From positions 1-58,341 of the forward strand of contig NZ_JADEWC010000022.1 in the NCBI RefSeq assembly GCF_015207825.1: a DNA stretch of 58,341 nt. Reading direction: 5' to 3'. Within the stretch, counting starts at the first letter, position 1; each line of letters opens with the position of its first letter. Source of the DNA: Cyanobacterium stanieri LEGE 03274. GTDB taxonomy: Bacteria; Cyanobacteriota; Cyanobacteriia; Cyanobacteriales; Cyanobacteriaceae. Shown piece by piece: positions 1-58,341 of the stretch. The translations under genes and the position numbers were made by a program. Under the pieces are notes generated by a model, which was not told where the DNA came from, searched no databases, and saw only the letters and a list, made by a program, of their open reading frames with translations.

Positions 1-30
1 TCATCCCCCCATCTCCCCATCCCATCATCT

Positions 31-2508
31 CTACCAAGAAATGGAATATTTTAAACTAACAGTACGTCCACTTCCTGCACTGTTAAAAGTTTCCGAAAAT
101 CCTTTAGTCCTTTGGGCATAGGCAGGAAAATAAAAGGTATCCAGGAGATTTTCAACACCTATTTGTAATGTACCCTGTCCGATTTTTACACTACTGATGA
201 AATCAAGAACAATATAACTATTGATAGGGCTAGGATCTACCCCTTCATTAAATGCCGAAGTGCGATCGCCTATAAACATTGCCTGAAGTCGATTCGTCCA
301 ATTAGGAGTCGTTTGATTTTGTACATAGGCAGTTAATTTTATAGGACTAATACGGGCGCTACTTAGGGCAACATAATTGCCATCATTTCCTAAATCTGCC
401 TCCCCATCAGACCAACTTAAAGACCCCCCCACAGCCCATAAATCATTGATTTGAGCATCTATCGTACCTTCAATACCGTAAACCCTTTCAGGAGCTCTGA
501 CAATGTCAAATAACCCCGTATCATTATTAAAATCAAAAGCCGAACCAAAATCAGAAAAATTATAAAAACCCGTCAAACTAGCTTGAATATTAGCCCAATT
601 TCCCCTAACTCCCAACTCAAACTCATTCACCTTTTGGGGTTGAGTAATATCCACATCCTGCCCCACGGAAAAACCCGGATCTGGAAAACCAAACACAATA
701 CCAAAATCAGGTACAGAAAAACCCTGAGAAAAATTGGTAAATAAAGTTATCTCCTCACTAGCCCGATAACTAGCACCAATATTGAAAAGGAAATCATCAA
801 AAGAATCGTCACCCCCTTCAATAAAATCACCAAAGAAAGTAGTATAGTCTCCCACCGATACATCAATATTTTCGTAGCGTAACCCACCGTTAAGGGTCAA
901 ATTTTCCGTGGCATTCCACTGTAATTGTGCCAATAACCCTAAACTACTTAAATCATAGGAAGGCACTAAAATTCTTTCTTCTATGAGAGTATTTACCCGA
1001 CCATTACTAGCATCAAAATCATCAGGATCAAATAAATTGAAAGTATTAGAGGTAGTTTCTTTATCATAATCCAAACCCCATAACACCCTTAATTGAGGAT
1101 TTATCGGAGTATCAAGACTCAAACGCCCTCCCCAATTTTGAGAGTTTAAATTGCCCTGAAAAATACCAAAAGCACGGGGGCGGCGATCGCGCGGATCTGT
1201 ACGACTGACATTATCTCGGTAGTAAATCTGACTATTCAAGACATTTCCCCCCAAATCTTGATGGGAATAACTGACATTAAACAAAAAATTCTCGTCTAAC
1301 TGAGGCCCTCCCCCCGCAGGAAATTCCAACTCTCCCACTTCCAAAGCCCTCGCCTTTTGTACTCCCGGAATCTCATCCACAATGGGATCAGCAATAAAAG
1401 CACTTTCACGGCGATCATAAAAATAATTAGCCGTTAATTGCAACCTCTGATTTTCGTCCAACTGCACCCCCAATTTACCCAAAATATTGTAGGTATCACT
1501 TTCATCATTACCTTGAATAGTTGGGATGCGATCGCCCTGTGCATCAAAAGAAGCCCCCGAATCATCCCGAGAAAAATCAACCACAAAATCCACATTGTCT
1601 TGCTTACCCGATACCCCGTAGCGGATAAAATTACCAAAACTATCTCCCTCCAAACCACCTAAAGCCGCATCTATCCCCACTTCAAAATTAGAAACAACCC
1701 GATCTTCCTCTCCACGGCGAGTAATAATATTGATAATACCCCCCGTCGCCTCACCACCATAAAGCGCAGAAGGCCCCCTCACCACCTCAATTCGCTCCAC
1801 CGCATTAGGAGAAATAGTTTGTAACTCCCGATCAAAATCTCGGTTATTAACATTCAAAGGCACTCCATCAATCAAAATAGAAGCCCCTCTACCCCGCAAA
1901 GAAGAAGCCGTAAAAGCCCTTTCCGAAGCAGGGCCAAACCCCGGTACCAACTTCCCTAAAATTTGTCCAAAATCACTCGTTAACGCCGTCTGTTGTTGAA
2001 TTGTATCTCGATCAATCACCGTCACAGAACGAGAAACACGGGTAATATCCTCCTCCCGACGATTCGCCGTCACAATCAAATCAATGGTATCTACTTCCCC
2101 CGTCGATGCCACAGGAAAAGCACTAATCATTAATGCCCCCTCAACATCTTCCACAAATACACTAGGGGGATTCTCTTTACCTGTAATTCTTATCTGTACG
2201 CTATTATCTCCCCTTACCACGTCCACCGAATCAATTAGCCCATCAGAAATAGAGCGATTTAAACTATTCTCATTCGCTTCATCAAAATTAACCCCAAGAA
2301 TTTCAATAACTGTAGTATTACCCTCGATATATTCTCGTAAATCAAGAGATTCATCCGTTAAAGTCTGAAAACGAATCTCTACACCCGTTACCGTTTCTTG
2401 AATTTGAATATCAAAAATTAGATTATTCTGAGCTTGAACAGGTTGTATCACTACCACAGAAGCCAAAGCACCCAACAACAACCTACCATTATTAAAATTT
2501 TGATTCAT
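31..2508 (-). CDS. TonB-dependent siderophore receptor with N-terminal AMIN domain
   Basis: Outer-membrane receptor that imports ferric siderophore using TonB energy. The ATG at 2508 is followed by a clear signal peptide (hydrophobic GALASVVVIQPVQA, cut before QNN). An AMIN domain (about residues 30-115), common in cyanobacterial siderophore receptors, comes next. Then follow a plug domain (about 145-265, with IEVVRGPSALYGGEATGGI) and a 22-strand-type beta-barrel to the C-terminal aromatic residue (YSISW). Length, about 825 aa, is normal for the AMIN-bearing subfamily. A GTG nine bases upstream is an alternative start; neither has a good Shine-Dalgarno sequence. An AraC/PchR-type regulator gene lies just upstream on the same strand and a pair of direct repeats lies in the gap, suggesting iron- or siderophore-dependent activation. 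The exact siderophore cannot be told from sequence. Confidence 0.93.
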   Translation of the reverse strand: MNQNFNNGRLLLGALASVVVIQPVQAQNNLIFDIQIQETVTGVEIRFQTLTDESLDLREYIEGNTTVIEILGVNFDEANENSLNRSISDGLIDSVDVVRGDNSVQIRITGKENPPSVFVEDVEGALMISAFPVASTGEVDTIDLIVTANRREEDITRVSRSVTVIDRDTIQQQTALTSDFGQILGKLVPGFGPASERAFTASSLRGRGASILIDGVPLNVNNRDFDRELQTISPNAVERIEVVRGPSALYGGEATGGIINIITRRGEEDRVVSNFEVGIDAALGGLEGDSFGNFIRYGVSGKQDNVDFVVDFSRDDSGASFDAQGDRIPTIQGNDESDTYNILGKLGVQLDENQRLQLTANYFYDRRESAFIADPIVDEIPGVQKARALEVGELEFPAGGGPQLDENFLFNVSYSHQDLGGNVLNSQIYYRDNVSRTDPRDRRPRAFGIFQGNLNSQNWGGRLSLDTPINPQLRVLWGLDYDKETTSNTFNLFDPDDFDASNGRVNTLIEERILVPSYDLSSLGLLAQLQWNATENLTLNGGLRYENIDVSVGDYTTFFGDFIEGGDDSFDDFLFNIGASYRASEEITLFTNFSQGFSVPDFGIVFGFPDPGFSVGQDVDITQPQKVNEFELGVRGNWANIQASLTGFYNFSDFGSAFDFNNDTGLFDIVRAPERVYGIEGTIDAQINDLWAVGGSLSWSDGEADLGNDGNYVALSSARISPIKLTAYVQNQTTPNWTNRLQAMFIGDRTSAFNEGVDPSPINSYIVLDFISSVKIGQGTLQIGVENLLDTFYFPAYAQRTKGFSETFNSAGSGRTVSLKYSISW

Positions 2509-2592
2509 TTCCTTCACACCACTAATTGAAAAGATTTCCTAAAAAGATTCAATTTTCTATGGTAGGGCAGGGATTGGAATAATATTTATCGA

Positions 2593-2623
2593 AAACGGAT
2601 TTTTTTTTCTTTCAAACGGATTT
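2593..2623 (-). promoter_or_regulatory. Direct-repeat operator upstream of the TonB-dependent receptor
   Basis: The decamer AAACGGATTT occurs twice on the plus strand, at 2593-2602 and 2614-2623. The period is exactly 21 bp, two helical turns. It lies about 85 bp upstream of the receptor start and directly downstream of the AraC-family regulator gene. AraC proteins typically bind direct repeats on one face of the helix, so this is the best candidate site for that regulator. Binding is inferred. Confidence 0.6.
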
Positions 2624-2635
2624 AATCACCTCCAC

Positions 2636-3637
2636 TCAACCATGACATTGTTGTTGATAACTCTTTGGAGAAATGCCAAATTCAGCTTTAAAGGCAGAAG
2701 AAAAACTACCCAAACTTTTATAACCCACTTCCAACGCTACCCTACCAATGGAAAAATCATATTCTCGAATTAGTTTTTGAGCTTCCAATAAACGATAATA
2801 TCGAAGATAACCAAATACAGTCATCTGAAAACACTGTAAAAAACCTTTTTTTAACTTATAATCATTTAATCCCACTTTTCTAGCTAAATCTATCAAAGAA
2901 GGAGGATTTTTATAATGACTAATTAAAATATCTTTGGCGTGATAAATTCTTTCTATATCATCTTTAATTAATTTACTATTTTTCAAGTTATTTGTATTGG
3001 TTATTTGTTCAAATTGTAAAGTTATAAGTTCTAATATTTTACTTTCCCAATACATTTGAGCAAAACAACCTTGATAGGGACAATTGATAATTTGTCTGAG
3101 TAATTTTTCTATATTAATATCTGTCTGACAACTATATAAAAAAGATGATATATCTTCTCCTTGTACCCATTTTTGTAACTGTTTAGCCAAGTGATGGTCA
3201 AAGTCAAAACAAATATTATGAAGAAATTTTTCACTAATAATTAACTTAATTGCCAAAATATTTTTATGGGCAGGAAGTTCATCTTTTTCCACAGAATTTT
3301 TGATTAAAAATAGATGATTATTTTGAGGGGTTATTTGTCGAGATGAATGAAGACAATTTACACAGGAAGTATAAGAACCAGCTAAATAAAAACTAGATAC
3401 TAATTGATTATGATCATCCCCCTCATCTAGTTCAATCATTGGTTGATGATAATAATAATCTTGGATCAGAATATTGAGTCCATTTCTTAAAGCTATTTCT
3501 CGCCAAAAACCCTCCCCCCATTGGGGAGGAAATTCGGTAATGGTTTCTATATTATTGGAGTATTTTTTTATTTTTCCTTGATTTATTTTTTCTTGCCATA
3601 GGGCATAAAAATCTTTGCTGGAAATAGAAATAGTCAT
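2636..3637 (-). CDS. AraC-family transcriptional regulator (PchR-like)
   Basis: 333-aa DNA-binding regulator. The C-terminal ~100 residues form the double helix-turn-helix AraC domain. It begins near PPSLIDLARKVGLNDYKLKK and ends with the family pattern of a Y-K-S/F-S-S-AFK-FG-SPKSY type (IGRVALEVGYKSLGSFSSAF). The N-terminal ~230 residues match the general layout of PchR-like regulators, which sense ferric siderophore, but have no recognisable catalytic motif. The gene precedes the TonB-dependent receptor on the same strand with a gap of about 127 bp that contains two AAACGGATTT repeats. Such regulator-receptor pairs in cyanobacteria usually activate siderophore uptake under iron limitation. 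The ligand is not known. Confidence 0.88.
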   Translation of the reverse strand: MTISISSKDFYALWQEKINQGKIKKYSNNIETITEFPPQWGEGFWREIALRNGLNILIQDYYYHQPMIELDEGDDHNQLVSSFYLAGSYTSCVNCLHSSRQITPQNNHLFLIKNSVEKDELPAHKNILAIKLIISEKFLHNICFDFDHHLAKQLQKWVQGEDISSFLYSCQTDINIEKLLRQIINCPYQGCFAQMYWESKILELITLQFEQITNTNNLKNSKLIKDDIERIYHAKDILISHYKNPPSLIDLARKVGLNDYKLKKGFLQCFQMTVFGYLRYYRLLEAQKLIREYDFSIGRVALEVGYKSLGSFSSAFKAEFGISPKSYQQQCHG

Positions 3638-3738
3638 TTTCTACTTTTATTCCTACATACTTATTGATAATATTTATTATTATCATACATATCCTATGGA
3701 TTGTCTCTACTATCTATTTGGATTAATGGGCTTCAGTG

Positions 3739-4458
3739 TCAGAGATTATCCCAAAGATTACTATTTTCCCTCATGCTGAAATGATCACCATTACCAATAA
3801 TTAAATGGTCTAGGATAGGAATACCAATAATGGTAGAAGATTCTAATAACTTTTCAGTCAAAGAAATATCCTCCGTAGAAGGCTCAAGATTACCAGAAGG
3901 ATGGTTGTGAGCGATAATAATATTAGTAGCTGATTGACGAATGGCTTCCCTGAAAACCTCTCGAGGATGGGCTAGGGTTTCATTGGCAATGCCAATGGTA
4001 ATAATATGATTTGCAATCAAACTATTTTTACTATCCAATAGTAACACCGCAAAACGTTCTTGAGATTGCCACATTAATTCATGGCTAAAAGCTGAGGCGG
4101 CTGCCTGAGGGCTATCAATGATGGCCCTGGCATTAGGGCGAAATTGAAACGTCCTTTTACCTAATTCTACCCCTGCAAGGATTGTGGTCGCTTTTGCTGG
4201 CCCTACCCCAGGAATTGTCATTAACTCTACGGGGGAAATATCTCTTAAAACATCTAAGGGGTCTCTTTGGTATAAACTCAATTGATTAAGGATATATTGC
4301 CCTAGCCCTACGGCTGATAATTTTCCTTTACCTTGCCCCGTACCTAACAAAATAGCTATTAATTCCGCTGTAGAAAGATTCTTTGCTCCGCTTTCCATTA
4401 ATCTTTCCCGGGGGCGCTCGCTCAGGGGAAGATCTGCTATCCTAAGATGGTAAACCAT
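3739..4458 (-). CDS. radC: RadC family protein (JAB1/MPN metalloprotease-like)
   Basis: 239-aa RadC/YeeS-type protein of full length. It has an N-terminal UPF0758 helical region ([15 protein letters not shown]), a helix-hairpin-helix (IPGVGPAKA, about 82-90) and a C-terminal JAMM domain. The JAMM metal motif HNHPSGN...D gives His184, His186 and Asp197, so the zinc site is intact. The name reflects an old link to DNA repair that is now doubted; the biochemical role is unsettled. It stands alone between the AraC gene and rpsT and is transcribed away from rpsT. Confidence 0.92.
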
Positions 4459-4605
4459 TGTAATGATTAGATTAACTGAAAATATTTATTTTTGCTATTA
4501 ATCTTATGAGTTAATCAAGTATTTTTTATCTTTTAGCATCAATTTTTAACATATCATCTACATTTACTCTTGAAAAATAACACTACCGCAAAGATGTGTT
4601 AAGTT

Positions 4606-4640
4606 ATTGTTCATTGTCAATTGTCAATTGTCAATTGTTA
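4606..4640. repeat. Heptamer tandem repeat (STRR type), five units
   Basis: Five consecutive 7-bp units: ATTGTTC, three copies of ATTGTCA, then ATTGTTA. They sit just upstream of the rpsT promoter. Short tandem heptamers of this kind are common between cyanobacterial genes. A related array with unit ATTGTCC/ATTGTCA occurs at 49339. Confidence 0.85.
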
Positions 4641-4645
4641 CCCCC

Positions 4646-4675
4646 TTGTCAAGAAATAACTTGTACGGTTACAAT
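4646..4675 (+). promoter_or_regulatory. Probable sigma-70-type promoter of rpsT
   Basis: A -35 element TTGTCA (4646-4651), an 18-bp spacer and a -10 element TACAAT (4670-4675) lie about 70 bp upstream of the rpsT start. Position and fit to consensus (TTGACA/TATAAT) make this the likely rpsT promoter. Confidence 0.5.
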
Positions 4676-4746
4676 AGATAGTCTGAGTGTATAGGAAAGA
4701 ATCCTAAGTTAAACTATTTAAAGTAAATCATTATAAGTATAAGATA

Positions 4747-5043
4747 GTGGCCAATTCTAAATCAGCAATCAAAAGAATTCAAATCAATGAGCGTAACCGT
4801 ATGCGTAATAAGACTTATAAGTCTGCGGTTAGAACCTTAATGAAAAAATACTTCCAAGCCGTGGAAGTCTATTCTGTCAATCCTAACGAAGATCAAAAGA
4901 AAGTAGTGGATGCTTCTATGTCTGCGGCCTACAGTAAAATTGATAAGGCTGTGAAAAGAGGAGTATTCCATAAAAATAATGGAGCTAGAAAAAAAGCTAG
5001 ACTAGCAAAAGCTCTAAAAAATGCTCTCCCTCAATCAGCCTAA
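4747..5043 (+). CDS. rpsT: 30S ribosomal protein S20
   Basis: 98-aa, strongly basic S20 protein, which binds 16S rRNA early in small-subunit assembly. It starts [20 protein letters not shown], the typical S20 opening, and carries the family's Lys/Arg-rich helices to the end. The start codon is GTG; no ATG lies in a position that would keep the conserved N-terminus, and bacterial rpsT genes often use non-ATG starts. It lies alone with its own promoter, upstream of tatD on the same strand (gap 163 bp). Confidence 0.96.
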
Positions 5044-5206
5044 ATTATTAATAGAAAAATTTTCCCGAAGATGAAGGGGTGGTCTAATGGTGTTTTTTGT
5101 CTGCCAGTATCATAACAAAGTGACAAGTTACGCCCGATCGCCCTTATATTGTGGTGTAAAATTATAGAGATAGTTAGTTCAATCCCTGAAGTAAATAAGC
5201 AAGGTT

Positions 5207-5983
5207 ATGCAATTAATAGATACCCATGTCCATGTAAACTTTGATCGATTCCAAGGGGATTTAGAAGAGGTTTCCCATCGTTGGCGGGAAAAAGGAGTTA
5301 GCAAATTAGTTCATTCCTGTGTTCATCCCGACGAATTTGAGACCATTAAAAAATTATCTTTACAGTTTCCAGAGCTATATTGTGCCGTAGGTTTGCATCC
5401 CCTAGATACCCAACGCTGGGAGGGAGAAAAAACAGCTCAAAAAATCCTCCACTTTGCCCAATCCTTCTCCAAAGTAGTAGCTATCGGGGAAATGGGCTTA
5501 GACTTTTATAAGGATGATAATAGCTCAGTGCAAGAGGAAGTATGTTGGCGACAACTAGAAATTGCCCATCAACTCGATAAACCAGTGATCATTCACTGTC
5601 GAGATGCTGCCAAGGCAATGGTTAAACTACTCCAAGATTTTTTTAAGAGCAAAGGAAAAGTAAACGGCGTAATGCACTGTTGGACAGGAAATCCGGAAGA
5701 AACCCAGTGGTTTTTAGAACTCGGAATGTATGTAAGTTTTAGCGGAGTGGTTACCTTCAAAAACGCCCATAGCGTCCATGAGAGTGCCAAAATAGTACCT
5801 TCTGAGCGTCTTTTGATTGAAACCGACTGCCCCTTTCTTGCCCCTGCCCCCTACCGAGGTAAACGCAATGAACCTGCCTACGTCCTCCATGTGGCCGAAA
5901 AACTAGCCGAGCTTAGAAAAGAAGCCTTAGAGGCGATCGCCTCTACCACCACCGCCAACGCCCACAAACTGTTTAAACTATAA
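5207..5983 (+). CDS. tatD: TatD family metal-dependent hydrolase (deoxyribonuclease)
   Basis: 258-aa TIM-barrel hydrolase of the TatD/YcfH family, cytoplasmic. The metal ligands of the family are visible: [11 protein letters not shown] near the N-terminus (His7, His9), IGEMGLDFY (the bridging Glu), VIIHCRDA (His), MHCWTGN (His) and ETDCPFLAP (Asp). Members cut DNA in a 3'-5' direction and have been linked to DNA repair or turnover. The length is normal. It lies between rpsT and rpoB on the same strand, with 142 bp before rpoB, enough for a separate rpoB promoter. Confidence 0.94.
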
Positions 5984-6125
5984 ATCTTTTTCCCCATGGG
6001 AGAAAAAAAGGGCTAAGGGAAACCTGCCGAATCAGCTTAAAAAAAGGCAAAATAAGCGTTATGATGAATAGACGCTGTTTTATTGCCCCATCGAAATACC
6101 AGAATCAAAAACCTGAAACCGACTT

Positions 6126-9100
6126 ATGAGAACCCAAGAACTGTTACCCGATTTAATCGAAATTCAACGCTCTAGCTACAAATGGTTTTTAGAGCATGGC
6201 ATTATTGAAGAACTCAACAGTTTTAGCCCCATTACCGACTATGCAGGAAAATTAGAACTACAGTTTATCGGTGAAAAATATCGCCTCAAAGAGCCAAAAT
6301 ATAACATCGAAGAAGCAAAAAAAAGAGAAGCCAGTTACGAAGTTCAAATCTACGTCCCCACCCGTTTAATGAACAAAGAAACAGGGGATATTAAAGAACA
6401 AGAAGTATTTATCGGACAACTACCCCTCATGACAGACAGGGGAACATTCCTCATTAACGGTGCAGAAAGAGTCATCGTTAACCAAATAGTGCGATCGCCA
6501 GGGGTTTACTTCAAATCAGAACTAGATAAAAACGGTAAAAGAACCTACTCCGCCTCCGTCATTCCCAACCGAGGAGCATGGTTAAAATTTGAAACCGACA
6601 AAAACGGAGTCGTCTGGGTAAGAATCGACAAAACCCGTAAAATTACCGCCCAAGTGCTACTCAAAGCCATGGGCTTGAGCGATCGTGAAATATTAGACCG
6701 CTTCCGTCATGCCGACTTCTACCAAAAAACCATGGAAAAAGAAGGCAATCCCAGCACAGACGAAGCCCTAATGGAGCTATACCGCAAACTAAGGCCTGGT
6801 GAACCCCCCACCGTAAGTGGCGGTCAAGCCCTCCTAGAAACCCGTTTCTTTGACCCCAAACGTTATGACTTGGGCAAAGTAGGACGCTACAAAATGAACA
6901 AAAAGCTACGGTTGAGCGTTCCCGAAAACATGAGAGTATTAACCATCGACGATATTCTTTCCACCGTCGATTATCTCATTAACCTTGAATTTGACATCGG
7001 TAGCACCGACGACATCGATCACCTTGGTAACCGTAGGGTAAGAAGCGTGGGCGAACTTCTACAAAACCAAATCAGAGTCGGGTTATCTCGCCTCGAGCGC
7101 ATCATCAAAGAAAGAATGACCGTAGGCGATCCCAACACCCTCAGCCCCACCGCCCTGGTGAACCCCAAACCCTTAGCCGCCGCCATCAAAGAATTTTTTG
7201 GCTCATCTCAGTTATCCCAATTCATGGATCAAACCAACCCCCTAGCGGAATTGACCCATAAACGTCGTATCTCCGCCCTAGGACCTGGAGGTTTAAGCCG
7301 TGACAGAGCAGGGTTTGCCGTGCGAGATATTCACCCTAGCCACTACGGTCGTATTTGTCCTGTGGAAACCCCAGAAGGCCCCAACGCAGGTTTAATTGGT
7401 TCTTTGGCTACCTATGCTCGGGTTAACGAATATGGCTTTATTGCCACCCCTTACTATAAAGTTGAAAATGGTAAGGTGCGCTGGGATTTAGCTCCCGAAT
7501 ACCTCACCGCCGACGAAGAAGACGATAAAAGAGTCGCCCCAGGAGACCTTTCCACCGATGAAGAAGGATATATCCTAGGAGAAAGTGTACCTATTCGTTA
7601 CCGTCAGGAGTTTTCCACCACCAGCCCCGATCAGGTGGACTATGTAGCCGTATCCCCCGTACAAATCGTTTCCGTGGCTACCTCCATGATTCCCTTCCTA
7701 GAACATGATGACGCCAACCGTGCGCTGATGGGATCTAACATGCAACGTCAGGCAGTCCCCCTTCTTCGATCCGAGCGCCCCTTAGTGGGTACAGGATTAG
7801 AAGGACAAGCCGCCCGAGACTCAGGAATGGTAATTGTATCCAGAGATCATGGCACTATTAGTTATGTGGACTCCAAAACCATCAAATTAGTCACCAAGGA
7901 AGGGGTAGAGATTGTTTACAACCTTCAAAAATACGAACGCTCTAACCAAGACACTTGCTTAAACCAGCGCCCCTTAGTGGATGAAGGAGAAGAAGTAGTA
8001 CCGGGTCAAGTATTAGCCGATGGTTCAGCCACCGAAGGGGGAGAACTCGCCCTCGGTCAAAATATTACCGTAGCTTATATGCCCTGGGAGGGTTACAACT
8101 ACGAGGATGCTATTCTAATCAGTGAAAGATTAGTCCAAGAGGATGTTTACACCACCATCCACGTGGAAAAACACGACATCGAATCCCGTCAAACCAAATT
8201 AGGGCCAGAAGAAATTACCCGAGAAATTCCCAACGTCGGTGAAGATGCCCTTCTCAACCTCGATGAAAACGGTATTATCCGTGTGGGTGCATGGGTAGAA
8301 GCAGGGGATATTTTAGTAGGTAAAGTTACCCCTAAAGGAGAATCCGATCAACCCCCCGAAGAAAAACTCCTACGCGCCATTTTCGGCGAAAAAGCCAGAG
8401 ATGTAAGGGATAACTCCCTTCGTTTACCCAACGGGGAAAGAGGTAGAGTAGTTTATGTTCGTGTTTTCACCCGTGAACAAGGAGACGAATTGCCCCCCAA
8501 CACCAATATGATTGTCAGGGTATATATCGCCGAAAAACGGAAAATACAAGTGGGAGATAAAATGGCAGGGCGCCACGGAAACAAAGGAATTGTATCCCGT
8601 ATCCTACCTCGGGAAGATATGCCTTACTTACCCGATGGAAGCCCCGTGGACATCGTTCTTAACCCCCTTGGGGTACCTTCTCGGATGAACGTGGGACAGG
8701 TATTTGAGTGTCTGTTAGGATGGGCAGGAGAACACCTCGGTTATCGTTTCAAAATGACTCCCTTTGACGAGATGTATGGGGAAGAAGCCTCCCGTAATAC
8801 CGTTAATGGTTTACTCCGTGATGCAGCGAAAAAACAGGGTAAAGATTGGGTATTTAATGAAAATCACCCCGGTAAAATTCAGGTCTATGACGGACGCACA
8901 GGAGAGCCTTTTGATAACCCTGTGACCATTGGTAAAGCCTATATGTTGAAACTGGTTCACCTTGTCCAGCATAAGATTCACGCCCGTTCTACCGGTCCTT
9001 ACTCCCTCGTTACCCAACAACCCTTGGGCGGAAAAGCTCAACATGGTGGGCAAAGATTTGGGGAAATGGAAGTATGGGCTTTGGAAGCCTATGGCGCCGC

Positions 9101-9389
9101 CTATACCCTCCAAGAGTTGTTAACGGTCAAATCCGATGATATGCAAGGACGTAATGAGGCGCTAAATGCGATCGTTAAGGGTAAATCTATTCCTCACCCC
9201 GGCACTCCTGAATCGTTTAAAGTGTTACTCCGTGAGTTACAATCCCTCGGCTTAGATGTATCGGTTCATAAGGTAATTGATGGTAGTGAACACGTGGAAA
9301 TTGACTTAATGGATACCACCCAAAGAGCCCCTAAACGTCCTACCTATGAAAATTTAGCTAGTCTTGGTCAAGAGGATGACGAATATTAA
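6126..9389 (+). CDS. rpoB: DNA-directed RNA polymerase subunit beta
   Basis: 1087-aa beta subunit of the core RNA polymerase. It opens with [20 protein letters not shown] and contains the rifampicin region ([16 protein letters not shown]), the catalytic-core segment [16 protein letters not shown], the [10 protein letters not shown] motif and the C-terminal beta-clamp segment [21 protein letters not shown]. An in-frame stop lies 10 bp upstream, fixing the start at ATG 6126. In most cyanobacteria rpoB, rpoC1 and rpoC2 are adjacent; here rpoC2 follows directly after 149 bp and rpoC1 is missing. It is unlikely to be a pseudogene, as all core motifs are present. Confidence 0.98.
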
Positions 9390-9442
9390 ATACCTTGATA
9401 GTTAACTAATTTTTGGGGTGAGTACAATTTTTTGGAGGAAGA

Positions 9443-9511
9443 ATGATTATCAATGAATATATTGACGGTTTTTCCTTCACCCTAATTCCCCTTCTAAAAG
9501 GTAAATCATAG
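9443..9511 (+). CDS. Possible 22-aa small ORF in the rpoB-rpoC2 gap
   Basis: An ATG at 9443 is preceded by a strong Shine-Dalgarno sequence (GGAGG at 9434-9438, four bases before the ATG) and opens a 22-codon frame starting MIINEYIDGF and ending PLLKGKS with a TAG stop. It shows no resemblance to the start of RpoC1 or RpoC2. It could be a leader peptide that tunes rpoC2 translation, a translated microprotein, or chance. Nothing but the ribosome-binding site and position supports it. Confidence 0.3.
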   Translation: MIINEYIDGFSFTLIPLLKGKS

Positions 9512-9538
9512 CCAATACCCATTACCAACTAATAAAAG

Positions 9539-12500
9539 ATGATGTCTCAAAATAAAGAACAAAGCAAAAAACCCCAAGTCTTCTACAACAGAATTATTGA
9601 TAAAGGGGCTTTAAAAAAACTGATTGCCAAAACCTTCACCGAATATGGCTCGGCTCGTTGTGCCGCAGTGTGTGATCAGTTAAAAACCATGGGTTTCCAT
9701 TACGCAACCCAAGCCGCAGTATCCATCAGTGTGGAAGATTTGAAAGTACCTGAAGCCAAAAAGAATATGTTGGCCGAGGCAGAAAGCACCATAAAAACCA
9801 CCATGAATCGTTATGCCAATGGGGAAATTACTGAGGTAGAACGTTTCCAAAAGGTAATTGATACTTGGAATGATACTTCTGAGTCTCTTAAAGATGAAGT
9901 GGTGCGTAACTTCCGTCAATCTGATCCCCTTAACTCGGTTTATATGATGGCATTTTCTGGGGCTAGGGGTAACATTAGTCAAGTTCGTCAGTTAGTGGGT
10001 ATGCGGGGTTTGATGGCCGATCCTCAAGGGGAAATCATTGACTTACCCATTAAAACTAATTTCCGTGAGGGTTTGACGGTAACAGAATATATTATTTCTT
10101 CCTACGGAGCCAGAAAAGGTTTGGTAGATACCGCCCTAAGAACCGCTGACTCTGGTTATCTTACCCGTCGTTTGGTGGATGTGTCGCAGGATGTAATTAT
10201 CCGTGAAACCGATTGTGGTACCCATAAAGGGGTCTGGATTGAACCGATGAAAGATGGCGATCGCACCTTAATTCCCTTAGGAGATCGTCTCTTAGGTCGT
10301 GTGTTAGCCGATGATGTGGTACATCCTATTACAGGGGAAGTGATTGCCGAGCGCAACCAGGCCATCGATCAAGACTTAGCCAAAATTATTGGTAAAACCG
10401 TCGAAAAAGTAAAAGTAAGATCCCCCCTCACCTGTGAAACCGCCCGATCTGTATGTCAAAAATGTTACGGTTGGTCATTGGCCCATGGGGAATGGGTAAA
10501 CATGGGAGAAGCCATTGGTATTATCGCAGCCCAGTCCATCGGTGAACCAGGTACTCAGCTTACCATGCGTACTTTCCACACAGGGGGTGTATTCACAGGG
10601 GAAGTAGCCCAGCGTATTATCAGCCCCGTAGATGGATTAGTTAAATTTGATAAAAAATTAAAAGTAAGGGAAAACCGTACCCGCCATGGAGATCAAAAAC
10701 TATTGGTAGAGGTAAACGGTAATATCATCGTGGGTGATAAAAAAGTTCCCGTTCCCGTAAACAGCTTACTAGCCATCCGAGAAGGAGACGAAGTAACTAA
10801 AGATCAACTTCTTGCCGAAGTAATGCCCCAGAAAACCCGTTCCACCGAAAGGGTTACCAAAGATGTCCCCTCCGATTTAGCAGGGGAAGTTATTTTCCAA
10901 GACGTAGATCCCCTTACCACCACCGACAGACAGGGTAACAGCACCATCACAGCCTCCCGTAACGGTCTGATTTGGGTACTTTCTGGACAGGTTTATAACC
11001 TACCCCCCAACGCTGAACCCGTGGTTAAAAACGGCGAGAAAATCAAACAAGGATCAGTCCTTGCCGAAAGTAAGTTAAAAACAAAAAGTGGCGGGGTATG
11101 CCGTTTTGAAGAAGGTAGCAGGGAAATTGAAATTATTACCGCTTCTGTATCCCTAGATCAAGCCGATATTTTCCTCGAACACCACGGCAACCAGCAACAA
11201 TACGTTATCCATACTCCTAAGGGCGCTCGTTTTGCCCTCAAAGTTAGCCCAGGTACCAAAGTACAAAATAATCAAATTGTCGCCGAATTAATTGACGATA
11301 CCTTCACCACAGAAACAGGGGGTATCATGCGTTATGCAGGGCTAGAAACTGGACGTGGTAATAAAAAACAAGGATATGAAGTAACCACCGAAGGAACTTT
11401 AATTTGGATTCCCGAAGAAAGCCACGAAATTAACAAAGACATCTCCCTATTGATGGTAGAAGATGGACAGTATGTAGAAGCAGGAACAGAAGTTGTTAAA
11501 GATGTATTCTGCCAATCTAGCGGTGTGGTCGAAATCATCCAAAAGAACGACATCTTAAGGGAAATTATCATCAAGCCAGGTAAGCTATACATGGATTTAG
11601 ATCCTGAGCATATGGCAACCCTAGAAGATGGCACTATTCTTTCCCCGGGTACCGAAATCATGGCAGGTATCACTACCGAACATGAGTGCATTAGCGAATT
11701 TGTTGATACCAACGAGGGTGTCGGTTTATTACTACGCCCCATGAAACAGTATGAAGTCATTAACACCACCCAATCACCTTCCCAAGAGTCTTTAAATAGT
11801 GCAGGGGGTAAAATTAACCTTCGCCCCGTATTACGTACTTTCTTTAAAGATGGTGAAAGGGTGAAAAGTGTTGAAGGGGTACAGTTAGTTACCACTCAAT
11901 TAGTTCTCGAAACCAGCGAAGGTATGAGCGCTGACATCGAATTAATTGAAGATGAAAATCATGAAGACTGTTTTCGCTTACAAATTGTGGTTCTTGAGTC
12001 GGTAATGTTACGCCGTGAAATAGAAACCGAACCTAATATTGTTACCACCGTCACCGTCACCGATGGCCAAGAAATTATGCCAGGGGATGTGGTAGCCACC
12101 ACTCAAATTCTCTGTCAAGAAAACGGTATCATCCGTGGTATCCGTGAAGGGGTTGAAGCTATTCGTCGTATCTTGGTAGTCAGGGAAAATGACATCTTGG
12201 AAATAGAGACGAAGGGTAATTTACTCAAAAAAGAAGGAGATTTTGTTACTCAGGGAGAATTAATCGCTGAAGGTGTTAGCGCCCCTGACTCTGGTTATGT
12301 GATGGAAACCCAAGGTAATACAGTTAGTTTGCGTAATGCTCGTCCTTACCGTGTATCTACGGGAGCTATTTTACATATTGAACAGGGTGACCTAGTGCAA
12401 CGGGGTGATAACCTTGTACTATTGGTATTTGAAAGGGCAAAAACTGGGGATATTGTTCAAGGTTTACCGAGAATTGAAGAATTATTGGAAGCCCGTAAGC

Positions 12501-13408
12501 CCAAAGAACCTGCTATCCTTGCCCGTCGTCCTGGGGTGTGTCAGGTAGAGTATAAGGATGACGAGGCGATCGATGTGAAGGTAATTGAGGATGATGGCAC
12601 TATCTCTGAATATTCTTTAGGTCCTAACCAAAATATCATTGTGGGTGATAATCAAAGGGTGAATACGGGAGATTCTCTTTCCGATGGTTTAGTTAGTCCC
12701 CACGAACTTTTGGAAGTCTTTTATGATTATAATAAGGAGCATATGGGAGCTTATGAAGCTGCTTTAGGTGCGATGCAAAAGGCTCAGTTATTCTTAGTTA
12801 ATCAAATCCAAGGGGTTTATCAATCTCAGGGTATTGATATTTCTGATAAACATATTGAAGTAATCGTACGTCAGATGACTTCTAAGGTTCACATCGATGA
12901 TGGGGGCGATAGTATTCGTTTACCAGGGGAGTTGGTAGAGTTGCGCGACATCGAGAAGGATAATGAAACTTTGTCTTTAACCGGTGGCGCTCCTATCGAA
13001 TATACTCCTAAGTTGATGGGTATTACGAAATCTAGTTTGAATACTGATAGTTTCATCTCGGCGGCTAGTTTCCAAGAAACCACGAGGGTATTAACAGAAG
13101 CAGCCATTGAAGGTAAGTCTGACTGGTTAAGGGGTTTGAAGGAAAACGTAATTATTGGTCGTTTAATTCCTGCGGGTACAGGGTTTAATGCCTATGATGA
13201 AAATCTTGACTGGGAAGATACCGAAGTGGGTGCGGGTAATTCTAATTATCTTGGCATCGGCGATGTTAGTGAGGAGTATGAGGAACAAAATTATATTCTT
13301 CCTGATTCGGAGGATGTGATTATTGATGATAAGACTGCTCGGGCTTTATCTCCAGAGGATGCGGCTATTATGGATGATGATTTGATTGATGATAATTATC
13401 AGAGTTAG
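9539..13408 (+). CDS. rpoC2: DNA-directed RNA polymerase subunit beta' C-terminal part (beta'2)
   Basis: 1289-aa RpoC2, the C-terminal half of beta' in cyanobacteria and plastids. It begins with the conserved [16 protein letters not shown] region. It carries the bridge-helix/trigger-loop portion ([20 protein letters not shown], about 140-160), the four-Cys zinc segment around [17 protein letters not shown] and [20 protein letters not shown]. The long barrel-sandwich insertion (SI3) typical of cyanobacteria splits the trigger loop. The C-terminal part keeps [18 protein letters not shown] and the [16 protein letters not shown]-like end, so the subunit is complete. Two ATGs stand at 9539 and 9542; either may be used. 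Its partner rpoC1 must lie elsewhere, as in Synechocystis 6803. Confidence 0.97.
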
Positions 13409-13538
13409 TATCTTATTGTTTACTTTGAGATCGTAAAGAGTCATAGGGCTTGGATATAATGGGAGGGGGCTTTTAAAGAACTTAAAAGGTTCGGCAAAAG
13501 CTCCTTGTCTGTTGTATGAGCAAAAATCATTAACTGTC

Positions 13539-14564
13539 ATGAAAAATATAGTCGAAATTAAAAAACTGCAAAAAAGCTATGGCAAAATAGAGGCTGTTAA
13601 AGATATTTCTTTTTCGGTGCAAAGTGGGGAAATTTTCGGCTTGTTAGGACCTAATGGGGCGGGAAAAACTACGACTATCCGTTGTCTGACTACCCTTGCT
13701 CAGCCTGATGGGGGAGAAATTTGGGTGGATGGGGTATGTGCAATGAAACAACCTAAGCAGGTGCGACAGAAGTTGGGTTATGTGGCCCAAGAAGTGGCTA
13801 TTGATAAGATGTTGACGGGTAGGGAGTTGTTAGAGTTACAGTCGGCTTTGTATCATATTCCCCCGAAAATTGCTTCTCAACGTATTGAGCAGTTGTTGGA
13901 TTTGTTGGATTTAGAGGAATATGGCGATCGCAAAAGTGGCACTTATTCGGGGGGCATTCGTAAAAGGTTGGATTTGGCTTCTGGGTTATTGCATCAACCA
14001 CAAGTGTTGATTTTGGATGAGCCTTCGGTGGGTTTAGATATTGAGAGTCGGATGATTGTTTGGGAGTTTTTGAAGGAGTTGAAAAAGGCTGGTACTACGG
14101 TGTTAATTACTAGCCATTATTTGGAGGAAATTGATGCTCTTGCCGATCGCCTTGCTATTATTGATAAAGGGGTAGTTATTGCGGAGGGTACGCCTTCTAG
14201 TTTAAAAGATAGGATCGGGGGCGATCGCATCACACTCCGTATTAAGGAATTTTTACCCACCCCAGAGGCCGAAGATAGTAAAGTCAAATTAGCTGAACTT
14301 CCTTTTGTTAAGGAAATTATAATTAATCAAGCTCAAGGTAATTCTCTTAATTTGGTGGTTACCCCCAATAGTAACCCCATTAGTCAAATTGAAAATACCC
14401 TCAAGGAAATGGGTTTACCTTTATTTAGTATTAGTCAATCACGACCTAGCCTTGATGATGTTTATCTTGCCGCCACGGGGCGTACCCTCCTTGATGCGGA
14501 AATGGAAGCTGTTACAAAAAGGGATTTGAAAGCGGAGAAAAAACAGGCGATGAAAAGTAAGTAG
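13539..14564 (+). CDS. ABC transporter ATP-binding protein (DrrA/CcmA-type exporter family)
   Basis: 341-aa ATPase subunit of a probable export-type ABC transporter. It has Walker A GPNGAGKTTTIR, signature SGGIRKRLDLASGLL, Walker B VLILDEPSVGLD and the switch His in LITSHYLEE. The ~80-residue C-terminal extension is characteristic of the DrrA-like group. A TTG-started extension to 13512 is possible, but ATG 13539 gives the normal N-terminus. A TATAAT at 13455-13460 may be its -10 element. Family members usually have an ABC-2 permease gene next to them; none is present here, since 370 bp of repeats follow and then an opposite-strand gene. The substrate is unknown. Confidence 0.9.
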   Translation: MKNIVEIKKLQKSYGKIEAVKDISFSVQSGEIFGLLGPNGAGKTTTIRCLTTLAQPDGGEIWVDGVCAMKQPKQVRQKLGYVAQEVAIDKMLTGRELLELQSALYHIPPKIASQRIEQLLDLLDLEEYGDRKSGTYSGGIRKRLDLASGLLHQPQVLILDEPSVGLDIESRMIVWEFLKELKKAGTTVLITSHYLEEIDALADRLAIIDKGVVIAEGTPSSLKDRIGGDRITLRIKEFLPTPEAEDSKVKLAELPFVKEIIINQAQGNSLNLVVTPNSNPISQIENTLKEMGLPLFSISQSRPSLDDVYLAATGRTLLDAEMEAVTKRDLKAEKKQAMKSK

Positions 14565-14622
14565 GGATGATGGGGAGTAACGGTGTTAGGTATCGGGTTA
14601 AGGAATTTGCAAAAACTGTATT

Positions 14623-14840
14623 TTATATCGAGTTCGCTAAATTCGTTATCAATAGATTATATCTTCGTAGCCCCACCGTTTAATGAATTATATCAAGTTC
14701 GGATAATTTGTAATCAATAGATTTTATGTTCGCAGCTGCCCCACCGTGTAATGAATTACACGGCTAATGGTAGTTCGTTCAATAAATTGAACTAAAGTAT
14801 TAATACTGCTAATTTATAAGTGATCAAGGGGACTTGATAT
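14623..14840 (+). repeat. Dispersed intergenic repeat, copy A (compound, with three hairpins)
   Basis: This fills most of the 370-bp gene-free gap 14565-14934. The conserved core (14745-14840) has three perfect hairpin arms: GTGTAAT/ATTACAC (14746-14761), GTTCAAT/ATTGAAC (14777-14792) and ATCAAG/CTTGAT (14823-14838). The leading half (AGTTCG...ATCAATAGATT) appears twice in tandem at the left. Core DNA about 90% identical recurs at 43734-43829, and more diverged copies lie at 23472 and 35459. No reading frame is evident. It looks like a non-coding mobile or RNA-structured repeat. Confidence 0.75.
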
Positions 14841-14934
14841 TAATTAATTTTCTGGTATTTAGTGGGGTGATGGGGAGTAAAGGTGATGAGGAGTAGGGAT
14901 GATAATAGTTTAATTATCAATGGTTAATTGTTTT

Positions 14935-15645
14935 TTAATATCTAATCTGTAAGGTAACAGATGCTCTCACATCCTGTTCTCCTCCAACCACAGGGGTAGA
15001 GGCGATATTCGATGATAAGGCGCGATCGCTCATACTTTCCATCATCAAAGGGCGAGGGGTATTAGCTCCATTTACATTAATGGTAATCACTTCTTGGGGG
15101 GTGAGGTTTAATGCCCTTAACACCGCTTGAGCTTGTCTTTGGGCATCATTGGTGGCTTTTTCTAAGGCTCGGCTTTGGGCTTGACTGATAGCCATTTCCG
15201 TGGCACTGAAACTAACGCTATCGATACGGGTAGCGCCCACATTTACAGTTTCATCTAAAATACTACCCACTTGCTCAATATCTGTTTCAAAGCTAACTAT
15301 GTTTGTAGCGGTATAGTTAACTAATTGACGACGATTATCATTGTATGAATAATTAGGTCGTAGTTGAATTCCTGTGGTTTGTAATTTATTCACATTATTG
15401 GAACGTAATATTTCTAGTAGGGCGGTGGTGCGCTCGGCTACTTCTTGTTGAATTTGGGCAGGATTTTGTCCTTCTATTTCCACTCCTAATTGCACTGTGG
15501 CGATGGTGGTGGCAATGGATTCGATGCCTTGCCCTGTCACAGTGATAGTTTTTACTACTTGTTCTTGTGCTATCACTGGAGATGCTAACATTAGGGTTGA
15601 AATACTAAGGGGTAATAAGGTTTGAACGGGTTTGATGAAAAACAT
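14935..15645 (-). CDS. SIMPL domain-containing protein (DUF541)
   Basis: 236-aa exported protein of the SIMPL/DUF541 family (BP26/OMP28-like). It has an N-terminal signal peptide (hydrophobic PLSISTLMLASPVIA, cleaved before QEQ), so it should be periplasmic or envelope-attached. The mature part shows the family's repeated V-TGQG--S--T--A--QLGVE--G opening and ends ASVTLQIRY. Family members form ring-like oligomers, and some are reported in envelope stress tolerance; a precise role is unknown. It stands alone between repeat DNA and an inverted-repeat intergenic region. Confidence 0.88.
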   Translation of the reverse strand: MFFIKPVQTLLPLSISTLMLASPVIAQEQVVKTITVTGQGIESIATTIATVQLGVEIEGQNPAQIQQEVAERTTALLEILRSNNVNKLQTTGIQLRPNYSYNDNRRQLVNYTATNIVSFETDIEQVGSILDETVNVGATRIDSVSFSATEMAISQAQSRALEKATNDAQRQAQAVLRALNLTPQEVITINVNGANTPRPLMMESMSDRALSSNIASTPVVGGEQDVRASVTLQIRY

Positions 15646-15679
15646 TATTTTGTGATTTTTTGATAATTTATCTTCAGAT

Positions 15680-15828
15680 TAAGGGGCGCTGGTTTAGGTT
15701 TAAAATCCTAGAAGTCCATAGATATGAAATTGAGATATTTATACATTAAAAGTTTGATTAATTTTCAATGATCATCAATTATCCTTTTGTTTTCTATTCA
15801 ACCTGATGGACTATTCCAGCGCACCTTA
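15680..15828. repeat. Inverted-repeat-bounded intergenic element (MITE-like candidate)
   Basis: A 13-bp arm TAAGGGGCGCTGG (15680-15692) is mirrored by CCAGCGCACCTTA (15816-15828) with one mismatch. A second inner pair, AGTCCAT (15713-15719) and ATGGACT (15806-15812), lies between them. The enclosed ~120 bp is AT-rich and without a reading frame. It could be a miniature inverted-repeat element or a long-range RNA structure; there is no second copy in the window. Confidence 0.4.
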
Positions 15829-15835
15829 CACCAGT

Positions 15836-16228
15836 TTAATGGCTTTTCCACTCTCCTGATGAAATTAATATTCCTTGATAAAAGTTAATCTTCTCTTGAG
15901 TCATAAAATAAGTCCATGCCTCATCGATCGCCCTGTTATCATAATCATATACCATTACTTTTTCCCTCTGATAATCATTAAGATGAGGTTCTCTATTTTC
16001 CTGATAACCTTCTAATTGATCAATTTTTTCTAAGGCAGATGAATCGGGGAAAGTGAGTAAATATCCTTGTACCTTATTTTGACTTTTGAGCATAGCAGGA
16101 TAACCAAGAGATAGAGAATAAATATCTCCATAAGTCCAACATTTTTGCTCATAAATGGTTTTTTGAGCGCAGTATAAATAGTAATTCACTTCTTGGGGTT
16201 TGAGAGTGCCATAAACAAAAATTTTCAT
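15836..16228 (-). CDS. Gamma-glutamylcyclotransferase-like family protein
   Basis: 130-aa GGCT-like (AIG2/YtfP fold) protein. It begins MKIFVYGTLKP, the family's substrate-binding YGTLxxG-like loop, and carries IDQLEGYQENR with the usual catalytic Glu position. A short conserved VMVYDYDN--AWTYF strand follows. Such proteins can release 5-oxoproline from gamma-glutamyl peptides, but many small bacterial members have no proven substrate. The gene is divergent from the LivG-type ATPase, with about 150 bp between the starts. Confidence 0.85.
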   Translation of the reverse strand: MKIFVYGTLKPQEVNYYLYCAQKTIYEQKCWTYGDIYSLSLGYPAMLKSQNKVQGYLLTFPDSSALEKIDQLEGYQENREPHLNDYQREKVMVYDYDNRAIDEAWTYFMTQEKINFYQGILISSGEWKSH

Positions 16229-16380
16229 TGCCGAAGATTAATTTATTTGCTCATTTTTTCCTCATCACATATTACCCAAGGATTTCTCAAAACCACACCG
16301 AGAAAGTAAAAAAAATATCTAAATCAACAGATGGTTTGCTATATAATAATTACCTACTGATTTGCAAAAGGAATTTTTTC

Positions 16381-17166
16381 ATGAGTCAAGGGCAGATAGT
16401 GAGCCAATCTGATTATATTTTAGAGGCAACAAATTTATCTAAGAGTTTTGGTGGACTTAAAGCTGTTGACAATGCCAGTATTAGGGTTGATAAGGGTGCT
16501 ATTACAGGATTGATAGGGCCCAATGGCGCTGGAAAAAGCACCTTATTTAATCTGCTTTCTAATTTTTTAGTGGCAGATGAAGGAAAAGTTATTTTTGACG
16601 GAGAAATAATTAATGATGTTTCCCCCCATCGTATTGCAAGGAAAGGATTTATTCGTACTTTTCAAGTGGCGAGGGTTTTATCTCGTTTAACCGTATTAGA
16701 AAATATGTTGTTGGCCACTCAAACTCAGACAGGGGAAAATTTGCTACGGGTATTTTTACAACCCCATAAAATTAGAAAAGAGGAAAAAGAAAATAAGGAA
16801 AGGGCGATCGCAATTTTAGAATCTGTCGGATTACTTGAAAAAGCCCATGACTATGCGGGGGCATTATCTGGAGGGCAAAGAAAATTACTAGAAATGGCTC
16901 GAACCTTAATGACTAACCCTAAGTTAATTCTACTCGATGAACCTGCGGCGGGGGTTAATCCCACATTGATTAATCAAATTTGTGAACATATTGTCACATG
17001 GAATAAACAGGGGATTTCTTTTCTAATTATCGAACATAATATGGATGTGATTATGTCTTTGTGTAATCATGTTTGGGTATTAGCCGAAGGCTCTAATCTT
17101 GCCGATGGCACTCCTGAATTTATCCAATCCAATGAGCAAGTTTTGGAGGCTTATTTAGGAGGATAG
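16381..17166 (+). CDS. Branched-chain/neutral amino-acid ABC transporter ATP-binding protein (LivG/NatA type)
   Basis: 261-aa ATPase of the LivG group (HAAT family import of hydrophobic amino acids; NatA-like in cyanobacteria). It has Walker A GPNGAGKSTLFN, the LivG-typical RTFQVARV segment, signature LSGGQRKLLEMARTL, Walker B LILLDEPAAGVNP and LIIEHNMDVIM with the switch His. The longer frame to 16228 would overlap the neighbouring gene's start, so ATG 16381, preceded by AAGGAA, was chosen. A TATAAT at 16342-16347 may be the -10. The permease and binding-protein genes are not adjacent; the partner LivF-type ATPase lies at 44868. Synechocystis nat genes are also scattered. Confidence 0.88.
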   Translation: MSQGQIVSQSDYILEATNLSKSFGGLKAVDNASIRVDKGAITGLIGPNGAGKSTLFNLLSNFLVADEGKVIFDGEIINDVSPHRIARKGFIRTFQVARVLSRLTVLENMLLATQTQTGENLLRVFLQPHKIRKEEKENKERAIAILESVGLLEKAHDYAGALSGGQRKLLEMARTLMTNPKLILLDEPAAGVNPTLINQICEHIVTWNKQGISFLIIEHNMDVIMSLCNHVWVLAEGSNLADGTPEFIQSNEQVLEAYLGG

Positions 17167-17221
17167 GATTATGATATGCCAAAACTATGGATATTTCTTA
17201 TTTATCAACCATTAAAACTGA

Positions 17222-17746
17222 TCAAAAAACTTTCAGAAAATCCAGACTAATTTTATCAATACCCACACTATCAAGGAGTTTTTGTTGCTCTGCTAACATT
17301 TCTGTTAATAAATCATCGTTAGGATGATCCCACCCTAAAAGATGTAAAAAACCATGGGATGCTAACCAAGCTAGTTCATTTTTAAGGGAATGATTTTGTT
17401 CTTGTGCTTGTTTTTGGGCAGTTTCAATGGAAATAATTATATCGCCCAAAGAGATAGTATCAACCATGGGCAAAGGAGCAAATTCATCATCAACACTAGC
17501 AAAGGATAAAACATCGGTAGCTTGATTTTTTTGCCTAAACTGACTATTTAGTTGTTTAATTTCTTCATCGTTGGTGAATATTAAACTAATTTCATAGTTT
17601 TCGTTCTCATCAAAATCATGGTCTGTAATTTCTAACCAAGTGGCAAACCACGATCGCCATTTATCCTCCATGATAGGGCAAGATTGATTATTAAGCTCAA
17701 AAAAATTATCCTCAAAATAGAGATCGATATTATATTTATTCATCAA
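17222..17746 (-). CDS. ybeY: Endoribonuclease YbeY (16S rRNA maturation)
   Basis: 174-aa YbeY, a zinc-dependent endoribonuclease acting in 16S rRNA 3'-end maturation and ribosome quality control. The metal motif HGFLHLLGWDH gives His131, His135 and His141, intact. The preceding ATDVLSFA and LGDIIIS segments are the family's substrate-side strands. Length and layout are normal. It is transcribed from the same strand as the downstream subtilase gene (gap about 480 bp to the left neighbour's start region is short: the ybeY start is at 17746 and the subtilase ends at 17818). Confidence 0.95.
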   Translation of the reverse strand: MMNKYNIDLYFEDNFFELNNQSCPIMEDKWRSWFATWLEITDHDFDENENYEISLIFTNDEEIKQLNSQFRQKNQATDVLSFASVDDEFAPLPMVDTISLGDIIISIETAQKQAQEQNHSLKNELAWLASHGFLHLLGWDHPNDDLLTEMLAEQQKLLDSVGIDKISLDFLKVF

Positions 17747-17817
17747 AATTAATGGGTTTGAAACCTCGTCCGTGACTGACGGCTTTATATTATCAATTAT
17801 CCATTCTCAATTTTCCA

Positions 17818-19578
17818 TTAAGTTACTACTTGATCATTTTTACTGGCTAAATATGCCAACCCAAAACAGATAAGAGCATTAATAACTAGAAAGCCTTGAG
17901 CCATCATACCCGTACCCAAACCCCAAACATGGGGATGAGAAAAAGCAGAAATCCCTAAACAAGAGGCAACCCCCAAACAAGAGCCAATAGCCACCCATTT
18001 AAGGGTATTATGTCCTAAAAATAGGGCAATGAGAATAAAGGGAATTAAAGCACTAGCAAAGATGGGATTAAGGCTATTAGTACCCATAACTACGTTACCT
18101 AATTCGGGGAGGGAACTACCCATTAAACGCAACGGCCATTGGGGTAAATCAAAGATATATAATCCTTGTAAGATAAATAATCCTGAACTACCAAACACCA
18201 TGCCACTAGCAAGACTCATGTTAAATACAAGGTAATTGCGGATAAACCAAGCAAGGAGATATGAACCAACTACCATACCTAGTTTGGGTAAAAGCATAAT
18301 CGTGCCACCATCAATCCAAAATCCAGGGTTAAGATAACCGCTATCCCGCAACCAGCGCAAAAAGTCTTTGACAGTAATTTTACCTTTAAGGGCGAGTTGT
18401 ACCGCTCCCCCTGCATCTAAACGTCCTGCACCGTAATGGTTAAAAGGGTCTTCAGCTACTTCACGGGCCGACTCGATCAAGATTTGTCGTACTTCCTCGG
18501 GATCTTTTATGCCTGTGGCTTTGATGAGGGCTGCTACCCCTGCCACGTGGGGGGCGGCCATACTTGTACCTTGAAAGCCTTCAAAGGAGGGTTGTTGATT
18601 ATTTCCTGTGATGGTTTCTTGGATGATTAAACCCTTTTCGCTTCCCCCTGGGGCGCTGATGTCAATTCCTGCTCCAAAGTTTGAATAGGGCGCTTTTTCG
18701 CCGATCGCATCTAGGGCAGAAACACTAATTACCTTAGGATAACGGGCGGGATAACTGGCGGAATTGTCATTTTCATTTCCCGCCGCCGCAATAATAACAA
18801 CTCCTTTTTTGTGGGCATAATCGATGGCATCACGCATCAAATGGCTATCACCTCCACCCCCTAAACTCATATTAATCACATCAGCCCCATTATCGGCCGC
18901 AAAGCGTATGGCTTCCGCAATGTCGGCCACCGTACCACCACCAAAACCCAATACCTTGAGGGGCATTATTTTCGCCTTATAAGCAATTCCTGCTACCCCA
19001 TAGTTATTATTAGTAGATTGAGCGATTGTACCTGCTACATGGGTGCCATGGCCCACATCATCAAGGGCTTCGGTGCGATCGTTAACAAAATCATAGCCTT
19101 CCACAAACTCAGTTTGTTCCAAATCAGGTACACGGCTTACCCCCGTATCAATAACCGCAACGGTAACCCCTTCCCCTTTACTATCAGCCCACGCCCTCTC
19201 AAGGTTAATCGCCCTTAAATTCCACTGTTTACTATAATCAGGATCATTGGGGATGTCGAGGGTATGATAAATATAGTTTGGTTCAATATATTCTATTTTT
19301 TCTCGAAGCCCAGACCTTCTCAATGTTTTTAAGGTTTCTTTATTTCCCTCCAATACATATACATTTCTATCCCCAGAAAACGAACTATTAAGGGTAGGGG
19401 TATCATTAACTTTGAGAGAAATTTGATTTAAACTTTCTTCTAGTTGAGTAAGGGCAATATCATCTTTAAAATTAACGATAATAGATTGATATTCACCCCC
19501 CATGTTAAATATTTTGAAGGTAAAAACTGCTAACCACAGCCCCACCAAAAATGCTGAGAACAAAAATAATTTTTTCAT
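17818..19578 (-). CDS. Subtilisin-like S8 serine protease with C-terminal membrane domain
   Basis: 586-aa secreted or membrane-bound subtilase. Residues 1-25 form a signal or anchor segment and 30-107 resemble an I9-type propeptide ending near YIEPNYIYH. The catalytic domain runs from about 118 to 395, with Asp144 (VIDTG), His177 (GHGTHVAG), oxyanion Asn268 (AAGNEND) and Ser339 (GTSMAAPH). The triad is complete. After about residue 420 come some five hydrophobic segments typical of membrane helices, unusual for a subtilase, so the protease domain is probably tethered to the plasma or thylakoid membrane. Substrate unknown. Confidence 0.93.
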   Translation of the reverse strand: MKKLFLFSAFLVGLWLAVFTFKIFNMGGEYQSIIVNFKDDIALTQLEESLNQISLKVNDTPTLNSSFSGDRNVYVLEGNKETLKTLRRSGLREKIEYIEPNYIYHTLDIPNDPDYSKQWNLRAINLERAWADSKGEGVTVAVIDTGVSRVPDLEQTEFVEGYDFVNDRTEALDDVGHGTHVAGTIAQSTNNNYGVAGIAYKAKIMPLKVLGFGGGTVADIAEAIRFAADNGADVINMSLGGGGDSHLMRDAIDYAHKKGVVIIAAAGNENDNSASYPARYPKVISVSALDAIGEKAPYSNFGAGIDISAPGGSEKGLIIQETITGNNQQPSFEGFQGTSMAAPHVAGVAALIKATGIKDPEEVRQILIESAREVAEDPFNHYGAGRLDAGGAVQLALKGKITVKDFLRWLRDSGYLNPGFWIDGGTIMLLPKLGMVVGSYLLAWFIRNYLVFNMSLASGMVFGSSGLFILQGLYIFDLPQWPLRLMGSSLPELGNVVMGTNSLNPIFASALIPFILIALFLGHNTLKWVAIGSCLGVASCLGISAFSHPHVWGLGTGMMAQGFLVINALICFGLAYLASKNDQVVT

Positions 19579-19839
19579 GGGCTTTTATTTCAGTTAGTAA
19601 AGGGGTATGAAAGTTATTATAACAAGATCTATTTCCTCTCGATTTATTCTTAAAGCCAGAGGTTTTTAATTAAATGAATTCTTATACAGTATAGGAAAAA
19701 GCACCATTGACGATAACATTTTTTTCTCGATGCTCCAAGACTTTGAGGAGAATGGATTATAATTCAACTTTGATTATCTGACCGTAAACGACAAACTATA
19801 AGATAAAATATACCCAAATAGCACTTATAGCAACAGACT

Positions 19840-20376
19840 ATGTTTAAATTTCTCAAACAAGTAACCGATTACGCCAAAGGAAGTGTTGAAGCCGCCAAAT
19901 ATATCGGGCAAGGATTTGCCGTCACCTTCGATCACATGAAAAGGCGCCCCGTCACCGTACAATATCCCTATGAAAAACTTATCCCCTCTGAAAGATATAG
20001 AGGTAGAATTCACTTTGAATTTGATAAATGTATCGCCTGTGAAGTCTGTGTGCGAGTTTGCCCCATCAATCTTCCTGTAGTAGATTGGGAATTTAACAAA
20101 GAAGTTAAGAAAAAAGAATTAAAACATTATAGTATCGACTTTGGTGTATGTATCTTTTGCGGTAACTGCGTCGAATATTGTCCTACCAATTGTCTATCCA
20201 TGACAGAGGAATACGAACTAGCTTCCTATGACCGTCATGAATTAAACTACGATAACGTAGCCCTTGGACGTTTACCGACAAAAGTGACTGAAGATCCCAT
20301 GGTAACACCTCTCAAGGAATTAGGATACTTACCTAAGGGAGTAACTGATCCCCATGATGTGGTTAAAAAGAAATAA
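19840..20376 (+). CDS. ndhI: NAD(P)H-quinone oxidoreductase subunit I
   Basis: 178-aa NdhI, the ferredoxin-like arm subunit of cyanobacterial NDH-1, which passes electrons towards plastoquinone in cyclic flow and respiration. Two 4Fe-4S motifs are intact: Cys64-67-70-74 ([12 protein letters not shown]) and Cys104-107-110-114 ([12 protein letters not shown]). It heads the ndhI-ndhG-ndhE set, with gaps of 62 and 25 bp indicating one operon. The usual first gene, ndhA, is absent; a subtilase on the other strand lies upstream. Confidence 0.97.
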
Positions 20377-20438
20377 ACCATAGACAACCATCAATAGTAT
20401 TTTAACCATACCCATAAAAAAAGGAGAAATAAAAAACA

Positions 20439-21044
20439 GTGGAAATATCACAAGGAGTTCAATTTGTTACCTTCGCCATTCTGGGGGTAATGATGATAGC
20501 ATCAGCCCTAGGAGTAGTTTTATTAGAAAATATTGTTTATTCTGCTTTCTTGTTAGGGGGAGTATTTATCAGCATTTCAGGATTATATTTACTCTTAAAC
20601 GCAGATTTCGTCGCCGCCGCTCAAATTCTTATCTATGTTGGTGCTATTAATGTATTGATTCTTTTTGCCATTATGTTGGTGAATAAAACCGAGAATTTTG
20701 CCCAAATCAAAGGCAGATGGATTCGTAAGGTGTCCACGGCGATCGTTTGTACTGGACTTTTTGCTTTACTCAGCACCATGATTTTATCCACATCTTGGGA
20801 TATATCAACCATTTCTGCCGCTGTGATAGAAAACACTAGCATTGAATTAGGAAAGCATTTATTTAGTGACTTTTTACTTCCCTTTGAAATAGCTTCCGTA
20901 TTACTACTCATCGCTATGGTGGGGGCTATTATCCTTGCAAGAAGAGATTTTATTCCTTCTGCTACTAAAACCAATGAAGGTTTTACCACTTCTTTAACCC
21001 TTCCTGAACAACCTAGGGAGTTGGTTTCTGCTGAAGATAAATAA
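20439..21044 (+). CDS. ndhG: NAD(P)H-quinone oxidoreductase subunit 6 (chain J type)
   Basis: 201-aa membrane subunit of NDH-1 (NuoJ homologue) with five predicted transmembrane helices, helping form the proton-pumping membrane arm. The start is GTG at 20439, preceded by AAGGAG; the N-terminus [20 protein letters not shown] matches the family after the initiator. The conserved [21 protein letters not shown] helix is present. It is the second gene of ndhIGE. Confidence 0.95.
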
Positions 21045-21069
21045 AATTATAAAGATTAATTTAACAATT

Positions 21070-21381
21070 ATGGAACTACAATTACAGTATTTTTTATTAT
21101 TGGCCGCTGCTTTATTTTGTATTGGTATTTATGGCTTGATTACCAGTCGTAATGCCGTCCGAGTATTAATGTCCATTGAATTGTTACTCAATTCGGTTAA
21201 TATTAACTTGATGGGATTTTCTAATTATTTAGATCCTGATAACATTAGAGGTCAAGTATTTACTATATTTGTACTAACCATTGCGGCCGCAGAAGCAGCC
21301 GTCGGTTTGGCTATTATTCTCGCCATTTATCGTAATCGTGATACCATCGATATGGAAAAATTCAATTTACTTAAATGGTAA
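21070..21381 (+). CDS. ndhE: NAD(P)H-quinone oxidoreductase subunit 4L (chain K type)
   Basis: 103-aa NuoK homologue with three transmembrane helices. It shows the family's [20 protein letters not shown] and the helix with buried Glu ([14 protein letters not shown]) that lines the proton path. It is the third gene of ndhIGE, 25 bp after ndhG. A GGTGGG/CCCACC hairpin follows at 21426 and may end the operon before the DndD-like gene. Confidence 0.96.
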
Positions 21382-21425
21382 ATGTTCGTTGACCCAATAA
21401 TAATTATATTGGATGTCATGATGAT

Positions 21426-21442
21426 GGTGGGTTCTGCCCACC
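21426..21442. repeat. GGTGGG/CCCACC hairpin (recurrent palindrome, copy 1)
   Basis: GGTGGGTTCTGCCCACC forms a 7-bp GC-rich stem in AT-rich DNA between ndhE and the DndD-like gene. Near-identical hairpins lie at 24730 and 27652. Each follows a stop codon, so they may act as transcription attenuators or mRNA 3'-end protectors. Confidence 0.6.
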
Positions 21443-21459
21443 TTTGCTATTATTAAACA

Positions 21460-23463
21460 ATGATTTTTAAAGAGTTAATTTTAGAAAATTTTGGTCCTTA
21501 TCAAGGAAGAAATATTATTGATCTGACTCCTGACACTGAGCAAAATGGCGCTTCAATAATTTTAATTGGTGGCATGAATGGAGGGGGAAAAACTACCATT
21601 ATTGATAGTATTAAATTAGCTTTGTATGGGCGTAGAGCGGAGTGTTCTAATCGTCAAAGTTTGAGCTACAATGACTTTTTATTGGAGTGTGTTAATCGTG
21701 GATCAAAAATCACTGATGTTACTAAAATAGAACTAACTTTTGAGCATCTTATCAATGAACAATGGATTGAGTTAAAAGTTATTCGTCATTGGCAGGGTAG
21801 TGTGAGAGATGGTAAGGATAATTTGGTTATTTTTGAGGGAGAATTTCCCGATCTTAGTTTAACGGAAAATTGGGATGAGTATATAGAAGATATTTTACCT
21901 TTAGGTATTTCTAATTTATTTCTTTTTGATGGTGAGCAGGTAAAGGAATTGGCTGAACAAGATATTCCTAATCCTTCTGTGGTAGATGCGATGAGGGTTT
22001 TATTAGGGTTGGAGTTGGCTGATAAATTAGCTAGTGATTTACAAATTTTAGTTAGTCGTAAAAAAAAGAGTTTAGAGAATACTAAGGAACAAAAAGAGTT
22101 ATTAAATATTGAAGAAGAATTGAGGTTATTAGAAAAAGATAAGTCTTTTATTTTACATGATTTGCAGGGAGTAGAAAAGAAGTTAAAAATTGCTTCTAAA
22201 AACTATCGTTTGGCTGCTGATATTTTACGTATTGAGGAAAAAAAAGTATCTGATCAACAATATCAATTGAAGCAGAAAGTTGATTCTTTAAGTATCGAAA
22301 TAGATAGGGTTCGTCATAATTTAAATAATGTTTTTTCTCAATATTTACCTTTAAGTTTAGTTCAGCATTATTTATGTTCTATTAAGGTTCAATTAATACA
22401 GGAAATTAGGGTAAATAAGATTCAAAGTTCCTATGATATTATCAGAAAAAAAGATCAGGAATTATTAGATTTTTTAGCTACTTTATCTATGGATGATATT
22501 AATTATCAAAAAATCAATGGTTTTTTAGAATCTGCCAATGAGCGTTTAGAAGGAGAAATTAATGATGTTAATATTTATTTGCATGGGCAGGAAAAGAATT
22601 TAATTGATTTGGAAAATATTCTTGATAATTTTTTGCCGAATCAACAGGCAATGGCTGGAGAATATGTGGCGAGATTAAGGGCTCTCGAGGAAGATTTGAT
22701 TAATGCTGAGGTGATGGCGGCTAATGTTGAGGTGTCGAAAAGGTATGAAACCTTGGAGGAGGATTATCAACAAAAACAGCAAGGGGTTATTGATTGTAAG
22801 GCGGAGGTGACGAGGTTACAAAAGATGTTGGAGTCGGTGGAAAGAGATATACAGTCTAAGTTAAAACAGTTGGGGAAATATAGCGATCGCACCATAGAAG
22901 ATTTACAGGGAGATCATTTATTAAATGCGATGCCAAAAGTAGAAAAAACCCTAATTCTTTTTAAAGAAAAACTAACTCTTAGGAAGTTAAACAGGTTAGA
23001 AAATGAGGTAACAAGCTGTTTTCGTTATCTTTTACATAAGTCTAATTTTGTGGGAAAAGTCATTATTAATACTGATAATTTTGCCCTCAATTTATACGAT
23101 AATTTAGGTAATTTAATTACTAAAAATAGATTATCAGCAGGGGAAAAACAGCTATTGGCGATCGCACTTTTATGGGCATTGGCAAGGGTATCGGGAAGAC
23201 AATTACCTGTCGTGATTGACACTCCTTTAGGGAGGTTAGATTCTTCCCACCGTAATAATTTATTAGAGCGTTATTTTCCCACCGCTTCCCATCAAGTGAT
23301 TTTATTATCCACCGATACAGAAATCGGAGAAGCGGAAGTAGAATTGCTTCGTCAACAAAATGTTATTGCTAAAGAATATTTACTAGACTACAATTCTCCC
23401 CAAAATCAAACTACTATTAAATCTGGATACTTTACCGACACTCTCAGACAGATGGGCAGATAG
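21460..23463 (+). CDS. dndD: DndD-like SMC-type ATPase (DNA phosphorothioation family)
   Basis: 667-aa ABC/SMC-like ATPase matching DndD of the DNA sulfur-modification pathway. Walker A lies at GGMNGGGKTTIIDSIK (about 38-53), long coiled coils fill roughly 190-500, signature SAGEKQLLAIALLWA follows, and Walker B plus D-loop read LPVVIDTPLGRLDSSHR, the very typical DndD form. No CxxC zinc hook is seen in the coiled coil. DndD normally works with DndB, DndC and DndE to put sulfur into the DNA backbone; none of them is next to it. It follows ndhE by 78 bp on the same strand, and the coding sequence is AT-rich compared with the ndh genes. Confidence 0.82.
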   Translation: MIFKELILENFGPYQGRNIIDLTPDTEQNGASIILIGGMNGGGKTTIIDSIKLALYGRRAECSNRQSLSYNDFLLECVNRGSKITDVTKIELTFEHLINEQWIELKVIRHWQGSVRDGKDNLVIFEGEFPDLSLTENWDEYIEDILPLGISNLFLFDGEQVKELAEQDIPNPSVVDAMRVLLGLELADKLASDLQILVSRKKKSLENTKEQKELLNIEEELRLLEKDKSFILHDLQGVEKKLKIASKNYRLAADILRIEEKKVSDQQYQLKQKVDSLSIEIDRVRHNLNNVFSQYLPLSLVQHYLCSIKVQLIQEIRVNKIQSSYDIIRKKDQELLDFLATLSMDDINYQKINGFLESANERLEGEINDVNIYLHGQEKNLIDLENILDNFLPNQQAMAGEYVARLRALEEDLINAEVMAANVEVSKRYETLEEDYQQKQQGVIDCKAEVTRLQKMLESVERDIQSKLKQLGKYSDRTIEDLQGDHLLNAMPKVEKTLILFKEKLTLRKLNRLENEVTSCFRYLLHKSNFVGKVIINTDNFALNLYDNLGNLITKNRLSAGEKQLLAIALLWALARVSGRQLPVVIDTPLGRLDSSHRNNLLERYFPTASHQVILLSTDTEIGEAEVELLRQQNVIAKEYLLDYNSPQNQTTIKSGYFTDTLRQMGR

Positions 23464-23471
23464 TTAATTAA

Positions 23472-23602
23472 CTTGAGTTCGGAATAAAATGTATAATCTT
23501 TAAATCTGTGAACAAATAAATAACCTCAATCGCTCCCCGTACAATGAATTACAAGGCTAAGAGTTTATGATTCAATAAATTAAACTAAGGTATATTTTGA
23601 CT
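23472..23602 (+). repeat. Dispersed intergenic repeat, copy B (diverged)
   Basis: The GAGTTCGG start, the CGTACAATGAATTACAAGGC core (from 23538) and TTCAATAAATTAAACTAAGG align in order with copies A and D, but hairpin arms have lost several pairs. It lies in the gap between the DndD-like gene and the oxidoreductase gene. Just after it, GACAAGACTATAAATT at 23656 also resembles a segment beside copy C. Confidence 0.6.
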
Positions 23603-23736
23603 AAGGAATTTAGTATAAAGTATAGTTTTTTGTAAATCCTTTAACCCAACACTTTGACAAGACTATAAATTCTATTTGGGGAAAATGACTCAGAAAATAC
23701 TATGATTAAAGATTGACTGTGTAAAGTGAAGATTTT

Positions 23737-24723
23737 ATGAGTAATAAAAAAATTAGAGTAGGTTTATTAGGTTTTGGCGGATTAGGACAAGCCGCAGGAA
23801 GAATTTTACAACCTAAATCAGAAATGGAATTAGTAGCGGTTGCCGATCGCCACGGATACGCTTACAATAACTCAGGGTTAGATATTGATCAATTAATTCA
23901 CACCTACCACGAAAAAGGCTCTACAGGATATGCTCAAGGTGGTGTAATCAGTGATAACAGTATCGCCGAATTAATTAACCAAGCAGATGTGGACGGTTAT
24001 TTTCTCGCCCTGCCCAACTTACCCAATACCTTCATGGCAGACGTTACCCGTGAATTTATTAAATCTGGTTGGCAAGGAGTATTAGTAGATGCCCTCAAAC
24101 GTACTAGCGCCGTTGAACAATTATTAACCCTCCACGAAGACTTACAAAAAGCAGGAATTACCTATTTAACAGGTTGTGGCGCTACCCCTGGATTACTCAC
24201 CGCCGCCGCCGCCGTTGCCGCCCAAAGTTTTGCCGAAATTCATAACGTTAAAATTACCTTTGGGGTAGGTATAGCTAATTGGGAAGCCTACCGCGCCACC
24301 ATTCGAGAAGACATTGCCCATATGCCAGGGTTTGATGTAGATAAGGCTAACGCCATGAGTGATGGGGAAGTAGAAGCATTTTTGGATAAAACCAACGGTA
24401 TTCTAACCCTTGAAAACATGGAACATGCCGATGATATTATGTTAGAACTAGCGGGTATATGCGATCGCACTCAGGTATCTGTTGGAGGTGTTGTCGATAC
24501 CCGTAACCCCAAAAAACCCCTTAGCACCAATGTAAAAATCACAGGACGCACCTTCGAGGGCAAAATCTCCGCCCATACCTTTACCCTAGGGGATGAAACC
24601 AGCATGGCAGCCAACGTATGTGGCCCAGCCTTCGGTTATCTCAAGGCAGGTGTACAATTAAGACAGAAAGGTATCAATGGTTTATTAACCGCTGCCGAGG
24701 TAATGCCTTTGTTTGTAAGATAA
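23737..24723 (+). CDS. NAD(P)-binding oxidoreductase (saccharopine dehydrogenase-like / Gfo-Idh-like fold)
   Basis: 328-aa soluble protein with an N-terminal Rossmann fold ([18 protein letters not shown], GxGxxGxx(A/G)), acidic residue ending the second strand (LVAVADRHG), and a central [11 protein letters not shown] segment often seen in saccharopine dehydrogenase-like proteins. The Ala-rich helix [18 protein letters not shown] follows. Conserved homologues occur in cyanobacteria, but no substrate is established that can be read from the sequence. It stands alone, with repeat DNA upstream and a GGTGGG hairpin just after its stop. Confidence 0.75.
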
Positions 24724-24729
24724 ATGTAC

Positions 24730-24746
24730 GGTGGGCATTGCCCACC
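24730..24746. repeat. GGTGGG/CCCACC hairpin (recurrent palindrome, copy 2)
   Basis: GGTGGGCATTGCCCACC, a near-perfect palindrome, sits six bases after the oxidoreductase stop codon and between two convergent genes. It probably helps end or protect transcripts from either side. It is the clearest copy of the trio at 21426, 24730 and 27652. Confidence 0.65.
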
Positions 24747-24764
24747 TAAATCTAAGAATCTTGA

Positions 24765-25424
24765 TTAAGATTGCTCATCTTGATTTTTGCGCTTTTTCTT
24801 TCTTCTCCGATCAATCCGATCTTTTATCTCCGTTCCACGTTTAAAATGTTGTTCACTTTTAATAAAATTTTCCTCACTTTTATCCTGTTCACTTTTTTTT
24901 TTGGCATATACATTGCTTAAGAAAAAATGCGCTTGATAACTTTCATATAGCTTCATAGCCTCTAATCCACACTGTTCAGCCATTGATAAATTGCCTAAAT
25001 CAAGAAATGCTCCCCCTCTTGTCGTTAAAATAGCACTTTTTACCCGTGCATCAGCATAGACTTTTTTCTTTAAGAAATCATCAGTTAATTTAAGAACTTC
25101 TTCAGGATTTCCGAGCTTTCGCAAACATCCACATATTTGTGTGATAATCCAAGTCTTTTTGGTCTTTTCATATAGCTTTTCGTAATAAATTACTAAAGTT
25201 TCATATAACCTATGATCCTCTAGCCATTGAATCTCATCAATTGCGTCAACATCGGTAGTATTTTGATGATGATTTTTTCTCATAAGTTCATCGTCTGAAT
25301 CAATTTTTATAAGAATGGGATACAGAGGGCTAGATAGTGACTCACTTTTATAGGTTTGTGCCTTATACTTCTTCTTCAGTTTAATAAAATGCTTAATTTC
25401 TGAATCTTTAAAATTTTCTTGCAT
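24765..25424 (-). CDS. Hypothetical protein, TPR-like helical repeats, basic C-terminus
   Basis: 219-aa protein not assigned to a family with certainty. The central part (about 70-185) has paired helices of the TPR kind (YETLVIYYEKLYEKTKKTW, SAILTTRGGAFLDLGNLSMA). The last ~40 residues are extremely rich in Lys, Arg, Glu and Asp (IDRRRKKKRKNQDEQS), and the N-terminus is also Lys-rich. TPR proteins act as scaffolds, so a protein- or nucleic acid-binding role is possible. It stands alone on the reverse strand, with weak links to neighbours. Confidence 0.7.
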   Translation of the reverse strand: MQENFKDSEIKHFIKLKKKYKAQTYKSESLSSPLYPILIKIDSDDELMRKNHHQNTTDVDAIDEIQWLEDHRLYETLVIYYEKLYEKTKKTWIITQICGCLRKLGNPEEVLKLTDDFLKKKVYADARVKSAILTTRGGAFLDLGNLSMAEQCGLEAMKLYESYQAHFFLSNVYAKKKSEQDKSEENFIKSEQHFKRGTEIKDRIDRRRKKKRKNQDEQS

Positions 25425-25558
25425 ATCAATATATTTTATTATGGTTATACTTCATATATTAACCGTCAATTCCCAATTGTGTAGGGCAATCTACACCCAA
25501 ACAACCGCCTAAATCCCTTAATATAAAATGTAAAGAGATATTAAGAGAAAATTAAAAT

Positions 25559-27643
25559 ATGACCACAACAACGGTAAAAAATCCCCTGCTTATTGGTAAA
25601 GGATTACCCCCCTTTGCAGACATCAAACCTGAGCATATTGTGCCAGGCATAGACGAATTATTAACAGAGTTAGAGACAGAATTAACCAAGCTAGAAGAAA
25701 ATATAACCCCTACATGGGAAGCATTAGTAAATCCCCTTAATAATATTGAAGAAAGACTGCGCTGGAGTTGGGGCATTATCGGGCATTTGATGGGAGTGAA
25801 AAACAGCCCTGAATTGCGCGCCGCTTATGAAACCGTACAACCAAAATTAGTACAGTTTGCCAGTAGATTAAGCCAGAGTAAGCCAATCTATGAAGGTTTT
25901 ACCAAAATACAAGCTAGTGCAGACTGGGATAAATTAGAATCCGCCCAACAGAGAATTATTGAGTCTGCCATCAAAGAAGCGGAATTGTCAGGGGTTGCCC
26001 TTGAGGGTGAAAAAAAAGAGCGTTTTAATGAAATTCAGTTACAACTAGCGGAATTGTCTACCAAGTTTTCTAATAATGTTTTAGATTCCACCAAGGCTTT
26101 TCAGTTAAAATTAACAACTCCTGAAGAAGTCGATGGTTTACCTGCTAGTTTATTGAGCCTAGTTGCCCAAACCGCCAGAATGGAAGGGGAGGAAGAAGCC
26201 ACTGCAGAAAAAGGCCCTTGGATTATCACTTTAGATTATCCCAGCTTTGGCCCTTTCCTTAAATTTAGTACCCAAAGAGACTTGAGGGAAAAAGTTTATC
26301 GTGCTTTTGTTACCCGTGCCAGTGAGGGAGACACTGATAATAATCCTCTAATCAACAAAATTTTAACCCTCAGACAAGAACAGGCGGATATTTTAGGTTA
26401 TGCTAACTATGCACAAGTGAGCCTTACCCGTAAGATGGCTGACTCGGTGGAAGCCGTGGAGAAACTGTTAGAAGAATTAAGGGTAGTTAGTTATGATGTT
26501 GCAAAAGAGGAGTTAGAGGAATTAAAGACTTTTGCGAAAACTGAGGATTTACAACCTTGGGATGTGAGTTTCTGGGCGGAGAAACAAAGGGAGTTTAAGT
26601 TTAATTTTACTGAGGAAGAGTTACGCCCTTATTTTTCTCTTGAAAGGGTGTTGGATGGTTTATTTGGTTTGGCGAAAAAGATTTTTGGGGTGACGATTAC
26701 CCCTGCTGATGGAATAGCGCCTGTGTGGCATGGGGATGTGAAATATTTTCAGGTGGCGGATGAGAATAACGAAACCATGGCTTATTTTTATCTTGATGCC
26801 TATTCTCGCCCTGCGGAAAAAAGAGGGGGCGCATGGATGGATGATTGTGTAGGTAGGGCAAGGATTGAGGAGAATGGGATGGTAACCACTCGTTTACCTG
26901 TGGCTTATCTTACTTGTAATCAGTCTCCCCCTGTGGATGGTAAACCTAGTTTGATGACTTTTGGGGAGGTGGAAACTCTTTTCCATGAGTTTGGCCATGG
27001 TTTACAGCATATGTTGACTAAAATTGACTATATTGGTGCTTCTGGTATCAATAATGTGGAATGGGATGCGGTAGAGTTACCGAGTCAGTTTATGGAAAAT
27101 TGGTGTTTGGAAAAAAGTACCTTGTTTGGTATGGCGAAACACTATGAGACTGGGGAGACTTTACCGAATCATTATTATGAGAAGTTGGTGGCTTCTAAGA
27201 ATTATATGAGTGCTTCTGCTATGTTACGTCAGTTGCATTTTAGTTTATTGGATTTGGAGTTACACGCGCGTTATAGTCCTAGTGATGAGGTTTCAGCCCA
27301 TGATGTGGCAAGGAAGTTGGCAGAGAAAACCATGGTAATGTCTCCTTTACCTGAAGATAGATTTTTATGTGCTTTTGGGCATATTTTTGCGGGGGGGTAT
27401 GCCGCTGGTTATTACAGTTATAAATGGGCTGAGGTGCTTAGTGCTGATGCTTTCTCTGCTTTTGAGGAGGTTGATTTGGAGGATGAAGGTGCGATCGCCC
27501 TTATTGGTAAACGTTTTCGTGATACTGTATTAGGATTAGGTGGTAGTTTATCACCCATGGAAGTATTTAAACAATTCCGAGGAAGAGAACCCCAAACTGA
27601 GGCATTATTAAGACATAGTGGATTATTAGCAACGGCTAGTTAA
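25559..27643 (+). CDS. prlC: M3 family oligopeptidase (oligopeptidase A type)
   Basis: 694-aa cytoplasmic zinc metallopeptidase of family M3A (thimet/oligopeptidase A group) that breaks down short peptides, including signal-peptide remains. The zinc motif HEFGHGLQHML and the downstream NVEWDAVELPSQFMENW (third ligand Glu) are intact, as is the C-terminal YAAGYYSYKWAEVLSADAFSAF region. The length is that of the family. It is a single gene with an ATG start. Confidence 0.93.
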   Translation: MTTTTVKNPLLIGKGLPPFADIKPEHIVPGIDELLTELETELTKLEENITPTWEALVNPLNNIEERLRWSWGIIGHLMGVKNSPELRAAYETVQPKLVQFASRLSQSKPIYEGFTKIQASADWDKLESAQQRIIESAIKEAELSGVALEGEKKERFNEIQLQLAELSTKFSNNVLDSTKAFQLKLTTPEEVDGLPASLLSLVAQTARMEGEEEATAEKGPWIITLDYPSFGPFLKFSTQRDLREKVYRAFVTRASEGDTDNNPLINKILTLRQEQADILGYANYAQVSLTRKMADSVEAVEKLLEELRVVSYDVAKEELEELKTFAKTEDLQPWDVSFWAEKQREFKFNFTEEELRPYFSLERVLDGLFGLAKKIFGVTITPADGIAPVWHGDVKYFQVADENNETMAYFYLDAYSRPAEKRGGAWMDDCVGRARIEENGMVTTRLPVAYLTCNQSPPVDGKPSLMTFGEVETLFHEFGHGLQHMLTKIDYIGASGINNVEWDAVELPSQFMENWCLEKSTLFGMAKHYETGETLPNHYYEKLVASKNYMSASAMLRQLHFSLLDLELHARYSPSDEVSAHDVARKLAEKTMVMSPLPEDRFLCAFGHIFAGGYAAGYYSYKWAEVLSADAFSAFEEVDLEDEGAIALIGKRFRDTVLGLGGSLSPMEVFKQFRGREPQTEALLRHSGLLATAS

Positions 27644-27651
27644 TAAATTAT

Positions 27652-27672
27652 GGGGTGGGCATTGCTCACCCC
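27652..27672. repeat. GGGGTG/CACCCC hairpin (recurrent palindrome, copy 3)
   Basis: GGGGTGGGC-ATT-GCTCACCCC forms a 9-bp stem with one G-T pair, eight bases after the prlC stop and before the Uma2 gene. It is the third copy of the palindrome at 21426 and 24730. Confidence 0.6.
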
Positions 27673-27715
27673 TACTACTTTATAATCGATAAAAGAGACA
27701 AGGGAGAATATAACT

Positions 27716-28285
27716 ATGGTTGCCCAACTCACAAAACAGCAATACACCATCGATGAATATTTGGAATTAGAAAGCCAAGCAGAAGTTAGGCATGAATATA
27801 TAGACGGAGAAATACTAGAAATGGCAGGAGGTACAACAAACCATAATTTAGTCACAGGAAATATTTATATCGCCCTCAGACTGGCCTTGAAAGGAAAAAA
27901 CTATCCTGTTTTTATTGAAAATGTACGTTTATGGATTTCTTCGGCAAAAATGTTTACCTATCCTGATGTGATGGTAATAGCCGAAAACCCTGAATATTAC
28001 GGAGAAAATAAAACTACTGTTACCAATCCCATCATTATCATCGAGGTTTTATCTAACTCCACCAGAGACTATGATTTAGGTCGTAAATTTGAATATTATC
28101 GTAGTTTAAATTCTCTCCAAGAGTATATTTTAATCGACCCTGAAAAACCCTTAGTAATGAGTTATAACAGAAATAATAATCAACAATGGTCATTAACTAT
28201 TCTCGAAAGTATTGATGATAAATTAAACTTAAACTCAGTACCTGTAGAGCTTATTTTGAAAGATACTTATGACGGTATTTTGTAA
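27716..28285 (+). CDS. Uma2 family protein (DUF820, PD-(D/E)XK nuclease-like)
   Basis: 189-aa member of the large cyanobacterial Uma2/DUF820 family. It shows the usual opening YTIDEYLELESQAEVRHEYIDGE, then YPDVMVIAE (the fold's Asp) and NPIIIIEVLSNSTRDYDLGRKFEYYR, the E-x-L/S-D core of the PD-(D/E)XK fold. Members are thought to be nucleases related to restriction endonucleases, but most are uncharacterised and cyanobacteria carry dozens of copies, possibly mobile. It is convergent with the OCP gene. Confidence 0.88.
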   Translation: MVAQLTKQQYTIDEYLELESQAEVRHEYIDGEILEMAGGTTNHNLVTGNIYIALRLALKGKNYPVFIENVRLWISSAKMFTYPDVMVIAENPEYYGENKTTVTNPIIIIEVLSNSTRDYDLGRKFEYYRSLNSLQEYILIDPEKPLVMSYNRNNNQQWSLTILESIDDKLNLNSVPVELILKDTYDGIL

Positions 28286-28423
28286 AACTTTTATTCCTAA
28301 AAAAGAAATTATATAATTATTACTTAAATTGTTTTTAAGACAATAAAAACCTTATCTAAATATTTTAGGATTCAATAGGTTTTATTCTAATACTTATTTA
28401 CCATGTTTTAGGGCAATTAAATC

Positions 28424-28462
28424 AAACAAAAAAAGAGTTTCCCACCTAATAGAAAACTCTTT
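28424..28462 (-). terminator. Rho-independent terminator of the OCP gene
   Basis: Perfect 9-bp stem AAAGAGTTT (28432-28440) and AAACTCTTT (28454-28462), followed on the minus strand by a T-rich run (28424-28431). It lies 28 bp past the OCP stop codon. Confidence 0.75.
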
Positions 28463-28489
28463 CATCTACTAATTAAACCCTAGCAAAAA

Positions 28490-29449
28490 TTAACGAATTA
28501 AATTTAATAACTCCTTAGGGGAAGCGAGTAAATCGATCGCAACGAAGAATATTTTACCTTCAGGGTTGATGAGGAAACGCCAAGCAATGTTCATGCCCAC
28601 ATTACCACCAAACCAAGGAGTTTGTACCTTACCTGTTACCTTAATTTGAGTATATCCATCGTCCGCAGGTTCAGTAACACCCCTTTCAGGAATTAGCTTG
28701 AGGTTTTGACACTCTTCTTTGAAGAAACGAAAAATATTTTCCTTACCCACAATAGGACGTTTAAAAGGAGGTTGGAGCGCTCCATCAGGGGTAAATAAAG
28801 TAATTAAAGTATCAAAATCATTGGCGTTGAGATTGTCCATGTAATCAAGGACGGTTTTGTTGGTAACACCTTCAATGGATACGTTTGTTCTTTGGTTCAT
28901 ATCCTTAGGAGGGGCCACAGGCTCAGATACAGGAGTATAATTTTCTAGCTTACTGACATCACATCCCATGTCCACCACTGCATTACGTAGAACAGTGATT
29001 TGTTGACCAGATTCTAAACCTTTGATAGTATTTAAGACTGAATTAGCGTTAGCAGATAGCTTATAACCTTCAGGAATAGGTGCAACGATACCTTCCTCCA
29101 TAAACTTACCTAACTGATACCAAAAACCTAATTTAATATTGGGAGACCATCCCCCATAGGTACGACATAAAGGGGTATCCGCACGGTTGGCTAAGTCACA
29201 CATTGCCTGAGATTGTTCTTGAAAACTCATTTTTTTGATTTCTTCAAGGGTGGACTCTGCCAATACCATACTGGCGGCCCCTGGGGCTGCGATGGTGATA
29301 GTTTTTCCCATTTCCAAATATGCAAACCAAATTAAAGCGAGTTGGTCTTCTGCATTTAATTGGTTAAATCGAGCGATGGTGGCAGGTACTGCATCCGCTG
29401 ATAAGGTACTAGGAAAGATGTTTCTGGCTGAATCAATGGTAAAAGGCAT
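28490..29449 (-). CDS. ocp: Orange carotenoid protein (OCP)
   Basis: 319-aa photoactive quencher that binds a keto-carotenoid and, after strong blue-green light, docks to the phycobilisome to dump excess energy. The N-terminal helical domain keeps Tyr44, Trp110, Asn104 and Arg155 (the last needed for phycobilisome binding and the interdomain salt bridge). The C-terminal NTF2-like domain keeps its Tyr and Trp partners (Tyr203 and Trp290, shifted by two). The overall sequence resembles the OCP1 type of Synechocystis. OCP is often followed by FRP, which resets it; here the downstream side is a terminator and a convergent Uma2 gene, so FRP is not linked. Confidence 0.97.
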   Translation of the reverse strand: MPFTIDSARNIFPSTLSADAVPATIARFNQLNAEDQLALIWFAYLEMGKTITIAAPGAASMVLAESTLEEIKKMSFQEQSQAMCDLANRADTPLCRTYGGWSPNIKLGFWYQLGKFMEEGIVAPIPEGYKLSANANSVLNTIKGLESGQQITVLRNAVVDMGCDVSKLENYTPVSEPVAPPKDMNQRTNVSIEGVTNKTVLDYMDNLNANDFDTLITLFTPDGALQPPFKRPIVGKENIFRFFKEECQNLKLIPERGVTEPADDGYTQIKVTGKVQTPWFGGNVGMNIAWRFLINPEGKIFFVAIDLLASPKELLNLIR

Positions 29450-29642
29450 AAATTGCTCCGTTTTACTAACTAATAATTCAAATTTAACATAAGCTCTTTA
29501 AGGTAAATTTAAGATTAAGGTGTGGATCTTGCACCAAGTATTTAGACTCAATTTATGGTAGAGAAAATAAAATATTTGCCTAATCAATGGTTAATCCCTG
29601 ATAATTGAGGATTGACTATTAAAACGAAGATAAAAAATAATT

Positions 29643-30347
29643 ATGACTACAGATCCAGTTACCTTAATGAAACAAGAGGTGGGTAAGGCTGCCGCAGGGA
29701 GAGTCAAATCGGATTCTATCGTTGGTTTGGGCACAGGTTCAACTACTGCCTTTGCTATTCAGTATATTGGTGAGAGATTGGCCAGTGGAGATTTAAAAAA
29801 TATTGTGGGAGTGCCTACCTCTTTTCAGGCCGAGGTTTTGGCAAAAAGATATGGTATTCCCCTTACTACCCTGGATGCGATCGCCCATATTGATGTTGCC
29901 ATCGATGGGGCGGATGAAGTTGACCCCCAAAAAAATCTAATTAAGGGGGGAGGGGCCGCCCATACCCGTGAAAAGGTAGTTGATAGTTTGGCGAAAGAAT
30001 TCATTGTGGTGGTAGATGGCGGTAAGCTCGTGGATAAGCTCGGTTCTACCTTTCTTTTGCCCGTGGAGGTTATTCCCATGGCGGTTACCCCTGTTATGCG
30101 TAAGTTAGAGGAGTTAGGGGGTAAACCTGATTTGAGAATGGGGGTTAAAAAAGCTGGCCCTGTGGTCACAGATCAAGGAAATTTGGTTATAGACGTTAAG
30201 TTTGATGATATAGCAGATCCTGCCAGTCTTGAAGCTACCATTAATAATATTCCAGGAGTATTGGAAAATGGTTTATTCGTGGGGGTTGCCGATGTGGTTT
30301 TAGTGGGAGAAATTATTGACGGTAAACCCAACATACGGGAATTTTGA
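29643..30347 (+). CDS. rpiA: Ribose-5-phosphate isomerase A
   Basis: 234-aa RpiA, which interconverts ribose 5-phosphate and ribulose 5-phosphate in the Calvin cycle and pentose phosphate pathway. Motifs GLGTGSTT (phosphate loop), DGADEVD (catalytic Asp) and [12 protein letters not shown] (catalytic Lys and Glu region) are intact. The length is standard. It is divergent from the OCP gene, with about 190 bp between starts. Confidence 0.97.
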
Positions 30348-30365
30348 TAAAATTATTTTAGAAGT

Positions 30366-30385
30366 GCAGGGGGTTTTACCCCTTG
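30366..30385. repeat. CAGGGG/CCCCTTG hairpin after rpiA
   Basis: CAGGGGG-TTTTA-CCCCTTG (about 30366-30385) sits between rpiA and the next gene. A matching form, CAAGGGG/CCCCTTG, occurs at 43691 after serA. No T-run follows, so it is a recurrent hairpin rather than a standard terminator. Confidence 0.45.
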
Positions 30386-30398
30386 TTAAGTAAAAGGA

Positions 30399-30752
30399 AT
30401 GGTTTATAAGATGTTTTCTTTTCGCCCCAGATTTCCTAAAAAAAATAATAATATTCCTACCCCTGTTATTAAAGAGAAACCCAAAAGATTGGTTAAGATC
30501 CCCTATCATTTTCAGAAAAATGATATTATTACTTATTCTAATCGGGATATAAAAAGAGAGTTAAATAAATATCCAGGATTACTAAAAACTTTGGGTCATG
30601 CCTATGGTTATCAGATTATTTATACAGGGCCTGATGGTAGCATCGATTATTGGTTTTGTCGGGATTTACCGACGACGACAAAGTTATTAAAATACTTAAA
30701 TCAGCAGGGATGGACGGTGGATTGGCAAGAAAAGCCTTTCAAATTACACTAA
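30399..30752 (+). CDS. Hypothetical protein, 117 aa
   Basis: Small basic, aromatic-rich protein; I do not recognise a family with certainty. The N-terminal 30 residues are Pro/Lys-rich and likely disordered; the rest reads as a compact alpha/beta domain (GHAYGYQIIYTGPDGSIDYWF, then a helix and TVDWQEKPFKL). It follows rpiA by 51 bp on the same strand, so it may be co-transcribed. The ATG at 30399 abuts AAGGA with no spacer; ATG 30411 (Met5) is an alternative start. Confidence 0.7.
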   Translation: MVYKMFSFRPRFPKKNNNIPTPVIKEKPKRLVKIPYHFQKNDIITYSNRDIKRELNKYPGLLKTLGHAYGYQIIYTGPDGSIDYWFCRDLPTTTKLLKYLNQQGWTVDWQEKPFKLH

Positions 30753-30839
30753 GTATGGTTGCAGGTATCAATTATGTTTTGGTTAGGAGTCAGTTTCAGC
30801 TAAAATTGCCTTAGCCATGATTTATAGATTATTGTATTA

Positions 30840-31853
30840 ATGTTATTTGCTAATCAAGGGAAAAAAGTAGAGATTAAGTATTTACCGAATATCTCCCCGA
30901 TTCAAGACAATGGCGAAGATGTTATTGAGGGTTTGAGTGGTAGCCCAAAGGTATTACCTCCGAAGTATTTTTACGATCGCACTGGTTCACTTTTATTTGA
31001 GAAAATATGTGAGTTACCAGAATATTATCCTACTCGTACAGAAACCACAATTTTAACTAATTTTGCCTCGGAAATCGCTTCTTTAACAGGAATTTGTGAG
31101 TTAGTGGAGTTAGGAAGTGGTAGCTCTACCAAAACAAGGTTGTTATTATCTGCCTATGAAAATATGGGTAAACCTTGGCGTTATATTCCCATTGATGTTA
31201 GTGGGGAAATGTTAAACCGCAGCTCTTTACAGTTAGCAAAAGAATATTCCTTATTATCGATTTTGGGTTTAGTGGGTACTTATGAACAGGCTTTATGGCA
31301 TTTACCGCCAAAAGAGTTATCCTCAAGGATGGTAGTTTTTTTGGGTAGTAGCCTAGGTAATTTTACGGGGCTAGAGTGCGATCGTCTTTTTACCGAGATT
31401 GCCGAAGTATTGGAGGAAGGAGATTATTTTCTTTTAGGTGTAGATTTACAAAAACCTGTTTCAATTTTAGAAAACGCCTACAATGATTCTCAGGGAGTCA
31501 CAGCCGAGTTTAATTTAAATATGCTATCCCACCTCAATCAACGCTTTGACGGCAACTTTAGAGCCGATTTATGGACTCACAAGGCGATTTATAATCAAGA
31601 ACTGAATCAAATTGAAATGTATCTACATTGTGACAAAAAACACCAAGTATCGTTGAAAAGTCTTGATTTAACGGTGGATTTTAGCGATGATGACTTTATT
31701 TTAACGGAAATTTCCCGTAAATTTGACCTAACGGAAATGGAAGATTTTTTACAATCCCATCATTTAAATACTATTCAATTTTGGACAGATGAAAAACAAT
31801 GGTTTGGTCTAATTCTCGCCCAAGTCAGGAAGGGAATGGGGAACAGTTTATAA
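30840..31853 (+). CDS. egtD: L-histidine N-alpha-methyltransferase (EgtD family)
   Basis: 337-aa SAM-dependent enzyme that trimethylates histidine to hercynine, the first step of ergothioneine synthesis. It shows PPKYFYDRTGSLLFEKICELPEYYPTRTE-type family opening, SAM loop ELGSGSSTKTRLLL and FLGSSLGNF. Ergothioneine is an antioxidant made by many cyanobacteria. The next enzyme, EgtB, is usually beside egtD but is not in this window. Length is normal. The start is ATG 30840. Confidence 0.92.
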   Translation: MLFANQGKKVEIKYLPNISPIQDNGEDVIEGLSGSPKVLPPKYFYDRTGSLLFEKICELPEYYPTRTETTILTNFASEIASLTGICELVELGSGSSTKTRLLLSAYENMGKPWRYIPIDVSGEMLNRSSLQLAKEYSLLSILGLVGTYEQALWHLPPKELSSRMVVFLGSSLGNFTGLECDRLFTEIAEVLEEGDYFLLGVDLQKPVSILENAYNDSQGVTAEFNLNMLSHLNQRFDGNFRADLWTHKAIYNQELNQIEMYLHCDKKHQVSLKSLDLTVDFSDDDFILTEISRKFDLTEMEDFLQSHHLNTIQFWTDEKQWFGLILAQVRKGMGNSL

Positions 31854-32212
31854 TTGATAAGTTAGTCATCTCTATTTCACGTTAACGAATAGATATTTGA
31901 TCTAACAAGAATTTGGTAAATTAGACTCTGCTAGATAAGTATCAAAAAACACTTATCATTATCCATTCTCAATTCTCCATTACCCATTCACCTCAACACT
32001 TTTTCATCAAACCCCAGATAATTAATAACCCCCTATGGTATAATTTTCTCTAATAGTAGTTATTACCAAAAATAGCTAAAGATAAAATCAAACATATAGG
32101 AGTAAAAAATCGTTAGAAATAACGGTTGGAGACTCTAAAAGGATATAAAGGATATAGTAAACTAAAAATATCCAAGCAAAAAACGATTAATACAATAGGA
32201 GGCGTGTAGTCA
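31854..32212 (+). promoter_or_regulatory. Gene-free psbB upstream region with 5'-UTR hairpin
   Basis: 359 bp with no reading frame, containing a cyanobacterial CCATTCTCAATTCTCCATTA-type short repeat near 31970. Near psbB there is a perfect hairpin with a GAAA tetraloop (CGTTA-GAAA-TAACG, 32111-32124), then two GGATATA repeats (about 32142-32158) and the strong Shine-Dalgarno AGGAGG before the psbB ATG. The hairpin probably sits in the psbB 5'-UTR. The promoter itself could not be placed with confidence. Confidence 0.5.
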
Positions 32213-33754
32213 ATGGGACTACCTTGGTATCGAGTACATACAGTAGTAATTAACGATCCAGGTCGCCTAATCTCTGTTCACTTAATGCACACCGCATTAG
32301 TAGCAGGTTGGGCTGGATCTATGGCTCTTTATGAGTTAGCAGTTTTTGATCCTAGCGATGCCGTTTTAAACCCCATGTGGAGACAAGGAATGTTTGTTCT
32401 TCCTTTCATGGCTCGTTTAGGTGTCACTGGTTCTTGGGGTGGCTGGAGTGTCACCGGCGAAACTGGTGTTGATCCTGGTTTCTGGTCTTTTGAAGGAGTG
32501 GCGATCGCCCATATCGTACTCTCTGGTTTATTATTCCTAGCCGCTGTATGGCACTGGGTATATTGGGATTTAGAACTATTTACCGATTCTCGTACTGGTG
32601 AACCCGCATTGGATTTACCAAAAATGTTTGGTATTCACTTATTCTTATCTGGCTTACTCTGTTTCGGTTTTGGTGCATTCCACCTGACCGGTTTATGGGG
32701 TCCTGGAATGTGGGTATCTGATGGCTATGGTTTAACAGGTCATGTGCAACCGGTTGCCCCTGAATGGGGTCCTGCTGGGTTTAACCCCTTTAATCCTGGT
32801 GGTGTAGTTGCTCACCATATTGCCGCAGGTATCGTTGGTATTATCGCTGGATTGTTCCACCTCAGTGTTCGTCCCCCCGAAAAACTTTATAAAGCTCTTC
32901 GTATGGGTAACATTGAAACTGTACTTTCTAGTAGTATTGCCGCCGTATTCTTCGCCGCTTTCATCGTCGCTGGAACTATGTGGTATGGTAGCGCTACTAC
33001 CCCCGTAGAGTTATTTGGACCTACCCGTTATCAGTGGGATCAAGGTTATTACCAAGAAGAAATTCAGCGTCGTGTTCAAAGTGCGATCGCCCAGGGATCT
33101 ACTCCCCAAGAGGCTTGGGAATCCGTACCTGAAAAATTAGCCTTCTACGACTACGTAGGAAATAGCCCCGCTAAAGGTGGTTTATTCCGTACCGGACCTA
33201 TGAACAAAGGTGATGGTATTGCTCAAGGTTGGTTAGGACATCCCGTCTTCAAAGACAAAGAAGGCAGAGAATTATCCGTTCGTCGTCTTCCTAACTTCTT
33301 TGAAACCTTCCCCGTAGTTCTTAGCGATGCTGATGGTGTAGTTCGTGCCGATATTCCTTTCCGTCGTGCAGAATCTGCCCTTAGTGTAGAGCAAACTGGT
33401 GTTACTGTTTCCTTCTTAGGTGGAGAATTAGATGGTCAAACCTTCTCCGATCCCCTTGATGTAAAACGTTATGCCCGTAAAGCTCAATTAGGTGAACCCT
33501 TTGAGTTTGATACCGAAACCCTCAATTCCGATGGTGTATTCCGTACTAGCACCCGTGGTTGGTTTGCTTTTGGTCATGCTTGTTTCGCCTTATTATTCTT
33601 CTTCGGTCACATTTGGCATGGAGCCCGTACCTTGTTCCGTGATGTATTCGCTGGTATTGACCCAGACTTAGATCCTGAACAGGTAGAGTGGGGTTTATTC
33701 CAAAAACTCGGAGACAAATCTACTCGTACTGCTCCCCGCAGTGAGTCTGCTTAA
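32213..33754 (+). CDS. psbB: Photosystem II CP47 reaction-centre antenna protein
   Basis: 513-aa CP47, the chlorophyll a core antenna beside the D1/D2 reaction centre in the thylakoid membrane. It opens [19 protein letters not shown], with six transmembrane helices holding chlorophyll-ligating His pairs ([67 protein letters not shown]) and the large lumenal loop between helices V and VI. Length, motifs and the strong AGGAGG site are normal. psbT follows 89 bp later, the usual cyanobacterial pair. Confidence 0.98.
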
Positions 33755-33843
33755 TTGTTAAGATGGAATCAGGGTTTTATTAATTTAATATTTCCCTGAT
33801 TTCATTTTCGGTAAATTTTCTAATCAATTGAGGAAAAAAAATT

Positions 33844-33939
33844 ATGGAAAGTGTTGCATATATTCTTGTATTAGCAATGGCGATCGCAGTTTTATTCTTT
33901 GCCGTTGCTTTCCGTGAACCCCCCAAAATTCAAAAATAG
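33844..33939 (+). CDS. psbT: Photosystem II reaction-centre protein T
   Basis: 31-aa single-helix protein (ATG 33844, TAG ending 33939) too short for ordinary gene finding. The helix MESVAYILVLAMAIAVLFF and the tail REPPKIQK match PsbT, which sits at the PSII dimer interface close to D1. It is preceded by TTGAGGAAAAAAATT, with the GAGG as ribosome-binding site, and follows psbB on the same strand, forming a psbB-psbT operon ended by a hairpin at 33970. Confidence 0.96.
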   Translation: MESVAYILVLAMAIAVLFFAVAFREPPKIQK

Positions 33940-33969
33940 ATTTAATTAACAACTTAATTTTTGATTGAG

Positions 33970-34000
33970 CATCTCTAAAACATTTTAGGGGTGTTTTTTT
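33970..34000 (+). terminator. Rho-independent terminator of psbB-psbT
   Basis: An 11-bp stem (33970-33980 with 33983-33993, two G-T pairs) and a two-base loop is followed by seven T at 33994-34000. It overlaps the stop codon of the convergent GTPase gene. Confidence 0.75.
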
Positions 34001-35345
34001 ATTCACTACTCAAACGGGAAATAATGGAATCTGCGGGTACTTGAGCAATAATTTCCCGAATTACCGAAGAAGTACCAAAATTACCCCAAGTGCAACCATT
34101 CTTCAAATATACCTGAGCCGCTTTACCCACTAAATAAGAGCCATATCCTGCGATACTCCCCTGGGCCAACCCTGCCCCCGCAAAAGCCGTAAAATTAGCA
34201 GGATTTTCCCATAAACTATTTATAGCCGTACCCGTTTTTGCAAAACCGAGCATAATCATGGTAACAATTTCCCCCACAATTAAACCCATCAAACTCTTAA
34301 CAATGGTTTGCCACAACTTCCCCGCCTCATAACTGGTAATCGGTAAACCATACAATCTCGCTAACGCCCTAATCATAGTCAAATCGGCGATCGCCCCTAC
34401 CAACAAATCGATAAAAACAATAGGATTAACAGCCACCATCAAAGCCTTATATTTAGCATATTGCCAGATAATTTTTTCTGCCTCCTTCTCCCGCAACTCC
34501 ACCGTTTTATGGGCAATGTTTTCTTGGGCTGTTTTCGCCTGATTAAGAGCATTTAACGCCAATAACGCCCTACCTTCCCGATTAAGAATAACTAATATTT
34601 TTTCCTTTAAACTATCCACCCGAGGGGGTAAAACCTCCCATTCTTCCCTGAGACTGCCATCAGGTAACTCTACCCTTACCTTTAAAGGCTGGGGCTGTGC
34701 CGCCACCATTACCACCTCATCAGGGGAAACTAAAGGTTTATTCATCTCATCACTCAATTGCTGTAACTGCTGATAAATACTCCGAATATCAGTATCAGGA
34801 TACAAATCTATCTTATTAAACACCAATAACAAAGGCTTGTGATAATGACGTAACTCCAACAATGCTAAATATTCCGTCCTCGTAATATCTCCCGCCACCA
34901 CAAACAAAATTAAATCTGACTGTTGACTAACTTCCCTAGCCATTTGCGCCCGACTTTCCCCATCAATCTCATCCAATCCTGGAGTATCAATAAACTCAAT
35001 TTCCACCTTCCCCGTCGGTGGTTGCCAACGAATAGACTTAGGCCATTTTGTCACCCCATTAATAGCCCCCGTTGCCAAGACATCTTCCCCCAACAAAGCA
35101 TTAATTACCGTTGATTTTCCTCGGCTGACTAAACCAAACGCAGACACCTTAATAACTTGTTGCTCTAATTTTTCCAACGCCCCCTTAAGGTTACGCAAAT
35201 CATCCTTAACAGCCCCTTGTAACTTAGCATCAGGAGGATAATTCCAATGACGGCGACTACTGGCATACCATGAGAGGGATTGTTGTAAACTGGCACGGGC
35301 TAAACCGATAACCGATGATACATGAGGAGTTGTTTTTGGTGTCAT
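33999..35345 (-). CDS. GTP-binding protein with DUF697 membrane domain
   Basis: 448-aa Era/dynamin-like GTPase common in cyanobacteria. The G1 loop is GLVSRGKST, G3 reads DTPGLDE and G4 reads NKIDLY, so nucleotide binding should be intact. The C-terminal ~170 residues (from about 275) form a DUF697-type region with hydrophobic helices (ALMVAVNPIVFIDLLVGA, TIVKSLMGLIVGEIVTMIML) that likely insert in or touch a membrane. Homologues in cyanobacteria have no proven function; roles in membrane remodelling have been proposed for related GTPases. It is convergent with psbBT and overlaps their terminator. Confidence 0.87.
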   Translation of the reverse strand: MTPKTTPHVSSVIGLARASLQQSLSWYASSRRHWNYPPDAKLQGAVKDDLRNLKGALEKLEQQVIKVSAFGLVSRGKSTVINALLGEDVLATGAINGVTKWPKSIRWQPPTGKVEIEFIDTPGLDEIDGESRAQMAREVSQQSDLILFVVAGDITRTEYLALLELRHYHKPLLLVFNKIDLYPDTDIRSIYQQLQQLSDEMNKPLVSPDEVVMVAAQPQPLKVRVELPDGSLREEWEVLPPRVDSLKEKILVILNREGRALLALNALNQAKTAQENIAHKTVELREKEAEKIIWQYAKYKALMVAVNPIVFIDLLVGAIADLTMIRALARLYGLPITSYEAGKLWQTIVKSLMGLIVGEIVTMIMLGFAKTGTAINSLWENPANFTAFAGAGLAQGSIAGYGSYLVGKAAQVYLKNGCTWGNFGTSSVIREIIAQVPADSIISRLSSE

Positions 35346-35458
35346 TTTATTTGAAGAAAACCATTCTAATATGATAATTGATGTAGTTAGGTTTTAGGTT
35401 GCAGGTCATACTTTACACCTTTACAAGACTATAAATTTTATCCTGAATTTAGATTATC

Positions 35459-35554
35459 GTAGTTCAATAAATCAAACAAACTACAGTTAGCCTTGTAATT
35501 CATTACACGGTAAGGGAAAATACAATCTATTGATAACGAATTATCTGAACTTGG
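35459..35554 (-). repeat. Dispersed intergenic repeat, copy C (reverse orientation)
   Basis: Read on the minus strand, it runs GTTCAGATAATTCG, ATCAATAGATTGTATT, CGTGTAATGAATTACAAGGC and TTATTGAACTACG, in the same order as copy A. The core hairpin GTGTAAT/ATTACA is kept, while the second arm has changed. It lies between the GTPase and DUF2993 genes. Confidence 0.65.
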
Positions 35555-35556
35555 TA

Positions 35557-36309
35557 TTACTTATTACCCATGGGAAAATGACTAATTCCCGCTAAAGCCG
35601 ATACTTTTAACATCCCTCCCGAAAAATCGAGACTATTTACCTGTAAAGAAATACCATCAATGACAAAATGATCTAAATTAAAAACATCACAAATTTGAGA
35701 AGTAAAAGCATCAATGATAATCGGTGATAATTCTTTGCCCTCAAGATAGTCTAAATTATCTAATAAAACTCCATTTCCTTGATCACAAATAATCGGTTTA
35801 AATGAAAGGCTAATTCTTTCAATGGAGTTTGTTTCTTGTAACAATACTTCCGCTGTGATCATGATGCGATGATCCGCTAAGATATTGCAGTGGATATTTT
35901 CAAATTTGATGTGGATAGGCTGATTATTGACAGATACATCATAGTTCGAGGTAATTCCATTTAAATAACCAATGTTTAATGCGGTACAAATATCTTTTTC
36001 CGTCAGAATTATACAAGCGTTACCTTCACTGGGTTTTGTTAATTGTACATTACCCATTAAAGCCTTGAGGGGATTAACGCCTATTTCGTAGAGATTAATA
36101 TTCATTTGCTCTAAACTTAAGCCTCTTTTCATGATTAAACCCTCACCATTAATTTCTAAGGATTCAAGAATACCTTTACGTAAGTTTTGACGGTTGACTT
36201 TGACATTAACACTTAATTCCCTTGCTTGAGTTACTTGAGTTTCAAAGGCTTTAGTCGCAATTTTATTAATGGTTGTTTCCCCGAAATTATTAAGGTTTGG
36301 TAATGCCAT
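35557..36309 (-). CDS. DUF2993 (LmeA-like) lipid-binding-type protein
   Basis: 250-aa protein with the DUF2993 pattern: an N-terminal helix (FGETTINKIATKAFETQVTQ), then NVKVNRQNLRKGILESLEINGEGLIMKRGLSLEQMNI-type beta segments (seen in parts), a central VNPLKALMGN--L--PSEG motif and ICTALN. Related LmeA binds phospholipid in actinobacteria. No clear signal peptide is present, so the protein may be cytoplasmic or membrane-associated. Many cyanobacteria have several copies; the function is not established. Confidence 0.82.
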   Translation of the reverse strand: MALPNLNNFGETTINKIATKAFETQVTQARELSVNVKVNRQNLRKGILESLEINGEGLIMKRGLSLEQMNINLYEIGVNPLKALMGNVQLTKPSEGNACIILTEKDICTALNIGYLNGITSNYDVSVNNQPIHIKFENIHCNILADHRIMITAEVLLQETNSIERISLSFKPIICDQGNGVLLDNLDYLEGKELSPIIIDAFTSQICDVFNLDHFVIDGISLQVNSLDFSGGMLKVSALAGISHFPMGNK

Positions 36310-36482
36310 GGTTTTCTAAGTATTTGCTGAAAATGATTAAGTATTGTAACATTGTTTTTAGTTATTAATTAAAACTGTAACAATCTTGAGAGCATTTGAA
36401 TTCTTATGCTTTCTTTTTTTTAAGATTTATTGAGTATATATGCTTAAAATAAATCCATCGCAATTATTGATAATTCTTTTTT

Positions 36483-37034
36483 ATGATTAGGAAATATGTA
36501 ACTTTTGTGCATAAAAAATATGATTTGTTCATTTATGTTTTAAGTTGTTTTGTGTTGTTATCTTTTCCGTTAATGGGATGTGAGTTGGATTCTTCCAAGG
36601 CTGATTCTCCAAAAGTTGAAGTAGAAAACCCGACTAATGTTAATGAGTTACCTATTACGGCTATGACTATTATTAATGGGGAGCAAATTGATTTAGAGGT
36701 AGCGACAACATCTGAGCAACAAGCTCAAGGATTGATGTATCGTCAGTTTTTGCCCTCTAATCGAGGTATGTTATTTCCTTTTGAGTTTCCCCGTCGGGCT
36801 ACTTTTTGGATGAAGAATGTTAATATGCCCCTTGATATGATTTTTCTTTATCGAGGTAAGGTTGTTTCCATTGAAAACAATGTTCCCCCCTGTGAGAGTG
36901 AGCCATGTCCTATTTATGGACCAGAAGCTATAGTAGATCAGGTTTTGGAGTTGGCTGGTGGCAGGGCTAATGAGTTAAATTTACAACGGGGCGATCGCAT
37001 CTATATCCAATTTTTAGAAAATAATGTAAGATAG
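36483..37034 (+). CDS. DUF192 family lipoprotein
   Basis: 183-aa exported protein. A membrane segment (FIYVLSCFVLLSFPLMGC) ends in a lipobox-like LMGC, so the mature protein probably starts at that Cys and is lipid-anchored. The DUF192 domain (about 60-180) shows RQFLPSNRGMLFPFEFPRR, FWMKNVNMPLDMIFLYRG and the C-terminal VLELAGGRANELNLQRGDRI. The fold is a small beta-barrel of unknown role, widespread in cyanobacteria and some archaea. It stands alone, followed by a 679-bp non-coding region. Confidence 0.85.
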   Translation: MIRKYVTFVHKKYDLFIYVLSCFVLLSFPLMGCELDSSKADSPKVEVENPTNVNELPITAMTIINGEQIDLEVATTSEQQAQGLMYRQFLPSNRGMLFPFEFPRRATFWMKNVNMPLDMIFLYRGKVVSIENNVPPCESEPCPIYGPEAIVDQVLELAGGRANELNLQRGDRIYIQFLENNVR

Positions 37035-37713
37035 GTTACACAAAATCCCAAAAATAATTTATAATATATCTTCCAAAGTTGGAAACAAAACACATTTTTT
37101 TAAATAATTGATTTTAGGTTTACCTTATCGGTTGTTTATTTATGGTCGGAATTGATCTGTTGATTAAGTTAAATGAACTTAAATGAGGTTTTATTTACAA
37201 AAAACTTAAAACTATGGAATTTTAACAGTCAACTGATAAGTTTTGTGACTAAAACAAGAAAAATAAGATAACTAGATTTATCCTAAAGTCTAATTAATTT
37301 TGACTATCAATTATTATCCTAGTTTTGCTAACTGCAATAATATTAATTAAGCTCAAAAATATTGAGATAATTAGTGATTAATAACTATAAAAATTCCACA
37401 GTAAATTAAATATTTATGGGAATCATTAAACAATAGTTAAAAAAAAGATAACATGATATTTAAGCTGTTAATATGATGTTCATCTTAGGGTTATAAATCT
37501 AGGAAATACAAGGGGTGAGGTTAATCATAAAATGTCCTTAAATCAATTGGAGCGAAGGAATAAGGACAAAATAAATAAAACTCTCACAGAACCCAAATTT
37601 TTTTAAAGAATGGTGTGAACGAGGAAATATTGCTCTACTTATAAAGCAACAAAAATAAAAAGTTTTGAAAAAAAATATTTTTAGCACATTAAAAGAACAT
37701 AAAAAAATAAATT
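37035..37713. other. 679-bp AT-rich gene-free region
   Basis: There is no convincing reading frame on either strand. A perfect hairpin TTCCAA-AG-TTGGAA (37071-37084) lies just after the DUF192 stop. The rest is very AT-rich with short A-runs and contains no tRNA arm, no Yfr1-type ACUCCUCACAC core and none of the window's repeat families. The last part must hold the promoter of the DUF2949 gene. The length is unusual for this genome, so a non-coding RNA or long leader is possible but not shown. Confidence 0.4.
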
Positions 37714-37905
37714 ATGCCACCTACCATCTATTCTCATTTTATTGAATTTCTCAAAGACGAAATCAATCTTTCTCCCGATTCTATTGCTATTGCAAGGCGC
37801 TCAGTCAAACAAAATACTGAGTTGATGCCGATGGTATTATGGCAATATGGTTTAGTAACCATTGAACAATTAGATCGCATTTATGATTGGCTAGAAAAGT
37901 TTTAA
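37714..37905 (+). CDS. DUF2949 family small protein
   Basis: 63-aa cyanobacteria-specific protein. The pattern FIEFLKDEINLSPDSIAIA, then TELMPMVLWQYGLVTIEQLD and IYDWLE is the DUF2949 signature. It is helical and soluble; the function is unknown. It is preceded by a long AT-rich region and followed by ycf23 on the same strand 70 bp later. Confidence 0.85.
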   Translation: MPPTIYSHFIEFLKDEINLSPDSIAIARRSVKQNTELMPMVLWQYGLVTIEQLDRIYDWLEKF

Positions 37906-37975
37906 AATCTCCATCGAAGTAGTAATTTCTTTCTTCTGATATAATTAATTTCTTAAACACTACCATGGAATATGT

Positions 37976-38719
37976 ATGAGTCTTAAGAATTTAAGAGATG
38001 CGATCGCCCATAAAAAAGCCCTTAAAGTAATTAGTGGTTTAAACAATTTTGATGTTGCCAATGTGGTTGCAGTGTGTAGAGCCGCCCAATTAGGGGGAGC
38101 TACCTTTGTGGATATTGCCGCCGATGTAGAAATCATTAAAGCGGTAAAAGAATCCATTGATTTACCCGTGTGCGTCAGTGCCGTTGAGCCCCAATTATTT
38201 GTCAGTGCCGTTGAAGCGGGAGCAGATTTAATCGAAATCGGAAACTTTGATAGTTTCTATGCCCAAGGTATTAACTTCAGTGCTGAGGACGTTTTAAGCC
38301 TCACCCGTCAAACCCGTGCTTTGTTACCCCATGTTCTTCTTTCCGTCACTGTACCCCATACCCTTCCCCTCGATGAGCAGGTAGAGTTAGCTCAAAAATT
38401 AGAAGCAGAAGGAGCAGATATAATCCAAACTGAAGGTGGTACAAGTTCCAACCCAAATCATAGTGGTATTTTAGGCTTAATTGAAAAAGCCAGTCCTACC
38501 CTTGCCGCGGCCCATGCTATCTCCAGAGCGGTACAAATTCCCGTGCTTTGTGCCTCTGGTTTATCTGATGTGACTGTTCCCATGGCGATCGCCACTGGTG
38601 CATCGGGAGTAGGAGTCGGCTCGGCGGTAAATAAACTTAATGATCAAGTAGCCATGATTGCAGTGGTACGTAGTCTTGTAGAAGCCCTCAACCGTAGTGC
38701 TAGTCAGGCGGTAGTTTAG
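37976..38719 (+). CDS. ycf23: Ycf23 / DUF561 family protein (TIM-barrel)
   Basis: 247-aa protein conserved in cyanobacteria and red-algal plastids. The sequence reads as a phosphate-binding TIM barrel (ALKVISGLNNFDVANVVAV, GGATFVDIAADVE, GADLIEIGNFDSFYAQG, ATGASGVGVGSAVNKL), close in style to thiazole or nicotinate phosphoribosyl-type enzymes, but no activity is known. ATG 37976 gives the normal start. A hairpin (TCCCACGC/GCGTGGGA, 38745-38786) lies after the stop. Confidence 0.92.
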   Translation: MSLKNLRDAIAHKKALKVISGLNNFDVANVVAVCRAAQLGGATFVDIAADVEIIKAVKESIDLPVCVSAVEPQLFVSAVEAGADLIEIGNFDSFYAQGINFSAEDVLSLTRQTRALLPHVLLSVTVPHTLPLDEQVELAQKLEAEGADIIQTEGGTSSNPNHSGILGLIEKASPTLAAAHAISRAVQIPVLCASGLSDVTVPMAIATGASGVGVGSAVNKLNDQVAMIAVVRSLVEALNRSASQAVV

Positions 38720-38744
38720 TTCTTCCATCAACGATAATCGCCAT

Positions 38745-38795
38745 TCCCACGCCTTGTTTTACCCTGATAAATGGACGAGCGTGGGATATATTTTT
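38745..38795 (+). terminator. Possible terminator after ycf23
   Basis: Eight-bp stem TCCCACGC (38745-38752) with GCGTGGGA (38779-38786), a 26-base loop, followed by a T-rich stretch (TATATTTTTC). The loop is long, so the call is tentative. Confidence 0.4.
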
Positions 38796-38870
38796 CTCAA
38801 AAAATTGTTGCCTAGAGAAAGCAAGATGTAGAATAGAGTTTATAACAAGCAGTTAAATGGTCAAAGGTTT

Positions 38871-39227
38871 ATGACAACAGCAACTATTTCTAATCAAGGT
38901 ATTCAATTAAGTCAAAAGGCTCTCGAACACGTTCTTAAACTTAAAGAACAACAAGGAAATGAAGATTTATGTTTGAGGGTTGGAGTTAGACAGGGGGGTT
39001 GCTCTGGCATGTCCTATATGATGGATTTTGAGAATATTAATAATGTTACTGAACATGATGATGTATTTGACTATGAAGGTTTTAAGATAGTGTGCGATCG
39101 TAAAAGTCTTTTATATCTTTATGGACTGATGTTAGATTATAGTGATGCCATGATTGGGGGTGGATTTCAATTCACGAACCCCAACGCTAACCAAACCTGT
39201 GGTTGCGGAAAATCTTTCTCTACTTAA
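38871..39227 (+). CDS. IscA/SufA-type iron-sulfur cluster assembly protein
   Basis: 118-aa A-type carrier that takes part in Fe-S cluster delivery. The three family cysteines are present: [13 protein letters not shown] (first) and [10 protein letters not shown] (second and third). The protein begins after a 10-residue tail with [19 protein letters not shown]. Whether it is IscA, SufA or ErpA cannot be decided. It stands alone, with a strong hairpin after the stop at 39262. Confidence 0.94.
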
Positions 39228-39261
39228 TAAGTATTTTATTTCACTTTTTTAGTATATTTAA

Positions 39262-39299
39262 CCCCCCTATACTTTTGAGCAGTAAGGGGGAATTTTTTT
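39262..39299 (+). terminator. Rho-independent terminator after the IscA-type gene
   Basis: CCCCCT...AGGGGG stem (39262-39268 with 39285-39290) extended by a TA-rich part, followed by seven T (39293-39299). The convergent gene ends at 39302. Confidence 0.7.
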
Positions 39300-39301
39300 G
39301 A

Positions 39302-40282
39302 CTAATTTTCCCCTAAGAGGGGTTGTAAAAAAGTTTTAAAGAAGCACTTTTTAATAATAGATTTAAAGTCGCTAACGGTATTACTAATTTCCTCGGCTAA
39401 ACTATCTGCAAAATTATCGATTTCATTATCTTCATTTAAAGATATTGTTTTTAAATCTTCTTGCCATTTTTCCATCACTTGAGGGTTAATTTTTTCTATA
39501 TTTTCTTCTTCTTGATCTTTATTATTCATACCCCCATCTTTATTAATAGTTACTTCGCCTCGAAAAACTTGAATTAATAATTTTTCTACAGAAACACCAT
39601 TTTCTATGGCTTTAATTTCAATTTCTTCTAATACTTTTAAGGGTAATTTTAATGTTCCTTTTTCTGCATATTTTTCTCCATAAATCATTTTTTTGATTTT
39701 TTTAGCCGTGATACTATGAAAAGGATAAGTATCCAAGACTTCTTGCCATTTTTCGTATAATTCATCCTCCGTTAGTGTGACTAAAGGACGGGCTTGAGCT
39801 TCATTTTGAGGAATAATTCTGAATCCATATTTAATTAGTTGAATAGCAACTCTTGAGGCTTTAATAATTTTGTTTGCTCTCCATACGGGATAATGTATTT
39901 CTTGCTCACAATAGTCTTTAAAGGAATTGTAGGATTCTTTATATAGTTGATAATACTTCACTTGGTGAAGTTGCACACCTAATTTTATATAATTTAGTTT
40001 GTCATATTTAATATTATTAGTAATTTGATTTAATTTTGTATATTTTCTATCTTCTGCCACTAGATAGCAGTCTTCTAAAATTGAGCGGTATGGTTCTGAT
40101 ATATTTTCCCAAAATAATTCATTAATATTTTCTTCTCCACAACTATAAAGAAGGGCGATCGCCGATGGTTGTACATAGTGTAAGTTATTTTTTTTCCCTA
40201 ATAAATATTGCTCATATCTTGGATTTTTATACTGCGTAGCAGATCTTTTTAAAATAGACTTTTGGTCAGTGATCTGATTCAT
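39302..40282 (-). CDS. DUF3102/plasmid-type hypothetical protein
   Basis: 326-aa protein. Residues about 95-200 resemble a domain frequent on cyanobacterial plasmids and phages (KESYNSFKDYCEQEIHYP, then a helix-turn-helix-like VWRANKIIKASRVA, IIPQNEAQARPLVTLTEDE, YEKWQEVLDTYPFHSITAKK). This pattern occurs in DUF3102 or ParB-like accessory proteins; the match here is by memory of the pattern only. The C-terminal third is rich in Glu, Asn and Asp with helices, and the gene is strongly AT-rich. It may be a relic of integrated plasmid or phage DNA. It is flanked by a terminator and the psbA region. Confidence 0.6.
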   Translation of the reverse strand: MNQITDQKSILKRSATQYKNPRYEQYLLGKKNNLHYVQPSAIALLYSCGEENINELFWENISEPYRSILEDCYLVAEDRKYTKLNQITNNIKYDKLNYIKLGVQLHQVKYYQLYKESYNSFKDYCEQEIHYPVWRANKIIKASRVAIQLIKYGFRIIPQNEAQARPLVTLTEDELYEKWQEVLDTYPFHSITAKKIKKMIYGEKYAEKGTLKLPLKVLEEIEIKAIENGVSVEKLLIQVFRGEVTINKDGGMNNKDQEEENIEKINPQVMEKWQEDLKTISLNEDNEIDNFADSLAEEISNTVSDFKSIIKKCFFKTFLQPLLGEN

Positions 40283-40696
40283 TGGTGGATTGATTAGTTA
40301 ATTTGCATTAATAGTACGCCCCTAATACATCTGATGGCTGGGCATTACATTATACATCTTTTTTTATCCTTAACAATCTAGTACAAAAATATCTAATTTT
40401 AGTGTTTATTCCTGATTTTATTGTGATAAAAATCTATTTTTTTTGAATATTTTATTAACCACAACTAATTATTATGAAACTCAAAAGAATTTACTTATTA
40501 ATCAAGTGTAATGATGAAAATACACATTATAAAAATTTTCTAAAATAGATTATGCTCAAGACAAAAAGGCTTTAAGTAGTGAATAATACCAAGAAAATAT
40601 TAAATATTGCATCCTCAGTAATCCTTCCTATAAATAATAAAATACTCCCCTAAAATAGAGAAGTATAATATTTTATTTAGTTAGATTATAAGCAAA
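40283..40696. other. Gene-free psbA downstream region
   Basis: 414 bp, very AT-rich, with no reading frame. It holds the psbA terminator at its right end (40642) and probably the promoter of the DUF3102-like gene at its left end. No tRNA, repeat copy or known RNA motif was seen. Confidence 0.5.
40631..40666 (-). terminator. Rho-independent terminator of psbA
   Basis: Nine-bp stem GAGAAGTAT (40658-40666) with ATACTCCCC (40642-40650), including two G-T pairs, with a seven-base loop. A T-rich run follows on the minus strand. It lies about 30 bp past the psbA stop. Confidence 0.65.
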
Positions 40697-41764
40697 TTAA
40701 CCATTAATAATTGGAGCAGAAACAGGCTCGGCACTAGCTAAATCTAGGGGGAAGTTATGAACATTGCGTTCGTGCATTACTTCAATACCAATGTTGGCAC
40801 GGTTAATCACATCAGCCCAAGTGTTGATGGCTTTTCCCTCACTGTTAAGGATAGAGTGGTTAAAGTTAAAACCATTAAGATTAAAGGCGAAACAAGATAC
40901 CGCAAGGGCGGCAAACCAAATGCCCACCACAGGCCAAGCACCTAAGAAGAAGTGTAAAGCACGGCTGTTATTGAAGGAAGCATATTGGAATATGAGGCGA
41001 CCAAAATAACCATGGGCAGCTACGATATTGTAGGTTTCTTCTTCTTGTCCAAATTTATAACCTAAACTTTGAGATTCAGTTTCAGTGGTTTCCCGAATTA
41101 AAGAAGATGTTACCAAAGAGCCGTGCATGGCGGAGAATAAAGCCCCTCCGAATACTCCCGCGACACCTATCATATGGAAGGGGTGCATTAATACATTATG
41201 TTCGGCTTGAAGAACAAACATAAAGTTAAAAGTACCACTAATACCTAAGGGTAAACCATCGGAAAAAGAACCCTGCCCAATGGAGTAAATTAATAAAACG
41301 GCGGTGGCTGCGGATACAGGGGCGCTGTAGGCAACGCAAATCCAAGGACGCATACCAAGGCGGTAAGATAATTCCCACTGTCTGCCCATATAGCAAAAGA
41401 TACCAATGAGGAAATGGAAAATAATTAACTGGTAAGGGCCTCCGTTATATAACCATTCGTCGAGGGTGGCGGCTTCCCAAATGGGGTAAAAGTGTAGGCC
41501 GATGGCATTGGAACTAGGTACTACGGCGGCAGTAATTATATTATTACCATAAAGTAATGCACCCGATACAGGTTCTCGAATTCCATCAATATCCACGGGG
41601 GGAGCGGCGATGAAGGCAATGATAAAACAGGTGGTTGCTGTTAACAATGTGGGGATCATTAATACTCCAAACCAGCCTATATATAAGCGGTTTTTTGTAG
41701 AGGTAATCCATTGACAGAAATGTTCCCAGCTCGAAATTTTTCCTTGCTGTAGTATTGTTGTCAT
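40697..41764 (-). CDS. psbA: Photosystem II D1 protein, D1' (low-oxygen type) isoform
   Basis: 355-aa D1. Aligned to standard D1 numbering (this protein is one residue shorter at the N-terminus) it carries G80A (NNIITAAVV), F158L (TAVLLIYS) and T286A (GIWFAALAV), the set described for the microaerobic D1' isoform (Synechocystis psbA1 group). P162S beside TyrZ161 and F186L are extra changes. Functional residues are kept: Tyr161, Asp170, Glu189, His198, His215, His272, His332, Glu333, His337, Asp342 and Ala344, so it should form a working oxygen-evolving centre. It therefore differs from ChlF and from rogue D1, which lack Mn ligands. The tail after Ala344 ([12 protein letters not shown]) is removed by CtpA. 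Its promoter lies at 41819. Confidence 0.96.
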
Positions 41765-42089
41765 GATTTCTTTATTTGTGGTGTATTTTTTGTATAGCCT
41801 ATATATTGCTATATTCTTATATTACTTTATAGCGATATAATTGTCAAGTATGATTAGGATAATTTTTACTTATGATATGGGAGAAAAGGCGATCGCCCTT
41901 AATCTGAAATGGAGAAGATTTTTTTAATACCGTGGAATTCGATAGATTAGAGGTTGAGGGGGTAAATTTTTTAAACAGATAAGGATAGAGAATAATGATA
42001 ATATTACAAAGGCGATCAGTGAATGATCTATAAAAGCTGATCCAGGGGCGATCGCCCTTAGTACAATTAAGATTATTTATATATTTAGT
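41765..42089. other. Divergent psbA-serA intergenic region
   Basis: 325 bp. It holds the psbA promoter on the minus strand (41819-41847), the psbA leader with short TATAG-rich inverted sequences (about 41770-41815) and, near serA, two GCGATCGC HIP1 sites. No frame or RNA gene is evident. The serA promoter was not located with confidence. Confidence 0.5.
41819..41847 (-). promoter_or_regulatory. Probable psbA promoter
   Basis: On the minus strand a perfect -35 TTGACA (41842-41847) is followed, after 17 bp, by TAATAT (41819-41824), four of six matches to TATAAT. The start codon is about 55 bp further on. The leader is rich in TATAG palindromes that might bind a regulator. Strength and oxygen control are not readable here. 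Confidence 0.6.
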
Positions 42090-43670
42090 ATGGCAAAAGT
42101 TCTAGTATCAGACTCTGTCGATGAGGCAGGTATTAAAATTCTCACCCAAGTAGCCCAAGTTGACATCAAAACAGGATTATCCGAAGACGAATTAACCGCC
42201 ATCATTCCCGAATATGATGCCTTAATGATTCGCTCAGGCACAAAGGTTACAGAAAAAGTAATCCAAGCGGCCGATAACCTGAAAATTATTGGTAGAGCAG
42301 GGGTTGGAGTTGATAACGTCCATGTGCCATCGGCTACCCGTAAAGGGATTGTGGTGGTAAACTCCCCCGAAGGAAATACCATCGCAGCGGCTGAACACGC
42401 TTTGGCCATGATGTTGTCTCTTTCCCGTCACATTCCCGATGCCAATCAGTCAGTAAAAGAAGGAAAATGGGATCGTAAAAGTTATATCGGTTCTGAGGTT
42501 TACAAAAAAACCCTCGGGGTAGTAGGTTTAGGTAAAATCGGCTCCCATGTGGCAAAGGTTGGTAAAGCCATGGGTATGAAAATTTTAGCCTATGATCCTT
42601 TCATTTCCCAAGAAAGAGCCAATCAATTGGGTTGTACCCTCGTAGATTTAGACATTCTTTTCAGTGAATCTGATTATATTACCCTCCATATTCCTAAAAC
42701 CAAAGAAACCGCTAACTTAATTAACGCCCAATCCCTTGCCAAAATGAAGCCCCACGCCAGAATTATTAACTGTGCTAGGGGTGGTATCATCGATGAAGAT
42801 GCCCTTTATGAAACTCTTAAGGAAGGTAAAATAGGCGGTGCAGCCCTTGATGTGTTTGCCTCTGAGCCTTTAGGGGAATCTAAATTAAGGGAATTGGGTA
42901 ATAATATTATTTTAACCCCTCACCTTGGTGCATCCACCGCCGAAGCTCAAGTAAACGTTGCCATTGACGTAGCCGAGCAGATTAGGGATGTATTACTCGG
43001 ACTTCCTGCCCGTAGTGCGGTGAATATCCCAGGATTAAGCCCCGATGTCATGGAAAAATTACGTCCTTATATGCGTTTAGCTGAAACCCTCGGTAATTTG
43101 GTAGGACAATTAGCGGGCGATCGTGTGGAGAGCTTAAATGTTAAACTACAAGGAGACTTAGCAGATAATAGTAGTCAACCCCTTGTTACTGCCTCCCTCA
43201 AAGGTTTACTATCCAAAGCCCTCCGGGAAAGAGTTAACTATGTTAACGCCGCCATCGAAGCCAAAGAAAGAGGCATCCACCTAGTAGAAACCAGAGACGC
43301 CACCATCAAAGATTACAGTAACTCCATTTACCTCGAAGCCGTTGGCACTAAAGGCACTCACGCTGTAACTGGTGCTTTATTAAACGATGGCGAAATCCGT
43401 ATCACCAGCATCAACGGATTCCCAGTCAACGTTCCCCCCAATACTTATATGTTATTTACCCTCCACCGTGATGTACCAGGTATTATTGGTAAAATCGGTT
43501 CTTTGTTGGGTAACTTTAACGTTAACATTGCCAGTATGCAAGTAGGGCGTAAAATCGTCCGTGGGGACGCTGTCATGGTACTCAGTATCGATGATCCTTT
43601 ACCTGAGGGCGTTTTACCTGAAATCCTCAAGGTAGGCGGTGTTACCGATGCTTATACCGTAAGTTTATAA
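42090..43670 (+). CDS. serA: D-3-phosphoglycerate dehydrogenase
   Basis: 526-aa long-form SerA, first enzyme of the phosphorylated serine pathway (3-phosphoglycerate to 3-phosphohydroxypyruvate). The NAD fold has VVGLGKIGSHVAKVGKAMG, then NCARGGIIDEDAL (the Arg/Glu part of the active site) and LTPHLGASTAEAQ with the catalytic His. An ASB domain and a C-terminal ACT domain (FTLHRDVPGIIGKIGSLLG) give likely serine feedback control. The length is that of the long type. It is the divergent neighbour of psbA. Confidence 0.96.
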   Translation: MAKVLVSDSVDEAGIKILTQVAQVDIKTGLSEDELTAIIPEYDALMIRSGTKVTEKVIQAADNLKIIGRAGVGVDNVHVPSATRKGIVVVNSPEGNTIAAAEHALAMMLSLSRHIPDANQSVKEGKWDRKSYIGSEVYKKTLGVVGLGKIGSHVAKVGKAMGMKILAYDPFISQERANQLGCTLVDLDILFSESDYITLHIPKTKETANLINAQSLAKMKPHARIINCARGGIIDEDALYETLKEGKIGGAALDVFASEPLGESKLRELGNNIILTPHLGASTAEAQVNVAIDVAEQIRDVLLGLPARSAVNIPGLSPDVMEKLRPYMRLAETLGNLVGQLAGDRVESLNVKLQGDLADNSSQPLVTASLKGLLSKALRERVNYVNAAIEAKERGIHLVETRDATIKDYSNSIYLEAVGTKGTHAVTGALLNDGEIRITSINGFPVNVPPNTYMLFTLHRDVPGIIGKIGSLLGNFNVNIASMQVGRKIVRGDAVMVLSIDDPLPEGVLPEILKVGGVTDAYTVSL

Positions 43671-43972
43671 GTCATTGTCATTATTCAACGCAAGGGGGTT
43701 AAAGCCCCTTGTAAAAAAACACAGTAGCCACATCGTGTAATGAATTATACGGCTAACGGTAGTTCGTTGAATAAATTGAACTAAAATATTGATATTGCTA
43801 ATTTGTAAGTGATCAAGCGGACTTGATATGAAAACAGCTTTTCAGTTCCTCTTATAGTTACTTCAATTGTGTTTAAGACACTTTGCTTTTCTGAAAGCCT
43901 CATCATATAAATATTGTGGTATTCGATAGCCTTTCATTCCAATTTTGATTAACTATATCTAATAACTAATAT
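43671..43972 (+). repeat. Dispersed intergenic repeat, copy D, with CAAGGGG hairpin
   Basis: This 302-bp gene-free stretch holds a hairpin CAAGGGG/CCCCTTG (43691-43711) after serA and the repeat core at 43734-43829. The core differs from copy A (14745-14840) at about nine of 96 positions, with the GTGTAAT and ATCAAG hairpins kept. The remaining ~140 bp includes the prmA leader; nothing further is seen. Confidence 0.75.
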
Positions 43973-44854
43973 ATGAATTCTTCTTGGTGGGAAATTAAAA
44001 TAAAAAATGTGCCTGATTTAGAGGATACTATCTTTTGGCATCTACAGGAGTTTGGTTGTAAAGGTTCGGCTCTGATTCAGGAAGATGGTATCTGGTATGT
44101 TAAAGGATATGTACCTAAAATTGATGTTACCGAAGCTCAGTTAGATATTTTAAGTAATACCATTAGGGATGATTTTGATGGTCAAGAATTTGATTTTTCC
44201 TATGAATCCATGGATGATCAAGATTGGAGTAGTAGTTGGAAAGATCATTGGCAACCCATGGAAATTGGTCAGAAAATGGTTGTCTATCCCGCTTGGATTG
44301 ATGTACCCCCTGAGTGCGATCGCCACGTAATCCGCTTAGATCCAGGATCTGCTTTTGGCACAGGGGTTCACCCCACCACTCAACTATGTATGGAAGCCTT
44401 AGAAAGACAATTAGAGCATAAAAATAAACCCTTAACCATGGCCGATATTGGTTGTGGTACAGGAATTTTATCCTTAACCGCTCGTTTATTGGGGGTAGAA
44501 AAGATAATTGCTAGTGATATTGATTCCCTTGCGGTGAGGGCTACCGAAGAAAATATGCAGTTTAACAATATTGATAATATCGAAGTTTATCAAGGTAGTA
44601 TAGATAAAATCAAAAAAGTAACTAATCAAAAATTTGATGGCATGGTGTGTAATATTCTCGCCGAAATTATTAAAACCATGATCCCTGATATGGGAGATAT
44701 TATTAAACCCCAAGGATGGGTAGTTTTAAGCGGTATCTTAGTCACTCAAGCCGATGATATAAAACAAATTCTCAAGGATAATAATTGGCAGATCACGGGT
44801 TATAATTCCAAAGAAAACTGGTGTTCCATTGAAGCTAAAAAATCCTCGGATTAA
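43973..44854 (+). CDS. prmA: Ribosomal protein L11 methyltransferase
   Basis: 293-aa SAM-dependent methyltransferase that methylates L11. It opens SSWWEIKIKNVPDLEDTIFW, the substrate-binding domain. The catalytic domain shows SAFGTGVHPTTQLCMEAL, the SAM loop ADIGCGTGILSLTARL and VCNILAEIIKTMIP with the N-P-P-Y-like substrate position read as NILA, as usual for PrmA. The end is 13 bp from the convergent livF gene. Confidence 0.95.
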   Translation: MNSSWWEIKIKNVPDLEDTIFWHLQEFGCKGSALIQEDGIWYVKGYVPKIDVTEAQLDILSNTIRDDFDGQEFDFSYESMDDQDWSSSWKDHWQPMEIGQKMVVYPAWIDVPPECDRHVIRLDPGSAFGTGVHPTTQLCMEALERQLEHKNKPLTMADIGCGTGILSLTARLLGVEKIIASDIDSLAVRATEENMQFNNIDNIEVYQGSIDKIKKVTNQKFDGMVCNILAEIIKTMIPDMGDIIKPQGWVVLSGILVTQADDIKQILKDNNWQITGYNSKENWCSIEAKKSSD

Positions 44855-44867
44855 TCTGTTGGAAGAC

Positions 44868-45587
44868 TCAATCATGACGAGTCCCAAGATATAACTCACC
44901 CACCAAAGGATTATCTAATAAATCAGAACCCTTACCCTCGATCGCATCTTTGCCACTTTCTAAAACGTAGCCCCTATCGGCCATCATAAGGGCTTTTTTG
45001 GCATTTTGTTCCACCAAAACGATTGCCTTTCCCGTAGCATTAATCGCCTTAATTTGTTCAAAAACATCATTAACCAAAATAGGCGAAAGCGCCGCCGAAG
45101 GTTCATCCAACAACAGCAAATCAGGATCTAACATCAAAGCCTTACCCATGGCCAACATTTGCCTTTCTCCCCCCGACAAAGTTCCTGCCTTTTGCCTCAA
45201 ACGTTGCTTTAACTTCGGAAACATGGTGTAAACCATCTCCTTTTGCTTTTTACAAGAACCAGAAAGAGTATAAGCCCCCATTTCCAAATTTTCCTCCACC
45301 GTCAAAGTAGCAAAAACATTAGAAATCTGGGGAACATAACACATCCCCAACTTAACAATCTCATTGGACTTTAACCCAGCAATATTACGATCCTTAAAAA
45401 TAATTTTCCCCTGATTAGGAGTCAATAACCCAAAAATCGTTTTTGCAAGGGTGGACTTTCCCGCGCCATTAGGCCCAATTACAGTGATTAACTCCCCCGG
45501 TTCAATGCGAAAATTAATGCCCTGTAATATATTCAAGTCCTTAATATATCCTGCATAAACATCTTTTACTTCTAGTAAATTAGTCAT
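44868..45587 (-). CDS. Branched-chain/neutral amino-acid ABC transporter ATP-binding protein (LivF/NatE type)
   Basis: 239-aa ATPase of the LivF kind. Walker A GPNGAGKSTLAKTIFG, LivF-typical CYVPQISNVFATLTVEENLEMG, signature LSGGERQMLAMGKALM, Walker B DLLLLDEPSAALSP and VLVEQNAKKALMM with Gln-Asn in place of the His partner as in many LivF. It would pair with a LivG-type protein such as that at 16381 and with unlinked permeases to import neutral amino acids. It ends 13 bp from convergent prmA. Confidence 0.88.
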   Translation of the reverse strand: MTNLLEVKDVYAGYIKDLNILQGINFRIEPGELITVIGPNGAGKSTLAKTIFGLLTPNQGKIIFKDRNIAGLKSNEIVKLGMCYVPQISNVFATLTVEENLEMGAYTLSGSCKKQKEMVYTMFPKLKQRLRQKAGTLSGGERQMLAMGKALMLDPDLLLLDEPSAALSPILVNDVFEQIKAINATGKAIVLVEQNAKKALMMADRGYVLESGKDAIEGKGSDLLDNPLVGELYLGTRHD

Positions 45588-45636
45588 GAATTATAAATAG
45601 AAATAGGGGTTAACAAAAAAAGATTTGGTTAGGATA

Positions 45637-45664
45637 GGGAACGGGGAATAGGCAATAGGGAATG
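45637..45664. repeat. GGGAAC/GGGAAT purine-rich short repeat
   Basis: A run of GGGAACGGGGAATAGG-like units upstream of livF. A similar run occurs at 49035. Such purine-rich strings are frequent between cyanobacterial genes. Confidence 0.6.
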
Positions 45665-45779
45665 GTTTTTGTGTCCATACCTTATACTATTGTTAAGGTT
45701 TCTATGTTTCTACCTATAATCTATTCAGTTTCCCCCCAAATTAGCAAGACAAAATCAATCTAGTTTCATTGTCCATTGC

Positions 45780-48179
45780 TTAGAATCGCTCACCGATACC
45801 GAAGTGAATACGGTTATCGCCCTCATCATTAACACCATAATCAATACGGATAGGGCCTACGGGAGATTGAATTCTAACCCCCAAACCATAACCATAACCA
45901 GTACCATTTAAACCTCTCACCTCCGCAGGTTGCCCAGGCACCGATGAACCAGAACCAAGATCGCTACCAAAATCGAGGAATAAAGCACCCCCCACAATGG
46001 AAAAAATGGGGAAACGATATTCCGCACTAGCTTGAATAAAAGTACGTCCATTACCTAAATCCCCTTCCCCATAGCCCCTAACGGAGTTACTACCCCCTAA
46101 AACGAAGGCTTCATAGGGTGGTAAATCTCCAAGGACAGTACCTGCTTGAACATTAAAAGCAAGGGCTTGGGGACCTTCTGCAAAATCAAAATCAAGGAAA
46201 TTAACAGGGATATAGTGACTATAGTTAGCACGAATGCGATTAAATAGAATATTACCAGAACCAAGGGGAACAGTTTGCTCCATACCCACAAGGAAGAAAC
46301 TGCCCTCAGTGGGTTGTAAGCGGTTGTTACGGCGATCGCGCGCGGCGTTAAAACGAACCAAGAAAAGATCATCCTGCCCAGATTCACTAATGGATAATAA
46401 CTCATTACCAAATTCAGCGGAAGATCGAGGGCTTAAATCTCCATCGGTGTTTTTAATTTCCACCCTTTGATATTGTAAACCTGCGCTCAGTGTCCATTCT
46501 GGACGGGTGAAAGGATCTTCGGCAAGGGGGCGAGAAAAAGTGATTCCCGTACCCGTACGCACTACCCTAGGGCGGGTGTCTCCCACTTCCGTTCTAATAC
46601 TCTCGGTATCCGTACCATCAAACACAAGGGAAATAGAACGACGACGGAAAATATTAGCAATGTATGAGGTGCGATCGGGAGTTGTCGCAATCCAAGGATC
46701 TCTTAAACTTAAATCAAATAATAATTCCCTTTCCCCTAACTGAAATTCTGCTCCCAGATTTTGATTATTACCCCCAAGGTTTTGTTCCTGATAACTCAAC
46801 GTTCCAAAAAAGCCACTATTAGAACTAATACCGGCCCCGGCGGCGATCGATCCTGTATTACCTTGTACTACCTCAATATTCATAACCACCTTGGAAGGAT
46901 CTTCAGCCTCACTAAAAGAAAGACGAACATCTTGGAAAATACCTAAACCAAATACCCTTTGTAAATCCCTTTGTGCCGTATTACGATTAAAAATATCTCC
47001 CGGTTTTAGCTCTACTTCCCTAGTAATAATAAATTCCCTAGTTTTACCGTCAACCTCCTCGTTATCCTCATTAAAATATTTAACTTGGATGTCCTCAATT
47101 TCCCCTTCCGCAATTATCAAAGTCACAACCCCATCGGGTGACACTTGAGGAGAGCTAACCACCTGAGCTAAATCAAAGCCATTGTCACTATACCAAGTAT
47201 TAATCCCAGAAATACCTTCTTGTAAATCCCTTAGATTAATGATTGAACCATATTGCTCCCCAAATAGTTCATCTACTACTTCTGGGGGTACTTGGGCTTC
47301 GGGGCTTGTGCCTGAAACCGTTTGTAATTGCACTCTTTGTAATACAGGGTTGGGAGCTACAGTATAAGTAATTCTCACCCCCAAAGGAGTATCACTAGGC
47401 ACGACATTGGCATCACTAAAAAAGCCCGTAGCAAAAATAGCGTTAATATCTTCTTGTAGTTGGCTTCTGCTGGTGGTACGCCCCGGGGCGGTTCTAATGA
47501 CGTTATAGACTAAGTCTTCTAATTCTCCCTCTACTCCTTCTACGACAACTTCTGCCACTAATACCCTTGCTTCTTCTTGGCTTGATGATGGATTATTTTG
47601 GGCTAAAAGGATTTGTTGGGGGGAAGAAGATTGAGAGTCAATATTGATTTCTAAGTTAGGGGAGATGATTTCTTGATTACTTTTGTCTTCAACTGCTATT
47701 TCTAAGTTAGGGGATATTTCTTGGTTACTCTTGTCTTTAAGTGCTATTTCTAAGTTAGGGGATATTTCTTGTGGCTTATTTATACCTTCGGTAAAAGTTT
47801 CTAATGGCTGGTTACTTTCTGTAACAAAATCTTCTGGTGTTGGGGCTTGGTTTATTTCTACATTTTGAGGGAGAAAGTTAGGGGGCTGGTGGGCAACGGA
47901 GCTAAGATTAAATTGTAAATTGGTTGTTGGGGAAGAATTGTCTTCTTTTTCTACTTCTGCATTGGCTGATAAGGGTTGACTTACCATAAAAGTAGTTAAA
48001 AAGAGAAGGGCAGAGAGAATGGGAAATTTTGTTACTAGGTTTGCCATGGATGTTTTATGGATAGATACACCATGACCATTGTTATTAGTAACTTTAAAAA
48101 GTAGGGTCATGTTATCTGCCTTTGGGACGATGTTCTTTTTTTGCACCACAGAGTTATAATTTAATTTTTTTTTGCTCAT
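45780..48179 (-). CDS. Omp85/BamA-family outer-membrane protein
   Basis: About 800-aa cyanobacterial Omp85. Three POTRA domains (about 215-465) are followed by a 16-strand barrel ending IHFGIGERF with the C-terminal Phe, the export signal for the outer membrane. It should insert beta-barrel proteins and is related to the Toc75 ancestor. The start is uncertain: GTG 48200, ATG 48179 (used here), ATG 48110 and ATG 48047 are all in frame. The hydrophobic signal-like segment (FPILSALLFLTTFMVSQPLSANA) lies just after ATG 48047, so that start fits best if the signal must be near the N-terminus. A Pro/Glu/Asn-rich linker with repeats precedes POTRA1. Confidence 0.9.
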   Translation of the reverse strand: MSKKKLNYNSVVQKKNIVPKADNMTLLFKVTNNNGHGVSIHKTSMANLVTKFPILSALLFLTTFMVSQPLSANAEVEKEDNSSPTTNLQFNLSSVAHQPPNFLPQNVEINQAPTPEDFVTESNQPLETFTEGINKPQEISPNLEIALKDKSNQEISPNLEIAVEDKSNQEIISPNLEINIDSQSSSPQQILLAQNNPSSSQEEARVLVAEVVVEGVEGELEDLVYNVIRTAPGRTTSRSQLQEDINAIFATGFFSDANVVPSDTPLGVRITYTVAPNPVLQRVQLQTVSGTSPEAQVPPEVVDELFGEQYGSIINLRDLQEGISGINTWYSDNGFDLAQVVSSPQVSPDGVVTLIIAEGEIEDIQVKYFNEDNEEVDGKTREFIITREVELKPGDIFNRNTAQRDLQRVFGLGIFQDVRLSFSEAEDPSKVVMNIEVVQGNTGSIAAGAGISSNSGFFGTLSYQEQNLGGNNQNLGAEFQLGERELLFDLSLRDPWIATTPDRTSYIANIFRRRSISLVFDGTDTESIRTEVGDTRPRVVRTGTGITFSRPLAEDPFTRPEWTLSAGLQYQRVEIKNTDGDLSPRSSAEFGNELLSISESGQDDLFLVRFNAARDRRNNRLQPTEGSFFLVGMEQTVPLGSGNILFNRIRANYSHYIPVNFLDFDFAEGPQALAFNVQAGTVLGDLPPYEAFVLGGSNSVRGYGEGDLGNGRTFIQASAEYRFPIFSIVGGALFLDFGSDLGSGSSVPGQPAEVRGLNGTGYGYGLGVRIQSPVGPIRIDYGVNDEGDNRIHFGIGERF
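47640..47780 (-). repeat. In-frame tandem repeat in the Omp85 N-terminal linker
   Basis: The encoded unit SNQEISPNLEIAVEDK is repeated about three times in the disordered linker before POTRA1. The DNA units are nearly identical, so they arose by recent slippage or recombination. Confidence 0.7.
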
Positions 48180-48241
48180 TTGATTGTTGCTCACAGCCAC
48201 ACACCAGTTTTTTTATAATAAAAATAATTCTCTTTAATATA

Positions 48242-48985
48242 CTAGCTATTTTCGAGTTTTTCAATTTGATTTAGGACTCTAGTTAATACTTTTTGATAGG
48301 CTGATTCCACCTCTCCTAAGTCTTTCCTAAATCGATCTTTATCCATGACTCTTTTTTCTTTATCTTGTTCCTGAGTATCCCATAAGCGACAGGTATCAGG
48401 GCTTATTTCATCGGCGAGTAAAATATTATTTTGATGATCTAAGCCAAATTCGAGTTTAAAATCAACGAGGGTAATTTGACAACTCTTAAAAAATTCGATG
48501 AGGTGTTGATTAATGGTTTTGGCAAGGGTTTGTAGTTGTTTAATTTGCTCGTTGGTGGCAATATTTAATAGTGCTAATCTATCGGGGGTTAGTAAAGGAT
48601 CTTGTAGGGCATCGTCTTTGAGGTAAAATTCTACTAGGGGTTGGGGTAATATTTGTCCTTCGGGTAATCCTGTTTCTCTACATAAACTCCCGGCGGCGAT
48701 GTTTCTTATTACTACTTCGAGGGGAATTATTTTCACTGCTTTAACTAGCATTTCCCGCTCGGATACTTTTTCGATGAAGTGGGTAGGGATGCCTTTTTTT
48801 TCGAGGTAGGTTAACAAGGCAGAGGCGATCGCACAGTTAACCTTTCCTTTATCGGTAATCGTACCTTTTTTTTGGGCATTAAAGGCAGTAGCCGAATCTT
48901 TATAATAGGTTAGGTAAACCCGTTCATCATCGGTAGGATATATAATTTTTGCTTTGCCTTCGTACAGTTTTTCTTTGGTTGTCAT
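48242..48985 (-). CDS. purC: Phosphoribosylaminoimidazole-succinocarboxamide synthase
   Basis: 247-aa SAICAR synthetase of the purine pathway. It opens KEKLYEGKAKIIYPTDDERVYLTYYKDSATAFN and has the ATP and substrate loops GLPEGQILPQPLVEFYLKDD and LADEISPDTCRLWD. It is a monofunctional bacterial form of normal length. Omp85 lies just downstream on the same strand. Confidence 0.97.
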   Translation of the reverse strand: MTTKEKLYEGKAKIIYPTDDERVYLTYYKDSATAFNAQKKGTITDKGKVNCAIASALLTYLEKKGIPTHFIEKVSEREMLVKAVKIIPLEVVIRNIAAGSLCRETGLPEGQILPQPLVEFYLKDDALQDPLLTPDRLALLNIATNEQIKQLQTLAKTINQHLIEFFKSCQITLVDFKLEFGLDHQNNILLADEISPDTCRLWDTQEQDKEKRVMDKDRFRKDLGEVESAYQKVLTRVLNQIEKLENS

Positions 48986-49363
48986 GATGTTTATTTGATA
49001 ATTTATAATGTTAATAAAATTTTTTGGTTAAGGTGGGGAACGGGGAACGGGGAACTGGGAACAGTTTTCGATGTTTTATAGTTATAAATTGATAATATAA
49101 ACATTTTTAACTACTTCTTATTAATTCTGAAAATCGCAAAACTCTGTATTCTTTTAGTAGCAAAGGTTTAAGCGGTTTTTCCTACTTTGAATCACCACTT
49201 CAAGGGTTCTGGGGACTTTTATCTTAAAAGATTCAGTCAAATTCAATATATTTAGTATATTCTTAGTCCTGTTTGTTTCATAACCAATATAGTGGCTGGT
49301 AAATAATTACCAGATTAGATAAAGCCCAATGAGGTTAAATTGTCCATTGTCCATTGTCCATTG
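48986..49363. other. Gene-free region upstream of purC
   Basis: 378 bp without a reading frame. It holds a purine-rich run of GGGGAAC units (49035-49063), a perfect hairpin CTGGTAA-ATAA-TTACCAG (49296-49313) and, at its right end, the heptamer array that runs into the dihydroorotase-like gene. The purC promoter must lie here but was not placed. Confidence 0.5.
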
Positions 49364-49371
49364 TCAATTGC
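49339..49371. repeat. Heptamer tandem repeat overlapping the end of the PyrC-like gene
   Basis: Units ATTGTCC (three times), ATTGTCA and a partial ATTG run across the last codons and stop of the reverse-strand gene at 49364. The same family occurs at 4606. Confidence 0.8.
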
Positions 49372-50623
49372 TTAAGATTTTCCCCCTAATTTCTTGATTT
49401 AACCAATAGGTATTACTAGATAAGGATTTTAAACTTTGGGGGGTAACTTGCCAAGATTGTTGGGGTGCAAATAAGATTAACTCTGCTTTTTCTCCTGCTT
49501 GTAAACTAATGGGCTTTTGATTAAAACACCGTAAAGGATTCACGCTGAGTGCTTCCCAGAGTTTAAGGGCGCTCAAAGTTCGGGTATTTACCAAATTATC
49601 CCACAACAAAGGCAAGATTAACTCATAACCGATCGCCCCAGGGGGTGATTCTGAAAAAGCAACGGTATTTTCTTCATAGGTGTAGGGGGTATGGTCAACG
49701 GCGATGGCATCGATAACCCCATTTTTTATGCCCTCAACGAGGGCTAGACGGTCATTTTCTGCCCCTAACGGGGGGTTTAACTTCAAATTGGGGTCGTAAC
49801 TCTCTACCGCCTCGCTATTAAGTAAAAGATGATGCCAATTAACACTGGCGGTGATGGGTAAACCTTCCTCCTTGGCTTGGGCGATTAATTTTACCCCCCT
49901 TTCGGTGGAAACCCTCATTAAATGAACCTTGGTTCTAGTCAGGGCTACTAATTCAATGATAGAGGCGATCGCAACGGTTTCACTAATAGCAGGACAACCC
50001 ACCAAACCAAGACGCACAGAAGTACTATTTTCCCTCACCACCCCAGCCCCTCGCAACTGCATATTACTAGGGGAAAGAGCCACGGGCAAATCAAAAGGGT
50101 GAGCATACTCCAACATCCGTCGCAACAACAAAAGATTGTCACAGGGTTGATTATCCGTAAAACCCACCACCCCCGCATCAGCCAAAGAAGCCAATTCCGC
50201 CATGACATCCCCCTTCAAACCATTCGTTAAAGCACCCCATAAATAAAAATGAGCAGGTAAATCCCTCCCCCGACTCTCAATCAAAGCACAAATAGCAGGA
50301 TTATCAATCACAGGATTAGTATTAGGCAAAATTGCCCCTCGACTAAAACCCCCTGCCCTCATGGCTTCACTCAGACTCATAAGGGTTTCCCTATCCTCAT
50401 ATCCAGGCTCACCACTACTGCTATATATATCCACCAGTGCCGGGGCAACAATCAAATTATCTCCCTCAACCACTTCCGTCGCAAGATGATCATAGCTCAG
50501 ATTTTGTCCAATTTTATCAATCTGCCCATCTATCACCAATACATCAGTAATATCATCCACTGCACACACAGGATTTAAGATTCTCACCTGTCGATAAATT
50601 TGAGAATTAGGTTTCACCGTCAT
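49364..50623 (-). CDS. pyrC: Dihydroorotase-like protein, metal ligands lost (PyrC' type)
   Basis: About 419-aa protein with the fold and length of class I dihydroorotase. The motif DxHxHxREPG reads DIYSSSGEPG here: both metal His are Tyr69 and Ser71 (numbered from the upstream GTG) and the substrate Arg is Gly73. The HAED site reads LSPSNMQL, and the second His of HICHVST reads Arg (HLMRVST). A late DH (AVDHTPY) remains. Normal catalysis is therefore very unlikely. Non-catalytic dihydroorotase (PyrC') serves as a structural partner of aspartate transcarbamoylase in some bacteria; that would be the natural hypothesis. A catalytic copy should exist elsewhere. ATG 50623 is preferred over GTG 50629. 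Confidence 0.85.
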   Translation of the reverse strand: MTVKPNSQIYRQVRILNPVCAVDDITDVLVIDGQIDKIGQNLSYDHLATEVVEGDNLIVAPALVDIYSSSGEPGYEDRETLMSLSEAMRAGGFSRGAILPNTNPVIDNPAICALIESRGRDLPAHFYLWGALTNGLKGDVMAELASLADAGVVGFTDNQPCDNLLLLRRMLEYAHPFDLPVALSPSNMQLRGAGVVRENSTSVRLGLVGCPAISETVAIASIIELVALTRTKVHLMRVSTERGVKLIAQAKEEGLPITASVNWHHLLLNSEAVESYDPNLKLNPPLGAENDRLALVEGIKNGVIDAIAVDHTPYTYEENTVAFSESPPGAIGYELILPLLWDNLVNTRTLSALKLWEALSVNPLRCFNQKPISLQAGEKAELILFAPQQSWQVTPQSLKSLSSNTYWLNQEIRGKILSN

Positions 50624-50821
50624 TAACACTTTTACTTATGAGGGAGCAGAAAATCTTTTTTCTCTTCCTTGTCCGACTTACCATTTTACGCTCAAATCTC
50701 CTTCTATCCAAGATTAATTTTTGTAACTTTTTAGTTAAAATGTAGCATTTTATACAGAAATAATGTTTAAATAGGATCAATTAAGAAAAACTTTTAAATT
50801 AATTGACTAGGAGAAAGAATT

Positions 50822-51022
50822 ATGAACACTGAAAGCCAAGCCCGTCGTCTCATGATGCGTCACCACCACGCCATCAAAAATCGTCAGCAATCCATGTTAG
50901 GTAGAGTCGCATCGGAAATCGGCATGGATATTAATCCGGGGGAATATTCTGGAGGTACTCAGGGTAAACCCAATTCTAGCTTTCGTGTCAGTTACGATCG
51001 CAGCGGTGCTTCCTTAAGCTAG
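50822..51022 (+). CDS. Conserved small cyanobacterial protein, 66 aa
   Basis: Small basic, His/Arg-rich protein (SQARRLMMRHHHAIKNRQQSM) ending in a conserved SFRVSYDRSGASLS. It resembles short proteins conserved across cyanobacteria with no known role. The Shine-Dalgarno AGGAGAAAG lies eight bases before ATG 50822, and a strong terminator follows at 51090, so it is a real single-gene unit. Confidence 0.82.
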   Translation: MNTESQARRLMMRHHHAIKNRQQSMLGRVASEIGMDINPGEYSGGTQGKPNSSFRVSYDRSGASLS

Positions 51023-51089
51023 AAAATATATATTGATTGATTATTTTTTATTACTGTCAAATTCCCATTCATGATGACTAATTTACCCT

Positions 51090-51122
51090 AGAGACGTGCT
51101 ATTCTGCGTCTCTGTTTTTTTG
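51090..51122 (+). terminator. Rho-independent terminator after the 66-aa gene
   Basis: Perfect stem AGAGACG (51090-51096) with CGTCTCT (51107-51113), a ten-base loop, then GTTTTTTT. Confidence 0.88.
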
Positions 51123-51196
51123 TGAAAATGGTAATCCATAGCCGTTGTTAAACTACTGTAAAATAGTAAGTATTGCCTTTAAAAAATAACGGGAAA

Positions 51197-52642
51197 ATGA
51201 TTAACAGTAAAATCACCTTATACAACAGTCTTTCCAATCGAGAAGAAGAATTTAATACCGTCACCGAAAACGAAGTAAAAATGTATTGTTGCGGTATTAC
51301 TGTATATGATTACTGTCATTTAGGTCATGCCCGTACTTGTATTGTTTGGGATGTAGTGAGAAAATATCTACAATGGCGCGGCTATAAAGTTACTTATATC
51401 CAAAACTTCACAGACATCGATGATAAAATTTTAAACCGTGCTAGGCAAGAAAATAGCTCCATGGAAGAAGTTTCAGAGCGTTTTATTAAAGCCTATTTCG
51501 AGGATATGGAAAAACTCAATGTTACCCCTGCTGATGCCTATCCTCGAGCCACCCATGCCCTTGATGGTATCAAAAAATTAGTCTGGGAATTAGAACAAAA
51601 AGGCTATGCCTATGAAAAGGGCGGCGATGTTTATTATTCTGTTAACAAGTTTAGCCCCTACGGTAAATTATCAGGACGTAAATTAGAAGACTTACAAGCG
51701 GGGGCAGGGGGTAGAGTTAATCAATCGGGGGTAGAAAAAGAAAACTCCTTCGATTTTGCCCTTTGGAAATCCGCTAAACCCGGTGAGCCTAGTTTTGATT
51801 CCCCTTGGGGTAAAGGGCGCCCCGGATGGCACATTGAATGCTCGGCCATGGTGCGAGAAATGTTGGGGGAAACCATTGATATTCATGCAGGGGGTAATGA
51901 TTTAATTTTTCCTCACCACGAAAACGAAATCGCCCAATCGGAGGCGGTGACGGGTAAATCCTTGGCTAACTATTGGATGCACAATGGTATGGTAAAGGTT
52001 GAAGGGGAAAAGATGTCTAAATCTTTGGGTAATTTTATCACTATCCGAGAATTGTTAGAGCAATACGAGCCGATGGCGGTAAGGTTGTTTGTTTTACAGG
52101 CTAATTATCGTAAGCCCATAGATTTTACCAAGGATGCCATGGAGTCAGCTACCAATGGTTGGCATACCTTCGCTGAAGGTTTACAGTTTGGTTTAAAACA
52201 TGGTGAAGCCTTAAATTGGACACCAAAGACCCAGCATAGCATCATTAAATCTGTTCAGGAGCGTTTTTGTCAAGAGGTTGACCGAGATTTTAACTTTGCT
52301 GCGGGTATTGCCATTTTATTTGATTTGGCTAAGGAGTTACGAAAAGAAGCAAATATTTTGATTCATGAGGGCAAAACTACCATATCATCCCAAGAGTTGG
52401 GGGATAAGTGGTACACCTTAACGAGTTTGGCTCGTGTGTTAGGCTTAGAGGATAATTATGATGAGTCTGAGTCTATTTCAAATCAAATGAGTGATGAGGA
52501 AGTTGAAGCCCTTGTTCAAGAAAGGATTGTTGCCCGTCAAAATAAAAATTATGCACAGGGCGATCGCATTCGGGATATATTAAAAGAGCAAGGTGTTACC
52601 CTCATTGATAGTCCTGGAGGTGTGACAAAATGGCATCGTTAA
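51197..52642 (+). CDS. cysS: Cysteinyl-tRNA synthetase
   Basis: 481-aa class I aminoacyl-tRNA synthetase. The HIGH-like motif is in GITVYDYCHLGHARTCIVWDV, the zinc ligands are Cys in YCCGITVYDYCHLGH, the central GWHIECSAM and the KMSKS motif (EKMSKSLGNF). The C-terminal DALR and helical parts are complete. A TTG-started extension to 51173 exists, but ATG 51197 gives the usual N-terminus MINSKITLYNSLS. Confidence 0.97.
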   Translation: MINSKITLYNSLSNREEEFNTVTENEVKMYCCGITVYDYCHLGHARTCIVWDVVRKYLQWRGYKVTYIQNFTDIDDKILNRARQENSSMEEVSERFIKAYFEDMEKLNVTPADAYPRATHALDGIKKLVWELEQKGYAYEKGGDVYYSVNKFSPYGKLSGRKLEDLQAGAGGRVNQSGVEKENSFDFALWKSAKPGEPSFDSPWGKGRPGWHIECSAMVREMLGETIDIHAGGNDLIFPHHENEIAQSEAVTGKSLANYWMHNGMVKVEGEKMSKSLGNFITIRELLEQYEPMAVRLFVLQANYRKPIDFTKDAMESATNGWHTFAEGLQFGLKHGEALNWTPKTQHSIIKSVQERFCQEVDRDFNFAAGIAILFDLAKELRKEANILIHEGKTTISSQELGDKWYTLTSLARVLGLEDNYDESESISNQMSDEEVEALVQERIVARQNKNYAQGDRIRDILKEQGVTLIDSPGGVTKWHR

Positions 52643-52737
52643 CATAATTTTCTGCCGTTGGAATCGAGACAAGTATGGTTAGGTAATTTTATTTTTAAGG
52701 TATTGCTTGTTCGATATTTTTCCGTTTATTTTTTACT

Positions 52738-55700
52738 ATGAAGAATAAAGTTAAACAAATTAATGTTGGTTTATTTGCCCTAATAATTTTGGCCTATTTG
52801 GGTAACTACTTTAATTTGAGATTATTTTTTGGTGTTGACTTTATTTTTGGTAGTATTTTTGTTTGGTTAATATCCTATTATTATGGCAAGTTTTGGGGGG
52901 GGATTAGTGGTTTTATTGCGGCCATACATACCTATTTTTTATGGGGACATATTTATTCAGTAATTATTTATAGTTTGGAAGCATTTTTTGTTAATTTTTG
53001 GTGGCAAAGAAAGTCAAAAAGTCTAGTTTTATTAAGTGCTTATTTTTGGATTGTTGTAGCTGTTCCCTTAATTTTTGTATTTTATTTTTACATTCTTAAA
53101 GTATCTTTTTTAGGGGTCTTATTGATAATTCTAAAACAAGCTATAAATGGGATATTAAATGCAATAATAGCTAGTGTTTTTATCTATTATTTACCTATTG
53201 ATAAATGGTTAAAAATTTCTCCTAAAAAATTAATCTTACCCTTCGAGCAAACCCTTTTTAATATATTAATTATCTGTACTTTTATACCTTTATTGTTGTT
53301 TAGCATTATCGCCAGTAATCATCAATTACAAGAAATAGAAAGTCAGATCGTTTCTCGCTTAAATCAAGTGTCCGAAAGTTTAACTAATAAAATTGTTTTA
53401 TGGCAAGAAGATAATAAAAGGGCGATCGCTCTTTTAGCCCAACAAGAATCGAATAATCTCGTAGAAACAAATTTATCAAAAATATTGGAAATCTTACCTT
53501 ATTTTGACAAGATTTATATTACCAATCCACAAGGAATAATAACCAATGTAGTAACCAATCAAGAAGAAAAAATAGAAGAATTATTAGGATTAGATATTAG
53601 CAACACAGAACAATTTATTGTTTCAGAATTTAATCAAGAAAATCTAATTACCGAACTACATAGCGACATTGCCAATAAAACTTTACACATTGGTTTTGTC
53701 AGTTCCATTATTAAAAATAATCAATGGTCAGGGTTAGTTTATGGAGCAATAAATGTCCAAACCTTAGAAACCTTTATCAACGATAACGCCCAAATTTTTC
53801 AAACAGATATATTTCTCCTTGGCTCTGATAACAAAATAATATTAAGTTCTAGTTCCCATCATATAGAAAATCGTTTTTTTACCCTACAAACCAATAACGA
53901 TTATGAAGTGCGTGGGGTGGAGCAAACTCCTGTGCGATCGCCCAGTTACCCAAGCCCATATCCCGACGAAAATATATATCATTCCCTGCCCATAATGCCA
54001 GGCACGCCAATTATGTCAAGATGGCGACAATCAAGCTACTTCCAACAAATTCCCCTTCCCGAAACCATACCCCTAAGAATAATAACCAGTGTAGCTACCC
54101 AACCCTACGTCGATAACTTACAAAGATATTATGTAAGACTCTTAGCGATCATGATGATTATCGTCCTAATCACCTTCTTCGTTGCCTATAAAATTAGTCA
54201 AAACATCGTACAACCCATCAAAACCCTTACCACCATAACCACCGACTTACCAGAAAAAATAACCTCAGACCAAGCCATAGAATGGCAACAAACCACCATC
54301 GAAGAAATAGAAATCCTCAGTAACAACTATCAATCCATGGTAATGGTTCTCAGGGAAAAATTTACTCAACTAAGAGAATCAAAAGAAAATTTAGCCATCA
54401 GGATAGCAGAGCGCACCCAAGAACTACAACTAAACACCCAAAAACTAGAACTCCAGATAGAAAAAAAACAACAAATAGAACAAAGACTCAGAGAAAAAGA
54501 CGAACGCTACGAACTAGCCGTATCAGGCACCAACGACGGCATCTGGGATTGGAACCTAAACACCAACGAAGTATATTACTCCCCCGCATGGATGCGTATC
54601 ATTGGCTACGAACAAAATCCCTTACCCCCCACCCTAGACACATGGTTTGAGCGTATTTATAGCGAAGACAAAGAAAATAACCTCCAAGAAATTTATTTAT
54701 ACCTCAACAACAAAAAAGAACTATATCAAAATATTCACCGTCTCCAACACCGTGACGGCAATTACGTTTGGGTACAAGCCAAAGGAAAAAGAGACTTTGA
54801 CAGCGAAGGTAAACCTTATCGTCTCGTGGGTACAATCACCGACATTACCGATAAAGTAAAAGTAGAGCAAGAATTGAGAATTGCCAAAGAACAAGCCGAA
54901 GCCGCTAACCTTGCCAAAAGTCAATTTTTAGCCACCATGAGCCATGAAATCCGTACCCCCATGAATGCCGTTATCGGTATGACAGGATTACTACTCGACA
55001 CCGAATTAACCCCCGAACAACAAGAATTTACCGAAATCATCCGCACCAGTAGTGATAGCCTTCTAAGCATCATAAACGACATACTAGACTTCTCCAAAAT
55101 TGAATCAGGAAAACTTGAACTCGAACAACAACCCTTCTCCCTCTATCAAGTAGTAGAAGAATCCCTCGACTTATTAGCCCCCAAAGCATCCCAAAAAAAT
55201 ATTGAATTAGTCTATTTTCTCGATCCCGAAATATCACCTTCTATCATTGGTGACGTTACCCGCCTAAGACAAGTATTAGTAAACCTCCTCAGTAACGCCG
55301 TCAAATTTACCCCCAAAGGAGAAGTGGTTTTATCGGTTAATATCCATTCTCCTCACCTTTCCGATAGTCAATTAGGTTACCTACTCTTTGTGGTAGAAGA
55401 CACAGGCATTGGCATCCCAAGTAACCGCATGGATAAACTATTTAAAGCCTTTTCCCAAGTAGATGCCTCCACCACCCGCAACTATGGTGGCACAGGATTA
55501 GGTTTAGCCATCTGTCAGAAATTAGTTAACTTAATGGGTGGTAGTATGTGGGTAGAAAGTAAAGGTCATGTGGCAGGGGATTGCCCCCCTGGGTGGCAGA
55601 TTACTTCCCATAGTGAAACCCTTGGTTCAAAATTTTGTTTCACCATCAAAACCAGATTTTCTAGCGATAATCCCACCGCTATCGAAACTCAAAATTCTTT

Positions 55701-56964
55701 ATTACGAGGGAAAAAAGTTTTAATCGTTGATGATAATGAAATTAATCGTCGTATGTTGCTTACCCAGTGTCGTAAGTTTGGGTTAGAAGTGTTAGTAACC
55801 GCTTCAGGAAAAGAAACCCTAGAAGTGATTCAAGGACAACCAGATATTGATTTGGCTATTCTTGATATGCAAATGCCCAAAATGGATGGGGTTACCTTGG
55901 CTAAGGCCATTAGTGCCATGGAAAAATATCATCATACTCCCCTTATTTTACTAAGTTCCATTGGACACGCAGAAATCGAAAAAGCTCTCGGGCAGGTAAA
56001 TTGGGCGGCAACCCTCATTAAGCCCATCAAGCAGTCAAGACTATATTATGTTTTGTCAAAAATAGTTCAAAATCCCCATTTAAAAGCCAAACCTAATCAG
56101 TTAGCGAATATTTCTTTGACTGATACCATGGGAGGGCAAGAATTAGCCCTGACAACTCCCCTTAAAATTCTCATCGCCGAGGATAATATTATCAATCAAA
56201 AGGTAATTACTAATATTCTCAAGCGTTTGGGTTATCGTGCTGATGTGGTTGCTAATGGGTTGGAGGTTTTAGATACTTTACGCCGTCAGTCTTATGATTT
56301 AATTTTGATGGATGTACAAATGCCAGAAATGGATGGTTTAACGGCTACTCGTCAAATACGTACCCTTTGGAATAGTTCTAATAATGATTTCCATGGACAA
56401 CCGCCCCATATTATTGCCATGACGGCTAATGCCATGGAAGGGGATAGGGAAAGATGTTTGGAGGCGGGAATGGATGATTATTTGTCGAAGCCTGTGAGGG
56501 TAGAAGCATTAATTGAAAAGTTAAAAACCGTGAGAAGATCCGATTCTGCCGTTATATTTAATAGTAGTTACCAAAAGGAAAAACCCGTTATTAAGCGTTC
56601 GATGACTGAATTAGATCAAAATATAATTGCTGAGTTAAAGGATATGATAGGGGAGGAGGATTTTGAGGAAGTTTTTCAAGACTTAATCAATTCTTATTTA
56701 GAGGATAGTCCTAAGTTGGTAGAGGATCTTAAAGTTGGGGTGGAGAAAAAGGATTTGGCACAAATTAAGATTAATTCCCATACCCTCAAGTCTAGTAGTA
56801 TTACCCTTGGGGCTAGTTACCTGTCCGATTTGTGTCGGCAGGTTGAGGGGCATTGTCAGGATGGCAATATGGAGGCCATTGGGGAGTTATTGCCTTTGAT
56901 ATTGGATGAGTATGCCCATGTGGAGGATTTGATGGAGGGGGAGTTGGAAAGGCTCGATTCTTAA
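52738..56964 (+). CDS. Hybrid sensor histidine kinase with Cache-type sensor, PAS, two receivers and Hpt
   Basis: 1408-aa membrane sensor. Order: several hydrophobic helices (about 8-155), a further TM (about 172-192), a large extracytoplasmic double-Cache-like domain (about 195-455), TM (about 465-485), HAMP (about 485-540), coiled coil (540-590), PAS/PAC (590-710), HisKA with His736 (MSHEIRTPMNAV), HATPase (N853, DTGIGIP, GGTGLGLAI), receiver 1 with Asp1043 (LDMQMPKMD), receiver 2 with Asp1192 (MDVQMPEMD) and a C-terminal Hpt with His1348 (SHTLKSSS). All phosphotransfer residues are present, so a full His-Asp-Asp-His relay can be drawn. The ligand is unknown. Its end overlaps the convergent ABC gene by four bases. 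Confidence 0.95.
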   Translation: MKNKVKQINVGLFALIILAYLGNYFNLRLFFGVDFIFGSIFVWLISYYYGKFWGGISGFIAAIHTYFLWGHIYSVIIYSLEAFFVNFWWQRKSKSLVLLSAYFWIVVAVPLIFVFYFYILKVSFLGVLLIILKQAINGILNAIIASVFIYYLPIDKWLKISPKKLILPFEQTLFNILIICTFIPLLLFSIIASNHQLQEIESQIVSRLNQVSESLTNKIVLWQEDNKRAIALLAQQESNNLVETNLSKILEILPYFDKIYITNPQGIITNVVTNQEEKIEELLGLDISNTEQFIVSEFNQENLITELHSDIANKTLHIGFVSSIIKNNQWSGLVYGAINVQTLETFINDNAQIFQTDIFLLGSDNKIILSSSSHHIENRFFTLQTNNDYEVRGVEQTPVRSPSYPSPYPDENIYHSLPIMPGTPIMSRWRQSSYFQQIPLPETIPLRIITSVATQPYVDNLQRYYVRLLAIMMIIVLITFFVAYKISQNIVQPIKTLTTITTDLPEKITSDQAIEWQQTTIEEIEILSNNYQSMVMVLREKFTQLRESKENLAIRIAERTQELQLNTQKLELQIEKKQQIEQRLREKDERYELAVSGTNDGIWDWNLNTNEVYYSPAWMRIIGYEQNPLPPTLDTWFERIYSEDKENNLQEIYLYLNNKKELYQNIHRLQHRDGNYVWVQAKGKRDFDSEGKPYRLVGTITDITDKVKVEQELRIAKEQAEAANLAKSQFLATMSHEIRTPMNAVIGMTGLLLDTELTPEQQEFTEIIRTSSDSLLSIINDILDFSKIESGKLELEQQPFSLYQVVEESLDLLAPKASQKNIELVYFLDPEISPSIIGDVTRLRQVLVNLLSNAVKFTPKGEVVLSVNIHSPHLSDSQLGYLLFVVEDTGIGIPSNRMDKLFKAFSQVDASTTRNYGGTGLGLAICQKLVNLMGGSMWVESKGHVAGDCPPGWQITSHSETLGSKFCFTIKTRFSSDNPTAIETQNSLLRGKKVLIVDDNEINRRMLLTQCRKFGLEVLVTASGKETLEVIQGQPDIDLAILDMQMPKMDGVTLAKAISAMEKYHHTPLILLSSIGHAEIEKALGQVNWAATLIKPIKQSRLYYVLSKIVQNPHLKAKPNQLANISLTDTMGGQELALTTPLKILIAEDNIINQKVITNILKRLGYRADVVANGLEVLDTLRRQSYDLILMDVQMPEMDGLTATRQIRTLWNSSNNDFHGQPPHIIAMTANAMEGDRERCLEAGMDDYLSKPVRVEALIEKLKTVRRSDSAVIFNSSYQKEKPVIKRSMTELDQNIIAELKDMIGEEDFEEVFQDLINSYLEDSPKLVEDLKVGVEKKDLAQIKINSHTLKSSSITLGASYLSDLCRQVEGHCQDGNMEAIGELLPLILDEYAHVEDLMEGELERLDS

Positions 56965-57695
56965 GCTCTTGGTTGAATTAGGTTGGAGGTTTTATGGTTC
57001 TGATGAATGATTTTACCGTCAGAAAATTGGATGATTCGATGGGTAAGTTCGGCTACTTCATGTTCATGGGTGACTAAAATTATGGTCATTCCTTCTTTAT
57101 TCAACTGAGCAAAGATTTCCATTACTTCTTGGGTGGTTTCTGTGTCTAGGGCTCCGGTGGGTTCGTCGGCTAAGAGGATCAGGGGTTTATTGACTATGGC
57201 ACGGGCGATCGCCACTCGCTGTTGTTGTCCTCCCGAAAGTTGATTAGGACGGTTATAAAGACGATTTTCTAATCCTACTTTTGATAAGGCTTCTACGGCC
57301 CTAGTTTTTTGCTCCTCAGGGGATACCCCCGCATATTTCATGGGTAAAATAACGTTATCCAATGCACTGAGTTGGGGGAGAAGATGAAATTGTTGAAATA
57401 CAAAACCAATGCTCTGATTACGAATTATGGCCAGTTGCCGAGATGACAAGGAAGCCACATTATCTCCGTTAAGATAATATTCTCCCTTAGTAGGTCTATC
57501 TAAACAACCTAAGATATTCATCATGGTAGATTTACCAGAGCCTGAAGTTCCCATAATAGAACAGTATTCCCCCGACTCAATGGTTAAGTTAACCCCTGAC
57601 AGGGCAACTACTTCTGTGTTACCACTGCCATAGATTTTATAGATATTTTCTAACTTAATTAAAATATTATCTAAACTAGAATCTTTGTTTTCCAT
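56961..57695 (-). CDS. ABC transporter ATP-binding protein (MacB/LolD/DevA type)
   Basis: 244-aa ATPase. Walker [23 protein letters not shown]-loop [18 protein letters not shown], signature [16 protein letters not shown], Walker [14 protein letters not shown] and switch His in [10 protein letters not shown] are typical of the MacB/LolD group, which works with a membrane-fusion protein and a permease (export or lipoprotein release). The small gene at 57699 and the partial gene at 57998 lie upstream on the same strand, four bases and 35 bp apart, suggesting an operon continuing to the right of the window. Confidence 0.92.
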
Positions 57696-57698
57696 TCT

Positions 57699-57962
57699 TT
57701 AGGTAAGGTTTGACCATGAATTATACTTACTTGCATAGTAAGCTAAAATTGATTCTAGTTGCTCGTTTTCCTTGGTAGGGAGATCCCCATCATATTCTAT
57801 CAATAACCCCCCCACCTGACTTTGTAGATGGTGAAATTCTTGGGAGGTTTGTTCTAATAAACTTACTTCAATGCCTTTTATCTGTCTTAGATGGGCCGCT
57901 ACTTCCCTATATATAGCTAATGGGAGGCGATCGCACCTTATCTTTCTTTGTACTCTTTCCAT
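57699..57962 (-). CDS. Conserved hypothetical protein, 87 aa
   Basis: Small cyanobacterial protein opening RVQRKIRCDRLPLAIYREVAAHLRQ, with a helix, then a beta-like GGLLIEYDGDLP and a final helix LESILAYYASKYNSW. No family name is recognised with certainty. It is three bases upstream of the ABC ATPase gene and most likely cotranscribed with it, so it may belong to the same transport function. Confidence 0.75.
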   Translation of the reverse strand: MERVQRKIRCDRLPLAIYREVAAHLRQIKGIEVSLLEQTSQEFHHLQSQVGGLLIEYDGDLPTKENEQLESILAYYASKYNSWSNLT

Positions 57963-57997
57963 AATTTACTCCTACACACAATAAATAAAAATCAACA

Positions 57998-58341
57998 CTA
58001 AGTATTCGGATTCGTCTCAACTACGGGGGCCGGTTCACCCACTTGACGAACAACCTGTTTACCCATTTCCTCAAAAACTACCGTACCTTCTAAACCTCCT
58101 AAATTGCGTTCCACAACATATAAACCCTCTTTCAACTGTACCGACTGACCTTCAGGAGGATTAATACGAATAGCCCGAACCATTACCATGCCATCTGTAC
58201 CCATAATCGACTCTCCCACCCTGACAGAGCGCACCGAACCCCCTTCAGGAGTCGAAATAATCGCCACATTCTGCCCATTCACATCCATGATTCCCGAAAT
58301 TAAAATCCTTTCAGCAAAAGTTGGTGGAGGAGGGGGAGGGG
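57998..58341 (-). CDS. Partial protein with Pro-rich linker, PilP-like pattern (truncated by window edge)
   Basis: Only the C-terminal ~110 residues lie in the window. The ATG at 58288 is internal: the frame stays open past it to the edge, encoding a Pro-rich segment (six or more Pro) followed by TFAERILISGIMDVNGQNVA. The domain (VNGQNVAIISTPEGGSVRSV, VGESI, VRAIRINPPEG) resembles small beta-domain families such as pilus or type II secretion PilP-like proteins; the match is a guess. It probably carries a membrane anchor further upstream, outside the window. It leads the operon with the 87-aa protein and ABC ATPase. Confidence 0.65.
   Translation of the reverse strand, partial: PPPPPPTFAERILISGIMDVNGQNVAIISTPEGGSVRSVRVGESIMGTDGMVMVRAIRINPPEGQSVQLKEGLYVVERNLGGLEGTVVFEEMGKQVVRQVGEPAPVVETNPNT

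Follow-up and report, generated by a model that had tools for sequence, protein, structure and literature searches.

The published signature of D1', the microaerobic isoform of the photosystem II protein D1, is the joint occurrence of G80A, F158L, and T286A, and the isoform and its grouping are said to have been defined by Sicora et al. in 2009 and Cardona et al. in 2015. In Synechocystis, the ChlR regulon brings chlR together with chlAII, ho2, and hemN in one genome. According to the passages cited here, psbA1 of Synechocystis 6803 stays silent in air, and a variant of ChlR, a low-oxygen activator, that is constitutively active binds to its promoter (PMC4500134); the normally silent psbA1 of Acaryochloris rises in micro-oxic conditions, as does an AcsF copy (PMC5295598); and psbA2 of T. 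elongatus responds to low oxygen (PMC9709244). The T. elongatus proteins are described in greater chemical detail in the cited parts of two reports. Thr286 hydrogen-bonds P_D1 in PsbA1 and PsbA3, a bond that is lost with Ala286 in PsbA2-photosystem II, where water takes its place (PMC9709244), and in models of PsbA1 and PsbA2 the distance of residues 158, 172, and 286 to P_D1 or ChlD1 is about 3 to 6 angstrom (PMC12107152).

We compared with these systems a psbA gene from Cyanobacterium stanieri LEGE 03274, encoded in a 58,341-nucleotide stretch of DNA that was analysed whole and is called the window below. The gene and the codons of its most telling residues are as follows.

40697..41764, minus strand: psbA gene, read as D1' type, 355 amino acids, full Mn-ligand set, open frame
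41528..41530, minus strand: Ala80 codon, from the alignment, standard numbering
41294..41296, minus strand: Leu158 codon, from the alignment
41282..41284, minus strand: Ser162 codon, adjoining TyrZ (Tyr161), from the alignment and a DNA pattern match
41210..41212, minus strand: Leu186 codon, from the alignment
40910..40912, minus strand: Ala286 codon, from the alignment

The product is identified as psbA by the NCBIfam equivalog TIGR01151 (731.5 bits against a cut-off of 596). Because one residue is absent near position 12 relative to standard D1, the standard number is the protein's own number plus 1, with Synechocystis D1 (PDB 6wj6) as the alignment reference. Aligned in this way, the protein has Ala80, Gln130, Cys144, Tyr147, Leu158, Tyr161, Ser162, Asp170, Leu172, Pro173, Leu186, Glu189, His190, Val192, His198, Ser264, Ala286, His332, Glu333, His337, Asp342, and Ala344, after which comes a short C-terminal extension of 12 residues. 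A sequence-only reading of this DNA, which named no strand for the gene, had reported that G80A, F158L, and T286A occur together and that TyrZ and all Mn ligands are in place, and the alignment bears out both statements, the latter at Y161, D170, E189, H332, E333, H337, D342, and A344.

The same reading had called the protein D1', and phylogeny agrees. In a quick protein tree of 73 rows, from which the signature columns were removed and 13 rows (psbD, the 11 rogue forms, and the long row L133) were left out together with the incomplete L135, the protein falls inside a clade of 20 (SH-aLRT 97) that holds no ordinary D1 and whose named members are the D1' proteins of Arthrospira sp. PCC 9108 and Synechocystis salina. 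Grouping with the normal D1 copies, the outcome that the earlier reading had named as speaking against it, was looked for, and the protein branches apart from them. The order of the groups was not taken from a psbD-rooted tree, whose very long outgroup branch joined inside the D1' rows and in which the D1' group needed two changes. In the cited portions of two studies, group 3, the microaerobic D1, is recognized by a full set of Mn ligands and by separate branching (PMC6492235, PMC4773611), and we file the protein as D1' because its ligands are complete and it branches separately, with D1' genes of other genera.

As a signature of D1', the triad is carried by the window protein, as claimed, but is less specific than claimed. 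Ala80 and Ala286 are found in all 11 sequences of rogue or sentinel D1 (group 2), a label given here for the loss of Mn ligands, and 9 of the 11 have Leu158 as well; judged from these sequences, the triad is enough for calling D1' only jointly with complete ligands. The triad in those nine would be the one reason to take the window protein itself for a rogue, non-oxygen-evolving D1, and we see virtually no chance of that. Asp170, changed in 11/11 rogue sequences, and Glu333, changed in 10/11, are intact in the window protein, which shows none of the ligand loss by which group 2 is recognized, and the rogue forms make up a separate branch with a support of 100.

Comparison with a same-genus genome (G004) speaks to the history of the gene. 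That genome carries an ortholog 98% identical to the window protein, and its other two psbA copies, at 87%, are ordinary. Between the two orthologs, dN is 0.011 and dS is 0.339 (dN/dS about 0.03), and because such an ortholog exists and is separated by so few replacement changes, the gene, as these sequences tell it, is not a chance variant. A phage origin was considered and found no support, the best phage D1 being 82% identical against 98% for the sister genome. Among 13 relatives compared (Arthrospira is outside the 13), the gene neighbors are common to the window and the sister genome only, and therefore no argument from an operon is possible. Downstream of psbA, a minus-strand frame at 39302-40282 (326 amino acids) has no Pfam or NCBIfam match. 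Elsewhere in the genome of LEGE 03274, two ordinary psbA copies run into contig ends and break off after residue 42 (C28:47411-47536 and C49:2-127; L241, L242), and their missing bodies are probably a repeat collapsed in the assembly. A relative, G007, has an intact D1' gene and also a second D1'-type copy that is broken, with a stop inside (G007:C1:3459592-3460269; L120).

The D1' reading draws directly on the sequence, the clade, the full ligand set, and purifying selection. The best explanation of the whole, in which we have high confidence, is that the gene was inherited vertically and codes for a functional D1' of photosystem II, the psbA1-type, "group 3," or microaerobic isoform.

Where the sequence-only reading went astray was in treating P162S and F186L as additional changes of this one protein, since both belong to the whole clade. 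It had proposed checking whether other D1' proteins carry them, and they do, those of Arthrospira and Synechocystis salina included. Most of the 163 distinct D1-family sequences in our set were collected through their likeness to the window protein. The set comprises 21 with Leu158, Ala286, Pro173, and full ligands, 135 ordinary ones (Phe158, Thr286), and 7 others (two of T. elongatus type, four rogue, and the incomplete L135). Leu186 is present in 21/21 of the D1' sequences and Ser162 in 20, the remaining one having Thr162; among the ordinary sequences, Phe186 is found in all 135 and Pro162 in 133, with Ala162 in 2. The statement about Leu186 is independent of how the 21 rows were chosen, which was by Leu158, Ala286, Pro173, Asp170, and Glu333. 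Eleven positions (80, 158, 162, 172, 186, 192, 286, 289, 292, 293, and 336) split D1' from ordinary D1, and the window protein has the D1' state at 11/11; membership in this comparison was decided for D1' on Leu186 and Ala286 and for ordinary D1 on Thr286 and Phe158, which makes the separation at 158, 186, and 286 partly one of construction. Ser162, Leu172, Leu186, Val192, Ala286, Ala289, Cys292, Phe293, and Val336 are the set of the clade.

Since likeness to the window protein had largely shaped the set of 163, D1 genes were also counted genome by genome. The count covers 60 genomes, that of LEGE 03274 included, and 46 of them yielded a full D1 that could be read; genes truncated at contig ends are outside it, and L032, L173, and L189 missed the reading pattern. 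Of the 108 full D1 genes among the matches listed, 77 are ordinary and 11 are rogue; the D1' genes number 14 of the window's kind and 6 of the T. elongatus kind. Genes of the window's kind were sorted by Leu186, so that residue is theirs by construction, and Ser162, Leu172, and Ala286 occur together in all 14 among the matches listed; the ordinary genes listed have Pro162, Met172, and Phe186 in 77/77 and Thr286 in 75/75 that are readable. The clade residues Ser162 and Leu186 were found in seven family groups of the order and in one outside it. A class-wide DNA pattern for Ser162, with matches in 37/388 genomes, was dropped as a census: many of the 26 matches read fell in other proteins, by eye fructose-bisphosphatase-like and LipB-like ones, and the pattern missed the D1' genes of G006, G013, G021, and G036.

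Could D1' have been retuned in this lineage, with P162S and F186L new in the present organism? Both residues are missing from the 135 ordinary D1 sequences and from T. elongatus PsbA2, which would fit. Their occurrence throughout the clade already refutes the idea, and the window protein has no private residues in the stretch 1-344 other than His16 and Lys25; we give it hardly any weight. A search for the substitution names in part of the literature text, which alignment figures would escape, returned P162S only for Chlamydomonas and nothing for F186L, and this silence does not show that Ser162 and Leu186 are unreported in D1'. Our reading is that the two residues are clade markers of D1' and no oddity of this genome; the gene itself is an ordinary, low-oxygen-type D1.

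What these residues might do can be approached through an alga. In the cited parts of a Chlamydomonas study, P162S and M172L leave growth near that of the control, Fv/Fm is generally lower, oxygen evolution is higher at very high light, and Ser162 is modeled with a hydrogen bond to the backbone of Asp170 (PMC3020971). By analogy, Ala286 in the window protein would remove the hydrogen bond to the P_D1 chlorophyll, Ser162 could add one to the backbone of the Mn ligand Asp170, and Leu158, Leu172, and Leu186 would replace side chains near ChlD1, TyrZ, and the Mn cluster, substitutions that would jointly retune the donor side. It is reasonable to expect the D1' set to act on the donor side and on P680, and single-substitution effects known from the alga or from T. 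elongatus may not be additive in the window protein.

Three further features flank the coding sequence.

41819..41847, minus strand: sigma-70-like promoter, TTGACA-17-TAATAT, 10 of 12 bases, from the upstream comparison
41821..41836, minus strand: operator-like 16-mer ATCGCTATAAAGTAAT, partly palindromic, spanning the end of the spacer and the -10 box and resembling two sites upstream of the second AcsF gene on contig C1
40642..40666, minus strand: terminator-like hairpin 3' of the gene

A like promoter lies before the ortholog in 6/6 other genomes of the window's family that were compared (G006, which has the gene, stood outside the comparison), and both ordinary psbA fragments of the genome have a TTGACA box too. 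Because a terminator-like hairpin follows it, the gene is probably monocistronic, that is, transcribed alone. Sites of this kind also bear on whether the gene is a silent or decaying copy, as psbA1 genes that can be silent in air and the broken second D1' copy of G007 might lead one to think. Here, however, the frame is intact, all ligands are kept, dN/dS to the sister remains low, and the gene has promoter-like and terminator-like sites of its own; silence or decay is accordingly a very improbable account of it, and we continue to read it as functional D1'.

The core of the 16-mer, ATCRCTATWAAG, has exactly three matches across the 3.19-Mb assembly: one lies in the D1' promoter, and the other two lie between the second AcsF and a hemF-like gene. 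A reversed control pattern has three genome matches as well, and only the places of the core are telling, not their number. On contig C1, the two palindrome-like sites are in the gap L249:4434-4778, between the second AcsF and the divergent hemF-like gene. One or two such sites also stand upstream of the second AcsF of relatives, G003 and G014 among them, where no D1' gene was seen in the census among the matches listed. An inverted repeat around the -10 box that was the first candidate (arms 41829-41837 and 41804-41812) is weak, scoring 45 against a best of 44 and a mean of 37 in 300 column shuffles; it keeps 4 to 8 of 9 pairs per sequence, and the 16-mer was preferred to it. When the AcsF upstream regions were put through a crude repeat test, nothing was found; that test lacked a control on the D1' element, and it was by eye that the shared motif was later seen. 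Rfam gave no match over 39000-43000.

The resemblance was scored with a matrix of 16 sites from the AcsF upstream regions of nine family genomes, picked by eye with knowledge of the D1' motif, symmetrized, and used with the tested genome's own sites left out. This matrix puts the D1' promoter first in 6/7 family genomes (the 58-kb window and five of the six relatives' regions of 15-17 kb) and at rank 111 in G013; without symmetrizing, it is first in the window and in 4/6 relatives and second in G008. Within the window, the runner-up site falls in the D1' coding sequence. As an unbiased control against the choice of sites by eye, 285 upstream 16-mers were matched blind to the nine AcsF upstream regions, and a matrix was built for each: five of them, all overlapping the element, reached 5/6 relatives, and 211 reached none. 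Upstream of D1' in other families, the element was not found in 5/6 genomes scanned and was weakly present in G020. We read the 16-mer as a putative family-specific operator common to D1' and the second AcsF, a sharing that hints at common low-oxygen control. One oxygen-responsive regulator would then act on both genes.

How far the Synechocystis arrangement extends to this organism is another matter. Its genome, in 67 contigs in which absence is not certain, has two AcsF genes and one heme oxygenase and no HemN over the cut-off; none of its MarR-type hits is evidently ChlR, those hits being by eye SufR-, ArsR-, and BlaI-like; and the Synechocystis-type set of chlR, chlAII, ho2, and hemN was not found as a whole in these contigs. 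If the trigger for D1' here were something other than low oxygen, such as sulfide, darkness, or high light, or if expression were constitutive, the failure to find HemN, a second heme oxygenase, or an obvious ChlR in the 67-contig assembly would fit, as would the likeness of the promoter box to that of the ordinary psbA copies. We consider this improbable, though less so than the other alternatives raised here, since, in the passages cited, low oxygen draws a response from genes called psbA1/D1' in Synechocystis and Acaryochloris (PMC4500134, PMC5295598) and from psbA2 in T. elongatus (PMC9709244), and since the promoter element common to the second AcsF gene is counted as lowering its odds. 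By analogy with those systems, low-oxygen control of the gene is likely; under low oxygen, the D1' product would replace ordinary D1 in water-oxidizing photosystem II. The promoter element matters as a concrete link between D1' and the second AcsF in a genome whose contigs yielded neither the usual HemN nor a second heme oxygenase.

Set beside known systems, the window protein is closest to the D1' proteins of Synechocystis salina (L038) and Arthrospira sp. PCC 9108 (L037), which share with it A80, L158, S162, L172, L186, V192, A286, and the full Mn ligands and are about 87% identical to it overall; Q130 and C144 of the window protein correspond to E130 and A144 in Arthrospira. The Arthrospira sp. 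PCC 9108 genome holds four ordinary psbA genes and one D1' (L037; L257, L260, L262, L263, L265). Chain AD of PDB 8WQL, an Arthrospira PBS-PSII structure, has a D1' sequence without a difference from the Arthrospira sp. PCC 9108 D1' in the tree columns; either D1' is truly present there or the model was given the sequence of the wrong gene. Ordinary D1 (group 4) is like the window protein in overall protein, ligands, and TyrZ but differs (n = 135) in having G80 (A in 2), F158, P162 (A in 2), M172, F186, I192, T286, G289, T292, M293, and A336.

T. elongatus PsbA2 (PDB 7yq2) is the D1' that has been examined biochemically. It has A80, L158, L172, A286, and complete Mn ligands, as does the window protein, but P162, M173, F186, I192, G289, T292, M293, A336, F147, and P144 set it apart, and it matches the window's clade at only 4 of the 11 diagnostic positions (80, 158, 172, and 286). 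Six further sequences of the T. elongatus kind were found in the surveyed genomes among the matches listed, one of them (L211) with Thr286. Another, L206 (G055), has the Met173 and Phe186 of that kind yet carries Ser162, and for this reason Ser162 probably arose more than once. No genome has both kinds of D1' in the census, among the matches listed, which at these numbers is possibly chance. In a quick free tree, PsbA2 stands beside its own T. elongatus paralogs (support 98); a tree joining both D1' kinds has a likelihood better by 12.8 (p-AU 0.681) and is not rejected.

We tentatively propose, as an idea more doubtful than the D1' assignment itself, that "D1'" covers two functionally different isoforms, of which the window's type is co-switched with the second Mg-protoporphyrin cyclase through the shared 16-base operator in the window's family. 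The type of Synechocystis, Arthrospira, and the window would have changed surroundings of TyrZ and Asp170 (Ser162, Leu186, Val192) together with positions 289-293; the T. elongatus type would have a chloride channel narrowed by Met173 and a pheophytin site altered by Phe147. If this is true, conclusions drawn from T. elongatus PsbA2 miss the commoner kind of D1' (14 against 6 genes in the genomes surveyed, among the matches listed). The T. elongatus protein behind the D1' structural and kinetic work, as presented in the cited parts of those reports (PMC9709244, PMC12107152), is without Ser162 and Leu186, and the two kinds deserve a straightforward side-by-side comparison.
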